Of a DNA stretch of 64,000 nucleotides, positions 1 to 64,000 are shown piece after piece. The stretch is taken from positions 6,076,001 to 6,140,000 of the forward strand of contig NZ_LR594662.1 of NCBI RefSeq assembly GCF_901827175.1. The letters are read 5' to 3'. A model generated the notes under the pieces. The model ran no database searches. It saw only the letters and a program-made list of their open reading frames with translations, and was not told where the DNA came from. Position numbers and translations under genes: made by a program. Source of the stretch: Variovorax sp. RA8 (lineage in GTDB: Bacteria > Pseudomonadota > Gammaproteobacteria > Burkholderiales > Burkholderiaceae_C). The stretch's first letter is position 1, and every line of letters starts with the position of its first letter.

Positions 1-269
1 TCAACCACATCGCGCTGCGCGTCGATTCGGTGGCCGACCTGCTGGCCGCCAAGGCGCGGCTGGAGTCTGCCGGCGTCGAGGTGCTCGGCGTGACCGACCA
101 CCACATCATCGAGTCGATCTACTTCTTCGATCCCAACGGCATCCGCGTGGAGCTGACCACACCCACCGTGCCGCAGGCCGAGATGGAGGCGCATGCACGG
201 CGTGCCCGCACCGAGCTCGACGCATGGACGCTGCGCAAGGCCGCGTTGCGCGCAAAGGCGGCGGCATGA
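1..269 (+). CDS. VOC-family protein, C-terminal part (cut by window edge)
   Basis: The reading frame is open from the first bases (codons in register with base 3) and ends in TGA at 267-269. The visible ~89 residues end a vicinal-oxygen-chelate (glyoxalase/extradiol dioxygenase-like) fold, with the typical strand YFFDPNGIRVEL whose Glu is normally a metal ligand. A charged Arg/Ala-rich helix follows. The stop overlaps the next start as ATGA, so it is translationally coupled to the hydrolase and probably belongs to the same catabolic operon. Substrate unknown; the N-terminal metal ligand lies outside the window. Confidence 0.8.
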   Translation, partial: NHIALRVDSVADLLAAKARLESAGVEVLGVTDHHIIESIYFFDPNGIRVELTTPTVPQAEMEAHARRARTELDAWTLRKAALRAKAAA

Positions 270-1387
270 CGGAACTGCAGCTCGCCGTCATCGACGTGAA
301 GCCCGGCGCGGCGATGGAAAGCCAATCGGGCCTGCAGATGCTGCGCCCGCGGATCTATGGCGCCTACCGAGCGCCGGCCGGCCCGAAGAAGATCGCCGCG
401 CTGGTGATGCACCCCACCAGCAACTTCATGGGGCACTACCTGATCGCCCCGCTGGCCGAGCGCGGGATCTGCTGCATGGGCCTGAACTCGCGCTACATGG
501 GCAACGACACGGTGCTGCTGATGGAGCGCGTGATCCAGGACCTCGGCGCGGGCGTGCAGTTCCTGCGCGGCCTGGGCTACGAGAGGGTGGTACTGATCGG
601 CAACTCGGGCGGCGCGGCGCTCGCGAGCTTCTACCAGGCGCAGGCCGAGCAGCTGACGGCTCACCATCTTCCGGATGGCGACCCCACCCACCTGCACCCG
701 GACGACCTGCCGCCGGCCGACGGCATCGCGCTGTGTGCGGCGCACCAGGGCCGCTCGAAACTGATGCGCGACTGGATCGACCCGTCCGTCACCGACGAGC
801 ACAACCCGCTCTCCGTCGATCCCGCGCTCGATATGTACGACGCGCGCCACCGGGTGCCTTACGACGCCGACTTCCTCGCGCGCTTCAGCGCCGCCCAGAA
901 GGCCCGCCTTGACCGCCTCGAAGCGTGGGCACTGGAGCGCCTGCGCCTGTTGCGCGGCACGCCGGGTGCGCCGCGCGACCAGGCCTTCGTCGTCTACCGC
1001 ACGCACGCCGATCCGCGCTGCGTGGATCTCTCGATCGACCCCAACGACCGCGCCCCCGGCAGCGTCTGGGGCGATGCGCGGCAGGTCAACTATTCGGCCA
1101 ACGCGATGGGCCGCACGACCTCGCTGACGGCCTTTCTCTCGCAATGGTCCTCGCGCTCGCAGGCCGACGGCCCGTCGAACCTGGCGCGCACCCGCGTGCC
1201 CAAGCTGCTGCTGACCTACACCGCCGACCAGTCCACCTTCCCGAGCACGCGCGATGCGTGGATGAAGGCGGGTGGCGACCGCATCCGCAATGTCGACATC
1301 GTCGGCGGCAACCACTACCTCGCCGGCCAGCCCGCGCTGGTGCCGCGCGCCGCCGATGCGATCGCCGAATGGGCGCACGCACTGTGA
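266..1387 (+). CDS. alpha/beta hydrolase
   Basis: 373 residues from an ATG that overlaps the preceding stop (ATGA); a longer in-frame start at 224 would overlap the upstream gene by 46 nt and is less likely. The nucleophile elbow GNSGG places the probable catalytic Ser at residue 114, after a block resembling an alpha/beta hydrolase oxyanion region (HPTSNFMGHY). The C-terminal GGNHY is suited to carry the catalytic His. It lies between a VOC protein and an FAD monooxygenase, so hydrolysis of a ring-cleavage product or ester in an aromatic pathway is a reasonable inference. The substrate cannot be read from the sequence. Confidence 0.82.
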   Translation: MTELQLAVIDVKPGAAMESQSGLQMLRPRIYGAYRAPAGPKKIAALVMHPTSNFMGHYLIAPLAERGICCMGLNSRYMGNDTVLLMERVIQDLGAGVQFLRGLGYERVVLIGNSGGAALASFYQAQAEQLTAHHLPDGDPTHLHPDDLPPADGIALCAAHQGRSKLMRDWIDPSVTDEHNPLSVDPALDMYDARHRVPYDADFLARFSAAQKARLDRLEAWALERLRLLRGTPGAPRDQAFVVYRTHADPRCVDLSIDPNDRAPGSVWGDARQVNYSANAMGRTTSLTAFLSQWSSRSQADGPSNLARTRVPKLLLTYTADQSTFPSTRDAWMKAGGDRIRNVDIVGGNHYLAGQPALVPRAADAIAEWAHAL

Positions 1388-1395
1388 GGACAGGG

Positions 1396-3036
1396 ATGCA
1401 AGAGTTCCGCTTCGCACCCGAGTACGAGCTGCCGCGCTGGCCCTTCGTGCCGCCGCCCGAGCTGGGCAGCAGCGCCGTCGTGCGCCATCCGATCGTCATC
1501 GTCGGCGCGGGCCCCGCCGGCCTGACGCTGGCCTGCGACCTGGCAAAGCGCGGCGTGCGCGCCCTGCTGCTCGATGAGGACGACACGGTGGGCGTGCGCG
1601 GCGCGTCCTCGCGCGGCATCTGCTATGCGCAGAAGAGCCTGGAGATCTTCGAGCGGCTGGGCATCTACCAGCGCATCGCGGACAAGGGCATCACCTGGTC
1701 GTTCGGCCGCACTTTTTCGGGCGACACCGAGGTCTACAACTTCAACCTGCAGGCCAGCAGCGTCTCGGCGCAGCCGCCCTTCATCAACCTCCAGCAGTTC
1801 TATGTCGAGTGGTTCCTGGTGGATCGCATCCTGGAACTGGGTGGCGTCGACTTGCGATGGAAGAACCGCGTGACGCAGGTCTTGCCGGTCGACGACGGCG
1901 TGCGCCTCGAGGTCGAGACGCCGGCCGGCCGCTACGGCCTCGAAGCCGACTGGCTGATCGACGCGACCGGCGCCAACAGCACGATCCGCACCCAGCTGGG
2001 GCTCCAGGCCCACGCATCGCGCAGCACCGACCGCTGGTGCATCAGCGACGTGCGCTTCAAGAAGCCGCTGCCGGTGGAGCGGTGGACCTGGGTCGATGCG
2101 CCCTTCAACGAAGGCCGCGCCGTCTGGCAGCACCTGATGGCCGACGGCGTCTGGCGCATCGACTACCAGATGCCCGAGGACTGCGACACGGCCCACATCA
2201 GCAAGCCGGAAGTCGCGGGTGCGCGGCTGCGCGAGCAGCTCGGGCCCGGCGTGGAGTTCGAGTTCGTCTGGATCGGGCCCTACGGCTACCGCGATCACCT
2301 GCTCGAGCGCTTCCGCCACGGGCGCCTGTTCTTCATCGGCGATTCGGCGCATGTGGTGAGCCCCTTCGGCGCTCGCGGCGGCAACAGCGGCATCCAGGAC
2401 GCGGCCAACCTCGGCTGGAAGCTGGCCCTGGTCGCGCAGGGACGCGCGGGCGAGGCGCTGCTCGACACCTACGACGCCGAGCGCCGGCCCGCCGCGGCGC
2501 AGAACCTCCAGGTCACGAGCCGCTCGGCGCGCTTCCTTGCGCCGCGAACGCCCGCCGAGCACACGATGCGCCGCGCGGTGGTCGCCCTGGCGTCTCGCCA
2601 TCCGTTTGCACGCGCGCTGGTCAACACGGGACGCATGTCGGTGGCCAACGACTATCCCGCCGGGCCGCACCTGCCCGAGGGCGGGCGCAGCGTGCAGAAC
2701 CTGCCGATGCGCTGGCGCGACGGCCGGCCCTGCACCCTGATGCAGCTGCTGGCCGATGGCACGCGCTGCCTCGCGCTATGGTTTGCGCCGACCCAGGAGC
2801 AGGTGCTGGCGATGGCGGACACGGCGGCCTCGCTGCCGCTGCAGCTCGTTGCCATCGGCGGCGACAGCGGCCTGCCCACGCTCGAGCCCACGGACCCACT
2901 CGCGAAGCACCTGGGTGCGGACGCCGCGGGAAGCCTCTGCCTGGTTCGCCCAGACGCCTATCGCGCCGCGCTGTTGCGCGATTTCACGCCGGCGGCCCTC
3001 GCCGCTGCCATTCACATCGCCCTGGCACACGACTGA
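1396..3036 (+). CDS. FAD-dependent aromatic-ring monooxygenase (MhpA/PheA-like)
   Basis: 546 residues from ATG 1396, 8 nt after the hydrolase stop. It has the class A flavoprotein hydroxylase layout: Rossmann GxGxxG (VGAGPAG, residues 36-42), an FAD-contacting segment after the first strand, and the second FAD motif GDSAH near residue 315 followed by the helix GNSGIQDAANLGWKL. The last ~150 residues fit the thioredoxin-like C-terminal domain of this group. Family members hydroxylate phenols or phenylpropionates with NAD(P)H and O2. The adjacent DUF2783, hydrolase and VOC genes form a compact aromatic catabolic operon. The exact substrate is not determinable. Confidence 0.88.
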   Translation: MQEFRFAPEYELPRWPFVPPPELGSSAVVRHPIVIVGAGPAGLTLACDLAKRGVRALLLDEDDTVGVRGASSRGICYAQKSLEIFERLGIYQRIADKGITWSFGRTFSGDTEVYNFNLQASSVSAQPPFINLQQFYVEWFLVDRILELGGVDLRWKNRVTQVLPVDDGVRLEVETPAGRYGLEADWLIDATGANSTIRTQLGLQAHASRSTDRWCISDVRFKKPLPVERWTWVDAPFNEGRAVWQHLMADGVWRIDYQMPEDCDTAHISKPEVAGARLREQLGPGVEFEFVWIGPYGYRDHLLERFRHGRLFFIGDSAHVVSPFGARGGNSGIQDAANLGWKLALVAQGRAGEALLDTYDAERRPAAAQNLQVTSRSARFLAPRTPAEHTMRRAVVALASRHPFARALVNTGRMSVANDYPAGPHLPEGGRSVQNLPMRWRDGRPCTLMQLLADGTRCLALWFAPTQEQVLAMADTAASLPLQLVAIGGDSGLPTLEPTDPLAKHLGADAAGSLCLVRPDAYRAALLRDFTPAALAAAIHIALAHD

Positions 3037-3051
3037 AGCGCCGCACGACCC

Positions 3052-3246
3052 ATGATCACCGAACCCAACATCCACGACCCCGATGGCTTCTACGCCGAAT
3101 GGCTTGCCGCACACGAAGGCCTGACCGAGCAGCAGAGCGCGGACCTGAACGCCCGGCTGGTGCTGCTGCTGGCCAACCAGTGCGGCGACCAGGCCGTGCT
3201 GCTGCAATGCATAGCCGCCGCGCGCGAGGCTGGGAGTGCAGGGTGA
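3052..3246 (+). CDS. DUF2783 small protein
   Basis: 64 residues from ATG 3052, 15 nt after the monooxygenase stop. The sequence (DPDGFYAEWLAAHEGLT, then LNARLVLLLANQ and GDQAVLLQCIAAAR) fits the DUF2783 family, short all-helical proteins usually encoded directly after FAD-dependent aromatic monooxygenases. The function is unknown; a role as accessory subunit or stabiliser of the flavoprotein is inferred from position only. Confidence 0.8.
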   Translation: MITEPNIHDPDGFYAEWLAAHEGLTEQQSADLNARLVLLLANQCGDQAVLLQCIAAAREAGSAG

Positions 3247-3312
3247 GCAGGCAGGTCTTCTTTGCCCCGTGACTTCACGCGCGCCGAGATCCGCGCGCGC
3301 TCGGCGGCAGGG

Positions 3313-3663
3313 CTACCAGCCCAGCATGAGGTGCAGCGGGAGGTAGACCGCCATGCCGGCCAGCATCGTGCCCAGCACGCCGCCGCGCCAGAAGAAGTAG
3401 GCGGCACCGGCCGCCGCGCCGTACAGCCGCGCGTCTTGCCAGGTCGAGATCAGGTGGCCTTGGGTCATCACGATCTCAGGAATGATCACCGCCGCAAGCG
3501 CCGCGATGGGCGCGTAGTGCAGCGCGCGGTGCGCCCAGTCGGGCAGGCCCCAGGGACGGTCGAGGATGAAGAAGAAGCAGCGTGTGAGCACGGTTACGCA
3601 GGCCAGGCCGACGATCACGGCCAGGGTCCAGGGGTCGGTGGTGCCGTCGGCGCCCAAGCTCAT
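3313..3663 (-). CDS. azlD: AzlD-family branched-chain amino acid exporter small subunit
   Basis: 116 residues from ATG 3663, which overlaps the azlC stop (ATGA). It is strongly hydrophobic with about four membrane segments, and has the AzlD feature of a membrane-embedded TRCFFF segment near the N terminus and a PxxIAALAAVIIPE segment. AzlC and AzlD together form an export permease for branched-chain amino acids and analogues in the inner membrane. It is the last gene of the def-fmt operon. Confidence 0.88.
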   Translation of the reverse strand: MSLGADGTTDPWTLAVIVGLACVTVLTRCFFFILDRPWGLPDWAHRALHYAPIAALAAVIIPEIVMTQGHLISTWQDARLYGAAAGAAYFFWRGGVLGTMLAGMAVYLPLHLMLGW

Positions 3664-4400
3664 TTGTCGTCCTCCGCATCGGGGTCGAGCCCGAACTGCC
3701 TTTCCAGCCAGAAGCACAGCAGCACCGCCACGCCGATGCCCGCGACGATGTTGAGCTTGAGCGGCAGCGCGTAGGCGGCGACGGCGGTCGCGCCGGCGAT
3801 CAGGGCCGCGAGGATGCGCAGCCGCGTGGTCGCCATGGAGCAGACCACCGCGACCAGGCAGAGTACGCCGGCGAAACCCAGTCCCCAGCTCTGCGGGATC
3901 AGGTTCGCCAGCAGGACGCCGATCATGCTCATGCCCATCCACGAACACCAGACCACGAAGTAGTTGCCCGTCAGATAGGCCTCCTGCGCGCGCTCTTCAC
4001 GCGGGTTGGCGGGCGGCTTCGCGTACTGGCGGGTGAAGAAGGCGTAGGTCATGTCGGCCGTGAGATAGCCGTGCGTCATGCGTCGCCAGCGCGGCATGTG
4101 CATGAGGTAGGGCCGCAGGTGCAGGCTGAACACCACGAAGCGCAGGTTGACGCAGAAGCCCGTGGCCAGGACGACCCACGCCGGGGCGCCGGCGATCAGC
4201 AGCGGAATGGCGGCCAGCTGCGAACTGCCGGCATAGACAAGCAGCGTCATCGCGACCGACTCGAAGACGCTCATGCCGGCCTTGACCATCGCCACGCCGG
4301 TCATCAGGCCCCAGGCGCCGGTACCGAGGGCGACCGAGGACATGTCCAGCGCGCCCTTGCGGAACTCGGGGAGGCGGCGGATGGAGGAAAGAAAGAACAT
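3660..4400 (-). CDS. azlC: AzlC-family branched-chain amino acid permease large subunit
   Basis: 246 residues; the ATG at 4400 shares one base with the fmt stop (TGATG), so translation is coupled. Multiple hydrophobic segments, and the family segment LLVYAGSSQLAAIPLL followed by NLRFVVFSLHL, are diagnostic for AzlC. It functions with AzlD encoded directly downstream. Placement behind fmt is familiar in Comamonadaceae-type genomes (from recall). Confidence 0.9.
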   Translation of the reverse strand: MFFLSSIRRLPEFRKGALDMSSVALGTGAWGLMTGVAMVKAGMSVFESVAMTLLVYAGSSQLAAIPLLIAGAPAWVVLATGFCVNLRFVVFSLHLRPYLMHMPRWRRMTHGYLTADMTYAFFTRQYAKPPANPREERAQEAYLTGNYFVVWCSWMGMSMIGVLLANLIPQSWGLGFAGVLCLVAVVCSMATTRLRILAALIAGATAVAAYALPLKLNIVAGIGVAVLLCFWLERQFGLDPDAEDDK

Positions 4401-5350
4401 CAGCCGAAGACCTGCCCAGGCTTCAGGTCGAAGCCCCGCAGGAAGTCGGCCACCGGCAGGCGCTTGCCGCCGGGACGCTGCAACTCGGTCAACACCACTG
4501 TGCCCTCCCCAGCCGCCACGGCGACGCCGGCCGGCTCGACCACCAGCACGGTTCCGGGAGGTTCTGCAGGTGGACCCGGCTGCGCCTGCGCGGCCCAGAG
4601 CTTGAGGGTGTCGCCGTCCAGCGTGCTGCTGGCTCCGGGAAAGGGATCGAAGGCGCGGATGCGGCGCACGATAGCGGGAGCATTCTGCTTCCAATCGATC
4701 TGCGCCTCCTGCTTCTCGACCTTGTGGGCGTAGCTCACGCCTTCGGCAGGCTGGGATTCGGGGCGCAGCGCTCCGGCCTCGGCCTGCTTCAGCGCATCCA
4801 CGATCAACCGGCCGCCGAGCGCGGCCAGGCGGTCGTGCAATTGCGCGGTGCTGCCATCGCCGATCGCGAGCGATTCGCGCAGCAGCATGTCGCCGGTGTC
4901 GAGCCCGGCGTCCATCTGCATGATGGTGACGCCGGTCTGCGCATCACCGGCCTCGATCGCGCGGTGGATCGGCGCGGCCCCGCGCCAGCGCGGCAACAGG
5001 CTGGCATGGATGTTGAGGCAGCCCAGCCGGGGTGCGTCGAGCACCCATTGCGGCAGGATCAGCCCGTAGGCCGCGACCACCATCGCGTCGAGCCTGGCAT
5101 CGAGGATGGCGGCGCGCGCCGCGGCCGCGTCCTCCGGGTACTTGCCGTCCAGCCGGAGACTGCGCGGCTGCGCCACGGGCCAGCCGCGGGCTGCCGCGAA
5201 CTGCTTGACCGGCGAGGCCTGCAGCTTCATGCCCCGGCCCGCGGGGCGGTCCGGCTGCGTCAGCACCAGCACGACCTCGAAGCCGGCCGCGGCGATCGCC
5301 TCCAGCGCGACGCGGGCGAACTCGGGCGTGCCCGCGAATGCAATCCTCAT
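4400..5350 (-). CDS. fmt: methionyl-tRNA formyltransferase
   Basis: 316 residues, normal family length. It formylates Met-tRNAi using 10-formyl-tetrahydrofolate. The N-terminal hydrolase-type domain shows FAGTPEFA, the catalytic set [12 protein letters not shown] (Asn113, His115) and [10 protein letters not shown] (Asp151). The C-terminal OB-like domain carries AFDPFPGAS. It sits 7 nt before the lipoprotein gene's stop in an operon beginning with def, the enzyme that later removes the formyl group. Confidence 0.98.
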
Positions 5351-5357
5351 GCGGCCC

Positions 5358-5864
5358 TCACAGCGGCGCCAGCAACTCGAGCAACAGGTCGTCGCCCGTG
5401 TGGTAGCGCTGCACCACGCCGGCCGGATCGATGTAGATGTAGAGCAGCCGCGGCGAGTTCTGCCACTTGTAGCGCCAAGTCCAGATGTTGCCGTCGAAGG
5501 AGCTCACCTGCGTGATTTCGAGCGGCCGGCCATAGGTGCGCAGCACGTCGGCCTCGCGCCAACGCCCGACGCCGGGCTGGATGGTACGGTCGAACAGGCG
5601 CTCGTCCAGCTCTTGCCGCACCGAGACCACGTGCCCGCCCGCATCGAGATCGACGTTGTTGACCTCGAACCCGGCCGGCGCACGCGAATATTGCAGCCGC
5701 TCGCCGCCGCCGGACAGCGGATAGACGGCGCTCGGTGCGCCGAGCTCGCGCAGCGTCTGCTCGCGCGAGCTGCCCATGGACAGGCGCGTCGGCTCGCCGG
5801 CGCAGCCGGCCAGCAGCGCCACCGCAAGGAGCGCAGCCGGTGCGGTGCGCAGGGACAAAGTCAA
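5358..5864 (-). CDS. small outer-membrane-type lipoprotein (SmpA/OmlA-like)
   Basis: 168 residues. The N terminus is a signal peptide ending in a lipobox (LAVALLAGC), so Cys20 or its neighbour should be lipidated. The mature part has the GxxxxxxLxxLGxP pattern ([15 protein letters not shown]) twice in variant form ([11 protein letters not shown]), as in small SmpA/OmlA-type lipoproteins. The ATG overlaps the def stop (ATGA). Specific role unknown; BamE itself is usually shorter and elsewhere, so I do not assign that name. Confidence 0.8.
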
Positions 5865-6394
5865 CGCCGGCCTTCCCGCTCATCGAGGCGCTGGTCCTCG
5901 CGCTGCTGCTTGAGCAGCTTGCTCTTGATGCGGTTGCGCTTCAGGGGCGAAAGATATTCGACGAACACCTTGCCCAGCAGGTGGTCGAGCTCATGCTGGA
6001 TGCAGACGGCCAGCAGGCCCTCGGCCTCGATGGTGCGTGGTTCGCCCTCGGCATCGAGCGCCGTGACGCGCACCGCGGTGGAACGCTCCACGCCGTCGTA
6101 GATGCCGGGCACCGAAAGGCAGCCCTCCTCATTGAGGACTTTCTCCTCACTGGCCCAGACGATCTCGGGGTTGATCAAAACCAGCGGCTGGTTACGCTCC
6201 TCGGACACGTCGATCACGACCAGACGCTCGTGCACGTCGACCTGGGTGGCCGCCAGGCCGATGCCATTGGCGTCGTACATGGTTTCGAGCATGTCGGCGA
6301 CCAGGGTCTTCATGCGTGCATCGACCCCCTGCACCGGCTTGGCGACCTTGTGCAGGCGCGGGTCGGGGTAGCTCAGGATGTTTCTTTTGGCCAT
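5861..6394 (-). CDS. def: peptide deformylase
   Basis: 177 residues. All three metal-site motifs are present: GIGLAATQ (residues 44-51), EGCLS (90-94, Cys92 metal ligand) and HELDH (134-138). It removes N-formyl groups from nascent proteins and is the first gene of a five-gene overlapping operon that also holds fmt. The C-terminal tail is lysine/arginine rich. The 160-nt gap to the divergent LysM gene must hold its promoter. Confidence 0.98.
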
Positions 6395-6555
6395 GAACGG
6401 GAGGAAAAATTGTCGTCATTTTCGCCATTTCCGCGACGCCCAGAGGCTCGGCGACTTGATAAACGTTGCCCGATCAAGGGCTTCAGCGCAAAATTGGTTT
6501 CAAATTGTGAGTATTCGTACGCCCTCCCGGCCCCGTGCGCGCCCACCATCCGACC
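6395..6555. promoter_or_regulatory. divergent promoter region def / LysM gene
   Basis: This 161-nt non-coding gap separates two divergently transcribed genes, so it should contain both promoters. It is AT-richer than its surroundings around 6455-6520 (TTGATAAACG, CAAAATTGGTTTCAAATTG). No operator could be assigned. Confidence 0.5.
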
Positions 6556-7773
6556 ATGAAGAAACACCGCATGAATCTCAGCCTGCGTCCGAACCTCATC
6601 GCCACGCTGACGGCGATCACCATGGCGGGCCTGGGCGCGCCGGCCCAGGCGCAGAGCTACCCCGTCACGCCGCAGCAGCGCGCGACGGCGCAGCAGGCGG
6701 CGCAGGCCGGCGTGCCACTGTCCGAGCTGGCACCGAACGCGCCCGACGAGTACACGGTCAAGCCGCGCGACACGCTGTGGGCCATCTCCCGCCTCTACCT
6801 GCGCAGCCCCTGGCGCTGGCCCGAGCTGTGGGGCATGAACATGGGCGAGATCCAGAACCCGCACCGCATCTATCCCGGCCAGGTGCTGTACCTCGACAAG
6901 AGCGGCGGCCGCGCGCGCCTGGCGCTGCGCCGTGGCGGCAGCGGCATGCCCGATGGCGGCACCATCAAGCTCTCGCCGCGCACGCGCTATGAATCGCTGT
7001 CGGACATGGCGTTGCCCACGCTGAATCCCAGTGTGATCGAGCCCTTCCTCGCCGAGCCGGTGGTGGTCGACGCAGAGACGCTGGCGACCGCACCGCGCAT
7101 CGTGGCAGGCAACGACAGCCGCGTGGTACTGGCGCGCGGTGACCGGGTCTATGCACGCGGCGAACCCAGCGCGCCGCTGATGGAAGCGCCCGGCCCGATC
7201 CGGACCTACCGCGTGTTCCGTAACGCGACCCCGCTCAAGGACCCGGGCACGGGCGAGATCCTCGGCTACGAAGCGCAATACGTGGGCAAGGCCCAGCTGC
7301 AGCGTGGCGAGTCGAGCGCCAAGGAAGAGGTGGAGGGCAAAGAGGTCGTGTACCCGGTGCCGGCCAGCCTCGACATCGTCGCCACTCGCGAGGAGATCCG
7401 CGCCGGCGACCGATTGCTCCCCGAGCCGCCGCGCCAGCTGCTGAGCTATGTGCCTCGCGCCCCGGGGCACACCATCGCCGACGGTCGCATCGTCTCGGTC
7501 TACGGCAACGCAGTGCAGTACGCGGCCCAGAACCAGGTGGTGGCCATCAACAAGGGCACCATCGACGGCATCGAGAACGGCCACGTGCTGGCCATCCTCA
7601 AGAACGGCGACACCATCGTCGACAAGACCGGCGCCACCAAGGAAACGCTGAAGCTGCCGAACGAGCGGATCGGCCTCTTGATGGTGTTCCGTCCCTTCGA
7701 GCGAGTCTCGTATGCGCTGGTGCTCGAGATCAACGACGCGCCGCGCATCGGCGACCTGCTGATCAACCCATGA
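6556..7773 (+). CDS. secreted LysM peptidoglycan-binding protein
   Basis: 405 residues from ATG 6556 (an ATG at 6571 would also keep the signal peptide). A signal peptide ends near APAQAQ. One LysM domain follows (about residues 60-115: YTVKPRDTLWAISRLYL, then IQNPHRIYPGQVLYL), which binds glycan strands of peptidoglycan. The long C-terminal part is unrecognised and contains beta-rich blocks such as ILAIL/NGDTIVDKTG. It precedes dprA, a familiar arrangement in betaproteobacteria (from recall). Likely periplasmic or envelope-associated; no catalytic domain seen. Confidence 0.85.
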   Translation: MKKHRMNLSLRPNLIATLTAITMAGLGAPAQAQSYPVTPQQRATAQQAAQAGVPLSELAPNAPDEYTVKPRDTLWAISRLYLRSPWRWPELWGMNMGEIQNPHRIYPGQVLYLDKSGGRARLALRRGGSGMPDGGTIKLSPRTRYESLSDMALPTLNPSVIEPFLAEPVVVDAETLATAPRIVAGNDSRVVLARGDRVYARGEPSAPLMEAPGPIRTYRVFRNATPLKDPGTGEILGYEAQYVGKAQLQRGESSAKEEVEGKEVVYPVPASLDIVATREEIRAGDRLLPEPPRQLLSYVPRAPGHTIADGRIVSVYGNAVQYAAQNQVVAINKGTIDGIENGHVLAILKNGDTIVDKTGATKETLKLPNERIGLLMVFRPFERVSYALVLEINDAPRIGDLLINP

Positions 7774-7851
7774 GCCGCACGGCCGCTCCGAAGGCGTATA
7801 GCACCGCAGCCGAAGGCGAAGGTACTCCAGTGCCCCGGCCCCAGCCATCGC

Positions 7852-8988
7852 GTGGAACGTGACGAACTCGCGGGCTGGCTGAGGCTCACGCTGACGCCGG
7901 GCATCGGCAACACGGCCGCGCGCAAGCTGCTCGCGGCCTTCGGTCTGCCAGCGGAGGTCTTTGCCCAACCCGCAACGGCGCTCCGGCAGGTCGTGGCCGA
8001 GGCCCAGGCCAGCGCGCTGCTCGAGCCGCCGGCCGAGCTCGACGCGCTGCTCGACCGCACCTTCGAGTGGCTCGGGACCAGCGCGCCGCAGGGCGCGACG
8101 CACCGCATCCTCACGCTGGGCGATCCCGCCTATCCGTCCTCGCTGCTCGAGACGGCGGATCCGCCTCTGGTGCTCTACTTGATCGGGCCGGCGCCGCTCG
8201 AGCTCGCGCAGCTGTCGCGCAGCATCGCGATGGTGGGCAGCCGCAATCCCACGGCACAGGGCATCTCGAACGCGCGGGCCTTTGCGCGCGCTTTCGGCGA
8301 GGCTGGCATCGCGGTGGTGTCGGGGCTGGCGCTCGGCATCGACGGCGCGGCGCACGAGGGCGCGCTGGATGCCGCCATCGATCCGCTCTGGCCGGCAACG
8401 GTGGCGGTGGTCGGCACCGGGCTGGACCGCGTCTACCCCGCGCGGCACCACGCGCTGGCGCAGCGCATCGCCGAGCGGGGGCTGATCGTGAGCGAGTTCC
8501 CCCTGGGCACGCCGCCGCTCAACCAGAACTTCCCGAAGCGCAATCGCATCATCGCCGGCCTCTCGCGCGGCACGCTGGTGGTAGAGGCGGCACTGCAGTC
8601 GGGCTCGCTGATCACCGCACGGCTCGCGAGCGAGCAGGGCAGGGAGGTGTTCGCCATCCCTGGTTCCATTCATTCGCCGCAGTCGCGCGGCTGCCATGCG
8701 CTGATCCGGCAAGGCGCCAAGCTGGTCGAGACGGTCGGCGACGTGCTCGAGGAGCTGCGCTTCGATGCGTCTCTCGTGCCGGCCGCGCCGCCGCGGCAAG
8801 AAGAGACCACCTCGCCCGCCGGGGGCCTGCTGCAGGCCATGGGCTACGACCCGGCAAGCCTGGATGCGCTGTGCGCGCGCACCGGCCACCCGGTCGCCAT
8901 CCTGCAGGCGCAACTGCTGGAGCTGGAGCTCGCCGGCCACGTGGCCCGGATGCCCGGCGGCCTGTTCCAGCGGGTCGCCCGAGGCTGA
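7852..8988 (+). CDS. dprA: DNA-processing protein DprA/Smf
   Basis: 378 residues from a GTG start; the N-terminal ERDELAGWLRLTLTPGIGN is where family members begin. The Rossmann-like DprA domain has AMVGSRNPTAQG, VVSGLALGIDGAAHEGAL, FPLGTPPLNQNFPKRNRIIAGL and an ALQSGSLITARLA block. A C-terminal winged-helix-like tail follows (about 310-378). DprA loads RecA onto incoming single-stranded DNA during natural transformation. It is followed by smg. Confidence 0.97.
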   Translation: MERDELAGWLRLTLTPGIGNTAARKLLAAFGLPAEVFAQPATALRQVVAEAQASALLEPPAELDALLDRTFEWLGTSAPQGATHRILTLGDPAYPSSLLETADPPLVLYLIGPAPLELAQLSRSIAMVGSRNPTAQGISNARAFARAFGEAGIAVVSGLALGIDGAAHEGALDAAIDPLWPATVAVVGTGLDRVYPARHHALAQRIAERGLIVSEFPLGTPPLNQNFPKRNRIIAGLSRGTLVVEAALQSGSLITARLASEQGREVFAIPGSIHSPQSRGCHALIRQGAKLVETVGDVLEELRFDASLVPAAPPRQEETTSPAGGLLQAMGYDPASLDALCARTGHPVAILQAQLLELELAGHVARMPGGLFQRVARG

Positions 8989-9053
8989 GCGCCTCCGGCG
9001 TCGCATATGGGCAATGCAACCGCGCCAACACCGACCTGGGCTATATTGGCCCC

Positions 9054-9563
9054 ATGTTCGAAGTGCTCGTGTACGTGTACGAAAACTATTGGCGCGGCGA
9101 TGCCTGTCCCGAAGCCGAGCAACTGGGCCGCAAGCTGAGCGCCCAGGGCTTCGACCCCCAGGAGATCCGCGACGCCCTGCACTGGCTCGACGGACTGAGC
9201 CTCGCCACCCAGGGCATCCAGCTCACCCTTCATGCCGAAGGCACGAGCGCGACGGTGAGCCTGGAAGGCCCGGCTGCGATGCCCGAATCACCGGGCTCGA
9301 TGCGCATTTACTCGATGGCCGAACAGGAACACCTGGGCGCCGAGTGCCTGGGCTTCATCAGCTTCCTCGAGTCTTCGGGCGTGCTGCCGGCCGGCCTGCG
9401 CGAGATCGTGATCGATCGCGCCATGGCCACGACCGGCGATCCGCTGGAACTGGGCGAGCTCAAGATCATCGTGCTGATGGTGCACTGGAGCACCGGGGTC
9501 GAACCCGATGCTCTCGTGCTGGACGAGCTCTGCGACGACACTGTGAACCGTGTCGCGCATTGA
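9054..9563 (+). CDS. smg: Smg/DUF494 family protein
   Basis: 169 residues from ATG 9054 (MFEVLVYVYENYW), which matches the highly conserved start of the Smg family. The C terminus ELCDDTVNRVAH is also typical. The function is not established; the gene is conserved next to dprA and often topB in beta- and gammaproteobacteria. Here topB is 45 kb away. The next gene is convergent, only 9 nt apart. Confidence 0.93.
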   Translation: MFEVLVYVYENYWRGDACPEAEQLGRKLSAQGFDPQEIRDALHWLDGLSLATQGIQLTLHAEGTSATVSLEGPAAMPESPGSMRIYSMAEQEHLGAECLGFISFLESSGVLPAGLREIVIDRAMATTGDPLELGELKIIVLMVHWSTGVEPDALVLDELCDDTVNRVAH

Positions 9564-9572
9564 GCGCCGGCC

Positions 9573-11981
9573 TTAATTCAAGAGGCGCTCCGGATTCGCG
9601 TCCAGCTTGGCCAGCGCTTCGCGCGTGGCCCGCACGGTGAGCGTCTCTTCCTCGGCCGGTACCAACAACCCGGCCTGCAGGTAGGAAGCCAGGCGGCCCA
9701 CCTGGATCAGGAAGCTGCGCCCGTCGCTGGAGGCGAACAGGTGCAATTGCTTGCGCTCGCTGCGCCAGACGAACTGGACCTGGCTCACCCGGTCGTTGTG
9801 GTCGAGCATGAACCAGGTGCCGACCTGCAGCTCGTGTGCCCACTGGAGCATGTCCTCGCCGACCTTGGTGCCGGTATCGGGCACGACTTCGAGCGAGGCG
9901 GCGTCCACGCCCAGCAGCAGTTCGATGCTGGCTGCATCCAGCGGCAGGTCGGTGGCGTCGCCCTCATCGGTGACAAAGTCCTCGAGGTTGGCCAGGCGCT
10001 TCGCCATGGCCTCGATCTTGGCCGGCGGAATGGCCTCGGTCTTGGATAGGAAAGCATCGGAAAGCGTCGAGCCGATGATCTTGATCTGCGCCTCCTGCGG
10101 CTCGCCTTCGATGCCCAGCAGACCCATTCCCTGGCGCAGGCGCTGCAGCAGCTGGGGCAGGTCCTGGATCACGCGGGCGCGATCGTTGCGGTTGGGCTTG
10201 GCGCTGGCGGCCCACACCAGATCGGAGGCAGCGCGCTTGAGGGTGACGGTCTGCTCGTCCTGGGCGCCGTAGCGCAGCGCCGCGATCGCCAGCACTTCGG
10301 CCCAGATCTTGAAGAGAAACTCGCGGATCTCCTCGCGCACCGGCATGTCGTTGAGCATCTTGCGCAGCTCGATGGTGTACTGGATCGCCATCGTCTCCTT
10401 CTGCTCGACCTGCTGCGCCACGCTCATCACGCGCTGGGTGGCGTCGCTCTGCGTCAGGTACTTGTTGAGGAAGGCGACGAATTCGTCGAACACCAGCTTG
10501 AACACACGTTGGCCGGTCTCGGGGTACTGCTCGATCACCTGCACCACGCGCCGGATCTCGCCCTCCAGCGCACTGCCCGAGATGGCGGCGGCGTCGAAAC
10601 CCATCACGCATGAGCCCATGCGGTCGATCAGCATGCGCGCCGGATGCTGCAGCGTGCCGAAGAACTCAGGCTCGGCAATCGCCACACGCAGCACCGGCAT
10701 TTGAAGGCGCGCGAACCAGACGCGCGCCGAAAACGGGATGCGCTCCTCGGCAAGGATCGCCTGGAACATCAGCGCCACGATCTCGACCGTGGCCTTGTCG
10801 GCGGTGGTCGGGGCCTTCTTCTTGAGTTCGCTGGTGCGTCGGCGCAGCTCGGCCGCGGTCTGGTGCATGGCCGTGGCCTCGTCGCCGACCACGTACTGCG
10901 ACGCCATCGCCTGATAGGCAGCCTCGGCGTCGGCGATCGCAGCGGCGAAGGCCGGCGCGGCCAAGCCGACGCCACCGCCACGGCCACCCGAGCCTCCTGC
11001 GGCGCCGGAACCGGGACCCTGGGTGCCCGGAATGCGCATCTGGCCCAGGTCGCCGCCAATGCGAGCGGTCACGAAGCGCTTGAGGTTGAGCAGCACGCCT
11101 TGTGCGCGCTGGCGCGCCAGCACCAGCGGGGAACCGCCGGTGGCGACCAGGGTGTCGCCGCCCGCGGTGCCCGGCCCGCGCCCAGCACTCACGCCGATCG
11201 CCGCCGGGGCGAAGCTGCCCGGGGGCGCCCCGAAAGCACCCGGCACGGCTTGGCCGCCGCCCATACCGAAGGAGGCGCTGCCGGGCTGGGAGGACCGCGC
11301 AAAGGAGCCGCCCAGCGGCACGCTGTTGGAACCCGCGCTACCGGTTCGCTTGACGAAGCTCTTGAGATCGATCTCGGGCATCACGCCGCGTTCGATCAGG
11401 AAGGTGTTGGCGTCCTTGTAAGCCGCGACAACCACGTCGACCAGGCGCTGCTGCACCACATCCTGCACGCGGGCCCAGGTTTCGCGGCTCAATCCGGCGG
11501 CCAGCCACTGGTCCACCAGGGTGCGGGCCAGCGCCTCGGGCTTGAGCACGTCCTTGGCGTCCAGCTCGCCGGTTCCCTCCAGGTACTGAATGCGCAGGCG
11601 CAGGTCGTTGAGCTCGAATTGGGCCTTGTCCTGGATCGACTGCGCCAGACGCGAGGACAGGATGTTGGTCTCCACCACCTCGTCGCCGATCAGTTCCAGG
11701 CGCAGGCCACCGGTGGAGCCGCTCGGGATGGCGCCGCCCACCGCCTTGCGCCACGCGGCCTGCGACATGGGCACCCAGCTGGAGCCCTGGGCCTGGAAGG
11801 CCAGATAGTCGTCGCGATGCTGCTGCATCTCGCGCACGCTGGCGGTCATCCCGGCCAGCGCCGCCAGCCGTTCCCGGACCGCGAGAGCGATCGGCGCGAT
11901 CGCCCCCTCCGTGGCGGCGACGAAACGCTCACGGGTCTCGCGGGCGAGCTGCTGGGAGGAGGCGGGTGACCGCGAGATCAT
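9573..11981 (-). CDS. DUF1631 family protein
   Basis: 802 residues from ATG 11981; an in-frame start at 12071 would add 30 unconserved-looking residues. It is a large soluble protein without signal peptide. Helix-rich blocks (ETNILSSRLAQSIQ, LNDLRLRIQYLEG) are followed by a Gly/Pro/Ala-rich low-complexity linker (about 230-320) and a long helical region; the C-terminal part contains WFMLDHNDRVSQVQFVW, an adaptor/PilZ-like beta element. This matches DUF1631. Function unknown. Confidence 0.85.
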   Translation of the reverse strand: MISRSPASSQQLARETRERFVAATEGAIAPIALAVRERLAALAGMTASVREMQQHRDDYLAFQAQGSSWVPMSQAAWRKAVGGAIPSGSTGGLRLELIGDEVVETNILSSRLAQSIQDKAQFELNDLRLRIQYLEGTGELDAKDVLKPEALARTLVDQWLAAGLSRETWARVQDVVQQRLVDVVVAAYKDANTFLIERGVMPEIDLKSFVKRTGSAGSNSVPLGGSFARSSQPGSASFGMGGGQAVPGAFGAPPGSFAPAAIGVSAGRGPGTAGGDTLVATGGSPLVLARQRAQGVLLNLKRFVTARIGGDLGQMRIPGTQGPGSGAAGGSGGRGGGVGLAAPAFAAAIADAEAAYQAMASQYVVGDEATAMHQTAAELRRRTSELKKKAPTTADKATVEIVALMFQAILAEERIPFSARVWFARLQMPVLRVAIAEPEFFGTLQHPARMLIDRMGSCVMGFDAAAISGSALEGEIRRVVQVIEQYPETGQRVFKLVFDEFVAFLNKYLTQSDATQRVMSVAQQVEQKETMAIQYTIELRKMLNDMPVREEIREFLFKIWAEVLAIAALRYGAQDEQTVTLKRAASDLVWAASAKPNRNDRARVIQDLPQLLQRLRQGMGLLGIEGEPQEAQIKIIGSTLSDAFLSKTEAIPPAKIEAMAKRLANLEDFVTDEGDATDLPLDAASIELLLGVDAASLEVVPDTGTKVGEDMLQWAHELQVGTWFMLDHNDRVSQVQFVWRSERKQLHLFASSDGRSFLIQVGRLASYLQAGLLVPAEEETLTVRATREALAKLDANPERLLN

Positions 11982-12108
11982 GTGGCGAGGACGGCAATTA
12001 AAACGATTCAACAAGTCCGAGCTTGCATCGTGAAGCGTAACCGCACAAGGGCACCGGATGCATCTCGGCAACCCGAATCAGCCCTTGCCCGACCAAGGGC
12101 CGCGTCGG

Positions 12109-13059
12109 TCACACCGTCGCGCCGGCGTTCGGGTCGTCCGGATCGCCTTGCTTGGGTGTCGTCTTGACCAGGTCCTCGCGCTTCACGCCCAGCCACATCG
12201 CAATCGCCGCCGCCACGAAGGCGGAAGAGTAGATGCCGAACAGGATGCCGATGGTCAGAGCCAGCGCGAAATAGTGCAGCGTCGGGCCGCCGAAGAAGAA
12301 CATCGACAGCACCACCAGCTGCGTGGAGCCGTGGGTGATGATGGTGCGGCTGATGGTGGAAGTGATGGCGTTGTCGATCACCTCGCGAGTCGTCAGCTTG
12401 CGGTATCGCCGGAAATTCTCGCGCACCCGGTCGAAGATCACCACCGACTCATTGACCGAGTAGCCCAGCACCGCCAGCACCGCCGCCAACACCGCCAGCG
12501 AGAACTCCCACTGGAAGAAGGCGAAGAAGCCCAGGATGATGACCACGTCGTGCAGGTTGGCCAGCACGGTGGCAAGCGCGAACTTCCATTCGAAGCGGAA
12601 GGCCAGGTAGATCATGATGCCGACCACCACCATGCCCAGTGCCTTGAGGCCGTTGGTGGTGAGCTCCTCGCCCACCTGAGGGCCGACGAATTCGTTGCCG
12701 CGCAAGGTGGCGGAGGCGTCGACCGCCTTCAGCGCCGCCATCACCTGATCGCTCTGCTGGGCCGAGGTCTGCCCCTTCTGCACCGGCAGGCGGATCTGGA
12801 TGTCGCGCGAGGTGCCGTAGTTCTGCACCTGCACGTCGGGATAGCCGAGCTTGGCGACGGTCTCGCGCACCTTGCCCACGTCCACCGACTGCTGGTAGGC
12901 GACCTCCATGACGGTGCCGCCGGTGAACTCCACCGACAGGTGCAGCCCGCGGTGGAACAGGAAGAAGACCGCCAGCACGAAGGTGAGGACAGAGATCGCG
13001 TTCAGCACCAGCGCATAGCGCATGAACGGGATCGTGCGGTGGATTCGGAAAAACTCCAT
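12109..13059 (-). CDS. secF: protein translocase subunit SecF
   Basis: 316 residues, normal length. Inner-membrane RND-like partner of SecD. It has one N-terminal membrane segment, a periplasmic domain starting FTGGTVMEV, and a C-terminal five-segment block with the family signature ALGYSVNESVVIFDRVREN. It lies 15 nt behind secD. SecDF uses the proton motive force to assist SecYEG-dependent export. Confidence 0.98.
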   Translation of the reverse strand: MEFFRIHRTIPFMRYALVLNAISVLTFVLAVFFLFHRGLHLSVEFTGGTVMEVAYQQSVDVGKVRETVAKLGYPDVQVQNYGTSRDIQIRLPVQKGQTSAQQSDQVMAALKAVDASATLRGNEFVGPQVGEELTTNGLKALGMVVVGIMIYLAFRFEWKFALATVLANLHDVVIILGFFAFFQWEFSLAVLAAVLAVLGYSVNESVVIFDRVRENFRRYRKLTTREVIDNAITSTISRTIITHGSTQLVVLSMFFFGGPTLHYFALALTIGILFGIYSSAFVAAAIAMWLGVKREDLVKTTPKQGDPDDPNAGATV

Positions 13060-13074
13060 GGTTCTAGTGCTCCC

Positions 13075-14955
13075 TTACTTGGCGCCGGCCACGGCCTTGT
13101 CGGCGTCCGGCTTCCAGACCGTGCCGATGGACAGGCTCTTGAGCTTCTTCTTGCGGCCGTACCAGAGATTCACGAGGCCGCGCGAGAAGAACACAGCCGA
13201 GAACATGGAGGTGACGATGCCGATGCAATGCACCACCGCGAAGCCGCGCACCGGCCCGGAACCGAAGGCCAGCAGCGCAATGCCGGCGATCAATGTGGTG
13301 ACGTTGGAATCGAGGATGGTGCCCCAGGCGCGGTCATAGCCCGCGTGGATGGCGGCCTGCGGCGAGGCGCCGTTGCGCAACTCTTCGCGAACGCGCTCGT
13401 TGATCAGCACGTTGGAGTCGATGGCCACGCCGATCGCCAGCGCCATGGCCGCGATGCCGGGCAGCGTGAGCGTGGCCTGCAGCATGGAGAGGATGGCCAC
13501 CAGCAGCAGCAGGTTCACGGCCAGCGCGATCGACGAGAACAGGCCGAACAGCATGTAGTAGACGCACATGAACGCCATGATCGCGGCGAACCCGTACATC
13601 ACGCTGTCGAAGCCCTTCTGGATGTTGTCGGCGCCCAGGCTGGGGCCGATGGTGCGCTCCTGGATGATCTCCATCGGCGCGGCCAGCGAGCCGGCGCGCA
13701 GCAGCAGCGCCAGGTCGTTGGCTTCCACCACGTTCATCGAGCCCGAAATCTGGAAGCGGTTGCCCAGCTCGCCGTTGATTGAGGGGGCCGTAAGCACCTC
13801 GCCCTTCCCCTTCTCGAAGATCAGCATGGCCATGCGCTTGCGGAAGTTCTCGCGGCTGACGTCGCGCATGATGCGGCCGCCCTTGGCGTCCATGGTCAGG
13901 TCGACCTTGGGTTGCTGGGTCTGGGAGTCGAAGCCAGGCTGGGCGTCAGTCAGGTTCTCGCCGGTCACCAACACCTGCTTCTTGACGATGACAGTACGGC
14001 CCTCGCGGTCGAGGAATTTCTCGGAGCCGAAGGGCACAGGGCCGCTGCCGGTCTCGGCCGCGCGGCCCTCGGCGGACTCGTCCACCAGGCGCATCTCGAG
14101 TGTGGCGGTGCGGCCCAGGATGTCCTTGGCCTTGGCCACGTCCTGCACGCCCGGCAGCTGCACCACGATGCGGTCCAGGCCTTGCTGCTGGATCACGGGC
14201 TCGGCCACGCCCAGCTCGTTGATGCGGTTGTGCAGCGTGGTGATGTTCTGCTTGAGGGCCGCGTCCTGCAGCCGGCGCGCCGCCTCCGGCTTGATGGTGG
14301 CCGTGAGCCGCCACTCGTTGCCCTCCTGGCTGTCGGTGGTCGCGAGATCGGGGAACTGGTCCTGGATCAGCGCTTTGGTCGCATCCAGCGCGGCGGCGTC
14401 CCGGAAGCGCACCTCGATGGTCTGGCCGTTGCGGGTGACCGCGGCGCCGCGGACGTTCTTGTCGCGCAGGGCCGAGCGCAGGTCGTTGGCGAAGGACTCG
14501 GCCTTCTTGTCGATGGCGCCCTTCATGTCGACCTGCAGCAGGAAGTCCACGCCGCCTCGCAGATCCAGGCCCAGGTACATGGGATAGGCATGCAGCGCGG
14601 CCAGCCAGGCGGGCGAGCGCGACACCAGGTTGAGGGCCACGACGTAGGGCGGATCGCTCGGGTCCGGCACCAGCGTGCGCTGCAGCACATCGCGCGCCTT
14701 GAGCTGGTCGTCGGTGGTGGCGAAGCGCGCCCGCACCGAGTTGGCGTCGAGCGTCATCAGGTCCGGCCTGAGGCCGGCCGTCTTCAGCGCCTCTGCCACG
14801 CGGGCCTGCGTCGCGGCGTCGATCTTGACCGTCGACTTGGCCGAGGACACCTGCACCGCAGGCGCCTCGCCGAAGAAATTGGGCAGGGCGTAGATCAGCC
14901 CCACGAGCAGCACGACGACGATGATCGCGTACTTCCAGACCGGGTAACGGTTCAT
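13075..14955 (-). CDS. secD: protein translocase subunit SecD
   Basis: 626 residues, typical length. Signature segments include LGLDLRGGVDFLLQVD near residue 115, the P1 periplasmic domain and the C-terminal membrane block GVAIDSNVLINERVREEL (Asp is part of the proton path). The start ATG lies five bases from a dispersed repeat copy (14961-15055), so its leader and ribosome-binding region partly consist of repeat sequence (GGGGGCGAGCAACGAT before the ATG). Confidence 0.98.
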   Translation of the reverse strand: MNRYPVWKYAIIVVVLLVGLIYALPNFFGEAPAVQVSSAKSTVKIDAATQARVAEALKTAGLRPDLMTLDANSVRARFATTDDQLKARDVLQRTLVPDPSDPPYVVALNLVSRSPAWLAALHAYPMYLGLDLRGGVDFLLQVDMKGAIDKKAESFANDLRSALRDKNVRGAAVTRNGQTIEVRFRDAAALDATKALIQDQFPDLATTDSQEGNEWRLTATIKPEAARRLQDAALKQNITTLHNRINELGVAEPVIQQQGLDRIVVQLPGVQDVAKAKDILGRTATLEMRLVDESAEGRAAETGSGPVPFGSEKFLDREGRTVIVKKQVLVTGENLTDAQPGFDSQTQQPKVDLTMDAKGGRIMRDVSRENFRKRMAMLIFEKGKGEVLTAPSINGELGNRFQISGSMNVVEANDLALLLRAGSLAAPMEIIQERTIGPSLGADNIQKGFDSVMYGFAAIMAFMCVYYMLFGLFSSIALAVNLLLLVAILSMLQATLTLPGIAAMALAIGVAIDSNVLINERVREELRNGASPQAAIHAGYDRAWGTILDSNVTTLIAGIALLAFGSGPVRGFAVVHCIGIVTSMFSAVFFSRGLVNLWYGRKKKLKSLSIGTVWKPDADKAVAGAK

Positions 14956-14960
14956 ATCGT

Positions 14961-15055
14961 TGCTCGCCCCCAGGCTGCGCGCACTGCGTGTCGCTTCGCC
15001 AACCCCCTACCGGGGGCGCTGCCAGTGGCCCGGCAAAGCCGGTTCCACGGCAGCC
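14961..15055 (-). repeat. dispersed ~95-bp intergenic element, copy 1
   Basis: On the minus strand this reads like copies at 15144-15236 and 39779-39874: a GGAACCGGCTTTGCCGG hairpin block, then CCCCCGGTAGGGGG, then a GCGAAGCGACACGCAGTG block, ending in CTGGGGGCGAGC. It is inverted relative to copy 2, with ~90 nt between them, so secD and yajC are separated by a large imperfect inverted repeat. Confidence 0.85.
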
Positions 15056-15143
15056 CACGAACGCGGCGCGCTACGCACGGCCGATGGGGAGAAAAGTCAC
15101 TGCACATTGATTGATTCTGGCCGGCGAAGCCTGGCCCGTTGGT

Positions 15144-15236
15144 GGAACACCGCGGAACCGGCTTCGCCGGGCCGCTGGTGTCGCCCCCGGTAGGGGGTGC
15201 CCGAGCGCACGAAGTGAGCGAGGCTGGGGGGGAGCA
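15144..15236 (+). repeat. dispersed ~95-bp intergenic element, copy 2
   Basis: It starts GGAACACCGCGGAACCGG and carries CCCCCGGTAGGGGG, then CGCACGAAGTGAGCGAGG and a G-run, ending GGAGCA immediately against the TAA stop of yajC. The first half is nearly identical to the copy at 39779. Two short stem-loops (CCGGC-TTC-GCCGG and CCCCC-N4-GGGGG) can form, so it may act as a 3'-end structure for yajC mRNA. Confidence 0.88.
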
Positions 15237-15569
15237 TTATTTGATCGCACCTTTGGGCAGGACCTGGACAACGGCGCTGCGCTGCAACTGCACCTCGACG
15301 CCCTTGGCGATTTCCACCGTCAGGTATTGCTCGCCCAGCTGCGTGATCCTGCCAAGCAGGCCACCCGCGGTAGCGACCTCGTCGCCCTTGGCCAAGGCCT
15401 CGATCATGGCGCGCGCTTCCTTCTGGCGTTTCATCTGCGGGCGGATCATCACGAAATACAGCACCACGAACATCAGCACCAGCGGCAGCATGCTGCCGAG
15501 GGAGGACATCATGTCGCCGCCACCGGCGGCAGCGGGCGCGGTCTGGGCGAAAGCAGAGGAAATGAACAA
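15237..15569 (-). CDS. yajC: preprotein translocase accessory subunit YajC
   Basis: 110 residues from a TTG start at 15569. No ATG fits: the next in-frame ATG would remove FISSAFAQ, the conserved beginning of betaproteobacterial YajC, and a GGAGA Shine-Dalgarno lies 6 nt before the TTG. A single membrane segment (LPLVLMFVVLYFVMI) is followed by RPQMKRQKE and a cytoplasmic domain (VATAGGLLGRI). YajC associates with SecDF, which is encoded next. Confidence 0.95.
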   Translation of the reverse strand: MFISSAFAQTAPAAAGGGDMMSSLGSMLPLVLMFVVLYFVMIRPQMKRQKEARAMIEALAKGDEVATAGGLLGRITQLGEQYLTVEIAKGVEVQLQRSAVVQVLPKGAIK

Positions 15570-15575
15570 GGGAAG

Positions 15576-15580
15576 TCTCC
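15576..15580 (-). promoter_or_regulatory. Shine-Dalgarno deciding the yajC TTG start
   Basis: GGAGA on the minus strand, 6 nt before the TTG codon. It supports a non-ATG start that gives the conserved N terminus. Upstream to 15789 lies ~200 nt of GC-rich non-coding DNA that should hold the yajC-secDF promoter; nothing further was recognised there. Confidence 0.75.
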
Positions 15581-15789
15581 AGCAGAGAGGAAGGTATGAG
15601 TGCGGCCCCCTGCGGGGTTCGCGATTCTGCGCAGTGCATGGCACGGGCCATGGAACAGGCGCGCTAAGGCGGGGCAGGGCCCCGCAGAGCATCGCGCATT
15701 GTATTCGGCGGCGCTCGCCCCGCCGGAGCTAAGCCGGCAGGGCGGGCAGGGCTTTCAGGGCAGCCTCGCCGGCGCCCCTCCCGCCAGTC

Positions 15790-18700
15790 TCAGGCTGCCA
15801 CGCGGGCAGCTTGTGGGTTGCGCCACTTGGCCATCAGCTCGGCCCAGCGGATGCGCGCCGCCTTGAGGTTGCGCTCCTTCACATGGCCGTAGCCCCGGAT
15901 CTGCTCGGGCAGGCTCGCGATCTCGAGGGCCAGCGCATGATTGCCGGCATCGAGGCCGGGCAGCAGTTCCTCGACGCTCGCGCGGTACTCGCCGATCAGC
16001 GCGCGTTCGGTCTTGCGTTCGTCCGTGCGGCCGAAGGGGTCCAGCGCCGTGCCGCGCAGGCCCTTGAGCTTCGCGAGCAGGCGGAAGCCAGTCAACATCG
16101 CCGGGCCGAACTTCTGTTTCTGCAGCTCGCCCTTGGCGTTGCGCTGGGCAATGATAGGCGGGGCGAGGTGGTAGTTGAGCTTGTAGTCGCCCTCAAACAT
16201 GCCCTCGACGCGCTCCAGGAAGCTGCGGTCGCTGTGCAGGCGTGCGACTTCGTACTCGTCCTTGTAGGCCATCAGCTTGAACAGGTAGCGTGCCACGGTC
16301 TCGGCGAGGCTGGTCTTGCCCAGCGCCGCCTCGGCCTGCTGCACCTTGGCGACGAAGGCCTTGTACTGCCCGGCGTAGGCCGCGTTCTGGTAGGCCGTGA
16401 GGAACTCGACCCGGCGCGCCACCAGGTTCTCGACCGTATCGCGCTTCTTGAACTCGACGACCTGTCCGGGCGAGACGCGCTTGCGCAATTCCTCGGGGCG
16501 CTGCGCTGCCTGGCGGCCCCACTCGAAGGCAGCCTTGTTGTTCTCGATCGCCACCGCGTTGAGCTCGATGGCGCGCATCAGCGATGCGTGCTCGAGCGGG
16601 ATCCAGCCCTTTTGCCAGGCATAGCCCAGGATCATCGGGTTGACGTAGATGGAGTCACCCATCAGCGAGGTCGCGGCGGCATCGGCATCGAAGGCACCGA
16701 GCCCCTCGGCGCCGACCGCGCGCGCGATCTCGGCGGCGCAGGCGTCCTGCGGGTTCTGCCAGTTGGCGTTGCGCACGAAGGCCGCAGTCGGCGTGCTGTG
16801 GCTGTTGAGCGCCACATGGGTGCGCCCCTCGCGCATGCGCGCCAGGGTCTCGGCGTTGACGCTGACCAGCGGGTCGCAGGCCAGCACCAGATCGGCGGCG
16901 GCGGTGCCCACGCGGGTGGTGCGGATGTCGTCCTGCGTGTCGCCGATCAGCACATGGCTCCAGGTGGCGCCGCCCTTCTGTGCGAGGCCTGCCGCGTCCT
17001 GCGTGACGATGCCCTTGCCCTCGATGTGGGCCGCCATGCCCAGCAGTTGGCCAATGGTGATCACGCCGGTGCCGCCGACGCCGGCGACCACGATGCCCCA
17101 GACCGTGCCGCCGGCGAGCGAAGGCAGCGCCGGCTCGGCCAGGGGGCCGAGTTCGGCCGGCATGGACGCCTTGTTCTTCGCCTTCTTCTTGAGCTGCCCC
17201 CCCTCGACGGTCACGAAGCTCGGGCAGAAGCCCTTGAGGCAGCTCATGTCCTTGTTGCAGGTGCTCTGGTTGATGGTGCGCTTGCGGCCGAACTCGGTCT
17301 CCAGCGGTTCTACCGACAGGCAGTTGCTCTGCACGCTGCAATCGCCGCAGCCTTCGCAGACCAGCTCGTTGATCACCACCCGCTTGGCCGGGTCGACGGC
17401 CGTGCCGCGCTTGCGGCGGCGCCGCTTCTCGGTGGCGCAGGTCTGGTCGTAAATGATGGCGGTGGTGCCCTTGATCTCCCGGAACTCGCGCTGGATCACG
17501 TCCAGCTCGTCTCGATGGCGCACCTTCACGTCCTGCCCGGGAATGTTGACGCCCTCGTACTTCTCGGGCTCGTCGGTCACCACCACCACCTTGGCCGCGC
17601 CCTCGGCATGCAGGCTCTCCGCGATCTGCAGCACCGAATGGCCTTCGGGCCGCTCTCCGACCTGCTGGCCGCCCGTCATGGCGACGGCATCGTTGTAGAG
17701 GATCTTGTAGGTGATGTTGACCCCGGCCGCGATGCTCTGGCGGATCGCCAGCAGGCCGCTGTGGAAGTAGGTGCCGTCGCCCAGGTTGGCGAAGATGTGC
17801 TGGTCGGTGGTGAACGGCTGCTGGCCAACCCACGGCACGCCCTCACCGCCCATCTGCGTGAAGCCGAGCGTGGATCGGTCCATCCAGGTCGCCATGAAGT
17901 GGCAGCCGATGCCGGCCATGGCGCGCGAACCCTCAGGCACCACGGTGCTGGTGTTGTGCGGGCAACCCGAGCAGAACCAGGGCTGCCGCGCGGCGTCGGC
18001 CACGCCGAGGGTCTGCGGTGCCGCCATCGCGCGCTCCTTCGCCTCGAGGATGGCGAGCTGGGCGTCGATGCGCGCCGCCATGTCCGCCCCGGCCGCAGCC
18101 AGGACGCCGGTCTTCTTCAGGCGCGTGGCGATGGCCTTGGCGATCAGCGCGGGGTTCAGGTCGGCATTGGCGCGCAGCAGCGTGTGCGCCGTCGGATTGG
18201 GCATCGACCATTCGCCACCCGAATAGCCCTCGGCCTCGTGCACCTCGCCCTCGTCGAACTTGCCGACCACGTTGGGCCGCACGTCGGCGCGCCAGTTGTA
18301 GAGCTCTTCCTTGAGCTGGTACTCGATGACCTGGCGCTTTTCCTCCACCACGAGGATCTCCTGCAGGCCGGTGGCGAAGTCGCGCGTGAGCTGGGCTTCG
18401 AGCGGCCACACCACCGCCACCTTGTGCAGCCGGATGCCCAGCTGCCGGCAGGCGGCGTCGTCCAGTCCGAGGTCGATCAGCGCCTGGCGGGTGTCGTTGT
18501 AGGCCTTGCCGCTGGCCATGATGCCGAAGCGGTCGTTCGGGCCCTCGATCACGTTATGGTTGAGCCGGTTGGCGCGGATGTAGGCCAGCGCGGCGTACCA
18601 CTTGTAATGCATCAGCCGCGCTTCCTGCTCCAGCGCGTGGTCCGGCCAGCGGATGTGCAGGCCGCCGGGCGGCATCTGGAAGTCGGTGGGCATCACGATC

Positions 18701-19395
18701 TCGACGCGCTCGGGGTCGATCATCGCGGTGGCGCTGGACTCGACGATCTCCTGGATCGTCTTCATGCCCGACCAGATGCCCGCGAAGCGGCTCATCGCGA
18801 AGGCGTGGATGCCGAGGTCCAGGATCTCCTGCACATTGGTCGGAAAGAAGACCGGCGTGCCGCAGGCCTTGAAGATGTGGTCGCTCTGGTGCGCCGCGGT
18901 CGAGCTCTTGGAGATGTGGTCGTCGCCGGCCACCGCGATCACGCCGCCCCAGGGCGTGGTGCCGGCCATGTTGGCGTGCTTGAAGACGTCGGAGCAGCGG
19001 TCCACGCCCGGGCCCTTGCCATACCAGATGCCGAACACGCCGTCGTACCTGTTGGTGCCCGGCGGCGCGAAGCCCAGCTGCTGCGTGCCCCAGAGCGCAG
19101 TGGCTGCGAGCTCCTCGTTCACCCCGGGCTGGAACACGATGTGCTGTTCCTTCAGGTACTTGCTGGCCTTCCACAGCGCCTGGTCGTAGCCGCCGAGCGG
19201 CGAGCCGCGGTAGCCGCTGATGAAGCCGGCGGTGTTCTTGCCGGCCTGCTGGTCGCGCAGGCGCTGCAGCATGGGCAGCTTGACCAGGGCCTGCACGCCG
19301 CTCATGAAGGCGCGGCCGTAGTCCAGTGAATATTTGTCGTCGAGGGTGACCGTTTCGAGTGCCTTGCGGATGTGCTCCGGCAGCGGTGCGTTCAT
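15790..19395 (-). CDS. indolepyruvate ferredoxin oxidoreductase, fused alpha/beta type
   Basis: 1201 residues, the size of the fused proteobacterial form. Order: N-terminal pyruvate-ferredoxin-type domain (to about 400), thiamine-diphosphate domain with NLGDGTYFHSG and a downstream NDAVAMTGGQ, a cysteine-rich Fe-S block (CEGCGDCSVQSNC, then CNKDMSCLKGFCPS), and a C-terminal gamma-type domain beginning VVAGVGGTGVITIGQLLG. It should oxidatively decarboxylate aryl-pyruvates from aromatic amino acid transamination, passing electrons to ferredoxin. The divergent Lrp gene is its likely regulator. Confidence 0.95.
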   Translation of the reverse strand: MNAPLPEHIRKALETVTLDDKYSLDYGRAFMSGVQALVKLPMLQRLRDQQAGKNTAGFISGYRGSPLGGYDQALWKASKYLKEQHIVFQPGVNEELAATALWGTQQLGFAPPGTNRYDGVFGIWYGKGPGVDRCSDVFKHANMAGTTPWGGVIAVAGDDHISKSSTAAHQSDHIFKACGTPVFFPTNVQEILDLGIHAFAMSRFAGIWSGMKTIQEIVESSATAMIDPERVEIVMPTDFQMPPGGLHIRWPDHALEQEARLMHYKWYAALAYIRANRLNHNVIEGPNDRFGIMASGKAYNDTRQALIDLGLDDAACRQLGIRLHKVAVVWPLEAQLTRDFATGLQEILVVEEKRQVIEYQLKEELYNWRADVRPNVVGKFDEGEVHEAEGYSGGEWSMPNPTAHTLLRANADLNPALIAKAIATRLKKTGVLAAAGADMAARIDAQLAILEAKERAMAAPQTLGVADAARQPWFCSGCPHNTSTVVPEGSRAMAGIGCHFMATWMDRSTLGFTQMGGEGVPWVGQQPFTTDQHIFANLGDGTYFHSGLLAIRQSIAAGVNITYKILYNDAVAMTGGQQVGERPEGHSVLQIAESLHAEGAAKVVVVTDEPEKYEGVNIPGQDVKVRHRDELDVIQREFREIKGTTAIIYDQTCATEKRRRRKRGTAVDPAKRVVINELVCEGCGDCSVQSNCLSVEPLETEFGRKRTINQSTCNKDMSCLKGFCPSFVTVEGGQLKKKAKNKASMPAELGPLAEPALPSLAGGTVWGIVVAGVGGTGVITIGQLLGMAAHIEGKGIVTQDAAGLAQKGGATWSHVLIGDTQDDIRTTRVGTAAADLVLACDPLVSVNAETLARMREGRTHVALNSHSTPTAAFVRNANWQNPQDACAAEIARAVGAEGLGAFDADAAATSLMGDSIYVNPMILGYAWQKGWIPLEHASLMRAIELNAVAIENNKAAFEWGRQAAQRPEELRKRVSPGQVVEFKKRDTVENLVARRVEFLTAYQNAAYAGQYKAFVAKVQQAEAALGKTSLAETVARYLFKLMAYKDEYEVARLHSDRSFLERVEGMFEGDYKLNYHLAPPIIAQRNAKGELQKQKFGPAMLTGFRLLAKLKGLRGTALDPFGRTDERKTERALIGEYRASVEELLPGLDAGNHALALEIASLPEQIRGYGHVKERNLKAARIRWAELMAKWRNPQAARVAA

Positions 19396-19446
19396 GTCAT
19401 GCCTCCCGACGAGCCGCCTCTAGGGAGGCATGGCCTTGCAGGCCGC

Positions 19447-19467
19447 ACCGCTGCGAGACGCAGCGGT
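19447..19467. other. perfect 9-bp hairpin upstream of the ior gene
   Basis: ACCGCTGCG and CGCAGCGGT are exact inverted copies around a three-base AGA loop. It lies 52 nt upstream of the ior start, in what is probably its leader or promoter. It could be an mRNA structure, an operator, or part of an intergenic repeat; no T-run suggests a complete terminator. Confidence 0.6.
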
Positions 19468-19515
19468 TCTTCATGCCGTCCAAGCCTGCGCAGGCAGGCC
19501 TGGAGCCGCGGCACT

Positions 19516-19563
19516 CAGCCCCCTCGGGGGGCAGCGAATACACGACGTGATGAGCGTGGGGGT
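19516..19563. repeat. degenerate relative of the intergenic element
   Basis: It has the same architecture as the right half of the ~95-bp copies: CCCCCTC-GGGGGG hairpin, then a GCGAATACACGACGTGATGAGC block, ending in a G-run (GTGGGGGT). Identity to the other copies is weak, so it may be a separate repeat subfamily. Confidence 0.45.
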
Positions 19564-19750
19564 CCATGTGTTTTTGTCTCCGTGCTGTGCCTCGTGGGCG
19601 TGGCGGTTGGGGGGCGAGGCATTTGGGTAGGAACACTCCCCCCGCAGCCATCATGCTCGCAAAGTGTATGCCTGGCGCCTTGATAGGTGTTTGCGTTCTT
19701 TGCCCATTCAAGCCGCCAGTTTGAAAGGATCTTGCTTAAGATGCCCTCCC

Positions 19751-20263
19751 ATGGAAAGCATTGACAAGTTCGATCTCGCGATCCTGCAAGAACTGCAGGC
19801 GGATGCCCGGCTCACAAACGCCGAGCTGGCCCAGCGCGTGGGCCTGTCGGCCGCTCCGTGCTGGCGCCGGGTGCGTGCGCTGGAGGCGGCTGGCTACATC
19901 CGCGGCTACCACGCCGAGATCGACCGCCACAAGATCGGCCTGGGCGTACTGGCCTTCGTACGCCTGGACACCGACCGCGCCACCGGCGAGGTCACGCGCA
20001 AGATCGAGGAGGCGATCCGCAAGCTGCCCGAGGTGGTGGCCTGCCACTACATCAGCGGCACCGGCATGTTCGAGCTGCAGGTGGTGGCCGAGGATCTGGA
20101 CGGCTTCTCCCGCTTCGCACTCAACAGCCTCATGCATCTGCCCAACGTGAAGGACCTGCACACCAGCTTCTCGCTCGGCGAGGTCAAGGCCAGCCGCGCA
20201 CTCCCGCTGGGCCATCTTGCGCGCAAAACCGGCAAGCCCGGCCGGCCAGGGACCGGACAATAG
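19751..20263 (+). CDS. Lrp/AsnC family transcriptional regulator
   Basis: 170 residues from ATG 19751. The N-terminal winged helix-turn-helix is DKFDLAILQELQADAR, LTNAELAQRVGLSAAPCWRRVRALE, GYIRGYHAEID. The C-terminal RAM/AsnC ligand domain follows (GLGVLAFVRLD, ELQVVAEDLDGFSRF). Such proteins sense amino acids and control their catabolism. Divergence from the indolepyruvate oxidoreductase gene makes aromatic amino acid degradation the likely target. It is followed after 6 nt by the MFS gene, possibly co-transcribed. Confidence 0.94.
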   Translation: MESIDKFDLAILQELQADARLTNAELAQRVGLSAAPCWRRVRALEAAGYIRGYHAEIDRHKIGLGVLAFVRLDTDRATGEVTRKIEEAIRKLPEVVACHYISGTGMFELQVVAEDLDGFSRFALNSLMHLPNVKDLHTSFSLGEVKASRALPLGHLARKTGKPGRPGTGQ

Positions 20264-20269
20264 CGGCAC

Positions 20270-21898
20270 ATGCCACCGATCTCGACCGAGGAAACCCCCA
20301 TCGCCCCGACGCGCGTGCAGCCGCCGCGCATCGGCCCCTTCGAGCCGCTCAAGCTGGCGGTGTTCCGCATGCTGTGGAGCACCTGGCTGGTCGCCAACAT
20401 CTGCATGTGGATGAACGACGTGGCGGCGGCCTGGATGATGACCTCGCTGACCACCTCGCCGATGTGGGTCGCGCTGGTGCAGTCGGCTTCCACCCTGCCG
20501 GTATTCCTGCTCGGATTGCCCAGCGGCGCGCTGGCGGACATCCTGGACCGGCGGCGCTGGCTGGTCGCCACCCAGTTCTGGCTCGCCGGCGCAGCGATCG
20601 TGCTGTGCGGCGCGGTGGTGATGGACCTGATCAACGCCCCGCTGCTGCTGGCCCTGACCTTCGCCAACGGCATCGGGCTGGCGCTGCGCTGGCCCGTGTT
20701 CTCGGCCATCGTGCCGGAGCTGGTGCCGCGCACCCATCTGCCCGCTGCGCTGGGCCTCAACGGGCTGGCGATGAACGCCTCGCGCATCGTCGGACCACTG
20801 CTCGCCGGCACGCTGATCGCGAGTGCGGGCACGGTCTGGGTCTTCGGCCTCAATGCGGTGCTGTGCCTGGCCTCGGGCTTCATCGTGCTGCGCTGGCGGC
20901 GCGAGCACACGCCCAGCCCCCTGGGCCGTGAGCGGCTGATCAGCGCGATGCGCGTGGGCGTGCAGTTCGTTCGCCAGTCGCAGCGCATGCGCGCGGTGCT
21001 CACCCGCATCTCGATCTTCTTCCTGCACTCGACCGCGCTGCTGGCACTGCTGCCGCTTCTGGCGCGCAACCTGCGCGGCGGCGGGGCCGGCACCTTCACG
21101 CTGCTCCTGGCCGCCATGGGAGCGGGCGCGATCCTGGCGGTGATGTTCTTGCCGCGGCTGCGCCAGGCGCTGACCCGCGACCAATTGGTGATTCGCGGCA
21201 CGATGGTGCAGTCCGCCGCCACCGCGGTGATGGCGGTGGCGCCCACGGCCTGGGTGGCGGTGCCGGCGATGTTCCTCGCCGGCATGGCGTGGATCACGGT
21301 CGCCAATTCACTCTCGGTCTCGGCCCAGCTGGCGCTGCCCGACTGGGTGCGCGCGCGCGGCATGGCCACCTACCAGATGGCCATCATGGGGGCCAGCGCC
21401 TTCGGCGCGGCGCTCTGGGGCCAGGTGGCGGAGCTCTCCTCGCTCTACATCAGCCTGGGCATCGCGGCGGCGAGCGGCACCGCCTTCATGCTGCTGGCGA
21501 TCCGCCATGTGACCGACGGCGTGGGCGAGGAGGACGACACCACGCCCGCCCACAAGGGCTGGACCAAGGGCCCACCGGCCGAGGCGCCGGGCGAGGAGGG
21601 CCGCGTGGTGGTCACCATCGAATACATAATCGATCCGGCGCGCGCCGCCGCCTTCCACGTGGTGATGCAGCAGACCCGCCGCGCCCGCCTGGGTCAGGGC
21701 GCGATCGGCTGGGAGCTGCTGCACGATATCGCCGAGCCGGGGCGCTATGTCGAGGAGGTCGTCGACGAATCGTGGACCGAGCACCTGCGCCGTTTCCACC
21801 GCGCCACCGCTGCCGACATGGCGCTGCGCGAGCGGCGCCTGGCCTTCCACCAGGGCGAGACGCTGCCGGTGGTGACGCGCTACGTGGTACGTCGCTAA
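20270..21898 (+). CDS. MFS transporter with C-terminal monooxygenase-like domain
   Basis: 542 residues. Residues 25 to about 415 form a 12-segment major-facilitator domain of the MFS_3/EntS-like group (GLPSGALADILDRRRWL loop). A hydrophilic linker follows, then a ~95-residue soluble domain starting VVTIEYIIDPARAAAF and containing RFHRATAADMALRERR, which resembles dimeric alpha-beta-barrel (antibiotic biosynthesis monooxygenase-like) domains. The tail would lie in the cytoplasm. Exported substrate unknown. Confidence 0.85.
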   Translation: MPPISTEETPIAPTRVQPPRIGPFEPLKLAVFRMLWSTWLVANICMWMNDVAAAWMMTSLTTSPMWVALVQSASTLPVFLLGLPSGALADILDRRRWLVATQFWLAGAAIVLCGAVVMDLINAPLLLALTFANGIGLALRWPVFSAIVPELVPRTHLPAALGLNGLAMNASRIVGPLLAGTLIASAGTVWVFGLNAVLCLASGFIVLRWRREHTPSPLGRERLISAMRVGVQFVRQSQRMRAVLTRISIFFLHSTALLALLPLLARNLRGGGAGTFTLLLAAMGAGAILAVMFLPRLRQALTRDQLVIRGTMVQSAATAVMAVAPTAWVAVPAMFLAGMAWITVANSLSVSAQLALPDWVRARGMATYQMAIMGASAFGAALWGQVAELSSLYISLGIAAASGTAFMLLAIRHVTDGVGEEDDTTPAHKGWTKGPPAEAPGEEGRVVVTIEYIIDPARAAAFHVVMQQTRRARLGQGAIGWELLHDIAEPGRYVEEVVDESWTEHLRRFHRATAADMALRERRLAFHQGETLPVVTRYVVRR

Positions 21899-22196
21899 GT
21901 GCTGCCGGCGGCTCGGTGAAGCGCTCGACAGCTTCCTGGAGCCCCGGCCCTGCCACATCACGCCTTTGAAAGACGACAGAGAAGCGTGAATGACCTGATC
22001 CCGCCCAGCCCCTGCCCCGATCCATGGCCACCGGGGAACTGGAGGCGGCGCCGGGCGCGGTAGCATCAGGTGCCTGCCGGGGCGGGGAACCTAATCCGTG
22101 ACTCAGACTCCCAAGGCATGATCCGCTGCATACAAGGACCCTGCGTCCACCACGACAACAGCAGCCCGCACCGCACAACAAACAGGAAGCCCTTTC
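21899..22196. other. 298-nt non-coding region before the Rrf2 gene
   Basis: No credible coding region seen. The right end contains CCTAATCCGTGACTCAGACTC at about 22091-22111 and the leader of the downstream regulator; a partial inverted arrangement GTGACTCAGACTC could be an operator, but this is weak. The rest is GC-rich without recognised signals. Confidence 0.4.
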
Positions 22197-22724
22197 ATGC
22201 GACTCACCACCAAAGGCCGTTTCGCAGTCACTGCCATGATCGACCTGGCGCTGCGTGAGCGCACGGGACCAGTGACGCTGGCAGCCATCAGCCAGCGCCA
22301 GCGCATCTCCCTGTCGTACCTGGAACAGCTGTTCGGCAAGCTGCGCCGCCACAAGCTGGTCGAATCCACTCGCGGCCCGGGCGGCGGCTATTCGCTGGGC
22401 CGCAAGGCGGCCGACATCACGGTGGCGGACATCATCTTCTCCATCGAGGAGGAGCCGTCGCACAAGAGCGAGCCCGAGGCCGGCGCCGACGGCCGCTGCA
22501 GCACCGAGGAACTCTGGGCCTCGCTGAACCGCCGCACGGTGGAATTCCTCGACTCCGTCACGCTGCAAAGCCTGGTCATGGAACAGCTGGCCAAGGGCGT
22601 GAAGGTCGAGGACGACCCGGCCGGCAGGCGCGTGCCCGCCGCCGCGCCGGCTCCCAAGCGCCCGCGGGTGAACGCGCCCAACTCGGTGTTTGCGCTGGGC
22701 CGCGCTCTCGCCCCCAAGCGCTGA
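22197..22724 (+). CDS. Rrf2-family regulator, IscR-like but lacking cluster ligands
   Basis: 175 residues. The N terminus MRLTTKGRFAVTAMIDLAL and the wing GPGGGYSLGR are IscR-like. Canonical IscR binds [2Fe-2S] through three Cys and one His in the loop after residue 85. Here that loop (IEEEPSHKSEPEAGADGRCSTEELW) has only Cys100, and the usual T-H-x-L-W has Glu in place of His. It is therefore probably a cluster-free IscR paralog. No isc genes follow it, which also argues against being the main IscR. The C terminus NSVFALGRALAPKR is family-like. Confidence 0.85.
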   Translation: MRLTTKGRFAVTAMIDLALRERTGPVTLAAISQRQRISLSYLEQLFGKLRRHKLVESTRGPGGGYSLGRKAADITVADIIFSIEEEPSHKSEPEAGADGRCSTEELWASLNRRTVEFLDSVTLQSLVMEQLAKGVKVEDDPAGRRVPAAAPAPKRPRVNAPNSVFALGRALAPKR

Positions 22725-22739
22725 GCCCACCCTCGCACC

Positions 22740-23951
22740 TCAGCTCACCGGCAGGAGCAGGCGCAACAGCCCGCGCGCCGTTACCAGCTGGCCTGGGTTG
22801 TAGCTCTCGTCGAGCACGCCGCTGAGCCTGCGCAGGATGCCCGGACTGCGCTGGGCGCGCCAGATCACCAAGTCGGCAATCCAGGGGTGGTTGTTGACGC
22901 GATTGGCGTGCTCGTAGGCTGCGAAGCGAGGCTTCAGGGCCTTCAGGGCCGCCTCGTAGTGCCGGCCCACGGCGGCATCGCCGGCAGTGCCGGCCCCGGC
23001 GATGGCCTCGGCCGCCAGCATGCCGGTCTCCAACGCCTTGCCGATGCCCTCGCCGGTGAACGAATAGGTGCTGCCCGCCGCCTCGCCCGCCACCAAAAGG
23101 CCGGGCCGCGACCAGCACACCCCTTCCAACGAACAGCGCAGCGGCGCCCCCTTCAGCTCGCCCTGCAGGCAGCCGCCCTGCATCAGTTCGCGCGCGGGCG
23201 CGTGCATGCTCGTGAAAGTCGCGAACAGCTCGCGCAGGTTGAGATCCGGCTCGATGCCGGCCGGGCCGTGCAGCAAGCCGACGCCGATGTTGAACACCCC
23301 TGCGCCGCAGGGAAAGATCCAGCCGTAGCCGCGCCGCAGCGCGCGGTGCCAGACCACTTCGAGCTGGCGGCTGCGTCCGGCCACGGCTTCGTTCCTCACG
23401 TAGCCGCGCAGGGCAACCCCGCTCGGCGCGCGCCGGCCACACATGTCCGCCGCCAGCAGCGGCGGCGCCGCAGCACCGGTGGCCAGAACGGTCCAGCGCG
23501 TGCGCAGCCCGATCACGGTGCCGTCGGCGAGTCGCAGGCGCGCCCCCGCCACGCGCCCGGCCGCATCAGCCAGAGGCGCCTCGAAGCGGGCCGGCGCGAA
23601 CCAGCGCGCCCCGGCCTCGACGGCGGCGCGGCGCACGATCTCGTCGAGCTCGCGGCGCGGCAGCACTGCCAGGTTGGCGGGCACTTCCACCCGCCAGCCG
23701 CGCGGCGCAACGCAGGCCACATGACTCGCCGTGGTGGCGCGCGCCAGCACGGCATCCAGCACGCCCAGGCGAGCGAGCGCGCACTGGGCATCGGGGATCA
23801 GCCCGTCGCCGCAGACCTTCTCGCGCGGGAAGTCCTGCCGGTCGACCAGCAGCACATCCAGGCCGGCACGCGCGAGCATCTGTGCGCAGGCGCTGCCGGC
23901 CGGGCCGGCGCCGACCACCAGCACCTCGCAGTCGGCGGGCTCAGGCGCCAC
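22740..23951 (-). CDS. FAD-dependent oxidoreductase, geranylgeranyl-reductase family
   Basis: 403 residues from a GTG at 23951, which overlaps the end of the upstream VOC gene by 11 nt; an ATG at 24023 would give 24 more residues but overlap by 83 nt. The FAD Rossmann motif VVGAGPAGSACAQ is near residue 11, followed by PREKVCGDGLIPDA, a signature of the geranylgeranyl reductase/digeranylgeranylglycerophospholipid reductase family. The second FAD motif is VAGEAAGSTYSFTGEGI. The substrate is unknown; many bacterial members act on unknown isoprenoids or aromatics. Confidence 0.82.
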   Translation of the reverse strand: MAPEPADCEVLVVGAGPAGSACAQMLARAGLDVLLVDRQDFPREKVCGDGLIPDAQCALARLGVLDAVLARATTASHVACVAPRGWRVEVPANLAVLPRRELDEIVRRAAVEAGARWFAPARFEAPLADAAGRVAGARLRLADGTVIGLRTRWTVLATGAAAPPLLAADMCGRRAPSGVALRGYVRNEAVAGRSRQLEVVWHRALRRGYGWIFPCGAGVFNIGVGLLHGPAGIEPDLNLRELFATFTSMHAPARELMQGGCLQGELKGAPLRCSLEGVCWSRPGLLVAGEAAGSTYSFTGEGIGKALETGMLAAEAIAGAGTAGDAAVGRHYEAALKALKPRFAAYEHANRVNNHPWIADLVIWRAQRSPGILRRLSGVLDESYNPGQLVTARGLLRLLLPVS

Positions 23952-24324
23952 TGCCGTAGGGTCGGGTAATGATCTCGAGCCGGTGGCCGTCGGGGTCGTC
24001 CCAGTAGACGCCCCGGCCGCCATCGTGGTGGTTGATCCGCCCGGGTTGCTGCTGGCCGGGATCGGCCCAGTAGGCCAGTCCACGGCCACGGATGCGCCCG
24101 AAGATCTCGTCGAACTCTTCCTCGCTCACCAGGAAGGCGTAGTGCTCGATCGGGATCCGCTCCTCGCTGCGGATGTAGTCGAGCGTGACGCCGTTGTCGA
24201 GTTGCACGCAATGGAAAGGCCCGAAGGTGGTGGGCTCGTTGCGCCCGAGCAGCTCCGCCAGGAAGACGGCGGAGGCCTTCGGATCGCGCGCCGGGACGAT
24301 CGTGTGATTCAACTGGATGGCCAT
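23941..24324 (-). CDS. VOC-family (glyoxalase-like) protein
   Basis: 127 residues from ATG 24324. It has a single VOC module: LNHTIVPARDPKASAVFLAELLG (His metal-ligand position), IEHYAFLVSEEEFDEIFGRI (second His) and GVYWDDPDGHRLEIIT (C-terminal Glu). All three usual metal positions appear filled. It is translationally coupled to the flavoprotein downstream. Substrate unknown. Confidence 0.85.
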   Translation of the reverse strand: MAIQLNHTIVPARDPKASAVFLAELLGRNEPTTFGPFHCVQLDNGVTLDYIRSEERIPIEHYAFLVSEEEFDEIFGRIRGRGLAYWADPGQQQPGRINHHDGGRGVYWDDPDGHRLEIITRPYGSGA

Positions 24325-24485
24325 GGTGCTCCTCCATGAATGCGGCAAGGCGATTGCGCGCTTGCCCAGCGAACTGTGCCCATGGTAAGGCGGGCGGCGT
24401 GAACAGTGCAGTTGCGCGGACCCCACGCGTTCTGCGTGCTTGCGCTTCGACGCATTAGGATCGACCCCAGCCAGGAGGGGCCAAC

Positions 24486-25028
24486 ATGCGCAACGGGAGC
24501 GAGGACAGCATCGGGTTCGGGAGCAGCCCATCGGATAGCGGCGGAGCGGTCTTCGGCACGCTGGACTGTGACGGACCGCTCGTGGTCCAGGCCCTGTCCT
24601 CGATGCTGGAGCTGATCCGCGAACAGCTCGGCATGGACGTGTTCTTCGTCTCCGAGTTCGTCGACGGGCGCCGCGTGTTCCGGCACGTCGCGACCGCCCC
24701 GGCGATGGGCATCATCCACGTGGGCGGATCCCACGCCATGGAAGACAGCATCTGCCAACAGGTGCTCGACGGCCGGGTGCCCAATCTGGCGCACGACCTG
24801 CGCGTGCTGCGCACCCGGCAGCCCCTGCCGGAGGTAACGAAGCCCATCGGCACCCACATCAGCGTGCCGGTGGTGATGCCGGACGGCAGCATCTACGGGA
24901 CGCTGTGCGGCTTCGCGGTCGAACGCACCGTCGACCTGTCCGCGCGGGACGTGCGGCGCCTCGAGGTCGCGGCCCAGGCAACGGCGCGGGTGCTGGCGCA
25001 GGCGGCGGGGCATGCGGCGGTCGGCTGA
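24486..25028 (+). CDS. GAF-domain protein
   Basis: 180 residues from ATG 24486. Residues ~30-175 form one GAF domain: LLELIREQLGMDVFFVSEFVDGRRVFRHV, DSICQQVLDGRVPNLAHD, THISVPVVMPDGSIYGTLCGF. No kinase, cyclase or DNA-binding domain is attached, so it is a free-standing sensor module. Cys91 and Cys144 could matter for ligand or redox sensing. Ligand and partner unknown. Confidence 0.85.
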   Translation: MRNGSEDSIGFGSSPSDSGGAVFGTLDCDGPLVVQALSSMLELIREQLGMDVFFVSEFVDGRRVFRHVATAPAMGIIHVGGSHAMEDSICQQVLDGRVPNLAHDLRVLRTRQPLPEVTKPIGTHISVPVVMPDGSIYGTLCGFAVERTVDLSARDVRRLEVAAQATARVLAQAAGHAAVG

Positions 25029-25053
25029 TCCATCAGCCGCCGGCAGCACTGCC

Positions 25054-25836
25054 TCAGCCCATCAACTTCGGATTGCGCCGCGCTTCGTCCAGCCTTTGTT
25101 GGCGGACCGTCTCGACACACTGGGCGCTGCGGCGCATGTCGGGGCGAGCACACTGGTTGTTCATGCAGACGGCACGGGCGACGAAGTTCAGGCCCCCGCA
25201 GCGGGCGACGGGACTCTCGACGCCGACACTTCGCACCGGGCCCGGCTTCGCGGCCGACGGGGAGGACGCGCGCACCACCCGAGCGGTTGGGAGTGACTCC
25301 GGCACCGGGTTCGTGGTGGCGCCCCCTGGTGTCGGCAGCTGCGGCGGCCCATCGGTCGGGGTTGCCGCCACCGGCATGAGGCTCTGCGCGATCCGCGTGG
25401 TCTCGGCGGCAGCCGGGGGATCGACCAACGCCACCACGCGCTCGATCCGCGCCGGCAGCGCCGCATGCTCCAGCGGCCGCGAAGGAACACCCGTATCGCG
25501 CGGGCCATGGGCCAGGAATAACGCAACCGCGGCCACCGTGCCCCACAGCCCGACCAACGCGAAGACGGCGTACCGGGAGCGGCGCGCCTCGGCAACGTCC
25601 CCTGTCATCAGCGGCGAGGGATGGGTTTCACCGTCCACCGTCGCGAAATAGGCCGGCAGCTTGCCGTCGCAGCCCTTGCAGAAGTGCGCGTGGCACGCAT
25701 TGATGGTCCGGCAGGCTTCGCAGACCTCGGCTTGCGCGAGTTCGCTGCGCCAGCGCACCAGGTCCAGCACGCTTCCAAAGGCAACGGCTGGCATGGGCCT
25801 CTGCCGCTCGGGGAAGACGAAGGCGGCGGCGCTCAT
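25054..25836 (-). CDS. membrane protein with N-terminal zinc ribbon and Cys-rich C-terminal motif
   Basis: 260 residues from ATG 25836. N-terminal EVCEACRTINACHAHFCKGC looks like a zinc ribbon (CxxC...CxxC). One membrane segment (AVFALVGLWGTVAAVALFLAH, about 85-105) follows, then a Pro/Thr/Ala-rich linker, and a compact C-terminal motif with four Cys (CGGLNFVARAVCMNNQC...C). That last motif occurs at the ends of several unrelated Burkholderiales envelope and kinase-like proteins (from recall). Function unknown. It is coupled to the small gene upstream (1-nt gap). Confidence 0.7.
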   Translation of the reverse strand: MSAAAFVFPERQRPMPAVAFGSVLDLVRWRSELAQAEVCEACRTINACHAHFCKGCDGKLPAYFATVDGETHPSPLMTGDVAEARRSRYAVFALVGLWGTVAAVALFLAHGPRDTGVPSRPLEHAALPARIERVVALVDPPAAAETTRIAQSLMPVAATPTDGPPQLPTPGGATTNPVPESLPTARVVRASSPSAAKPGPVRSVGVESPVARCGGLNFVARAVCMNNQCARPDMRRSAQCVETVRQQRLDEARRNPKLMG

Positions 25837-25837
25837 T

Positions 25838-26086
25838 TCATTGCTCCCAGCCAACGGCGACCCGGCCGTCGTGTTCCGACGAGATCGCCACCAGGCGGCG
25901 CTGGAGCCGCATCTCGGACCCCACGAGCCGTGCGAAAAGAATCAGCTGGTCGTCGGAGGGCTCCGGGCCTCCTCCCAGATGCGCGCCGAAAGAACCAACG
26001 ATCTGCACCTGCGCTGCTTCTCGCAGCCGGGTCGCGTTGATGGCGGCACACGCGGCAGTCGCCTGCACGGGCATGGGAATACTCAT
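25838..26086 (-). CDS. small conserved-looking protein of unknown function
   Basis: 82 residues from ATG 26086. No recognised domain, signal peptide or membrane segment. It has a helical central part (ATRLREAAQ) and a C-terminal ILFARLVGSEMRLQRRLVAI helix. Its stop is one base from the next start, so it is operonic with the zinc-ribbon membrane protein. Confidence 0.6.
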   Translation of the reverse strand: MSIPMPVQATAACAAINATRLREAAQVQIVGSFGAHLGGGPEPSDDQLILFARLVGSEMRLQRRLVAISSEHDGRVAVGWEQ

Positions 26087-26298
26087 GTCGGACTCCTTGC
26101 GTCAGCAAAGCTCCGGGGCGTCTGTGTCGTCGATCTGGGCAGCCCGAAAGCCTTCGAAAGCGGAAGTTCTCGTTGTTGACCGTGCGCCTGCATCGCCTTG
26201 TCGGACAAGACCGGATGCGGCCGTCGTCGTCAGTTCACCTGGGCGGGGCAGAAGCTCGCTCTGCACAGGCGGCACGCCCGCATGTCCTCGAAATCGTC

Positions 26299-26324
26299 AA
26301 ATCGCGTCAGCGACCTGACGATTT
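26299..26324. other. stem-loop in intergenic DNA
   Basis: CGTCAG-CGAC-CTGACG forms a 6-bp perfect stem, extended by AAAT/ATTT after a 2-nt bulge. A partial direct repeat (AAATCGTCA) precedes it. It lies 13 nt beyond the stop of the 26338-26559 gene on the minus strand, so it could terminate that transcript, although there is no T-run. The rest of 26087-26337 shows nothing recognisable. Confidence 0.45.
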
Positions 26325-26337
26325 GGTCATTCGCGGC

Positions 26338-26559
26338 TCAGTGGGGCTCGCGAGGCTGGACGAAGGGAGTCGCGTATTCGCGACCGATCATCCCGCGGGC
26401 GAAGAGGTAGTTGTTGCGCGCCTTCTCGCTCATGGCGTCGAGGTTGACCATGCCCGTGCTGTCGCACGGGAAGGCCAGCGCGCGGCCTTGGTTGAACAGC
26501 GACTGAAACCGGATCTCGAACGCGGCTGCAGTCTGCATCGAAGAAGAGCTGTGCGACAT
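26338..26559 (-). CDS. small conserved hypothetical protein
   Basis: 73 residues from ATG 26559 (an in-frame upstream start at 26601 is less likely). The core FEIRFQSLFNQGRALAFPCD, then MSEKARNNYLFARGMIGREYATP, resembles small hypothetical proteins I recall from several Burkholderiales. Single Cys. No membrane segment. Function unknown. Confidence 0.65.
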   Translation of the reverse strand: MSHSSSSMQTAAAFEIRFQSLFNQGRALAFPCDSTGMVNLDAMSEKARNNYLFARGMIGREYATPFVQPREPH

Positions 26560-26830
26560 GATCGTCTCCTGCGGGCGGCAAAAACTTGATGCCTGGATCA
26601 AAAAAGCTGGCGCGGAACCCCGCTCGCCGATTGGCTTGCATCAATCGTGCCGGGCTCATCTGGATAACGATCCGCGGCGCTCGGGGTCTCAGGGGATTAC
26701 GCAAAAAGGCGGGCACCGGTTGTGCGAAATGCCACGATCTGCGAGATTTGCGCGCTACTTTTCGACATGAGGAGCGGCGCGGGCGTGCGACGCGCACCCT
26801 CGGCGCGCCGCCGTGGCCCAGTGCGGCGGC
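26560..26830. other. 271-nt non-coding region
   Basis: No supportable gene. It contains the leader of the small gene at 26559 and the 3' end of the tetronate operon. GC-rich inverted blocks near 26775-26815 (GGGCGTGCGACGCGC, CTCGGCGCGCCGCC) could aid termination, but no T-run follows. Confidence 0.4.
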
Positions 26831-27289
26831 TCAGTGCCGCGGCAGGTACATGGTCGCTTCCACCTCCACCAGCACCTCGTCCGACGGCAGGAAGCGCGAC
26901 ACCTCCACCACCGTGCTGACCGGCGGCTCGCCGGCGTAGAACAGGCCGCGCACGCGGTTGTAGAGCGCGTAGTCGGGCAGGCGGCGAAAGTACTGGACCA
27001 GCTTGACCACGTCGTCCATGGTCCCGCCATGGTCGGCCGCGATCTGGCGGATGCGCTCCAGCACGAACCAGCTCTGGGCCACGACGGGCGCCTCGAACAC
27101 GTCGACCGACATCTGGCCTGTGGCATAGCCCAGGCCGTGCAGTGCCTCCCGTGCCTCGTCCGGGACGTCGTCGTAGCCCATCACGGCGCGCCGGGTCGAC
27201 GGATCGACCGCGACCACGCCGCTCATGAAGACGAAGTCGCCCACGCGCTTGGCGGCGGCGTAGTTGGCCATCGGCTTGCCCATGCTCAT
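26831..27289 (-). CDS. RidA/YjgF-family protein
   Basis: 152 residues from an ATG that overlaps the otnI stop (ATGA). RidA-like signatures: [80 protein letters not shown]. Typical RidA proteins hydrolyse reactive enamines/imines; the canonical Arg before VE..A is not obvious here, so it may be a divergent subfamily with another activity. Last gene of the tetronate operon, so it may help in tetronate metabolism. Confidence 0.85.
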
Positions 27290-28110
27290 TCGCTTTGCTC
27301 CAAAGGCAGGGTGCGCAGCCAGCCCAGCCCGTCGGAAGTGCCACCGGCCACGGCGCCGCGCGCAGGCCGGTATTCGCAGCCGACCCAACCCTCCCAGCCG
27401 CATTGCGCCGCCACCTCGTCGATCACCCGGAACAGATAGGGATGGTTCAGCTCGCCGAGGTCCGGCTCGTGGCGTTCGGGCACGCCCGCGATCTGGAAAT
27501 GGCCGACGCGGCCGGTGGGCAGGTACTTGCGGATCTTCATCGCCACGTCGCCCTCGACGATCTGGCAGTGATACAGGTCCATCTGCACCTTGAGGTTGGG
27601 CGCGCCCACCGCTTCGGCGATCTCGTGCGCATGGTCCTGGCGGTTGAGGAAGAAGCGCGGGATGTCGCGCGTGTTGATCGGTTCGATCAGCAGATCGCGC
27701 CCGGCCTTGCCCGCCTCGGCCGCGGCCCAGCGCAGGTTGTCGATGTAGGTGGGCTGCACCACCTCGCGCTCCACGCCCGCCGGCACCAGTCCGGCCATCA
27801 CGTGCACGCGGGGGCAGCTCAGGGCCTCGGCATAGTCCAGCGCCTTCAGCAGGCCTTCGCGGAACTCGGCCTCGCGCCCCGGGAGACAGGCCAGGCCGCG
27901 CTCGCCTCCCTCCCAGTCGCCGGGCGGGCCGTTGAAGAGCACCTGCTGCAGGCCATTGGCCGAGAGCCGGGCCGCCAGTTCGCGCCGCTCGTAGGGATAG
28001 GGAAAGAGGTATTCGACGGCCCGGAAGCCGTCTTTCGCGGCGGCCTCGAAGCGGTCGAGGAAATCGAGCTCGGGATAGAGCATCGAGAGGTTGGCGGCGA
28101 ACCGTGGCAT
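27286..28110 (-). CDS. otnI: 2-oxo-tetronate isomerase (hydroxypyruvate isomerase family)
   Basis: 274 residues, normal length. TIM-barrel of the Hyi/OtnI family: [22 protein letters not shown] at the N terminus, [16 protein letters not shown] (catalytic Glu), [13 protein letters not shown] and [15 protein letters not shown], all classical for this family. Assigned to OtnI rather than plain hydroxypyruvate isomerase because otnC, otnK and ltnD are in the same operon; it would convert 2-oxo- to 3-oxo-tetronate. Confidence 0.9.
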
Positions 28111-28131
28111 GGGGATGTGTCCTTCGTTCTC

Positions 28132-28794
28132 TTACCAGCGCGCGCCGAAGTGGCGGCGCAGTTCGTCGATCCGTGGCGGCGCCAGCGGCTGCGCCGCCTG
28201 CTTGTTCAGCAGCCAGAGGCGGGCGGTCTCTTCGAGTTCCTCCAGCACGGCCATGGCGGCGGCGGGCGTGTCGTGCCAGACATTGGGGCCCAGGCGCTCC
28301 AGCATCACCGCGCGGATCGGGGTGCCGCGCTCCCCGTAGCGCCAGATGGCCTGCGCTACCTGCTCGACCGCTTCGGGCGCGCCGGGACGGTGGTAGGGGA
28401 CCACCGGCACGCGGCCGACCTTCATCACGAAATAGGGCGTGAGCGCCGGCAGCAGCTCCTCGCCGGGCGCGTCCAGCGTGAGCGCCACGCAGTGCGTGCT
28501 GTGGGTGTGGATCACGCAGCGCGTGCCGGGATCGAAGCGCGTGGCGGCCGCGTGGATGCGGGCGTGCAGGGCGATGGTCTTGCTGGCGCGGTCGCCGCCG
28601 GTCTGGTTCAGGCCGGCGTCCAGCCGGGCAAGCTTCGCCGGGTCGAGCAAACCCAGGCAGGCATCGGTCGGGGTGATGAGGTAGCCGTCGTCCAGCCGCA
28701 CGCTGATGTTGCCGGCGGTGGCATGCACGTAGCCGCGCTCGAACAGGCTGCGGCCGATGCGGCAGATCTCTTCGCGTGCCTGGCTTTCACTCAT
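28132..28794 (-). CDS. otnC: 3-oxo-tetronate 4-phosphate decarboxylase (class II aldolase family)
   Basis: 220 residues from ATG 28794 (overlaps the otnK stop as ATGA). Class II aldolase/adducin fold: ATAGNISVRL at the N-terminal phosphate site, KTIALHARIHAAAT and VIHTHSTHCVAL supplying the zinc-binding His-x-His. In the known pathway it decarboxylates 3-oxo-tetronate 4-phosphate to dihydroxyacetone phosphate. Confidence 0.92.
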   Translation of the reverse strand: MSESQAREEICRIGRSLFERGYVHATAGNISVRLDDGYLITPTDACLGLLDPAKLARLDAGLNQTGGDRASKTIALHARIHAAATRFDPGTRCVIHTHSTHCVALTLDAPGEELLPALTPYFVMKVGRVPVVPYHRPGAPEAVEQVAQAIWRYGERGTPIRAVMLERLGPNVWHDTPAAAMAVLEELEETARLWLLNKQAAQPLAPPRIDELRRHFGARW

Positions 28795-30053
28795 CCGAGC
28801 AATGTAAATGCTTTCGTGAAGAAGTCGTCGGTGCCGAAGTTGCCGGACTTGAGCGCGATGTGCAGGCCGACGCCGCCCTCGGCCTGCGCATGGCACCAGG
28901 GGACGCCGGGATCGATCTGCGCACCGATCTGCAATTGCTCGACGCCCAGCGCCTGCACGCAGGCGCCGGAGGTCTCGCCGCCCGCCACCACCAGCTGCCG
29001 CACGCCCTGCGCGACGAGGCCGCGGGCGATGGCGGCGATGGTGCGCTCCACCATCGCGCCGGCCTCCTCGACCCCGAGCCGGCCCTGGACCGATTGCACG
29101 GCCCCGGGCTCCGCCGTCGAATAGACCAGCACCGGGCCGTCCTCGATCAGGGGCGCGGCCCAGGCCAGTGCCTCGGCCGCGACGTCCACGCCCTGCGCGA
29201 TGCGCAGCGGATCGATCGCCAGCGCCGGCCGGCCTGATTCGATGAAGCGACGCACCTGCCGGTTCGTGGCCAGCGAGCAGCTGCCGGAAACCACCGCCCG
29301 CAAGCCGCCCGCTGCCGGAAGCGCGCCGGCGCCCGCGGAAGGCGCAATGCCGAAGTTGGCTGGCAGCCCGATGGCAACGCCCGAACCCGCCGTCACGAGC
29401 GGCATGTCCGCCAGGGCCGGGCCGAGCCGCAGCAGGTCCTCGTTCGAGACCGCGTCGACGATGGCGATGCCCACGCCCTCGGCGCGCAGCACCCCGATGC
29501 GCTCGCGGATCGCCTCCGGCCCGTGGGCGACCACGGTGTGGTCGATCAGCCCCACCTTGCGGCGCGTCTGCGCCTGCAGCACCCGCACGAGGTTGGGGTC
29601 GGTCATCGGCGTGAGCGGATGGTTCTGCATCCCGCTTTCATTGAGCAGCACGTCGCCAGCGAACAGGTAGCCCTTGAACACGGTGCGCTTGTTGTCTGGG
29701 AAGGCCGGGGTGGCGATGGTGAAGTCCGTGCCCAGCGCCTCCATCAGGGCTTCGGTCACCGGACCGATGTTGCCCTGCGGCGTGCTGTCGAATGTGGAGC
29801 AGTACTTGAAATAGATCTGCCGCGCGCCCTGCGCCTGCAGCCAGCGCAGCGCGGCGAGCGACTGCCCCACCGCCTCGGCCGGTGCGATGGTGCGCGACTT
29901 GAGCGCCACCACCACCGCATCCACATCGGCGGCGAGCGGCGCGCTCGGCACGCCGATGGCCTGAACCACGCGCATGCCGGCGCGCACCAGGTTGTTGGCG
30001 AGATCAGTGGCACCGGTGAAGTCGTCGGCGATGCAGCCCAGCAGCAAGGTCAT
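28791..30053 (-). CDS. otnK: 3-oxo-tetronate kinase (four-carbon acid sugar kinase)
   Basis: 420 residues. Two-domain DUF1537 kinase: N-terminal GCIADDFTGATDLANNLV (substrate domain) and FKYCSTFDSTPQGNIGPV; C-terminal nucleotide domain with VVSGSCSLATNRQV and VVAGGETSGACVQAL. It phosphorylates 3-oxo-tetronate with ATP. Start overlaps the ltnD stop; third enzyme of the L-threonate pathway. Confidence 0.95.
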   Translation of the reverse strand: MTLLLGCIADDFTGATDLANNLVRAGMRVVQAIGVPSAPLAADVDAVVVALKSRTIAPAEAVGQSLAALRWLQAQGARQIYFKYCSTFDSTPQGNIGPVTEALMEALGTDFTIATPAFPDNKRTVFKGYLFAGDVLLNESGMQNHPLTPMTDPNLVRVLQAQTRRKVGLIDHTVVAHGPEAIRERIGVLRAEGVGIAIVDAVSNEDLLRLGPALADMPLVTAGSGVAIGLPANFGIAPSAGAGALPAAGGLRAVVSGSCSLATNRQVRRFIESGRPALAIDPLRIAQGVDVAAEALAWAAPLIEDGPVLVYSTAEPGAVQSVQGRLGVEEAGAMVERTIAAIARGLVAQGVRQLVVAGGETSGACVQALGVEQLQIGAQIDPGVPWCHAQAEGGVGLHIALKSGNFGTDDFFTKAFTLLG

Positions 30054-30958
30054 GGCTTGTTCTTGTCGGCGTTGGATGGCGAGGGCAGCTCGATGCCCGG
30101 GAAGATCTTGATCACGGCGCTGTCATCCTCCCGGGAGAATCCCGCCGCAGAGGCCTGCATGAACATCTGGTGCGCGGTGGAGGCCAGCGGCAGCGGAAAC
30201 TTGCTGGCCCGCGCCGTGTCGAGCACCAGGCCGAGGTCCTTGACGAAGATGTCCACCGCCGACAACGGCGTGTAGTCGCCGGCCAGGACATGGGCCATGC
30301 GGTTCTCGAACATCCAGCTGTTGCCCGCGCTGTGCGTGATGACTTCGTACAGCGCCTCGGCCGCCACCCCCTCCCGCAGGCCCAGCGCCATGGCCTCGGC
30401 AGCGGCGGCGATGTGCACGCCGGCCAGCAACTGGTTGATGATCTTCACCTTGCTGCCGGCGCCGGCACGGTCCCCCAGGCGGTACACCTTGCCGGCCATG
30501 GCGTCGAGCAGCGCATCGGCCCTGGCATAGGCCTGCGGCTTCGCCGAGCTCATCACCGTCATCTGGCCGCTCGCGGCCTTGGCGGCCCCGCCCGAGATCG
30601 GCGCGTCGACGTAGTGGATGCCGGCGGTGCCGAGGCGCTCCTCGAGCGCCATAGACCAGTTCGGGTCCACGGTGGAGCACATCACGAACACGCTGCCGGG
30701 CTTCATCGCGGCAGCCGCGCCCTGTTCGCCGAACAGCACGGCCTCGGTCTGCTCGGCATTGACCACGACCGACACGAGCAGCTCGCATTCGGCCGCCACC
30801 TGCGCCGGCGTGGCCCAGGCGACGCCGCCCTGCTCTGCAAAAGCGATGGCGGCGCCGGGACGCGCATCGCACACATGCATCTCGTAGCCCTTGCCGCGCA
30901 GCGTTGCCGCGATGCCCGCGCCCATGGCGCCCAGGCCGACGAGTCCTGCTTTTTTCAT
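30050..30958 (-). CDS. ltnD: L-threonate dehydrogenase (3-hydroxyisobutyrate dehydrogenase family)
   Basis: 302 residues from ATG 30958. NAD-binding GLGAMGAGIA near the N terminus, DAPISGGAAKAASGQMTVM substrate motif, and the catalytic Lys in GSKVKIINQLLAG. It begins the tetronate operon and should oxidise L-threonate to 2-oxo-tetronate. The 125-nt gap upstream separates it from a divergent small gene. Confidence 0.92.
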   Translation of the reverse strand: MKKAGLVGLGAMGAGIAATLRGKGYEMHVCDARPGAAIAFAEQGGVAWATPAQVAAECELLVSVVVNAEQTEAVLFGEQGAAAAMKPGSVFVMCSTVDPNWSMALEERLGTAGIHYVDAPISGGAAKAASGQMTVMSSAKPQAYARADALLDAMAGKVYRLGDRAGAGSKVKIINQLLAGVHIAAAAEAMALGLREGVAAEALYEVITHSAGNSWMFENRMAHVLAGDYTPLSAVDIFVKDLGLVLDTARASKFPLPLASTAHQMFMQASAAGFSREDDSAVIKIFPGIELPSPSNADKNKP

Positions 30959-31083
30959 GGGATTCCAAAGAAAGTGGTCGAGGAAGGCTGGGACTTTGTC
31001 TCCAGAGCCGCATGCTAGCAACTGCTCTTGTTCTCGGCCGACCCGCATGATAAGAATCGGCAGCGCCTCAACCAAGGAAAACC

Positions 31084-31371
31084 ATGGACAAAGTTGGAGA
31101 CAAGGGCGACCTGGGCGACGGCTTTGCGCGTGCCGACGCGCGCGAGCACTGGACCATCTGCATGCGCTATGCACTGACGGGGGTGATCGCCCTCGTCGCC
31201 TTCGGCGCAGCGCTCGCTGCCATCCCCTATTGGGGCGGGGCGGACTTCCCCGTCACGAGCCTGGTGATCTATGTCGCGGGCATGGTGTTCATCGCCATGC
31301 CGCTATGCCTGTACTACGAATCGCTGTTGCAGTCGCAACGGCAAAGCCTGGCCGTTCCGGCCACGCGCTAG
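31084..31371 (+). CDS. small two-helix membrane protein
   Basis: 95 residues, ATG preceded by AAGGAAAACC. Two hydrophobic helices (LTGVIALVAFGAALAAI, about 28-46, and LVIYVAGMVFIAMPLCLYY, about 58-77) with short charged ends. No recognised family. It is divergent from ltnD, so it may be linked to tetronate uptake, but that is positional inference only. Confidence 0.65.
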   Translation: MDKVGDKGDLGDGFARADAREHWTICMRYALTGVIALVAFGAALAAIPYWGGADFPVTSLVIYVAGMVFIAMPLCLYYESLLQSQRQSLAVPATR

Positions 31372-31428
31372 AGCCGCAGGCTTTCTCGGTCGAGCAGGCA
31401 ACCTGCGGCCTGGGGTGAAACGACGCCC

Positions 31429-32283
31429 TCATCGACCAGGGCTCGCGCTCGCGACCCGCCGCAGACCTTCGAGCGCGGGCTCGACGATGCGCGCATCGGC
31501 GCCCACCGCATAGACCGCATAGGCCGGATACAGGAACTCCGGCGTGCGGGGCACGCGCTTGAGCTGGCCGGATTCGAGATGCCCGCGCACCACGTCGAGC
31601 CGGAAGTAGCCGGTGCCGCCGGCCGCCAGCAGGTACTCGCGGCCAAGCGGTCCCAGCCCGGCCATCACCGCGGCGCTGGACAGTTCGGGAAAGGCGAGGC
31701 CGTGCTGCGCCGCGAACTCCGGTCCCCAGTCGACATACACATAGTCGGCCGGCTCCGGCACGCGGGGCCGCTTGGCAGTGGTGACCATGACGAGCTTCTC
31801 CTCGATCAGCAGCTCCACGCGCAGCCCCGGCCGCTGCTGCGGCGCGTAGGCGACCGCGATGTCGAGCACGCCCGCGGCGACCTTGTCGAGCAGATCGGGC
31901 GGCTCGCCGACCTCGGTGCGAAGCGCCAGCGCCGGATCGGCGGCGCGCATCCACAGCAGCCATCGCAGCAGCAGCGGGTCCCACAGGCTGATCTCGCAGC
32001 CCATCGCGATGACGGCTCGGCTGCCTGTCGGCACCGCCACCTGGTGGCGCGCGCGCGCCCAGACCTGCACCAGCGTGGTCGCGTGCGGCAGGAACTGCTC
32101 GCCGGCAGGGGTGAGCACGGCGCCCGCCTTGTTGCGCACGAAGAGCTTGCGGCCGAGCTGTTGCTCCAGCGTGCGCACGCGCGCGCTGACCGAGGTCTGC
32201 GTGACGTGCAGGCGCTCTGCGGCGCGCTGGAAGCTGCGCGTCTCCACGATTTCCAGGAAAGTCCGGGCCAGGTTGATGTCCAC
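31429..32283 (-). CDS. LysR-family transcriptional regulator (HdfR-like start)
   Basis: 284 residues from GTG 32283. I prefer this to a TTG at 32331 because LysR proteins of this group begin MDINLARTFLEI, and a GAGG lies 8 nt before the GTG. Winged HTH: FQRAAERLHVTQTSVSARVRTLEQQLG. The substrate-binding domain follows. Located upstream of the tetronate operon and divergent from the small protein at 32402, it may regulate either. Confidence 0.88.
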   Translation of the reverse strand: MDINLARTFLEIVETRSFQRAAERLHVTQTSVSARVRTLEQQLGRKLFVRNKAGAVLTPAGEQFLPHATTLVQVWARARHQVAVPTGSRAVIAMGCEISLWDPLLLRWLLWMRAADPALALRTEVGEPPDLLDKVAAGVLDIAVAYAPQQRPGLRVELLIEEKLVMVTTAKRPRVPEPADYVYVDWGPEFAAQHGLAFPELSSAAVMAGLGPLGREYLLAAGGTGYFRLDVVRGHLESGQLKRVPRTPEFLYPAYAVYAVGADARIVEPALEGLRRVASASPGR

Positions 32284-32401
32284 GGGCAGCGCCTCGTTGT
32301 TGGAAGCATTATTTTTGCATTCAACTGGCAATAAATCTCGTTGTACTTATTGGAAAGGCGAGCCGAACATCGATGCATCTCCCCGTCTTCAAAGGAAACC
32401 C

Positions 32402-32653
32402 ATGTCCATTCTTCAACGACGTTTCGGCGCGAGAGGCGCCGTGGATGGCCGGACCCGCGCGTTCGCGGCGCTGGTCGCCGAAGTCCGCGAGTTCATCAAG
32501 GCCCTGCTGAGCCCGAACAGACTCATCGAAGAAGTCGAGCAGATGCGCGCCCTGCACATCGCGGCGAATCGCGTCGAATCCGGCAACGCGGCACGGGCCG
32601 CCTGGTTGCGCTCACGCGCGTCGCGCATCGGCCTTCGCAGCGAAGCGCGCTAG
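32402..32653 (+). CDS. small helical protein, paralog of the gene at 47998
   Basis: 83 residues; GGAAACCC lies just before the ATG. The C-terminal 60 residues (LLSPNRLIEEVEQMRALHIAAN, then ASRIGLR) align without gaps to the protein at 47998-48234 (LFSPGRIIEEVEEMRALHQRAN, ASRVGLR). Two amphipathic helices joined by a Ser-Pro turn are likely. No cysteine or membrane segment. Unknown family. Its stop overlaps the convergent LysR gene. Confidence 0.75.
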   Translation: MSILQRRFGARGAVDGRTRAFAALVAEVREFIKALLSPNRLIEEVEQMRALHIAANRVESGNAARAAWLRSRASRIGLRSEAR

Positions 32654-33579
32654 TTCGGCGCGTCGAGCGGCACGATCTGCGCGATCAACGGCGCGCCGTC
32701 GCTCACCAGGAAGTCCTTGAAAGCCTGCGCCACAGGCGGCAGGCGCTTGGTGCGCAGGTGCACCACGTACCAGTTCAGCATCAGCGGAAAGCCCTGAACG
32801 TCGAGCACGCGCAGGCTTCCGGCCTTCAGCTCCTGGCTGATGGTGTGCGCCGACAGGAAGCTGACGCCCATGCCGGCGATTACCGCCTGCTTGATGGTCT
32901 CGGTGCTGCGGATCTCCATCGCGATGTTGAGGCCGCGCAGGTCGCCGCCGAATCCGTCCTCCATCGAGTGCCAGGTGTCGGAACCCTTCTCGCGCACGAC
33001 GAAGGGCTCGCGCATCAGCCTGGCCAACGGGATGCTTTTCGCGCCGACCAGCGGATGGCCCGGCGCCGCGACGATCACGTACGGATGCGGCGCGAAGGGC
33101 TGGTGGACGGTGTCCATGCCGGTGGGCGGGCGCACCATGATCGCCAGGTCGGTGAGGTTCTCGGCGATGCGGGTCAGCAGGTCCTCGCGGTTGTGGACCG
33201 TGAAGTTCAGCGTCACGCCGCGATGGCGGCCGGCAAACTCCACCAGCAGGCGCGGGAAGAAGTAGTCGCCGGCGCTGATCACGCCCACGTTGAGCCGGCC
33301 GCCCGAGACGCCGCGGAACTGCGTCATCGCATGCTCGGCCGCCTCGAACTGCTGGATGATGGCGCGGCTGATCGCGAGCAGCTCGGTGCCGGCCGGCGTC
33401 AGGTAGATCTTCTTGCCGAATTGCTCGAACAGCACGTTGCCGGCATGCTCCTCGAGCTTGCGGATCTGGGTGGAGACGGCCGGCTGCGTGAGATGGAGCT
33501 CCTCCGCCGCGCGCGAGAAGCTCAGCAGCCGCGCGACCGCCTCGAAGACCTTCAACTGGCGCAGGGTCGCGTTCTTCAT
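32650..33579 (-). CDS. LysR-family transcriptional regulator (CbbR-like)
   Basis: 309 residues from ATG 33579. N-terminal HTH: TLRQLKVFEAVARLLSFSRAAEELHLTQPAVSTQIRKLEE, close to the CbbR/CysB-type branch. The effector-binding domain (LNVGVISAGDYFFPRLL onward) is full length. It is the last gene of the sucC-sucD-FAH-panE set on the same strand (40-nt gap), so it may autoregulate the oxalate-associated operon. Confidence 0.9.
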   Translation of the reverse strand: MKNATLRQLKVFEAVARLLSFSRAAEELHLTQPAVSTQIRKLEEHAGNVLFEQFGKKIYLTPAGTELLAISRAIIQQFEAAEHAMTQFRGVSGGRLNVGVISAGDYFFPRLLVEFAGRHRGVTLNFTVHNREDLLTRIAENLTDLAIMVRPPTGMDTVHQPFAPHPYVIVAAPGHPLVGAKSIPLARLMREPFVVREKGSDTWHSMEDGFGGDLRGLNIAMEIRSTETIKQAVIAGMGVSFLSAHTISQELKAGSLRVLDVQGFPLMLNWYVVHLRTKRLPPVAQAFKDFLVSDGAPLIAQIVPLDAPN

Positions 33580-33619
33580 CCAAGGGAATGTAAGCGCGCC
33601 CTGCGAGGGCGCGCCGGGC

Positions 33620-34630
33620 TCAGGCCATCTCGTGGAGACGAACCCGCCCGCGCTGGTCTTCCATGGTCCGCGCGAGCAGCTTGACCAGCGAGTACACCGT
33701 GTCGATGTGCGGCGTGGAGGTATCGGTGAGCCGCGCCAGCTCGACCACCGCGCCCACCAACGCATCGATCTCCGGCGCGCGCCCGGCCTCCACGTCCTGC
33801 AGCATCGAGGTCTTGTGCTTGCCCACCTTCTCGGCGCCGGCGATGCGCTTTTCGAGCGATACGCGGAACTCGATGCCCAGCTTGTGAGCGACGGCCTGGG
33901 CCTCGCGCATCATCGCTGCGGCCAGCTCGCGCGAGGGCGGGTACTGGCAGATGTCGACCAGCGTGGAATGCGCGAGGCTGCTGATCGGGTTGAAGGTCAG
34001 GTTGCCCCACAGCTTGAGCCAGATCTCGGCGCGGATGTTGTCGAGCACGGGCGCCTTGAAGCCCGCTTCGCCGAAGCAGGCGGAGACCCGGTTCACGCGT
34101 TCGCTCGATGTGCCGTCCAGCTCGCCGACGGGAAAGCGGTCGCCCTCGATGTGCTTCACCACGCCCGGCGCGATGAGCTCCGAGGCGGGGTAGACCACGC
34201 AGCCGATGACCCGCTGCGCCGGGATGCTGGAGGCGACCATGCCGCGCGGGTCGACGCTCTTCACCGCCGTGCCTTCGAACGGCCCTCCGTGCTTCTGGAA
34301 GTACCAGTAGGGGATGCCGTTCTGCATGGTCACCACGACGGTCTGTGGGCCGAACAGCTTCGGCACCTCGCTCGCCACCGCTTCGACCTGGTGGGCCTTC
34401 ATCGCCAGGATGACGATGTCCTGCGCGCCGGCCTGCTCGTAGCGGTCGGTCGCCTTCACGTTGCGCGCGACCTGCTCCTCGCCCTCGGCCGAGATGAGCC
34501 GGATGCCGTTCGTCGCGATGGCGTCGAGGTTGGCGCCCCGCACGATGAACGTGACGTCCTCGCCGGCCAGCGCGAGCTTCGCCCCGACCAGGCCGCCGAT
34601 CGCGCCGGCGCCTATCACTGCTATCTTCAT
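33620..34630 (-). CDS. PanE/ApbA-family 2-oxoacid reductase, possible oxalyl-CoA reductase
   Basis: 336 residues. NADP-binding GAGAIGG (residues 7-13) with GEDVTFIVRG, and the catalytic-region WLKLWGNLTFNPISSL holding the conserved Lys and Asn of ketopantoate reductases. Housekeeping panE would not be expected inside a catabolic cluster. In Methylobacterium extorquens a PanE homolog (PanE2) in an oxalate cluster is an oxalyl-CoA reductase giving glyoxylate; with frc and oxc nearby, that role is a reasonable inference here. Alternatively it reduces another 2-oxoacid. Confidence 0.85.
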   Translation of the reverse strand: MKIAVIGAGAIGGLVGAKLALAGEDVTFIVRGANLDAIATNGIRLISAEGEEQVARNVKATDRYEQAGAQDIVILAMKAHQVEAVASEVPKLFGPQTVVVTMQNGIPYWYFQKHGGPFEGTAVKSVDPRGMVASSIPAQRVIGCVVYPASELIAPGVVKHIEGDRFPVGELDGTSSERVNRVSACFGEAGFKAPVLDNIRAEIWLKLWGNLTFNPISSLAHSTLVDICQYPPSRELAAAMMREAQAVAHKLGIEFRVSLEKRIAGAEKVGKHKTSMLQDVEAGRAPEIDALVGAVVELARLTDTSTPHIDTVYSLVKLLARTMEDQRGRVRLHEMA

Positions 34631-34663
34631 GTCGATCCTTGAAGTGTTGAATCTCTTGCGAGC

Positions 34664-35446
34664 TCAGCCGTCGCCGAAGCGGTTGCTCAACCTGCCGATG
34701 CCGTTGATCTCGACCTCGACCAGGTTGCCCGGCTTCATCGAGCCGACGCCGACCGAGGTGCCGCACAGGATCACGTCGCCGGGATGCAAGGTCATGTCGA
34801 GGGAGATCAGGCTGACCAGCTGCGCAACGGAAAAGCGCATGTCGCTGATGGGGTAGTGCTGCCGCGCCGCGCCGTCGAGCAGCGTGGTGACGGTGAGCGA
34901 CGCGGGGTCCAGGCCAGTGGCCACCGCCGGGCCCATCGGGCAGAAGGTGTCGAAGCCCTTGGCGCGCGCCCATTGGGCAAAGGAGGCGTCACGGTGGAGG
35001 ATGTCGGCCACCGTCACGTCGTTGGCGCAGGTGTAGCCGAACACGTGGTCCAGCGCCTGCGCTTCCGGCACCGCGGTGCAGGTCTTGCCGATGACGATGC
35101 CGAGCTCGCCCTCGAACACCACCTTGCCCTCGCACAGCGGCTTGCGGATGGGCTCGCCGGCGGCGAGGAAGGAGTTGGGGGCCTTCAACAGGTACAGCGG
35201 CTCGGCGGGGACCGGCAGCTGGAGCTTCTCGCCGAGCGCATGGAAGTTGTTCCACAACGCGATGACCTTGCTGGGCTGGGTGGGCGTGAGCAGCCTGAGC
35301 TCGTCGAGCGCGAACACGCTGCCGGTCGGCTCAGGCGCAGCGAACATGTCGCCGCGGTGCTCGCGCACATGCTTGCCGTCCAGCGCGCCGAAGCCCGTCT
35401 TGCCGGCGCGTGCGAAGCGGACCCATCGTTGTTGCAGTTGCTGCAT
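34664..35446 (-). CDS. fumarylacetoacetate hydrolase (FAH) family protein
   Basis: 260 residues. FAH-fold signatures: KVIALWNNF (lid), APNSFLAAGEPI, VFEGELGIVIGK (metal-binding Glu-x-Glu) and GYTCANDVTVADIL (metal-binding Asp), then LHPGDVILCGTSVGVG. Members hydrolyse or decarboxylate acylpyruvates, oxaloacetate or related 2-oxoacids. Position between sucD (7-nt gap) and panE suggests a step on a small dicarboxylate or 2-oxoacid. Confidence 0.9.
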   Translation of the reverse strand: MQQLQQRWVRFARAGKTGFGALDGKHVREHRGDMFAAPEPTGSVFALDELRLLTPTQPSKVIALWNNFHALGEKLQLPVPAEPLYLLKAPNSFLAAGEPIRKPLCEGKVVFEGELGIVIGKTCTAVPEAQALDHVFGYTCANDVTVADILHRDASFAQWARAKGFDTFCPMGPAVATGLDPASLTVTTLLDGAARQHYPISDMRFSVAQLVSLISLDMTLHPGDVILCGTSVGVGSMKPGNLVEVEINGIGRLSNRFGDG

Positions 35447-35453
35447 GTCTCTC

Positions 35454-36353
35454 TCAATCGAAGGGAAGGTAGTCGGGGATGACCAGCGAGGCGAGCAGCT
35501 TCCCGATGTCCGCAGGATTGCGCGTGACGTGGATGCCGCAGTCTTTCATCACCGCCAGCTTGGCTTGCGCCGTGCCCTGTCCGCCGGAGACGATGGCGCC
35601 CGCATGGCCCATGCGCTTGCCCGGCGGCGCACTGGCGCCTGCAATGAAGCCGACCACGGGCTTGCGCATGTGCTTCTTGACCCAGCGTGCGCAGCGCTCC
35701 TCGGCGTCGCCGCCGATCTCGCCGACCATGACCACGGCGTCGGTGTGCGGGTCGTCGTTGAAGAGTTTCAGAACATCGATGTGCCCGAGCCCGCCGACCG
35801 GGTCACCGCCGATGCCGACGACCGTCGACTGGCCGATGCCGAAGGCCGCAAGCTGACTGGCGGCCTCGTAGGTCAGCGTGCCGGAGCGCGACACCACGCC
35901 GATGCGGCCGCGCTGGTGGATGTGGCCCGGCATGATGCCGATCTTGATCTCGTCGGGCGTGATCAGGCCCGGGCAGTTGGGGCCCAGCAGCAGGGTCTTG
36001 CGCCCAAGCATGCGATGCCGCGTGCGGATCATGTCGCGCACCGGGATGCCCTCGGTGATGCAGACGACCAGGTCGAGCCCGGCATCGACCGCCTCGTCGA
36101 TCGCGGCGGCCGCGAAGGGCGGCGGCACGTAGATCACCGAGACCGTCGCGCCGGTCCGCTCCTTCGCCTCCCGGACGGTGCCGAACACGGGGATGCCGTC
36201 GAGCGATTCGCCGGCCTTGTGGGGATTCACGCCGGCGACGAAGCACTTCCTGCCGTTGCCGTACTCGCGGCACATCTCGGTGTGGAAGCGCGCGGTCTTG
36301 CCGGTGATGCCCTGCGTGATCACGCGGGTGCTCCTGTTGACGAGGATCGACAT
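35454..36353 (-). CDS. sucD: succinate-CoA ligase alpha subunit-like protein
   Basis: 299 residues from ATG 36353, one base after the sucC stop. Residue runs [23 protein letters not shown] (CoA site), [11 protein letters not shown] and the phosphohistidine block [11 protein letters not shown] with His250. A full-length functional-looking subunit. A housekeeping sucCD is expected elsewhere in such a genome, so this is probably a second copy recruited to the oxalate-type cluster; malate-CoA ligase is another possibility. Confidence 0.9.
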
Positions 36354-36354
36354 G

Positions 36355-37521
<1,167 letters not shown>

Positions 37522-37555
37522 GGCGGTGAGCGGCTGTTCGTGCGGCGGGAGAATT

Positions 37556-37876
37556 TCAGATGCCGAGCTCGCTGCCGCCCGCCTGCGCCCAGTCGAAATA
37601 CCTGGACGGGGCCGCGCCGCAACGCCGGATGTGCTGTGCCTTTTTCTGCTGGATGACCTCGGCGAGGAAGGCCGCGTCGTAGGCCTTCAGCAGATGCGGC
37701 TGGCAGGTCTGCAGGTAGTGGCAGATGCGCCCGGCCGGGTCCTGGCTCGCACCCATCAATTCTTCGTAGGTGCGGCTGTCCCAATGCCACCGGAAGCCCA
37801 ATTCGTAAAACGCCGCGTTGTAGGCATTGCGCTCCATTTCGTCGTTCCGGTATTGAATTGGCAAATCATTGATCAT
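37556..37876 (-). CDS. small hypothetical protein between frc and sucC
   Basis: 106 residues from ATG 37876 (AAGGAG lies 8 nt upstream). Begins [21 protein letters not shown]; aromatic-rich ([18 protein letters not shown]) and ends [16 protein letters not shown]. Three Cys ([15 protein letters not shown]); no membrane segment or known motif. The spacing fits co-transcription with sucCD. No function can be assigned; position suggests an accessory role in the acyl-CoA pathway. Confidence 0.7.
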
Positions 37877-37955
37877 GGCTTTCTCCTTCAAATTGGTTGC
37901 CGCGGTCAGCTCAATTGAATTCGCTCGGCATGACCAAAATGTAGGAGGGTCGATC

Positions 37956-37982
37956 AATAAATAACAGTGAAACTATTTTATT
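37956..37982. promoter_or_regulatory. AT-rich inverted repeat, probable operator/promoter of the sucCD operon
   Basis: AATAAATA and TATTTTATT are imperfect inverted copies around ACAGTGAAAC; the 37930-38005 stretch is far more AT-rich than the surroundings. It lies ~80-105 nt upstream of the start at 37876 and within the 184-nt gap after frc, where a promoter and a LysR-type site would be expected. Confidence 0.5.
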
Positions 37983-38060
37983 GAATACATTTGCTATGAG
38001 TTATGGATCGGGCGCGTGGCACCGCCGCCCGGCTCGCCTTGCGGGCTCAGGCGCCGCGCC

Positions 38061-39308
38061 TCAGATCACGCCTTCCTGGCGCAGCATCGCCAGGTCGTCC
38101 GCGCCGTAGCCCAGCTGCCGCAGCACTTCCTCGGTGTGCTCGCCCAGCAGCGGCGAGCGCGTCACCTCGGTCGGGCTGTCCGACAGCTTGATGGGATTGC
38201 CCACCGTCAGGTACTTGCCCCGGGTCGGGTGTTCGACCTCGACGATGGTGCCGCTCTCGCGCAGCGATTCGTCGGCGGCGATCTCCTTCATCGAAAGGAT
38301 CGGCCCGCAGGGAATGTCGTACCGGTTGAGGATCTCCATGGCCTCGAACTTGTCCTTGGTCATGGTCCATTGCTCGATGCGCGCGAAGATCGGCTTCAGG
38401 TGCAGCAGGCGCGCGGCCGGCGTGGCATAGGCCTCGTCGGTGATCCAGCCCTCCTCGCCGATCACCTTGCACACCGCCGGCCAGACCGCGGCCTGCGTGA
38501 TGAAGTAGATGTAGGCGTTGGGATCGGTCTCCCAGCCCTTGCAGCGCAGGATCGAGCCCGGCTGGCCACCGCCCGAGGCGTTGCCGGCGCGCGGCACCGC
38601 GTCGCCGAACTTGCCGTCGGGGTACTGGGGGTATTCGTGCAGGGTGCCGGTGCGCTCCAGCCGCTGCTGGTCGCGCATCTTCACGCGGCAGAGGTTGAGC
38701 ACGGCGTCCTGCATCGGCGCCAGCACCTTCTGGCCACGCCCCGTGGTGTTGCGCTGGTAGAGCGCCGCCATGATGCCGAGCGCCAGGTGCAGGCCGGTCC
38801 CGCTGTCGCCGATCTGCGCGCCGGTGACGACCGGCGGGCCGTCCTCGAAACCGGTGGTCGACGCCGCGCCGCCGGCGCATTGGGCCACGTTCTCGTACAC
38901 CTTGCAGTCGGCGTACTTGCCGGGCCCGAAGCCCTTGACCGAAGCCACGATCATGCGCGGGTTGAGGTCCTGGATATGGCTCCAGGTGATGCCCATGCGG
39001 TCCAGCGCGCCGGGCGCGAAGTTCTCGACCAGCACGTCGCAGGTCTTGATCAGCGTGTCCAGCACCTGCTTGCCCTTGGGCTTCTTGGTGTCCAGCGTGA
39101 TCGAGCGCTTGTTGTGGTTCAGCATCGTGAAGTAGAGGCTGTCCACGCCGGGAATGTCGCGCAACTGGCCACGCGTCGCGTCGCCCTCGCCGGCGCGCTC
39201 GACCTTGATCACGTCGGCGCCGAACCAGGCCAGCAGCTGGGTGCAGGTGGGGCCGGACTGCACATGGGTGAAATCCAGGATGCGGACGCCTTCGAGGGCC
39301 TTGCTCAT
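38061..39308 (-). CDS. frc: formyl-CoA:oxalate CoA-transferase paralog 1
   Basis: 415 residues from ATG 39308. Class III CoA-transferase: [28 protein letters not shown] and the catalytic Asp in [12 protein letters not shown] (Asp168, equivalent to Asp169 of the Oxalobacter enzyme). The glycine loop reads SGGGQ (245-249) instead of GGGGQ. Frc moves CoA from formyl-CoA (or succinyl-CoA in some relatives) to oxalate. A PAS gene is 10 nt upstream. About 70% similar by eye to paralog 2. Confidence 0.9.
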
Positions 39309-39318
39309 CGTTTGTCTC

Positions 39319-39744
39319 CTAGGTCTTCGCTTCGACTTCTGCCAGACGTGCGCGCAGCTTGCGCTCCTCGGCGAAGCGGGCCGTTTCATCGCGCACGATC
39401 GCGACGATAGCCGTGACCTTGCGATCCTCGGAAAACAGCATCGACACGGTGAAGGCGATCGACAGCGTATGCCCGTCCTTGTGCAGCGCGGGCACGCGCA
39501 GCAGGTCGGCGCCATACTTGGTGATGCCGGTGGCCATGGTCTTCTGGTAACCCTCCCAGTGCCGCCCGCGCTGGCGCTGCGGGATGATCAGGTCGAGCGA
39601 GCGGCCCAGCGCCTCGGCCTCGGTGAAGCCGAAGATGCGCTCGGCGGCCCGGTTCCAGAGCACGATCGCGCCCTCGGCATCGCAGGCCATGATGGCATCG
39701 CCGGCGCCTTCGACGAGCTGCTTCAGATCGATGTTTGATTGCAA
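39319..39744 (-). CDS. free-standing PAS-domain protein
   Basis: 141 residues from TTG 39744, chosen because a GGAG Shine-Dalgarno lies 6 nt upstream and the resulting protein starts just before the PAS domain. PAS core: [46 protein letters not shown], then the PAC-like IVRDETARF and a short C-terminal coiled helix ([13 protein letters not shown]). No output domain, so it probably signals by protein contact. It sits between two frc genes and may sense redox state or a metabolite in oxalate metabolism. Confidence 0.85.
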
Positions 39745-39750
39745 GCGTAT

Positions 39751-39754
39751 CTCC
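39751..39754 (-). promoter_or_regulatory. Shine-Dalgarno supporting the TTG start of the PAS gene
   Basis: GGAG on the minus strand, six bases before the TTG codon. No ATG or GTG is available in-frame at the conserved start of the domain. Confidence 0.65.
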
Positions 39755-39778
39755 GGGATGTGAAGCGGACCTATTCCA

Positions 39779-39874
39779 GGAACACCGCGGAACCGGCTTT
39801 GCCGGGCCGCTGGTGTTGCCCCCGGTGAGGGGGTGGCGACCACAGGAAGTGGGCCAACCTGGGGGAGAGCGTTA
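39779..39874 (+). repeat. dispersed ~95-bp intergenic element, copy 3
   Basis: Begins GGAACACCGCGGAACCGG, carries CCCCCGGTGAGGGGG and ends GGGGGAGAGCG against the stop of frc paralog 2; the reverse strand gives tandem TAATAA there. The first ~50 bases nearly match copy 2 at 15144. It separates frc paralog 2 from the PAS gene. Confidence 0.88.
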
Positions 39875-41137
39875 TTAGATTGCCTTGGCTTCGCGCAGAT
39901 TCGCGATCTGCTCCTTCGAGTATCCCAGCTCGGCCAGCACCTCCTCGCTGTGCTCGCCCAGCAGCGGCGACGGGGTGATCTCCGGCTTCAGGTCGGAGAA
40001 CTTGATCGGGCTGCCGACGGTGAAATAGTTGCCGCGCTCCTTGTGGCCCTTCACCTCAACGATCGAGCCGCTCTTGCGCAGCGATTCGTCGTGCAGCAGC
40101 TCCTTCATGGTCAGCACCGGGGAGCAGGGGATGTCGAACTTGCGCAGGATGTCCACCGCCTCGAACTTCGTCTTGTCGGCCAGCCAGTCCTCGATGGTCG
40201 CGAAGATCGCGGTGATGTGCGGCTGGCGTGCCTTGGCCGTCATGTAGTCGGGGTCGGTCTTCCACTCGGGCTTGCCGATGGCATCGCAGATCGGAGCCCA
40301 GGCGTGGCCCTGCACCGTGAAGTAGATGTACGCGTTGGGGTCGGTTTCCCAGCCCTTGCACTTGAGCACCCAGCCCGGCTGGCCCCCGCCGCCGGCATTG
40401 CCGCCCCGCGGCACGACGTCGCTGAAGGTGCCGTGCGGGTACTGCGGGTACTCCTCGAGATAGCCGAGCCGGTCCAGGCGCAGCTGGTCGCGCATCTTCA
40501 CGCGGCAGAGGTTCAGCACGGCGTCTTGCATCGCGCAGGCCACGCGCTGGCCCTTGCCGGTCTGCTGGCGGCCGATGATGGCGGTCAGGATGCCGATCGC
40601 CAGGTGCATGCCGGTGTTGCTGTCGCCCAGGGCGGCGGCGCTCACGGTCGGCGGGCCGTCCCAGAAGCCGGTGGTCGATGCCGCGCCGCCGGCGCACTGC
40701 GCGACGTTCTCGTACACCTTCAGGTCGTCATAGTGGTGGCCGTCGCTGAAGCCCTTGACCGAGGCGACGATCATCTTGGGATTGAGCTCCTGGATGCGCT
40801 CCCAGGTGAAGCCCATGCGGTCGAGCGCGCCGGGGCCGAAGTTCTCGACCAGCACGTCGGATTCGCGGATCAGCTTCTCCAGCACGACCTTGCCCTCCGG
40901 CTGCTTGGTGTCCAGCGTCAGCGAGCGCTTGTTGCTGTTGAGCATGGTGAAGTACAGCGCATCGACATCCGGAATGTCGCGCAGCTGCGTGCGCGTGACG
41001 TCGCCGGAGCCCGGGCGCTCGACCTTGATGACGTCGGCCCCGAACCAGGCCAGCATCTGAGTACACGCGGGCCCGGCCTGGACATGGGTGAAGTCGATGA
41101 TCTTGATGCCGTTGAGGGGTTTGTTGTTGCTGCTCAT
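39875..41137 (-). CDS. frc: formyl-CoA:oxalate CoA-transferase paralog 2
   Basis: 420 residues. Same fold as paralog 1: [28 protein letters not shown], catalytic Asp172 in [12 protein letters not shown] and the canonical flexible glycine loop GGGGQ (249-253). It is 25 nt behind oxc, so this is the likelier true Frc of the oxalate cycle: oxalate + formyl-CoA to oxalyl-CoA + formate. Located in the cytoplasm. Confidence 0.95.
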
Positions 41138-41162
41138 GTGATAGCTCCTGTGTTGCCTGGGA

Positions 41163-42950
41163 TTACTTCTTCTTCGCCGCGCTCGGGTTGAGACTGGTGA
41201 TGCGGCCGCTTTCGGTGCCGGCGGTCTCGTCGATCACGGCGTTGATCAGGGTCGGGCGGCCGGAGGCGACGGCCTCGCTCAGGGCCTTCTGCAGCTCTTC
41301 CGCAGTGGTGGCGTGCACGCCGACGCCGCCGAAGGCCTCCATCAGCTTGTCGTAGCGCGCGTCCTTGACGAACACGGTCGGCGCCACGTCGGCGGTGCCG
41401 CTGGTGTTCACGTCGGTGCCGCGGTAGACGCCGTTGTTGTTGAAGACGACGACGCAGACCGGCAGGTTGTAGCGGCAGATGGTCTCGACCTCCATGCCGC
41501 TGAAGCCGAAGGCGCTGTCGCCCTCGATGGCGATCACCGGCTTGCCGGTGACCACGGCCGCGGCGACGGCAAAGCCCATGCCGATACCCATGATTCCCCA
41601 CGTGCCGACGTCGAGGCGTTTGCGCGGCTCGTACATGTCGACGATGCTGCGTGCGAAGTCCAGCGTGTTGGCGCCCTCGTTGACGACGATCGCATCGGGC
41701 CGCGCCTTCACCTGGTCGCGGATCACGCTGAGCGCGCTCTGGAAGTTCATCGGCGAGGGCCGCGCGGCCAGCGTGGCCGCCATCTTCGAGAGGTTCTTGT
41801 CCTTGCGCTCGGCGATGCCGCCGGTCCAATCGGCCGGGGGCTTGGCCCAATTGCCGTCGATGCCCGCGAGCAGCGCCGACACGCAGGAGCCGATGTCGCC
41901 GATCACGGGCGCAGCGATCGCGACGTTGCTGTCGATCTCGGTCGGCGCGATGTCGATCTGGATGAACTGCTTGGCGCCCTTGTCCTGGCCCCAGGTCTTG
42001 CCCTTGCCGTGCGACAGCAGCCAGTTGAGGCGCGCGCCGACCAGCATCACCACGTCGGCTTCCTGCAGCACGTAGGAGCGCGCGGCGGCGGCCGATTGCG
42101 CATGGGTGTCGGGCAGCAGGCCCTTGGCCATCGACATCGGCAGGTAGGGGATGCCGGTCTTCTCGACCAGCGCGCGGATGTCGACGTCGGCCTGCGCATA
42201 GGCCGCCCCCTTGCCCAGCAGGATCAGCGGCCGCTTGGCGCCCTTGAGCAGATCGAGCGCGCGCTTCACCGCGTCGGGCGCGGGGATCTGGCGCGGCGCC
42301 GGGTCAACCACCTTGATCAGCGACTTTCGGCCGGCCTCGGCATCCAGGGTCTGCGCGAACAGCTTGGCCGGCAGGTCCAGGTACACGCCGCCCGGGCGGC
42401 CCGAGAGGGCCGAACGGATCGCCCGCGCGATGCCGACACCGATGTCCTCGGCGTGCAGCACGCGAAAGGCAGCCTTGCACAGCGGCTTGGCGATCGCGAG
42501 CTGGTCCATCTCCTCGTAGTCACCCTGCTGCAGGTCGACGATCTCGCGCTCGCTGGAGCCGCTGATCAGGATCATCGGGAAGCAGTTGGTGGTGGCGTTG
42601 GCCAACGCCGTGAGGCCGTTGAGGAAGCCGGGCGCCGACACCGTGAGGCAGATGCCGGGCTTCTGCGTCAGGAAGCCGGCGGCCGCGGCGGCGTTGCCGG
42701 CATGCTGCTCGTGGCGAAAGGAGATCACCCGCATGCCCTCGGCCTGCGCCATGCGCGTGAGGTCGGTGATCGGGATGCCGGGCAGGCCGAAGATCGTGTC
42801 GATGTCGTTCAGCTTCAGCGCATCGATTACCAGGTGGAAGCCGTCGGTCGTCTCGCGGGCCGGCGCGTCGTCCGTCATGTTCTTGAGGGCCCGCGCGACC
42901 AGCTCGTCGGCGGTCGAGTCGGCCTGCTTGGCGGTGCTGACTGAGGACAT
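41163..42950 (-). CDS. oxc: oxalyl-CoA decarboxylase
   Basis: 595 residues from ATG 42950 (an extended frame upstream is an artefact of open sequence). Thiamine-diphosphate enzyme: catalytic Glu81 in [14 protein letters not shown]; the cofactor block [21 protein letters not shown] with NNNGVYRG; central domain with [10 protein letters not shown]. These match oxalyl-CoA decarboxylase specifically rather than acetolactate synthase. It converts oxalyl-CoA to formyl-CoA + CO2. A divergent Crp/Fnr gene and a palindrome lie upstream. Confidence 0.95.
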
Positions 42951-43023
42951 GTCTCTCCTTGTGCTTGGGTATGAATGGCCAGGGGCCGAGCCACGACTAT
43001 GATTCGAGGCCAAGCTGCAGCCG

Positions 43024-43037
43024 TTGACCTTGGTCAA
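43024..43037. promoter_or_regulatory. FNR-type operator between oxc and the Crp/Fnr gene
   Basis: TTGACCTTGGTCAA (extended by G and C to 16 bases): half-sites TTGAC and GTCAA separated by four bases, the layout of FNR-family sites (TTGAT-N4-ATCAA). It lies in the 153-nt divergent region, 73 nt from the oxc start and 66 nt from the regulator start. The same sequence is present at 47855. Confidence 0.75.
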
Positions 43038-43103
43038 CTTTCCGGAAAACGACACCGGCTCGATGAACCGGCGGTCGTCGCGATATCGAGCAAGACGGGA
43101 CCC

Positions 43104-43712
43104 ATGACCCTGTTGGAAAACCACCCGGAGAAAAACATCATTCGTGCCCAACTCCGGCAGAACATCCTTCTCAAGGAACTGAGCGAGGGTGACCGCGCCG
43201 AGCTGGAGTCCCACCTTGCCGTGGTGGACGGAAACAAGGGCGACTTCCTGCTGCACCAGGGCGTGCGCGAGATGGAGCAGTACTTCATCCTCGACGGCAT
43301 CCTCAAGCGGGTGGTGAGCAATCCGGCGGGCAAGGAAATGATCCTGCGCTTCGCCGACGAGAACGACATGGAGACCAGCTACGCCGCCCTGCGGCTGGGC
43401 ACGCCGACGCCGTACGGCATCGTCTGCGTGACCAAGGCGCGGGTTGCCAGCCTGCCGCTGAAGGAGTGGATTGCCTTTCTCAACCGCCACCCCGACACGA
43501 AGGAGCTGTTCGAGTTCAGCGTGATGCGCGGGATGAGCGAGATCATGGCGCACACCATCACGCTGCACCTGCTGGACGCGCCGGGCCGCGTGCACCGCTT
43601 CATGCGCAAGCATCCGGAACTGGTGGATCGGATTCCGAGCAAGGAACTGGCCTCCTATCTCAATCTGTCGGCGGAGACGCTCAGCCGGTTGAAGAAGCGC
43701 GGAAAGATCTGA
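43104..43712 (+). CDS. Crp/Fnr-family transcriptional regulator
   Basis: 202 residues from ATG 43104. N-terminal cNMP-binding-type beta roll ([25 protein letters not shown]; residues ~20-115), long dimer helix, and C-terminal HTH (177-199, [24 protein letters not shown]). The recognition helix has E191-x-x-S194-R195, the FNR-type code for TTGA half-sites. There is no N-terminal FNR Cys cluster, so it is not an O2 sensor of that type. It is divergent from oxc and probably regulates it. Confidence 0.92.
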
Positions 43713-43713
43713 C

Positions 43714-44550
43714 TCAGGTCTGCTTGGCCGAGGCGAAGCGGCGCGTGCCGGTCATCAGTCGCAGTTCGTTGGTCACGCCCGAGACACCAGGCACCGCGAT
43801 GGCCACGTGCTCGGCCTGCTCGCGCTCCTCGGCGTCGAGGACGATGCCGCGCAGCTTCACATCGCCCTGCTTGGCCTGGATGGTGATGCTGATGTCGCGC
43901 GTCTCCTCGTGCTCCTTGAGCGCCGCGCGCACGCGCGCCTCGAGTGCCATGTTGGCCAGCAGGGCGCGCGACTCGGATGTCTCGGCGAATTCCGGGCGTT
44001 GCGTCATCAGGCGGATCAGCTCCACGCAGCTGTCGACCGAGACGCGATCGGTGTTGAGCACCAGGTCGTAGAGCACCGGGTCGCCCCAGGTCACGCCGAA
44101 CTGCTCGTGCATGCGCGAGGCGTGCGCGTGGTCGCTGCGCCGGATCTCGGCCTCGGCGAACTCGGCATCATCGGTGCCGAGGTGGGCCATCAGCCACTCG
44201 ATGCGCTTCCTGAGCGAGCGCGTGACGCGCACGCACAGCACATGCGGCACCGGCCGCAGCAGGCAGGTGGCACCCCAGCCGCGCAGCACCACGTTACCGC
44301 CGTCTGCCAGCGAGAACACTTCTTCCGCCGTATAGAGCGCGACGCTGCGGCGGTCGGTGGTCAGGCGCTCCACCAGGCCGGCCTTGCCGTCGCGCAGCCG
44401 GCCGATCAGGCTGGTCGACACCTGCGCCCTGTCGGCCACGCGCTCGATGGCCTCGTGGCGCATGACGGCCAGTCCGAGCGCGCCGGCGAGCTGCAGCGAC
44501 ACGTCCTTGGCGAGGGAACCCATTTCCTGGGTCATTGCGATGACGGGCAT
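43714..44550 (-). CDS. cytidylate-kinase-like protein with C-terminal BON domain
   Basis: 278 residues. Residues 1 to ~195 fit the cytidylate kinase-like family ([65 protein letters not shown]). Residues ~210-270 fit a BON domain ([42 protein letters not shown]). The N-terminal loop lacks a classical GxxxxGK[ST]. No signal peptide. Last gene after tctA (13-nt gap). Function unclear. Confidence 0.85.
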
Positions 44551-44563
44551 GCGGCCTCCTCGA

Positions 44564-46093
44564 TCAGTCCACCGGCCGTTCGGCGGCGAACTCGTCAGGC
44601 TTTTTTGGCTTGATCATCGCCAGCACTTTCGAGATCAGCGGCCAGAAGAGCATGGTCAGCGCCAGCGTGGTGATGCTGCCCACCAGCGGGTTCGACCACA
44701 TGATGCCGACCTCTCCCTGCGAGACCAGCATGGCTTGGCGGAAGGAGTCCTCGGCCTTGTCGCCGAGCACCAGCGCGAGCACCAGCGGCGCGAGCGGGAA
44801 GTCGAGCTTCTTGAAGATGTAGCCCACCACGCCGAAGCCGAGCATGAACCAGATGTCGAGCATCGCGTTGTGCACGGTGTAGGCGCCGATCGCGCAGATC
44901 ACGATGATCACCGGCGCGATGATCGAGAAGGGAATGCGCAGGATCGAGGCGAACAGCGGCACCGTGCTCAGCACTACGATCAGCCCGACGACGTTGCCCA
45001 GGTACATGCTGGCGATCAGGCCCCACACGAAGTCCTTCTGCTCGACGAAGAGCAGTGGGCCCGGCTGCAGGCCCCAGATCAGCAGGCCGCCCAGCAGCAC
45101 CGCCGCGGTGGGCGAACCGGGGATGCCCAGCGCCAGCATCGGCAGCAGGGCGCTGGTGCCGGCGGCATGCGCCGCGGTCTCGGGCGCGACCACGCCCTCC
45201 ATCTCGCCGGTGCCGAACTTGGGCCCCCGCTTCGACATCTTCTTGGCCAGGCCGTAGCTCATGAAGGAGGCCGGCGTAGCACCACCGGGCGTGATGCCCA
45301 TCCAGATGCCGATCAGGGAGCTGCGCAGCGAGGTGACCCAGTACTGCGGCAGCTGCTTCCAGGTCTGCAGCACCACCTTGGGATCGATCTTGGCGCTCTT
45401 GCCGGAGAACTTCAGCCCCTCCTCCATCGACAGCAGGATCTCGCCGATGCCGAACAGGCCGATGACCGCGATCAGGAAGTCGAAGCCGCGCATCAGCTCC
45501 GGCTGGCCGAAGGTCAGGCGCAGTTGCCCGGTCACGGTGTCCATGCCGACGCTGGCGAGCGCGAAGCCGAGGGCCATCGATGCCAGGATCTTGAAGGGCG
45601 AGCCCTTGCCCATGCCGACGAAGCTGCAGAAGGTCAGCAGGTAGACGGCGAAGAACTCCGGCGAGCCGAACTTGAGCGCGAACTTGGCCACCAGCGGCGC
45701 CAGGAAGGTGATCATCACCACCGCCAGGAAGGCACCGACGAAGGACGAGGTGAAGGCGGTGGTGAGCGCCGCGCCCGCCTTCCCTTGCTGGGCCATCGGG
45801 TAGCCGTCGAAGGTGGTGGCCACCGACCAGGGCTCGCCGGGGATGTTGAAGAGCACGGAGGTGATCGCCCCGCCGAACAGCGCACCCCAGTAGATGCAGG
45901 ACAGCATGATGATGGCCGAGGTCGGCGACATCGTGAAGGTGAGGGGCAGCAGGATCGCCACGCCGTTGGCGCCGCCCAGCCCGGGCAGCACGCCGATCAA
46001 CACACCCAGGATGATCCCGACGAACATCAGGACGATGTTCATGGGGGTCAGGATCACGGCGAAGCCCTGCATCAGGGCGCTGATTTCATCCAT
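44564..46093 (-). CDS. tctA: tripartite tricarboxylate transporter large membrane subunit TctA
   Basis: 509 residues with about 12 membrane segments. Signature GVLPGLGGANGVAILLPLTF (family block 1) and the re-entrant MGITPGGATPASFMSYGLAKK (block 2). TctA is the permease of solute-binding-protein-dependent tricarboxylate transporters driven by ion gradients. Downstream of tctB by 21 nt. Confidence 0.96.
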   Translation of the reverse strand: MDEISALMQGFAVILTPMNIVLMFVGIILGVLIGVLPGLGGANGVAILLPLTFTMSPTSAIIMLSCIYWGALFGGAITSVLFNIPGEPWSVATTFDGYPMAQQGKAGAALTTAFTSSFVGAFLAVVMITFLAPLVAKFALKFGSPEFFAVYLLTFCSFVGMGKGSPFKILASMALGFALASVGMDTVTGQLRLTFGQPELMRGFDFLIAVIGLFGIGEILLSMEEGLKFSGKSAKIDPKVVLQTWKQLPQYWVTSLRSSLIGIWMGITPGGATPASFMSYGLAKKMSKRGPKFGTGEMEGVVAPETAAHAAGTSALLPMLALGIPGSPTAAVLLGGLLIWGLQPGPLLFVEQKDFVWGLIASMYLGNVVGLIVVLSTVPLFASILRIPFSIIAPVIIVICAIGAYTVHNAMLDIWFMLGFGVVGYIFKKLDFPLAPLVLALVLGDKAEDSFRQAMLVSQGEVGIMWSNPLVGSITTLALTMLFWPLISKVLAMIKPKKPDEFAAERPVD

Positions 46094-46114
46094 TTCGGGT
46101 TCGCTCCGTGAGGT

Positions 46115-46636
46115 TCAATAACCGAGAAAGCGAAGCGGATCGAGCGAGCCCTTGAACAGCGGCACCTTGAACCAGACTTCGAACATGAGAAAGAAGAGCG
46201 CGTTGACGGCGAACGCGATAACCGAGCTCTTCACCCAGGAGTACTTGCCCAGCACCACCATGAAGAGCGCGATGTAGACGGCCGAGGCGACATACAGGCC
46301 CAGCAAGGTGACGGCCAGCACGTAGACGGTGGCCGGCACCAGCACCGACAGCACGCGCTTGAGTTGCTCCGAATCGACGAAGACCTCGGTGTTCCTGTTC
46401 TTGCCGAGGAGCGCCTGGTAGAGGATGCCGGCGCCGGAGACCACGATGATCACCCCTATGTAGAACGGGAAGTAGCCAGCCCCAGGACCGTCGGAGGTCC
46501 AGCCCGCGCCGAGGCGGCGGCTCTCGAAGACCACGCCCAGGCCGACGATCAGCAAGACCGCTGCCACTACCGCTTCGACGATGTGGGTGCGCACGCCGAT
46601 GCGCACCGGGTTCTCGGAATTTTCGTTGTGCTCCAT
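46115..46636 (-). CDS. tctB: tripartite tricarboxylate transporter small membrane subunit TctB
   Basis: 173 residues with four predicted membrane segments (AVVAAVLLIVGLGVVF, FYIGVIIVVSGAGILY, VLVPATVYVLAVTLLGLYVA, VIAFAVNALFFLMFEVWF). Typical poorly conserved TctB between tctC and tctA. Confidence 0.9.
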   Translation of the reverse strand: MEHNENSENPVRIGVRTHIVEAVVAAVLLIVGLGVVFESRRLGAGWTSDGPGAGYFPFYIGVIIVVSGAGILYQALLGKNRNTEVFVDSEQLKRVLSVLVPATVYVLAVTLLGLYVASAVYIALFMVVLGKYSWVKSSVIAFAVNALFFLMFEVWFKVPLFKGSLDPLRFLGY

Positions 46637-46734
46637 GGAGCCCCCGTCGTGTGTGTCGAGAAAGATCGGAGGCGGAATTCCCGCCCTCCACCCGGCCGCG
46701 CAGGCGCGCGGCGCTCTGCCGCTCTGTTTACCGG

Positions 46735-47763
46735 CTACTTGGCGCTGGCGGCGATGAAGCCGGCGTCAGTCATCAGCGTGCGATGCGTGGCCTCGGCGGA
46801 GGCGAGCCACTTCGCGAATGGCTCGCCGGTCATGAAGGTCGGGTTGAAGGCCCCCTTCTCCATGTACTCCTTCCATTCCGGCGTGGCTGCCACCTTGGTC
46901 AGCAAGTCGACATAGAAGGCCAACTGGTCGGGCGTCACGCCTGCCGGCATGAAGATGCCGCGCAGCATCGTGTAGTTGGTGGGCACGCCGGCTTCCTTGC
47001 AGGTCGGGATGTCGTTCCACGACTGCGTGTCGGTGACCTTGGTCTTGAAGGGCATGCGCTCGTCGTCGAACACGCACAGCGCGCGCAGCTTGCCGGCGCG
47101 CCACTGTGCGACCGCCTCGATCGGGTTGTTGACGGTGGAGTTCACATGGCCGCCCACCAGCTGCACCGCCACCTCGCCGCCGCCCTTGAAGGGCACGTAG
47201 ATGAACTTGGTACCGGTGGCCTTTTCCAGCGCGACCGTGATGATCTGGTCTTCCTGCTTGGAGCCGGTGCCGGCCATCTTGAACTTGTTCGGGCCCGCCG
47301 CCTTGACCGCCGCGATGTACTCGCTGGCATTCTTGTAAGGCTGCTCGGCGTTGGTCCAGAGCACGAACTGGTCGAGCGCCAGCATCGCCACCGGCGTCAT
47401 GTCCTTGTAGTTGAACGGCACGCCGGTGGCCATGGGCGTGGTGAACAGGTTCGACAGCGAGATGATGATCTTGTGCGGGTCGCCTTTCGCCTCCTTGACC
47501 GCGAGGAAACCTTCGGCACCGGCGCCGCCCGACTTGTTGACGACGATCAGCGGCTCCTTCATCAACTTGTACTTGATGACGATGCCCTGCAGCAGGCGCG
47601 CCATCTGGTCGGCGCCGCCGCCGGTGCCGGCCGGGATCACGAACTCCACCGGCTTCGTCGGTTCCCATGCCAGTGCGGGCGTGGCGCCGGCGAGTGCGAG
47701 AAGGGCTGCGGCAAGCGCCTTGGTGCCATGGGTCCGGGCGCGCGAAATGATGCTGTCGATCAT
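46735..47763 (-). CDS. tctC: tripartite tricarboxylate transporter substrate-binding protein TctC (Bug family)
   Basis: 342 residues from ATG 47763. Sec signal peptide ending near TPALA. Mature Bug-family protein: PVEFVIPAGTGGGADQMARL, LIVVNKSGGAGAEGFLAVK, and KFKMAGTGSKQEDQI with a VPFKGGGEVAVQLVGGHV block. Periplasmic capture of carboxylates for TctAB. A perfect 14-bp palindrome 91 nt upstream matches the one before oxc, suggesting shared control and an oxalate or related dicarboxylate substrate. Confidence 0.95.
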   Translation of the reverse strand: MIDSIISRARTHGTKALAAALLALAGATPALAWEPTKPVEFVIPAGTGGGADQMARLLQGIVIKYKLMKEPLIVVNKSGGAGAEGFLAVKEAKGDPHKIIISLSNLFTTPMATGVPFNYKDMTPVAMLALDQFVLWTNAEQPYKNASEYIAAVKAAGPNKFKMAGTGSKQEDQIITVALEKATGTKFIYVPFKGGGEVAVQLVGGHVNSTVNNPIEAVAQWRAGKLRALCVFDDERMPFKTKVTDTQSWNDIPTCKEAGVPTNYTMLRGIFMPAGVTPDQLAFYVDLLTKVAATPEWKEYMEKGAFNPTFMTGEPFAKWLASAEATHRTLMTDAGFIAASAK

Positions 47764-47854
47764 GTTGTCTCCTGTTGAAGCTGCGCTCTTCTTGAATGGA
47801 ATCGCAGTGGAAATCCCAGTGCGGCAATGCTGCGCGCCAGCCGCAAAAGGCAGC

Positions 47855-47868
47855 TTGACCATGGTCAA
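47855..47868. promoter_or_regulatory. FNR-type operator before tctC
   Basis: TTGACCATGGTCAA is a perfect 14-bp palindrome with TTGAC-N4-GTCAA layout, as at 43024; both are followed by AACTTT. It is 91 nt upstream of the tctC start. Confidence 0.75.
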
Positions 47869-47997
47869 CTTTTCTGAGATTCCGTATTCGGGTTACCCCG
47901 CGAGTGGGCGCGCGAAGAGGCGTGCACCGAAGTCGCAGGCGAATTGCGGGTAAACCCTTAAAATCGGCACATCCACCCGCAACCCAGGAGTTCCCGC

Positions 47998-48234
47998 ATG
48001 TCAGCCCTTGACCGCTCGTCAGGCTCGCGCGCATCCGGCGGCTTGATCGGCGCGTTCAAGGCCTTGGCCGACGAAGCCGGCGCGCTGCTCGATGCCTTGT
48101 TCAGCCCCGGCAGGATCATCGAAGAAGTCGAAGAGATGCGCGCGCTGCACCAGCGCGCGAACGGCCTCGAGGCCACCGACCCGCAGCGCGCCGCAGTGTT
48201 GCGCTGGCACGCCTCGCGCGTCGGGCTGCGCTAA
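47998..48234 (+). CDS. small helical protein, paralog of the gene at 32402
   Basis: 78 residues; ATG preceded by CAGGAGTTCCCGC. The shared core is LFSPGRIIEEVEEMRALHQRAN with RAAVLRWHASRVGLR at the end, aligning without gaps to the 32402 gene. It is divergent from tctC, with the operator between. Unknown family; presumably cytoplasmic. Confidence 0.75.
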   Translation: MSALDRSSGSRASGGLIGAFKALADEAGALLDALFSPGRIIEEVEEMRALHQRANGLEATDPQRAAVLRWHASRVGLR

Positions 48235-48236
48235 GT

Positions 48237-48563
48237 TCAGCGGCCGGTGGGCGGCTGCTCGAAGGCCTCGCCGTTCCAGCCGAGCAGTTCCGCCAGCCGC
48301 CGGACGATCCAGCGGGCTTCGGCCGCGGAGACGCCAGCCTCGGGCGTGCTCAGCCCATCATGGATGCGTATGAGAATCTCCGCTTCCGACGGCACCTCGA
48401 CATGGTGCAGCACCTGCGCGTGCGAGACGAGGTGGTTGGCGAGATCCTCGCAGACTTCGTAGCGCGCCCGCACGGTGGCGATGGGTTCGGCCAACCGCTG
48501 CCGCCCGTCGGTGTAGAGCGCGAAGAAGGAAGGCGGGATGTAGATCTGGTAGTCGTCGGACAT
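48237..48563 (-). CDS. conserved hypothetical protein
   Basis: 108 residues from ATG 48563. Starts MSDDYQIYIPPSFFALYTDGR and continues ARYEVCEDLANHLVSHAQ, ILIRIHDGLST, AEARWIVRRLAELLGW. I recall very similar short proteins in many Burkholderiales, with no proven function. Single Cys, no membrane segment. The gene ends 2 nt from the preceding convergent stop. Confidence 0.75.
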   Translation of the reverse strand: MSDDYQIYIPPSFFALYTDGRQRLAEPIATVRARYEVCEDLANHLVSHAQVLHHVEVPSEAEILIRIHDGLSTPEAGVSAAEARWIVRRLAELLGWNGEAFEQPPTGR

Positions 48564-48632
48564 GTACTGGCGCCCCAAGAAAAACGCGCCCGGAGGCGCG
48601 TCGTTCGTGCGGGAGAAGGAAGCAGGTCGGGC

Positions 48633-48803
48633 TCAGCCGCCCTTCTTGGCCCGCTTGCCCGGGTTCTTCTTGCTGCGGGTCGCAGTGCCGCGCTCCAGGC
48701 TCACCTTCTGGCCTCCGCCCATCCTGGGCAGGGTGTAGCCGGACGCTGGAACGGGCTTGGGGGTGGCCTTGCGGTCGGCCTCGGTGCGGATCTTCTGGGT
48801 CAT
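48633..48803 (-). CDS. small basic protein behind dbpA
   Basis: 56 residues from ATG 48803 (CTTCC-type SD weak). Highly basic: begins MTQKIRTEADRKATPKPVPA, contains YTLPRMGGGQKVSLERG and ends RSKKNPGKRAKKGG. It follows the RNA helicase gene by 34 nt. It may bind RNA or ribosomes given the context and charge. Real-gene status rests on length, start and charge pattern only. Confidence 0.6.
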   Translation of the reverse strand: MTQKIRTEADRKATPKPVPASGYTLPRMGGGQKVSLERGTATRSKKNPGKRAKKGG

Positions 48804-48837
48804 GGAAGGCTCGGTCAAAAAAGAAGGAAGGGCGACA

Positions 48838-50244
48838 TTAGGCCACATCGAGCAGCCGCACCTTGACGGAGCGGCCCTTGACGCGACCCGTCGAAAGCTT
48901 GTGCGCGGCCTCGCGTGCGATGCGCCGATCGACCGCGACGTAGGTCGAGAATTCGTTGATGCTGATCTTGCCGACCTGATCGCGCGTGAAGCCGGCCTCG
49001 CCGGTCAGCGCACCCAGCACATCGCCGGCGCGGATCTTGTCCTTGCGGCCGCCGGTGATCTGCAGCGTGGCCATGGGCGGCTGTAGCGGGCCTTCGGCAT
49101 CGCTCGTGGCGGCGGCCAGCTCGGCCAGCGGATGCCACTCGGAAGCGCGGCCCTGGAGCTGCTCGATCTTGCCGACGCGGCCCATCTCGTCGAGGCTGGC
49201 CAGGTTGAGCGCCAGGCCTTCGGCGCCGGCGCGGCCGGTGCGGCCGATGCGGTGGACATGGACCTCGGCGTCGGGGGTCACGTCGACGTTGATCACGGCC
49301 TCCAGCTGCGCGATGTCGAGCCCGCGCGCCGCCACGTCGGTGGCGACCAGCACGGAGCAGCTGCGGTTGGCGAACTGCACCAGCACCTGGTCGCGCTCGC
49401 GCTGCTCGAGCTCGCCGAACAGGGCGAGCGCGCTGAAGCCCTGGGCCTGGAGCACCTGCGCCAGGTCGCGGCACTGCTGCTTGGTGTTGCAAAAGGCCAG
49501 CGTGCTCTGCGGGCGGAAACTGTTCAGCAGCAGGCCTACGGCATGCAGCCGCTCGCTGTCGTCCACCTCGTACCAGCGCTGGCGGATCTTGCTTTCTTCA
49601 TGCTGCGTCGTCGCCACCGCGATCTGCTGCGGGTTCTTCATGAACTGCGCGGCGAGCTTGGCGATGCCCTCGGGATAGGTGGCGGAGAACAGCAGGGTCT
49701 GGCGCTCCTTCGGGCATTGGCGCGCGACCGTCGCGATGTCGTCGAGGAAGCCCATGTCGAGCATGCGATCGGCCTCGTCGAGCACCAGGGTGCCGAGTGC
49801 CTCGAGCTGCAGGCTGCCGCGCTCCAGGTGATCGAGCACGCGGCCGGGCGTGCCGACCACGACGTGGGCGCCGTGCGCGAGGCTGGACAGCTGGCCGCGC
49901 AGCGCCACGCCTCCGCAGAGGGTGACCACCTTGATGTTCTCCTCGGCGCGGGCCAGGCGGCGAATCTCGGCCGTCACCTGGTCGGCCAGCTCGCGCGTCG
50001 GGCACAGCACCAGGGCCTGCACCGCGAAGCGGCGCGGGTCGAGCCGCGCCAGCAGCGGGAGCGCGAAGGCGGCGGTCTTGCCGCTGCCGGTCCTGGCCTG
50101 GGCGATCAGGTCCGCGCCGCCGAGCGCCGCCGGCAGGCTGGCCGCCTGGATCGGCGTCATCTGCAGGTAGCCGAGCTGCCGCAGGTTCGCCAGTACGGGC
50201 GGCGAAAGCGGCAGCGTCGAGAAGTCGACGGCGGGACCGGTCAC
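48838..50244 (-). CDS. dbpA: ATP-dependent RNA helicase DbpA
   Basis: 468 residues from GTG 50244 (a CTG overlapping the infA stop at 50256 is the alternative). DEAD-box motifs in order: MTPIQAASLP (Q), ARTGSGKTAAF (I), VVGTPGRVLDHL, LVLDEADRMLDMGF (II), LLFSATYPE (III), STLAFCNTKQQ, VLVATDVAARGLDI (V), HRIGRTGRAG (VI). The C-terminal DbpA RNA-binding domain (ITGGRKDKIRAGDVLGALTGEAG) recognises 23S rRNA helix 92, supporting DbpA over other DEAD-box helicases. It is coupled to infA. Confidence 0.93.
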   Translation of the reverse strand: MTGPAVDFSTLPLSPPVLANLRQLGYLQMTPIQAASLPAALGGADLIAQARTGSGKTAAFALPLLARLDPRRFAVQALVLCPTRELADQVTAEIRRLARAEENIKVVTLCGGVALRGQLSSLAHGAHVVVGTPGRVLDHLERGSLQLEALGTLVLDEADRMLDMGFLDDIATVARQCPKERQTLLFSATYPEGIAKLAAQFMKNPQQIAVATTQHEESKIRQRWYEVDDSERLHAVGLLLNSFRPQSTLAFCNTKQQCRDLAQVLQAQGFSALALFGELEQRERDQVLVQFANRSCSVLVATDVAARGLDIAQLEAVINVDVTPDAEVHVHRIGRTGRAGAEGLALNLASLDEMGRVGKIEQLQGRASEWHPLAELAAATSDAEGPLQPPMATLQITGGRKDKIRAGDVLGALTGEAGFTRDQVGKISINEFSTYVAVDRRIAREAAHKLSTGRVKGRSVKVRLLDVA

Positions 50245-50252
50245 GTCAGTGC

Positions 50253-50519
50253 TCAGCGGCGCGGGCCGTTGTTGCCGCCGGTCGGCGGTGGGCCACGGCG
50301 TTCCAGGTGCCGGAACGTGATGCGGCCCTTGGTCAGGTCGTAGGGCGAGAGCTCCAGCGACACCTTGTCGCCGGCCAGGATGCGGATGTGGTGCTTGCGC
50401 ATCTTGCCGCCGCTGTAGGCGATCAGTTGATGACCGTTGTCCAGGGTCACGCGGTAGCGGGAGTCGGGCAGCACTTCGGTGACTGCACCGTTCATTTCGA
50501 TCAGTTCTTCCTTGGGCAT
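50253..50519 (-). CDS. infA: translation initiation factor IF-1
   Basis: 88 residues. [29 protein letters not shown], then [39 protein letters not shown]: the S1/OB-fold IF-1. It has a ~16-residue C-terminal extension ([16 protein letters not shown]) beyond the usual 72. AGAGG lies 5 nt before the ATG. Betaproteobacteria often have two infA genes; this one is followed by dbpA rather than ribosomal genes, so it may be the second copy. Confidence 0.96.
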
Positions 50520-50957
50520 GAGGACCTCTGAATGTTGCGTGGATGATTTCGAATCGGGCGCCTGCGCAGGGCGACACCGCCTTGCGCCTGAAACAGTGAG
50601 AAGGGCGCGGGCCCGCCGGATCTGGCGCCCACCGGAGCGGACAGCGCGCTCTATTCGCTTCAATGGAGTACGAAGGCAGTGGCGGCATTCATGGGCGCCC
50701 GGCCTGGCGCACCAACACACTGCATGAGCCGGCCGAGAGAGAGCCTGAGGAACCCAGGTCGGCCGGGGAGTGACGAAATGCTTCGTCGACTATCGAAGCG
50801 AACTCCGCATTCTAACCGGTCTGGCATGACTGTTGCTCGACGCTCTCACGGCCAGTGCCAAAGCCCATGGGCCGCGGAACGACATCGTGGAGCAGGCTTG
50901 CGAGCGCGCGGCCTGCGGCGCACCATCGCACCAACCATCGTTCCGAGGAGCGCGGCC
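50520..50957. other. 438-nt divergent region infA / HtrA-like gene
   Basis: Between divergent starts; GC-rich without a supportable gene. Open frames through it are short and lack homology to anything I recognise. It contains the promoters of infA-dbpA and of the HtrA-like gene; the latter has GAGGAG seven nt before its ATG. No repeat or hairpin stands out. Confidence 0.5.
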
Positions 50958-52016
50958 ATGAAAGATCCAGCGTCGTCCCGGCGGCTTCAGATGCTCGTCG
51001 CCTGGGTCTTCTGGCTGCTCCTGCTGGCTGCAATGCCGATGGCCCTGGCCGCCTCGCCGCCCCGGCCCGACGCCTACTCCGCCCAGGTGCAGGCGCTGCA
51101 GCGCGCGGGCGACGCGGTGGTAGCGCTGCGCGTCACCGCGACCGAGGGGGCGAGCTCGGTCGACAGCCTGGGCGCGCGGCGCTCCGGCTCCGGCGTGGTG
51201 ATCGGGCCCGACGGGCTGATCCTCACCATCGGCTACCTGCTGCTCGAGGCCGAGACCATCGAGGTCATCACGCAGGACGATCGCACCCTGCCCGCGCGCC
51301 AGGTCGCTTACGACCTCGCGACCGGCTTCGGCCTGCTGCGGCCGTTGGTACCCTTGCGGGGCATCGCGCCGGTGCCCTTGGTGGGCGTGGCCGGCCTGAG
51401 CCCAGGCGAGCCCCTGCTGGTCGCCACCGGCAGCAACAGCGGCACCGAAGTGGGCTTCACCCGGCTGCTGGCCGTGCGGCCCTTCTCGGGCTACTGGGAG
51501 TACCACATCGAGTCGGCCCTGTTCACCAGTCCTCCGGTGCCCAACCACAGCGGGGCTCCGCTTTTCAACCGCAACGGCGAGCTGCTGGGCATCGGCAGCC
51601 TGTTCGTGCTGGAGGCGGCGGAGGGCCAGGAGCAGCGGGTGATCCCGGGCAACATGTTCGTGCCGGTCGAGCTGCTGCGGCCCGTGCTGGACGAGATGCA
51701 GGCTACCGGCCGCAGCAGTGCCAGCATCCGGCCCTGGCTGGGCCTGTCGTCGTCGGAGCGCGACGGCCATGTGCAGATCGTGCGCGTCGACCGCCAGGGA
51801 CCCGCGCTGGCAGCCGGGCTCCAGCCGGGGGACGTGGTGCTGGAGGTGGACGGCATCCAGGTGGCCACGCTCGAGGCCTTCTACAAGCAGCTCTGGAAGC
51901 GCCCGGTGCCTGACGCCGAAGTGGAGCTCACGGTGCAGCAGGGCACGGAGACGCGCAAGGTGCGCATCCATGCGGTGGACCGCATGAAGACGCTGCGCAA
52001 GCCCGCCGGGATATGA
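50958..52016 (+). CDS. HtrA-like S1C protein with PDZ domain, catalytic His and Asp missing
   Basis: 352 residues from ATG 50958. A signal peptide or anchor (residues 10-32) precedes a trypsin-like domain (45-245) and a PDZ domain (255-340, QGPALAAGLQPGDVVLEVDGI). The Ser region SPPVPNHSGAPLFNRNGELLGIGS retains Ser198. The His strand that should read TNNHVV is TIGYLL (Tyr93 at the His position), and the Asp block TDLAVL is TGFGLL (Gly123). It is therefore probably a non-proteolytic periplasmic chaperone or scaffold. I recall related sequences in Rhizobiales. Confidence 0.85.
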   Translation: MKDPASSRRLQMLVAWVFWLLLLAAMPMALAASPPRPDAYSAQVQALQRAGDAVVALRVTATEGASSVDSLGARRSGSGVVIGPDGLILTIGYLLLEAETIEVITQDDRTLPARQVAYDLATGFGLLRPLVPLRGIAPVPLVGVAGLSPGEPLLVATGSNSGTEVGFTRLLAVRPFSGYWEYHIESALFTSPPVPNHSGAPLFNRNGELLGIGSLFVLEAAEGQEQRVIPGNMFVPVELLRPVLDEMQATGRSSASIRPWLGLSSSERDGHVQIVRVDRQGPALAAGLQPGDVVLEVDGIQVATLEAFYKQLWKRPVPDAEVELTVQQGTETRKVRIHAVDRMKTLRKPAGI

Positions 52017-52017
52017 C

Positions 52018-53076
52018 TCAGCTGCGGATGCCCAGCATCCGGCGGTTGGCGGCGCTGTCGACGGCGCCGGCCGCGAAATCGTCGAAGGCCCGGTCGGCCA
52101 CGCGGATGATGTGGTCGGCGATGAACTTCGCGCCCTCGCGCGCCCCGTCCTCCGGGTGCTTGAGGCAGCATTCCCATTCCAGCACCGCCCAGCCGGGGAA
52201 GTCGTAGGCCGCCATCTTCGAGAAGATGGCGCCGAAGTCGACCTGGCCGTCGCCCAGGGAGCGGAAGCGTCCGGCCCGGTCAATCCACGGCTGGAAGCCG
52301 CCGTACACGCCCTGCTTGCCGGTCGGGTTGAACTCCGCATCCTTCACATGGAAGATCTTGATGCGCTCGTGGTAGTGGTCGATGTATGCGAGGTAATCGA
52401 GCTGCTGCAGCACGAAGTGGCTGGGGTCGTAGAGCAGGCAGGCGCGCGGATGCCGGCCCACGCGCTCCAGGAACATCTCGTAGCTCACGCCGTCGTGCAG
52501 GTCCTCGCCCGGATGGATTTCGTAGCAGACATCGACGCCGGCATCGTCGAAGGCGTTGAGGATCGGCAGCCAGCGCCGCGCCAGTTCGTCGAAGGCCTCC
52601 TCGATCAGCCCGGGCGGGCGTGGCGGCCAGGAATAGAAGTAGGGCCAGGCCAGCGCTCCCGAAAAGGTGGCGTGCGCCGTGAGTCCGAGGTTCGCCGAAG
52701 CCTTGGCCGCGAGGTGCAACTGCTCCACGGCCCAGGCCTGGCGCTTCACCGGGTCGTTGCGCACCTCGGGGGCCGCGAAGCCGTCGAAGCCCGCGTCGTA
52801 GGCCGGGTGCACCGCCACCAGCTGGCCTTGCAGGTGGGTCGAGAGCTCGGTGATCCGGATACCGTGCCGCGCGAGCGTGCCCTGCACCTCCTCGCAGTAG
52901 GTCCTGCTGTCCGCGGCCAGGCGCAGGTCGAAGAGCCGGGCGTCCCAGCTCGGGATCTGCACGCCCTCGTAGCCAAGGCCGGCGGCCCAGCCGGCGATGG
53001 CGTCGAGCGAATCGAAGGGGGCGCCGTCGCCCGCGAACTGGGCCAGGAAGATGGCGGGGCCCTGGATGGTCTTCAT
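52018..53076 (-). CDS. sugar phosphate isomerase/epimerase family (xylose-isomerase-like TIM barrel)
   Basis: 352 residues from ATG 53076. TIM-barrel motifs: GYEGVQIPSWD, ITELSTHLQGQLVAVHPAYD, GVDVCYEIHPGEDLHDG (metal Glu), LLYDPSHFVLQQLDY, IKIFHVKDAEFN and AVLEWECCLKHPEDGAREG. This resembles inositol/sugar catabolic isomerases. No sugar transporter or dehydrogenase neighbours, so the substrate is unknown. Confidence 0.88.
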   Translation of the reverse strand: MKTIQGPAIFLAQFAGDGAPFDSLDAIAGWAAGLGYEGVQIPSWDARLFDLRLAADSRTYCEEVQGTLARHGIRITELSTHLQGQLVAVHPAYDAGFDGFAAPEVRNDPVKRQAWAVEQLHLAAKASANLGLTAHATFSGALAWPYFYSWPPRPPGLIEEAFDELARRWLPILNAFDDAGVDVCYEIHPGEDLHDGVSYEMFLERVGRHPRACLLYDPSHFVLQQLDYLAYIDHYHERIKIFHVKDAEFNPTGKQGVYGGFQPWIDRAGRFRSLGDGQVDFGAIFSKMAAYDFPGWAVLEWECCLKHPEDGAREGAKFIADHIIRVADRAFDDFAAGAVDSAANRRMLGIRS

Positions 53077-53246
53077 TCGGTCACTCCTGTCTGTCGAGTC
53101 GCACGCCAAAGAGGGCGATCCTATCGCCGCGGCGCTGTCCGACGCAGCGGCGGGGTGTGCTGTCCACTGCGAGGGGCTTTGGAACGTTTCACAATGCTTG
53201 TACCGTTATAGAAGGCGCGCGGCCCCAGCGCGGCGCCTGGATCGCG

Positions 53247-54128
53247 ATGCCACAAACCGTTTCCGGCCGATTGAAGATCGGCCTGTCCGCCTGCTTTTCC
53301 CACGCCGACCCGGCGCGCTCGCTGTTCACCAACAAGACGCTGCAGTACGTCGAGCAGTCGATCACCCACTGGCTGATGTCGGCCGGCGCGATGGTGGTGA
53401 TGGTGCCCTGCCCCACCGGCGAGACGGCGCGCGGCGACACCAAGCTCTCGCACTACGCGGAGTGGCTCGACGGCGTGGTGATGCACGGCGGCGCGGACGT
53501 CTGGCCCGGCAGCTACGGTGAGGTGCCGCTGAAGGACGCCTGGGTCGGGGACCGTGTCCGCGACCTCTACGACCTCGCGCTGGTGGAAGCCTTCGAGGAG
53601 GCCGGCAAGCCCATCTTCGGCGTGTGCCGCGGCCTGCAGCTCATCAACGTGGCCTTCGGCGGCACGCTCTATCAGGACATCGAGGCGCAGCATCCCAACG
53701 CGCTGCGGCACCGCGACCCGGTGACCTACGACCAGAACTTCCACGAGATCGGCTTCGCGCCCGGCTCGCGGCTGGCGAAGCTTTATCCGGGTATCGAACG
53801 CGCGCGCGTCAACAGCATCCACCATCAGGGCGTGAAGGACCTCGCGCCCGGCTTCGAGGTCGAGGCCTGGAGCATTCCCGACCGCGTACCCGAAGCCATT
53901 CGCCGCAAGGACGGGCGCGGCCGCAGCTACATCGCCGCCACCCAGTGGCATCCGGAATTCCACAAGTACGGCAGTACCGAGACGGTGGACGACACGCCCA
54001 TCCTGGAAGACTTCCTCTGGGCCTGCGCGACCGCGAAGGTGAGCCCCAGGGGACCGCTGCGCACCGCCCCGGGCCGCATCCGCAACCGCGCCGCGCGGCT
54101 GCTGCGCCAGGCGCTGCTGATGCGCTAG
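53247..54128 (+). CDS. class I glutamine amidotransferase / gamma-glutamyl-GABA hydrolase-like (peptidase C26)
   Basis: 293 residues from ATG 53247. Nucleophile Cys in PIFGVCRGLQLINVAFGG, then SIHHQGVKDL and ATQWHPEFH (catalytic His-x-Glu). The long N-terminal stretch and the GGADVWPGSYGE loop fit the PuuD/peptidase C26 group, which hydrolyses gamma-glutamyl compounds in the cytoplasm. No putrescine genes adjacent; the substrate is uncertain. Confidence 0.9.
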   Translation: MPQTVSGRLKIGLSACFSHADPARSLFTNKTLQYVEQSITHWLMSAGAMVVMVPCPTGETARGDTKLSHYAEWLDGVVMHGGADVWPGSYGEVPLKDAWVGDRVRDLYDLALVEAFEEAGKPIFGVCRGLQLINVAFGGTLYQDIEAQHPNALRHRDPVTYDQNFHEIGFAPGSRLAKLYPGIERARVNSIHHQGVKDLAPGFEVEAWSIPDRVPEAIRRKDGRGRSYIAATQWHPEFHKYGSTETVDDTPILEDFLWACATAKVSPRGPLRTAPGRIRNRAARLLRQALLMR

Positions 54129-54137
54129 CGCGACGCG

Positions 54138-54320
54138 CTAGTCGCGCGAGGAGCGGTTACGGGTGCCGGTGACGGCCGCGTCGATGGTGCCGAACACCGT
54201 CACTCCGCTGCTGCTGCCGATGGTCGGGCGCTCCCCGTCGGCGGCCGCGGGCGACGACGCACACCCTGCGACGGCGCCCAGCGCCACGATGAAGCACAAG
54301 GCGGAAAAGAGTTTCTTCAC
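54138..54320 (-). CDS. small lipoprotein
   Basis: 60 residues. Signal peptide KKLFSALCFIVALGAVAGC with a lipobox (VAGC), then a short hydrophilic tail (ERPTIGSSSGVTVFGTIDAAVTG). Convergent with the amidotransferase gene and 24 nt downstream of topB on the same strand. Function unknown; many Burkholderiales encode similar mini-lipoproteins. Confidence 0.75.
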   Translation of the reverse strand: MKKLFSALCFIVALGAVAGCASSPAAADGERPTIGSSSGVTVFGTIDAAVTGTRNRSSRD

Positions 54321-54344
54321 TGGATCTTCCTTTTCGTCAGTTCC

Positions 54345-57269
54345 TCAGCTCAGGTGCTTGCCCACGATCCCTGCGATCTCGAACATGGTCACCTGGTCCT
54401 TGCCGAACACCGGCCTGAGCTTGGCGTCGGCGTTGATGGCCCGCTTGTTGGCCGCGTCCTGCAGGCCGTGGGCCTTGATGTAGTCCCACAGCTTCTTGAT
54501 GACCTCGGTGCGCGCCACAGGTTCCGCGCCGATCACCGCCGCCAGGGCGCCGCTCGGCTTGAGGCCTGCCGCCGGCTTGCGCGGCGCCTTGGGTGCGGCG
54601 GCCTTCTTCGCCGCGGGCGCCTTCGCCTTGGCCGGTGAAGCGGTCTTCTTCGCGGCCGCCGGCGGCGCCTTGCCAAAGCTCTTGCGCGCCGGGAACTTGC
54701 TGTCGCGCGGCTCGAACTCGAAGCTCACCTTGCCTTCCTCGGCATTCCAGGCCAGGAAGGCCTTGAAGGACCGCCGCGTGCGCATCGAGACGAACTTGTC
54801 CAGCAGGTCGGTCTTGCCGGTGGCCAGCAGCTTCTCGATCTGCGCGCGCTCGATCGGCTGCTGCAGGATGATCTTGCCGGTCTTGAAGTCGCAGCTCGGC
54901 GTCGGCTGGGCCTCGGTGGGCACCGACTTCTCGCAGACGTAGTTGCTGGCGTTCTCGAACACGCGCGCACCGCACTTCGGACACGGGCCCAGCGAGTGCT
55001 GGTCGCTGAAATCGACGATCTCGCCGGTCTCGGCGTTCTTGTCGTCGCCGAAGTCGAACTCCAGCTTCCAGTTCTTCGCCTCCTCGTCGTACTTGAGGAT
55101 GATCTCGGAGGTGAAGGGCCAGCCGGCCTTGGAGCGGAAGCCTTCCAGCGGGCCGATGTGCTTGTCGCGCAGCAGTTGCTCGGCCTCCGCCACCTCGAAG
55201 GTGCGCCCGGCCGGGGACTTGCCGAAGGAGAAGCCGCAGCCTTCCTGCCCCGGCTTGCCGGTGCAGGCATAGCGGCGGTAGTTCTCCTTCACCACGCCGC
55301 CGCAGTTCGGGCACGGCGTGGACAGCGTCGCATAGTCCCCCGGCACGGTATCGCGGTCGTATTCCTTGGCCTTCTTGACGATGTGCTCCGTCATCTGGGC
55401 GATCTCTCGCATGAAGGCGGCGCGGCTGAGCTTGCCGTGCTCCATCTGCGCGAGCTTGTACTCCCACTCGCCGGTGAGCTCGGCCTTGGACAGCTCCTCC
55501 ACGCCCAGGCCGCGCAGGAGCGTCATGAGCTGGAAGGCCTTGGCGGTCGGGATCAGCTCGCGGCCTTCGCGCAGGATGTACTTCTCGGCCAACAGCCCTT
55601 CGATGATCGCGGCGCGCGTGGCCGGCGTGCCCAGGCCTTTTTCCTGCATGGCTTCGCGCAGCTCGTCGTCGTCGATGGTCTTGCCGGCGCCTTCCATCGC
55701 GCCGAGCAGCGTGGCTTCGGAGTAGCGCGCCGGCGGGCGGGTCTTGAGGGCCTTGAGCTCCGCCGAGTCGACCCGCACGATCTCGCCGGGCTTGACCGGC
55801 ACGAGGCGCTTGCCGTCCTTGTCGTCTTCCTTCTCGTCGTCCTGGGCTTCCTTGCCGTAGATCGCGAGCCAGCCCGGCTTCACCAGCACCTTGCCGTCGG
55901 TACGGAAGGGGTACTTCTTGCCGCCCTGCTCCACCGTGCTGATGCGCGTGGTGACCTGGTACTCGGCGCTCGGGAAGAACACCGAGAGGAAGCGCCGCAC
56001 CACGAAGTCGTAGAGCTTCTGCTCGGCGTCCGACAGGCCACTGGGCGCCTGCAGCGTGGGAATGATCGCAAAGTGGTCGCTGACCTTGGCGTTGTCGAAG
56101 ATGCGCTTCGAAGGCTTCACGTAGTTGTCGTCCAGCGCCTGCCTGGCGAAGGGCGCAAGGTGCTTCATGCCGCTGTTGGCGAGCATGCCCATGGTCTGCT
56201 TGACCACCGGCAAGTAGTCCTCGGGCAGCGCGCGCGAGTCGGTCCGCGGGTAGGTCAGCGCCTTGTGGCGCTCGTAGAGGCTTTGCGCCAGCGCAAGCGT
56301 GGTCTTGGCGCTGTAGCCGAAGCGGCTGTTGGCCTCGCGCTGCAGCGAGGTCAGGTCGAACAGCAGGGGCGAGGCGGTGGTGGTGGGCTTGCTTTCCTCG
56401 GTGACGCTGGCCGGCTTGCCGCGTGCGGCTTCGGCGATTTCCCTGGCTTCGCGTTCGTTCCAGACGCGATCGGCACGCTGCTCGGGATCGGCCAGGCCGT
56501 CGGGTCCGGGCGGCGGCTTCTTCCACGCCGGGTCGAACCACTTGCCGGGGTAGGTGCCCGCCTCGGCCACGAAGCTGCCGTGCACTTCCCAGTAGTCGCG
56601 GCTCACGAACTTGCGGATCTTCTCCTCGCGCTCCACCACCACCGACAGCGTGGGCGTCTGCACCCGCCCCACCGTGGTGAGGAAGAAGCCGCCGTCGCGC
56701 GAGTTGAACGCGGTCATGGCCCGGGTGCCGTTGATGCCGACCAGCCAGTCGGCCTCCGAGCGCGAGCGAGCGGCATCTGCCAGGCCCTGCATCTGCTGCT
56801 CGGTGCGCAACTGCTCGAAGCCTTCGCGGATCGCCTGCGGCGTCATCGATTGCAGCCACAGGCGCTTGACCGGCTTGCCCAGCGGCGCCTTGCCGCCCGC
56901 GTACTGCTCGATCAGGCGAAAGATCAGCTCGCCCTCGCGGCCCGCGTCGCAGGCGTTGATGAGCTGCGTCACGTCCTTGCGCTTGGCCTGCTTCACCACC
57001 GCGTTGAGCCGGGTCTTGGTCTTGTCCACCGGCTTCAGGTCGAAGCGCGGCGGGATCACCGGCAGGTTGGCGAAGCTCCACTTGCCCCGCTTGACGTCGA
57101 ACTCCTCCGGCGCCTGGATCTCGACGAGGTGGCCGACGGCGCTGGTCACCACGTAGTGTTCGTTCTCGAAATGTTCCTCGTGCTTGTCGAACTTGCCGGC
57201 CACCGGCGTGAGCGCGCGCACGATGTCCTGCGCCACCGACGGCTTCTCTGCAATTACCAAAGTCTTCAT
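54345..57269 (-). CDS. topB: DNA topoisomerase III fused to a C-terminal SWIB domain
   Basis: 974 residues from ATG 57269 (GAGGAA six nt upstream). Toprim domain with the metal motif DAGREGE (108-114), the type IA core, and active-site Tyr340 in LTYPRTDSR. Two cysteine zinc-finger-like units follow (CPNCGG..., CPKCGA...). After a Lys/Ala/Pro-rich linker (~850-900) residues 904-974 form a SWIB/MDM2-type domain (ALAAVIGAEPVARTEVIKKLWDYIK, DQVTMFEIAGIVGKHLS), encoded by 54348-54560. TopB decatenates and relaxes single-stranded-containing DNA; the SWIB tail is known in Chlamydia TopA. Confidence 0.93.
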   Translation of the reverse strand: MKTLVIAEKPSVAQDIVRALTPVAGKFDKHEEHFENEHYVVTSAVGHLVEIQAPEEFDVKRGKWSFANLPVIPPRFDLKPVDKTKTRLNAVVKQAKRKDVTQLINACDAGREGELIFRLIEQYAGGKAPLGKPVKRLWLQSMTPQAIREGFEQLRTEQQMQGLADAARSRSEADWLVGINGTRAMTAFNSRDGGFFLTTVGRVQTPTLSVVVEREEKIRKFVSRDYWEVHGSFVAEAGTYPGKWFDPAWKKPPPGPDGLADPEQRADRVWNEREAREIAEAARGKPASVTEESKPTTTASPLLFDLTSLQREANSRFGYSAKTTLALAQSLYERHKALTYPRTDSRALPEDYLPVVKQTMGMLANSGMKHLAPFARQALDDNYVKPSKRIFDNAKVSDHFAIIPTLQAPSGLSDAEQKLYDFVVRRFLSVFFPSAEYQVTTRISTVEQGGKKYPFRTDGKVLVKPGWLAIYGKEAQDDEKEDDKDGKRLVPVKPGEIVRVDSAELKALKTRPPARYSEATLLGAMEGAGKTIDDDELREAMQEKGLGTPATRAAIIEGLLAEKYILREGRELIPTAKAFQLMTLLRGLGVEELSKAELTGEWEYKLAQMEHGKLSRAAFMREIAQMTEHIVKKAKEYDRDTVPGDYATLSTPCPNCGGVVKENYRRYACTGKPGQEGCGFSFGKSPAGRTFEVAEAEQLLRDKHIGPLEGFRSKAGWPFTSEIILKYDEEAKNWKLEFDFGDDKNAETGEIVDFSDQHSLGPCPKCGARVFENASNYVCEKSVPTEAQPTPSCDFKTGKIILQQPIERAQIEKLLATGKTDLLDKFVSMRTRRSFKAFLAWNAEEGKVSFEFEPRDSKFPARKSFGKAPPAAAKKTASPAKAKAPAAKKAAAPKAPRKPAAGLKPSGALAAVIGAEPVARTEVIKKLWDYIKAHGLQDAANKRAINADAKLRPVFGKDQVTMFEIAGIVGKHLS

Positions 57270-57355
57270 CAACAGTTCCTCGTATCAGGCCGACGCGGGC
57301 GCCGATGACACGCAGTGCGGGAGCGTGGGCCCCACATCTACAATCTGCGGCTTCT

Positions 57356-57388
57356 CGCGTGCGCACGCGCACGCGCATGCGTACATAT
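57356..57388. other. 33-nt alternating pyrimidine-purine (Z-DNA-prone) tract
   Basis: Every base alternates pyrimidine-purine from 57356 to 57388, mostly CG/CA steps (CGCGTGCGCACGCGCACGCG, then CATGCGTACATAT). This is the classic Z-DNA-forming pattern. It lies in the divergent region, 21 nt before the SET start and 86 nt before topB. Confidence 0.85.
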
Positions 57389-57409
57389 TCAAACTAACAG
57401 ACTTCGGCG

Positions 57410-57955
57410 ATGCCTTCCAAATCCCCCACAACCGGCGGTCGCCGCATCCAGACGCGACGCTCCGGCGTTCACGGCAATGGCGTGTTTGCCGTGCAGGACA
57501 TCGCGGAAGGCGAGACGCTGATCGAGTACAAGGGCGAGCTGATCTCCTGGAAGGAGGCGCTCCGGCGCCATCCGCACGATCCGTCCCAGCCCAACCACAC
57601 CTTCTACTTCCATATCGATGACGAGCGTGTGATCGATGGCGGGGTGAAAGGCAATGCCGCCCGCTGGATCAACCACTCCTGCGAGCCCAATTGCGAGGCC
57701 GACGAGCACAAGGGGCGGATCTTCATCAAGGCGCTGCGCAACATTGCGGCCGGCGAGGAGCTCAGCTACGACTACGGCCTGATCATCGACGAGCCCATGA
57801 CGAGGAAACTCAAGGCAGAGTTCCCCTGCTGGTGTGGTTCCGACCTGTGCCGCGGCACCCTGCTCGCGACCCAGGAGGACGGAAATAAGGACAAGAAGAA
57901 GAAAAAAAAGAGCAAGAAGGCGAAGAAAGCCGGGAAGAAGGACGACAAGCACTGA
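57410..57955 (+). CDS. SET-domain protein-lysine methyltransferase with Lys-rich tail
   Basis: 181 residues from ATG 57410. SET domain residues ~12-123: RRSGVHGNGVFAVQDIAEGE, then ARWINHSCEPNC (SAM and lysine channel) and ELSYDYG (catalytic Tyr). Post-SET zinc cysteines CWCGSDLC (140-147) with Cys95 complete the site. Residues 158-181 are a highly basic tail resembling histone H1. It should methylate lysine on some protein. Divergent from topB-SWIB; 2 nt before birA. Bacterial SET proteins are known, e.g. in Chlamydia. Confidence 0.92.
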   Translation: MPSKSPTTGGRRIQTRRSGVHGNGVFAVQDIAEGETLIEYKGELISWKEALRRHPHDPSQPNHTFYFHIDDERVIDGGVKGNAARWINHSCEPNCEADEHKGRIFIKALRNIAAGEELSYDYGLIIDEPMTRKLKAEFPCWCGSDLCRGTLLATQEDGNKDKKKKKKSKKAKKAGKKDDKH

Positions 57956-57957
57956 CC

Positions 57958-58755
57958 ATGGCCGCCCCCTGGTTCGAAGAGGAGATCGCCGCCGCCGTAT
58001 CCCCCCTGCTGCCGGGGCTGGCGGTCGAGGTCGTCGATGAGATCGACTCGACCAGCAGCGAGCTGATGCGGCGCGCCCGGGACGGCCGCGCGCAGCCGGT
58101 GCTGCTGGTCGCCCAGCGGCAGACCGCCGGCCGCGGCCGCATGGGCCGGCCCTGGCAGAGCGCGCAGGATGCGCGCCAGCCCGCCTCGCTCACCTTCTCG
58201 CTGGGCCTGCCGCTGATGCCGCGGGACTGGTCGGGGCTTTCGCTCGCGGTCGGCGTCAGCGTGGCGGAGAGCCTGGACCCATCGAACCAGGCGCGCGTCG
58301 CGCTCAAGTGGCCCAACGACCTCTGGGTCGAGGACCGCAAGCTCGGCGGCATCCTGATCGAGACCGCCCTGCCCCAGGACGGCACGGCCGAGCGCTACCT
58401 GGTGATCGGCATCGGCATCAACATCGGCGCGCGCGAGGCCACGGGCATGAGCGTTGCGCCGGCCTGGATCGCGCAATGGCGCCCCGAGGCCACCGCCCCC
58501 CAGCTGCTGCGCGAGATCGTGCCGACGCTGGTGGCGCACGTGCTGCTGTTCGGCGAGCGGGGCTTCGTGCCCTTCGCCGAGCGCTTCGCCGCGCGGGACG
58601 TCCTGCGCGGCCGCGAGGTGCAGCTCAGCGACGGCAGCGCCGGCCGTTGCGCCGGCGTCGGCTGGGGCGGCGAACTGCTGGTGCAGACGCCGGCGGGCTT
58701 GAAGACCATCACCAGTGCCGAGGTCAGCGTGCGGCCGGCGCCGCTGAACGGCTGA
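57958..58755 (+). CDS. birA: biotin-[acetyl-CoA-carboxylase] ligase
   Basis: 265 residues. The biotin-binding loop QRQTAGRGRMGRPWQS (52-68) and LKWPNDLWVEDRKLGGILIE (catalytic Lys) are typical. There is no N-terminal HTH, so it is a monofunctional ligase unable to repress bio genes like the E. coli protein. Follows the SET gene by 2 nt; the small membrane protein gene starts 2 nt later. Confidence 0.97.
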   Translation: MAAPWFEEEIAAAVSPLLPGLAVEVVDEIDSTSSELMRRARDGRAQPVLLVAQRQTAGRGRMGRPWQSAQDARQPASLTFSLGLPLMPRDWSGLSLAVGVSVAESLDPSNQARVALKWPNDLWVEDRKLGGILIETALPQDGTAERYLVIGIGINIGAREATGMSVAPAWIAQWRPEATAPQLLREIVPTLVAHVLLFGERGFVPFAERFAARDVLRGREVQLSDGSAGRCAGVGWGGELLVQTPAGLKTITSAEVSVRPAPLNG

Positions 58756-58757
58756 CC

Positions 58758-58961
58758 ATGCGACTGCGCGCGCTCGTCGTCCTTCTGCTGCTGGCGAACC
58801 TGCTCTACTTCGCCTGGGCGCGCGGCGGGCTCGCCCTGTTCGGCGCCGTCCCCGCGCGCCTGGGCCAGCGCGAGCCGGAGCGGCTGAGCCAGCAGATCCG
58901 TCCGCAGCTGCTGCAGATCCGCAAGGACGAAAGCCCTGCCCCCGCCAGCTCCCGCCCTTAG
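58758..58961 (+). CDS. small membrane-anchored protein behind birA
   Basis: 67 residues. One N-terminal hydrophobic helix (LRALVVLLLLANLLYFAWA), then a hydrophilic tail (RLSQQIRPQLLQIRKDE). Similar short genes follow birA in related genomes (from recall). Stop overlaps the convergent kinase gene. Function unknown. Confidence 0.7.
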   Translation: MRLRALVVLLLLANLLYFAWARGGLALFGAVPARLGQREPERLSQQIRPQLLQIRKDESPAPASSRP

Positions 58962-60406
58962 GCCTGCCCCCGCTCGTTGGCGTCGAAGCGCAGGCTGAAG
59001 CGCGCGCCGGGCGGCTGCTGGCCGGGGCGTGCGTCTTCCAGAACCACCGTCGCATAGTGCTGCCGCGCGATCTCGAGCACGATCGGCAGGCCCAGGCCCG
59101 AGCCGTCGGCCTCATTGCCGAGGACCCGGTAGAAGGGCTCGAACACCAGCTCGCGCTCGCTCTCTGCAATGCCTGGGCCGTTGTCCTCCACCTGCAGCAC
59201 GATGATGCGGCCGAAGGGGTCGCCCAGCACGCGCGCGGTGATCACGCCCGGCCGGCCGGGCGCCGAGGGCGTGTAGTTGATCGCGTTGTCCACGAGGTTG
59301 CGCACCAGCTCCTTCAGCAGCGTGGGATTGCCTTCGAGCACCACGCCCGGCGCACCCGCCTCGGCCCCGTCGTAGCCCAGGTCGATGCGCTTCTCGATGG
59401 CGCGCGGCACGGCCTCGCGCACCACCTCGATGGTGAGCTTCGCCAGGTCGCAGGGCTGGCGCGCCACAGCCGCGCCGCTGCCCTCGGCGCGTGCCAGCGA
59501 GAGCAGCTGGTTCACCGTGTGCGTGGCGCGCACGCTCGCCCGGCCGATCTGCTTGAGCGATTGCTTGAGCTCGTCGGCATTGGCGCCCTCGCGCTGCGCC
59601 AGATCGGCCTGCATGCGCAACCCCGCGAGCGGCGTCTTGAGCTGGTGCGCCGCATCCGCCAGGAAGCGCTTCTGCGTGCCGATGGAGTCGTTGAGCTTGT
59701 TCAACAGCTCGTTGACCGACAGCACCAGCGGCACCACCTCGAGCGGCACCGAGGACTCGTCCAGCGGGCTCAGGTCGCCGGGGCGGCGCTCGCGGATGCG
59801 AGCCTCGATCACCGACAGCGGCTTGATGCCGCGCACCAGCGCCAGCCAGATCAGCAGCACCGCCAGCGGCAGGATCGCGAACTGCGGCAGCAGCACGCCC
59901 TTGATGATCTCGGTGGCGAGCACCGATTGCTTCTCGCGCGTCTCGGCCAGCTGCAGCAGGGCCGGTGGCGCTTCGGGCGTGCTGCCGGCGATCCACAACG
60001 AGGCCACGCGCACCGGCTGGCCGTGGATGTCCCCGTTGTGCAGGTAGACCACGCCCGGCGTGGGCAGGTCATCGGTATTGGGGTGCGGCAGGTCGGGCTC
60101 TCCGGCGAGCAGCCGGCCGTCCCCGTCCTGCAACTGGAAGTACACGTGGTCCGCGTCGTGCGCGCTCAGGATCTCGCGCGCCGAAGGGCTCAGCACGAAG
60201 CCCTCGCCGTGCAGCGTCGCATCCACCAGCTTGGCCAGCGCGCGGATGTTGTAGTCGAGCGTGCGGTCGAAGGGCGCATTGGCGATGCCCTGCGCCACCA
60301 GCCAGGTCACGCCGATGCTGACTGGCACCAGCAGCAGGAGCGGCGTGAGCATCCAATCGAGGATCTCGCCGAAGAGGGAGCGCTGCGCGCGCTGGAAGAG
60401 CTTCAC
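58958..60406 (-). CDS. two-component sensor histidine kinase, TctE-like
   Basis: 482 residues. Two membrane segments (about 15-37 and 175-195) flank a periplasmic sensor domain (the TctE-type N-terminal domain: FDRTLDYNIRALAKL). Then HAMP-like region, H-box FLADAAHQLKTPLAG, N-box RNLVDNAINYTP, G-boxes VEDNGPGIAESE and GSGLGLPIV. It should phosphorylate the response regulator encoded 25 nt upstream. TctE homologs respond to tricarboxylates; the ligand here is unproven. Confidence 0.92.
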   Translation of the reverse strand: MKLFQRAQRSLFGEILDWMLTPLLLLVPVSIGVTWLVAQGIANAPFDRTLDYNIRALAKLVDATLHGEGFVLSPSAREILSAHDADHVYFQLQDGDGRLLAGEPDLPHPNTDDLPTPGVVYLHNGDIHGQPVRVASLWIAGSTPEAPPALLQLAETREKQSVLATEIIKGVLLPQFAILPLAVLLIWLALVRGIKPLSVIEARIRERRPGDLSPLDESSVPLEVVPLVLSVNELLNKLNDSIGTQKRFLADAAHQLKTPLAGLRMQADLAQREGANADELKQSLKQIGRASVRATHTVNQLLSLARAEGSGAAVARQPCDLAKLTIEVVREAVPRAIEKRIDLGYDGAEAGAPGVVLEGNPTLLKELVRNLVDNAINYTPSAPGRPGVITARVLGDPFGRIIVLQVEDNGPGIAESERELVFEPFYRVLGNEADGSGLGLPIVLEIARQHYATVVLEDARPGQQPPGARFSLRFDANERGQA

Positions 60407-60431
60407 CGAGCGCTTTGGGCAGGAGGACGGG

Positions 60432-61103
60432 TCAGGGGATTTTTTCGAGGCAGTAGCCGAGGCCGCGCACGGTGGCGATGTGGATCGGGCCCTTCTCGAT
60501 CTTCTTGCGCAAACGGTGGATGTAGACCTCGATCGCGTTGAGGCTTACCTCTTCGCCCCATTCGCACAAGCGCTCGACCAGCTGGTCCTTGCTCACCAGC
60601 CGGCCAGCGCGCTGCAGGAGCACCTCTAGCAGGCCCAGCTCGCGCGCCGACAGCTCGATCATCTTGCCGTCGATGGTCGCCACCCGGCCGGCCTGGTCGT
60701 AGACCAGCGGGCCGTGCTTGATGGAATTGCTCGTGGCGCCCATGCCGCGCCGGGTGAGCGCCCGCACGCGCGCCTCGAGCTCCTGCAGCGAGAAGGGCTT
60801 GGCCATGTAATCGTCGGCGCCGTAGTCCAGGCCCTTGACTCTCTCCTCCACGCTGTCGGCGGCGGTCAGCACCAGCACCGGCAGCTGCGAGCCGCGGGCG
60901 CGCAGGCGCTTGAGGATGTCGAGGCCGTGCATGTTGGGCAGGCCCAGGTCGAGGATCAGCAGGTCGAATTCGCTGTTGGTCATCAGCGCGGCATCGGCTT
61001 GCGAGCCGGTGGCCACGTGGTCCACCGCCGAGCCCGAGGTGCGCAGGCTGCGCAGCAGCGCATCGGCCAGCACCTGGTCGTCTTCCGCAATCAGTATTCG
61101 CAT
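60432..61103 (-). CDS. two-component response regulator, OmpR/TctD-like
   Basis: 223 residues. Receiver domain with the phospho-acceptor Asp in LLILDLGLPNMHG and Lys in YMAKPFSLQELEARVRAL; winged-helix DNA-binding domain with LSARELGLLEVLLQRAGRLVSKDQL and EVYIHRLRKKIE. Partner of the downstream TctE-like kinase. In Comamonadaceae this pair commonly precedes recA. Confidence 0.94.
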   Translation of the reverse strand: MRILIAEDDQVLADALLRSLRTSGSAVDHVATGSQADAALMTNSEFDLLILDLGLPNMHGLDILKRLRARGSQLPVLVLTAADSVEERVKGLDYGADDYMAKPFSLQELEARVRALTRRGMGATSNSIKHGPLVYDQAGRVATIDGKMIELSARELGLLEVLLQRAGRLVSKDQLVERLCEWGEEVSLNAIEVYIHRLRKKIEKGPIHIATVRGLGYCLEKIP

Positions 61104-61163
61104 GCCGCGTCTCCAGACATGGCGGGCTTGCGCGGGCCGCCGGGCCGTCTCCCGCCTTGGATT

Positions 61164-61649
61164 CTAGGCGGCCGCATAGGCTTCGAGTCCGATGGAAACC
61201 ACGGTGGCGATCTCGTCGCCGACGCTGGCGCGGAACTCGCGCTCGGCCTGCGCCACCGCCTTGCGGAAGGCCTCCAGCCAGGCCAGGCCGTCGGCGGTGA
61301 ACAGCACGCGCCGGGCGCGCGCATCGCGCTCATCGGGGCCGCGCGTCACCAGACCCCAGGCCTCGCACTGGTCGACCAGCGCGCCCATGGCTTGCTTGGT
61401 CATGCCCGCGCGCTCGGCGAGTTCGGTCAGGCGCGAGCCATCGCTCGATAGATGGCGCGTGATGTGGATGTGCGCCGCGCTCACCTGCGCGCGCGCCGCG
61501 AGGTTCGACAGCGCAAGGGGCACGTCGGCATCGTGCGCCATCAACGCAAGCACGCGCTCGTCAAAGCGGCGCATGGCGTGGCCCAGCAGACGGCCCAGGT
61601 GGGTCTGGCGCCACGCGTCGGGGTCGATCGGAAATGTGGGGTCTGTCAC
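61164..61649 (-). CDS. MarR-family transcriptional regulator
   Basis: 161 residues from GTG 61649 (TTG 61679 would add ten residues). Winged helix-turn-helix: LSNLAARAQVSAAHIHITRHL, SRLTELAERAGMTKQAMGALVDQCEAWGLVTRGPDERDARARRV, all typical of MarR. Divergent from recA; the ~150-nt gap includes the 8-bp palindrome TCGATCGA. Ligand unknown. Confidence 0.9.
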   Translation of the reverse strand: MTDPTFPIDPDAWRQTHLGRLLGHAMRRFDERVLALMAHDADVPLALSNLAARAQVSAAHIHITRHLSSDGSRLTELAERAGMTKQAMGALVDQCEAWGLVTRGPDERDARARRVLFTADGLAWLEAFRKAVAQAEREFRASVGDEIATVVSIGLEAYAAA

Positions 61650-61716
61650 GTTCGATCGATAGTAAATCAAACTGACCAAAAAATAGATCTACTCGAAGCC
61701 ACCAATCCCTACACTA

Positions 61717-61732
61717 CTGTTCAAGCATCCAG
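61717..61732. promoter_or_regulatory. LexA (SOS) box upstream of recA
   Basis: CTGTTCAAGCATCCAG: CTGT-N8-CCAG, one base from the CTGT-N8-ACAG consensus used in proteobacteria. Located 65 nt before the recA ATG, in the usual position of an SOS box. Confidence 0.5.
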
Positions 61733-61796
61733 CCTGTGATTAAAAGCAGATTGGATGAATCCAACACAACCCATTGATCTTCAAGGAGTTCCCCAC

Positions 61797-62864
61797 ATGG
61801 ACGCACTCGTCAAAGGCAGCAGCATCTCGGTCGCGGGCAGCGAAAAAGCCAAGGCCCTGCAGGCCGCCCTGGCCCAGATCGAGAAGCAATTCGGCAAGGG
61901 CACCATCATGCGGTTGGGCGAGGGCGAGGCGCTGGAGGACATCCAGGTGGTTTCCACCGGCTCGCTGGGCCTGGACATCGCCCTGGGGGTCGGCGGCCTG
62001 CCGCGCGGCCGCGTGATCGAGATCTACGGCCCGGAATCCTCGGGCAAGACCACGCTCACGCTGCAGGTCATCGCCCAGATGCAGAAGCAGGCCGGCACCT
62101 GCGCCTTCGTCGATGCCGAGCATGCGCTGGACGTTCAGTACGCGCAGAAGCTGGGCGTAAACCTGTCCGACCTGCTGATCAGCCAGCCCGATACCGGCGA
62201 GCAGGCCCTGGAGATCGTCGACTCGCTGGTGCGCTCGGGCGCGGTCGACCTGATCGTCGTCGACTCGGTGGCCGCGCTCACGCCCAAGGCCGAAATCGAA
62301 GGCGAGATGGGCGACTCGCTGCCCGGCCTGCAGGCGCGGCTCATGAGCCAGGCGTTGCGCAAGCTCACCGCCACCATCAAGAAGACCAACTGCATGGTCA
62401 TCTTCATCAACCAGATCCGCATGAAGATCGGCGTGATGTTCGGCTCGCCCGAGACCACCACCGGCGGCAATGCACTGAAGTTCTACGCCTCGGTGCGCCT
62501 GGACATCCGCCGCATCGGCACCATCAAGAAGGGCGACGAGGCGATCGGCAACGAGACCAAGGTCAAGGTGGTGAAGAACAAGGTCTCGCCGCCCTTCAAG
62601 ACGGCCGAGTTCGACATCCTGTTCGGCGAGGGCATCAGCCGCGAGGGCGAGATCATCGATATGGGCGTGACCGCCAAGATCGTCGACAAGTCGGGCGCCT
62701 GGTACGCCTACAACGGCGAGAAGATCGGACAGGGCCGGGACAACGCGCGCGAGTTCCTGCGCGAGAACCCGACGCTCTCGCGAGAGATCGAGAACAAGGT
62801 GCGCGAGTCGCTGGGCATACCGCTCCTGCCCGAGGACGCGGGCGAGGGCGCATCCGGGGCTTGA
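61797..62864 (+). CDS. recA: recombinase RecA
   Basis: 355 residues from ATG 61797, with AAGGAG 8 nt before. Walker A GPESSGKT (78-85), [34 protein letters not shown] (L2 loop), and the MAW motif are all there. Mediates homologous strand exchange and SOS induction. Followed by recX after 9 nt. Confidence 0.99.
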
Positions 62865-62873
62865 TCACCGGTG

Positions 62874-63323
62874 ATGGCTTCCAGTGCTCCTTCCCTCAAG
62901 GGTCGCGCACTGCGACTGCTCGGGCAACGCGAGCACTCGCGCAGCGAACTCGAGCGCAAGCTGGCCAGGTACGAGGAAGAGCCCGGCTCGCTGGCACGTG
63001 CGCTCGACGAGCTGGCCGCCAAGGACTTCATCAGCGAGGCGAGGGTGGTGCAGTCGGTATTGCACCAGCGCGCGGCACGTCACGGCGCGGCGCGCGTGCG
63101 CCAGGAACTGCTGCACAAGGGCGTTGCGCCGGAGGCAGTGGCCGAGGCGGTGGCCAGTCTTGCGGCCAGCGAGCTCGACCGAGCGCGCGGAGTCTGGCGC
63201 CAGCGCTTCGGCGTGCCGCCGCAAAACGCGGGCGAGCGGGCCAGGCAGGTCCGATTCATGTTGGCGCGCGGCTTCGCCGCGGCCGTGGTGGCCAAGGTAC
63301 TGCGCGAGGGGTCCGACGAATGA
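62874..63323 (+). CDS. recX: RecA regulator RecX
   Basis: 149 residues from ATG 62874 (a GTG one codon earlier is possible). RecX helix repeats: RALRLLGQREHSRSELERKLARY, ALDELAAKDFISEARVVQSVLHQRAARHG, VRQELLHKGVAPEAVAEAV, RQVRFMLARGFAAAVVAKVL. Limits RecA filament growth. Confidence 0.96.
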   Translation: MASSAPSLKGRALRLLGQREHSRSELERKLARYEEEPGSLARALDELAAKDFISEARVVQSVLHQRAARHGAARVRQELLHKGVAPEAVAEAVASLAASELDRARGVWRQRFGVPPQNAGERARQVRFMLARGFAAAVVAKVLREGSDE

Positions 63324-63324
63324 G

Positions 63325-63353
63325 GGGCCTGAGCCCAGAGCGGCTCAGAGCCC
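63325..63353. terminator. bidirectional hairpin between recX and argC
   Basis: CTGAGCC-CAGAGC-GGCTCAG forms a 7-bp stem extended by GGGC/GCCC after a one-base bulge. It lies between the convergent recX and argC genes and overlaps the argC stop codon. No T-run, so it may act as a factor-dependent or mRNA-stabilising structure. Confidence 0.45.
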
Positions 63354-64000
63354 CAGCATCAGCTTCAGGTTCTGTACCGCGGCACCGCTGGCGCCCTTGC
63401 CCAGGTTGTCCAGGCGGGCAATGACGACGGCATGGCGGTGGTCCTCGTTCGGGAACACCCGGATCTCGAGGTCGTTGGTGTCGTTCAGCCCCAGCGCGTC
63501 GAGCTTGCCGTCCTCGGTGGGTGGCAGCACCTTCACGAACTGCTCCGGCGTGTTGCTCTGGGCGTAGTGCGCCGCCAGCGCCTCCTGCAGGTCTCGGGCC
63601 CTGGGCTTGCCGGGGAGGTCGTCCAGATGCAAGGGTAGCTGCACCAGCATGCCCTGCTTGAAGTTGCCCACTGAGGGGATGAACACCGGCCGGCGCGTCA
63701 GGCCGGTGTACTTCATGATTTCGGGGATGTGCTTGTGCTTGAGGCCCAGGGCGTAGGTCTCGAACAGCGGCGCTTCGCCCTTCTCGTAGGCCTCGATCAT
63801 GGTGCGGCCGCCGCCCGAGTAGCCGCTGACGGAGGGCAGGGCGATCGCGTGGCCGGCCGGCAGCAGGCCGGCATCGACCAGCGGGCGGACGATGGCGATG
63901 GCGCCGGTCGCATAGCAGCCGGGATTGGCCACGCGCTCGGCCTTGGCCACCGCGTCTTTCTGGCCCGCCACCAGTTCGGGAAAGCCGAACACCCAGCCGG
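63345..64000 (-). CDS. argC: N-acetyl-gamma-glutamyl-phosphate reductase (N-terminus beyond window)
   Basis: At least 218 residues visible; the frame continues past 64000. Catalytic Cys in ANPGCYATGAI, then SVSGYSGGGRTMIE and HKHIPEIMKYTGL with the active-site His; IEVRVFPN-like ILNDTNDLEIRVFPNEDHRHAVV near the end. The layout fits the short argC2 type (~310 residues). Arginine biosynthesis, third step. Confidence 0.95.
   Translation of the reverse strand, partial: GWVFGFPELVAGQKDAVAKAERVANPGCYATGAIAIVRPLVDAGLLPAGHAIALPSVSGYSGGGRTMIEAYEKGEAPLFETYALGLKHKHIPEIMKYTGLTRRPVFIPSVGNFKQGMLVQLPLHLDDLPGKPRARDLQEALAAHYAQSNTPEQFVKVLPPTEDGKLDALGLNDTNDLEIRVFPNEDHRHAVVIARLDNLGKGASGAAVQNLKLMLGL

Follow-up and report, generated by a model that had tools for sequence, protein, structure and literature searches.

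Is oxalate breakdown in Variovorax sp. RA8 controlled together with a carboxylate transporter, and by a regulator encoded between the two? In the window analysed (64,000 nucleotides of contig NZ_LR594662.1, numbered from its first letter), oxalate genes and a tripartite transporter lie on either side of a small Crp/Fnr-type gene, and a first-pass annotation had proposed that one operator joins them all.

Two operators and the genes they face

The features on which our argument rests are the following.

38061..39308, minus strand: frc2, second formyl-CoA transferase (TIGR03253, 722 bits, cut-off 504.2)
39875..41137, minus strand: frc1, formyl-CoA transferase (TIGR03253, 726.3 bits, cut-off 504.2)
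41163..42950, minus strand: oxc, oxalyl-CoA decarboxylase (TIGR03254, 1002.5 bits, cut-off 739.4)
42996..43001, minus strand: predicted oxc -10 (CATAGT), 22 nt from operator 1; predicted start near 42989
43024..43037, no strand: operator 1, TTGACCTTGGTCAA, between the divergent oxc and regulator gene; predicted centre -41.5 for oxc
43104..43712, plus strand: Crp/Fnr-superfamily regulator, 202 residues, recognition helix SAETLSR, ending 7 residues after SR
43714..44550, minus strand: protein with Cytidylate_kin2 and BON domains, by arrangement the last gene of the tct operon
44564..46093, minus strand: tctA, large membrane subunit of a tripartite tricarboxylate transporter (PF01970)
46115..46636, minus strand: tctB, small membrane subunit (PF07331)
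46735..47763, minus strand: tctC, periplasmic receptor (PF03401), with UPF0065/Bug/TctC receptors as PDB relatives
47827..47832, minus strand: predicted weak tctC -10 (CAGCAT), 22 nt from operator 2; predicted start near 47820
47855..47868, no strand: operator 2, TTGACCATGGTCAA, upstream of tctC

The palindromes do stand in front of oxc/crp and of tctC, as the annotation had placed them. It had also read the shared half-sites as followed by AACTTT; both 14-mers are there, but the AA is the palindrome's own end, and the bases directly after it are CTTTCC at 43024-43037 and CTTTTC at 47855-47868. A genome-wide scan, in which many unrelated copies of the palindrome would have spoken against the proposal, returned just two exact copies of TTGACCNNGGTCAA in the whole genome (7,424,241 bp), both at this locus, while the reversed-pattern control gave 0 copies over the same length. 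The looser TTGACNNNNGTCAA occurs exactly at 6 places, and with at most one mismatch it gives 133 matches per strand where the control has 92, so close to background that only the tight form is specific; our counts were therefore made with the tight form only.

Compared with the known oxc-frc operon with its OxlT antiporter (TIGR03254, TIGR03253 and TIGR04259), oxc and frc score above the curated cut-offs here, and all three subunits of a tripartite tricarboxylate transporter (TctCBA, with a Bug receptor) are present by Pfam. In this genome no OxlT reaches the cut-off of 335 bits (the best scores 57.2), and the place under the operator, taken by oxlT in relatives, is occupied by tctCBA. The open frame of frc2 extends to 39515, and its TIGR03253 match starts at residue 70-72.

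A regulator that keeps the FNR recognition residues

The regulator contains a cNMP-binding domain (PF00027, 36.8 bits against a cut-off of 27.5), and its AlphaFold model (mean pLDDT 85.7) has a long dimerisation helix at 130-157 and HTH helices at 179-185 and 190-198. None of the Pfam HTH models matched it in the profile search, and in the model no strand follows helix 190-198, that is, the HTH wing is absent. Residues E191-T-L-S194-R195 are invariant in 33/33 aligned regulator proteins. We take E..SR to be the recognition code for TTGA...TCAA half-sites, and the match between code and half-sites that the annotation proposed is borne out to the extent that E191, S194 and R195 never vary and the predicted operators are conserved. 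The FNR-type label holds in part: FNR's recognition residues are kept, but the protein is no true FNR, since the conserved cysteines are absent. In place of FNR's four 4Fe-4S cysteines it has one Cys (C108), unconserved in the 33-protein alignment. Nor does it carry CRP's cAMP-binding G-E-L...R-S motif; it has T-S-Y...T-P at those places, where CRP residues G71, E72, R82 and S83 pair with T91, S92, T102 and P103.

Placed beside known systems, the regulator shares with FNR/FixK-type regulators and their TTGA-N6-TCAA operators the E..SR helix, the TTGA/TCAA half-sites and the class II position, and it differs from them in lacking the conserved 4Fe-4S cysteines, in an HTH that ends wingless, in inner operator bases that are CC/GG rather than T/A, and in a local oxalate regulon rather than an anaerobic one. 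With CRP, which is among its PDB sequence relatives (best E 1.8e-6), it has the cNMP-binding fold in common, whereas the half-site is TTGA here and TGTGA there, and the cAMP residues are replaced. Its best PDB sequence match is 3dn7, a cyclic nucleotide binding regulatory protein (E 2e-11) with a similarly short C-terminal helix-turn-helix but different recognition residues (EYLSEIRK). Judged by titles, abstracts and one passage of PMC9068703, none of the papers that our searches listed concerns a dedicated Crp/Fnr-type oxalate regulator.

Conservation and promoter geometry in relatives

Among the best 80 of 99 relatives, 79 loci could be tested (L030 has the regulator at a contig end), and in 79/79 the 150 bp upstream of the regulator gene score 10/12 or better (66 at 12/12, 12 at 11/12, 1 at 10/12). 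Of 59 loci with tctC, 58 could be tested (L056 has 111 bp before the contig end), and 58/58 reach that score within 350 bp upstream of tctC (29 at 12/12, 18 at 11/12, 11 at 10/12). When windows are drawn at random from these loci, without masking the true sites, a match of at least 10/12 turns up in 3.2% of those of 150 bp and 9.4% of those of 400 bp, and in 0.3% and 0.9% of the respective shuffles; at these rates we reject a chance origin of the sites. Four loci (L062, L075, L076 and L079) have no strict TTGA-N6-TCAA before the regulator, yet show 11/12 matches starting ATGACC, and four genomes of the family sample with the regulator and without the exact 14-mer (G186, G249, G277 and G347, loci L117-L120) have 10-11/12 upstream of it. 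The relatives are not independent samples.

OxlT is a known oxalate/formate antiporter. Of 17 loci that have oxlT, 12 show a match of at least 10/12 in the 500 bp before this gene, and the other five score 9, 9, 9, 8 and 7, the locus with 7 being close to a contig end; 8/9 of the oxlT frames scanned exceed the TIGR04259 cut-off. In G249, G322 and G383, oxlT, oxc and the regulator are each preceded by a separate site. In G276 a tctCBA-oxc-frc operon has one site in front of it, and a second tctCBA and the regulator, at a distance of 0.68 Mb, have two more around them. Where loci are rearranged, the operator travels with the promoters of oxc, tctC and oxlT. The regulon uniting oxalate metabolism and a carboxylate transporter, as first suggested, thus gains support from genome comparison, in that site, regulator and putative targets are conserved together, and the apparent pairing extends to rearranged loci and to oxlT as substitute transporter.

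What would the regulator do at these sites? With identical promoter sequences collapsed, 61 unique promoters remained for oxc (including a few loci, L045 and L051-L053, with another enzyme in its place), 57 for tctC and 67 for the regulator. Towards oxc, 98% of the 61 have at least 4/6 of TATAAT at gaps 19-24, with a gap of about 22 nt, and the inner CC/GG positions of the operator are at least 95% conserved; a TATAAT-like -10 at these gaps occurs towards the regulator gene in 3% of 67. In RA8, AATCAT at 42999-43004 is an alternative oxc -10. No -35-like hexamer lies at the proper distance from the conserved oxc -10. With its predicted centre near -41.5, a -10 and no -35, the oxc promoter most likely has class II activator geometry; according to PMC3688515, of 23 FNR-activated E. 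coli promoters whose start is known, 19 have their site centred within 4 nt of -41.5. Towards tctC, 4% of 57 reach 4/6 at gaps 19-24, not above other windows (14%, 5%, 12%, 4%); the mean -10 match peaks at gaps 19-24 (3.04), a CANCAT-like element recurs in many relatives, and the inner operator positions are conserved at 91-100% (CC) and 68-75% (GG). Promoter geometry points to activation of oxc and, less clearly, of tctC.

Co-occurrence, alternatives and the proposed regulon

In congeneric genomes the regulator and oxc occur in the same 57/100, and in the family sample the regulator is found in 55 genomes, every one of which belongs to the 60 that have oxc. Within the genus a single locus holds regulator, oxc and most of the sites, so that co-occurrence there is not independent evidence; and since the family search scored only part of the first-look candidates in some genomes, the regulator could be missed there. 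In L140 and L141, which have oxc and no detected regulator, the roughly 1.9-2.3 kb before oxc score no higher than 9/12; L142, with two decayed regulator pieces only, does not exceed this score in about 1.5 kb; and G378, which has oxc while the regulator is missing, lacks a site near oxc and holds one exact copy elsewhere. G144 has sites at oxc and oxlT and no detected regulator, its contig ending on the side where congeners carry the regulator gene, and G483 is not counted as oxc-only because its contig begins at oxc. Family-wide the tight 14-mer is not exclusive to regulator-bearing genomes: at least one exact copy occurs in 136/342 sampled genomes without detected regulator. An exact copy may also sit off the oxalate locus, as in G202 (10/12 at the locus, the exact copy elsewhere).

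A different reading is that the sites are used by a true FNR that senses oxygen, or by a DNR-like protein, with the local Crp/Fnr protein incidental and the oxalate genes oxygen-responsive. Exact TTGACCNNGGTCAA occurs in 11/43 congeneric genomes without the regulator, in L113 before a heavy-metal P-type ATPase gene; some JGI names of close homologues read 'dissimilatory nitrate respiration regulator'; and among 20 cNMP-domain matches in the RA8 genome, a motif scan picks out ETVSR in two further proteins, one of them with FNR-like cysteines, and both could bind similar sites. An Ideonella FNR-type protein is reported (PMC7349173) to act through TTGACTTAAATCAA. We nevertheless judge this reading improbable, given that the inner CC/GG is conserved, whereas the canonical FNR site is TTGATnnnnATCAA (PMC3688515), and that L140, L141 and L142, which lack an intact detected regulator, show no comparable site upstream of oxc. 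We had also considered TTGACCTGGGTCAA sites before an AAA ATPase gene as targets of another FNR, an idea that we dropped when a follow-up check pointed the opposite way.

Divergent local regulators are frequently repressors, and the operator overlaps the expected place of a -35, so the local protein might instead repress at both sites until released by a pathway metabolite. We hold this to be unlikely, in view of the missing properly spaced -35-like hexamer and of the -41.5 centre, near which most of the 23 FNR-activated E. coli promoters have theirs. That each palindrome is merely two sigma-70 -35 boxes, one TTGAC per strand, is scarcely credible: TTGACC does resemble TTGACA, but a -10 spaced by 17 bp would start near gap 9, and gaps 7-12 are at background (at least 4/6 in 5% of 61), while both half-sites are conserved at fixed spacing. 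We reject this reading on spacing.

Thus we propose, with good though not full confidence, that oxalate catabolism has its own dedicated local regulator in the 202-residue Crp/Fnr-type protein, most likely an activator of oxc-frc and tctCBA, with TctCBA likely an oxalate importer. A regulator dimer is predicted to bind TTGACCnnGGTCAA at two places. From 43024-43037, at -41.5 of the oxc promoter, it would activate oxc-frc1(-frc2) in class II fashion and may also set its own level; from 47855-47868 it would activate tctCBA and the kinase-BON gene. The sites, their conservation, the promoter geometry and the missing FNR and CRP sensing residues are observed; binding, the sign of regulation, the signal and the transporter substrate are what we infer from them. 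The inducing signal is probably a pathway metabolite (oxalate, oxalyl-CoA or formyl-CoA) held in the cNMP-fold domain. The substrates of the tripartite tricarboxylate transporter family are mostly unassigned. That TctCBA imports oxalate is probable from operator sharing and from the oxlT swap, in which it would fill the OxlT antiporter's place under the same operator, and oxalate, or a close dicarboxylate, is its most likely substrate; none of the papers listed by our searches appears, by title and abstract, to describe a tripartite tricarboxylate transporter for oxalate. A bolder version, to which we lean rather less than towards its opposite, is that a pathway metabolite (oxalate, oxalyl-CoA or formyl-CoA) is sensed directly by a wingless FNR-type protein free of cysteines, which then activates both degradation and uptake, that TctCBA is the first tripartite tricarboxylate transporter for oxalate, and that the regulon of some relatives includes an AAA ATPase of unknown role.

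Oxalate-eating bacteria are important in soil and where they meet fungi. Our analysis offers a testable model of regulator, operator and promoter that holds in dozens of related genomes, for a regulon that would be new while its kind of regulation is known, and it suggests a candidate substrate for a tripartite tricarboxylate transporter. In regulator-bearing genomes the operator could, moreover, be used to look for further genes linked to oxalate, with the AAA ATPase gene as first candidate.

Predicted operators and their conservation

The locus holds two copies of one palindrome with 12 fixed positions, arranged among its genes as follows.

38061-39308, minus: frc2, formyl-CoA transferase gene, over the TIGR03253 cut-off
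39875-41137, minus: frc1, formyl-CoA transferase gene in tandem with frc2 behind oxc, over the same cut-off
41163-42950, minus: oxc, over its curated cut-off
43024-43037: operator 1, between oxc and the regulator gene
43104-43712, plus: gene of the Crp/Fnr-type regulator
46735-47763, minus: tctC, followed by tctB, tctA and a Cytidylate_kin2-BON gene, all minus
47855-47868: operator 2, upstream of tctC

The last of these genes, a fusion of a cytidylate-kinase-like and a BON domain (43714-44550), closes the tct operon and adjoins tctA in many relatives.

On checking, the palindromes lie where the first-pass annotation had put them, and the flank AACTTT that it described is truly present, except that its AA belongs to the palindrome itself. 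As read towards oxc and tctC, a GAAAG/AAAAG run lies immediately upstream of the site and is kept in relatives. The proposed genome-wide scan found TTGACCNNGGTCAA twice in 7,424,241 bp, at these two palindromes, with 0 copies of the reversed-pattern control. The looser TTGACNNNNGTCAA occurs exactly at 6 places, and with one mismatch 133 times per strand vs 92 for its control, which is not far above background.

With each species represented by one genome, a scan yielded 99 regulator relatives, of which we took the best 80 (72-98% identity); Variovorax stands in the titles of 40 of these, and the remainder are mostly other Burkholderiales or metagenome bins. A match of at least 10/12 lies within 150 bp upstream of the regulator in 79/79 loci with upstream sequence (12/12 in 66, 11/12 in 12, 10/12 in 1) and upstream of tctC in 58/58 loci having at least 350 bp there (29, 18 and 11, respectively), counts that are not independent because the species are related. 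The chance level of such a match is 3.2% (150 bp) and 9.4% (400 bp) in random windows from the same loci, true sites included, and 0.3% and 0.9% in shuffled windows. Eleven of 11 extra upstream stretches from the family (L117-L120, L126-L132), picked for distance or for having no exact 14-mer, also score at least 10/12.

An extra site lies about 1.2-1.5 kb past the tctC site in four stretches (L033 16057, L034 15479, L037 15535, L038 17206), by eye near a histone-deacetylase-like gene and sometimes also a LysR-type gene. In other loci (L149 7615-9321, L045, L051-L053) the gene divergent to the regulator, under the same operator, is not oxc but codes for another thiamine-diphosphate enzyme, with 27-37% identity to oxc.

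Transporter exchange and rearranged loci

In several loci lacking tctCBA (L048, L049, L068, L071, L073, L074) the second site stands before an MFS gene, at 2.1-2.4 kb from where the regulator begins; it is more distant in Collimonas (L051-L053) and in L044. Of nine scanned MFS frames adjoining such sites, 8 pass the TIGR04259 oxalate/formate antiporter cut-off; the ninth (L049) has no TIGR04259 match, yet tblastn shows an oxlT relative there, so that the wrong frame was probably scanned. With oxlT located by tblastn, a match of at least 10/12 lies within 500 bp upstream of its best copy in 12/17 loci, and the other five score 9, 9, 9, 8 and 7, the 7 near a contig end. One stretch (L064) has both transporters, with one site each. 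Among 20 stretches around additional exact sites in Variovorax genomes, the site stands before what by eye is an OxlT-like frame in 8 (L097-L101, L106, L109, L116) and a TctC-like frame in 1 (L105); it precedes an AAA ATPase gene in 5 and a P-type ATPase gene in 1, and 5 have no gene assigned (L107, L110, L111, L112, L114). In the genome of the window no OxlT reaches the cut-off (best 57.2 vs 335 bits), and the simplest reading is that tctCBA would perform the role of OxlT there.

Where the locus is rearranged, the site goes with the promoters. In G276 a tctCBA-oxc-frc operon has one exact site in front, and 0.68 Mb off there are two more: one heads a second tctCBA, and the other separates the regulator from a thiamine-diphosphate enzyme gene divergent to it. 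In G249, G322 and G383, where the regulator's divergent neighbour is frc2, oxlT, oxc and the regulator each have their own site (10-12/12), and a few 10/12 matches within genes are in line with chance. L055 has its tctCBA on the same side as oxc, with an 11/12 site retained. The site therefore tracks promoters rather than location.

The regulator and its proposed mode of action

The recognition residues that had been reported, E..SR, are indeed present: E191, T192, L193, S194 and R195 are invariant across 33 aligned proteins, and in FNR these residues read TTGA. The sole cysteine, C108, is not conserved in the 33, and by alignment the positions that contact cAMP in CRP are replaced. The protein ends 7 residues past the recognition SR, and the wing is absent from the predicted structure model (mean pLDDT 85.7). 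K68, R69, K77, R82, E90-T-S-Y-A, P103-Y104 and K111 are also invariant; as a conjecture, they are candidates for an anionic-metabolite pocket. Among the 120 listed of 8000 scored homologues, source names go no further than Crp/Fnr family or CRP-like, except that 'dissimilatory nitrate respiration regulator' is added in some JGI names.

Towards oxc, a -10-like hexamer (TATCAT, TATGAT, AATCAT/CATAGT) begins about 22 nt past the site: at least 4/6 matches to TATAAT occur at gaps 19-24 in 98% of 61 unique oxc promoters, vs 3-20% in other windows and 3% of 67 towards the regulator at the same gaps. In the window, CATAGT at 42996-43001 sets the site centre at -41.5 of a predicted start near 42989, and no -35-like hexamer was found at the proper distance. 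According to a passage of PMC3688515, the site lies at -41.5 within 4 nt in 19/23 FNR-activated E. coli promoters with a known start. The spacing, the centre and the missing -35 thus argue for activation of oxc. Towards tctC the mean -10 match peaks at gaps 19-24 (3.04), with a weak CANCAT-like element, while matches of at least 4/6 (4% of 57) do not exceed other windows (4-14%); activation of tctC is argued for more by analogy than from its own signal. On autoregulation the geometry says nothing firm.

Could a true FNR of the same genome act at these sites? It may, and it stays a rival because a motif scan found two further E-T-V-S-R regulators in RA8, one with FNR-like cysteines. However, the inner bases of the site are conserved, and sites near oxc are missing where the regulator is absent or decayed. 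In a family sample of 397 genomes (completeness of at least 90 requested), 60 carry oxc, and the regulator was detected in 55 of those 60 and in no other. In two of the five with oxc only, G141 and G378, the regulator was not detected, and the best matches over about 2.3 and 1.9 kb, respectively, upstream of oxc do not exceed 9/12 (a single exact copy lies elsewhere in G378). In G341, two decayed regulator pieces lie beside oxc (L142), and about 1.5 kb there likewise holds nothing better than 9/12. Sites of 11/12 stand at oxc and oxlT in G144, where no regulator was found, its contig ending at oxc on the congeners' regulator side; the fifth, G483, was left out as unreadable. This joint absence and the conserved inner bases favour the local protein over the true FNR.

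Probable extent of the regulon

Among 100 congeneric genomes the regulator occurs in 57 and oxc in the identical 57. At least one exact site is present in 57/57 with the regulator (mean 2.51; reversed-pattern control 0.65) vs 11/43 without (0.37; control 0.33), but sites, regulator and oxc mostly sit in one locus, so the figures chiefly show them travelling together. In the family sample the exact site is found in 51/55 genomes with the regulator and 136/342 without, so the 14-mer by itself is not specific family-wide. Five of the 55 regulator-bearing family genomes have a second Crp paralogue, at 44-48% identity (L055 12180-12773; L121-L125), with an exact TTGACCGCGGTCAA before it in L122 and none in L121 or L123-L125.

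Extra TTGACC(CA/TG)GGTCAA sites prompted a search of the 100 congeneric genomes for the AAA ATPase gene (stretches L102, L103, L104, L108, L115, L174-L182, L184, L185; Pfam AAA match in L102, L103, L108). It occurs in 15, all 15 with the regulator (hypergeometric chance 9e-5, relatedness ignored). An exact TTGACCNNGGTCAA lies upstream in 14/14 readable genomes (11 plus L102, L104 and L108; the fifteenth, G057, is cut off), often with CTAGCAT about 22 nt beyond. The gene was not found in the genome of the window at the threshold used. Given these associations it may be a candidate regulon member in part of the genus, although common ancestry could also account for them. The gene behind the TTGACCTGGGTCAA site of L113, whose genome has no oxalate regulator, encodes a heavy-metal P-type ATPase; a TAGCCT hexamer stands 22 nt past the site, and this is perhaps a target of a true FNR.

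The proposal that one regulon links oxalate breakdown to a transporter thus appears mostly right, given the conserved sites, the oxlT swap and the rearranged loci: a small regulon most likely under a dedicated FNR-type activator. This kind of regulator is already known. We found no description of this one in the open-licence papers searched, and it is apparently uncharacterised; judged by titles and abstracts there, what appears to be new is the regulator itself, the form of its operator and the probable part of TctCBA in oxalate transport.
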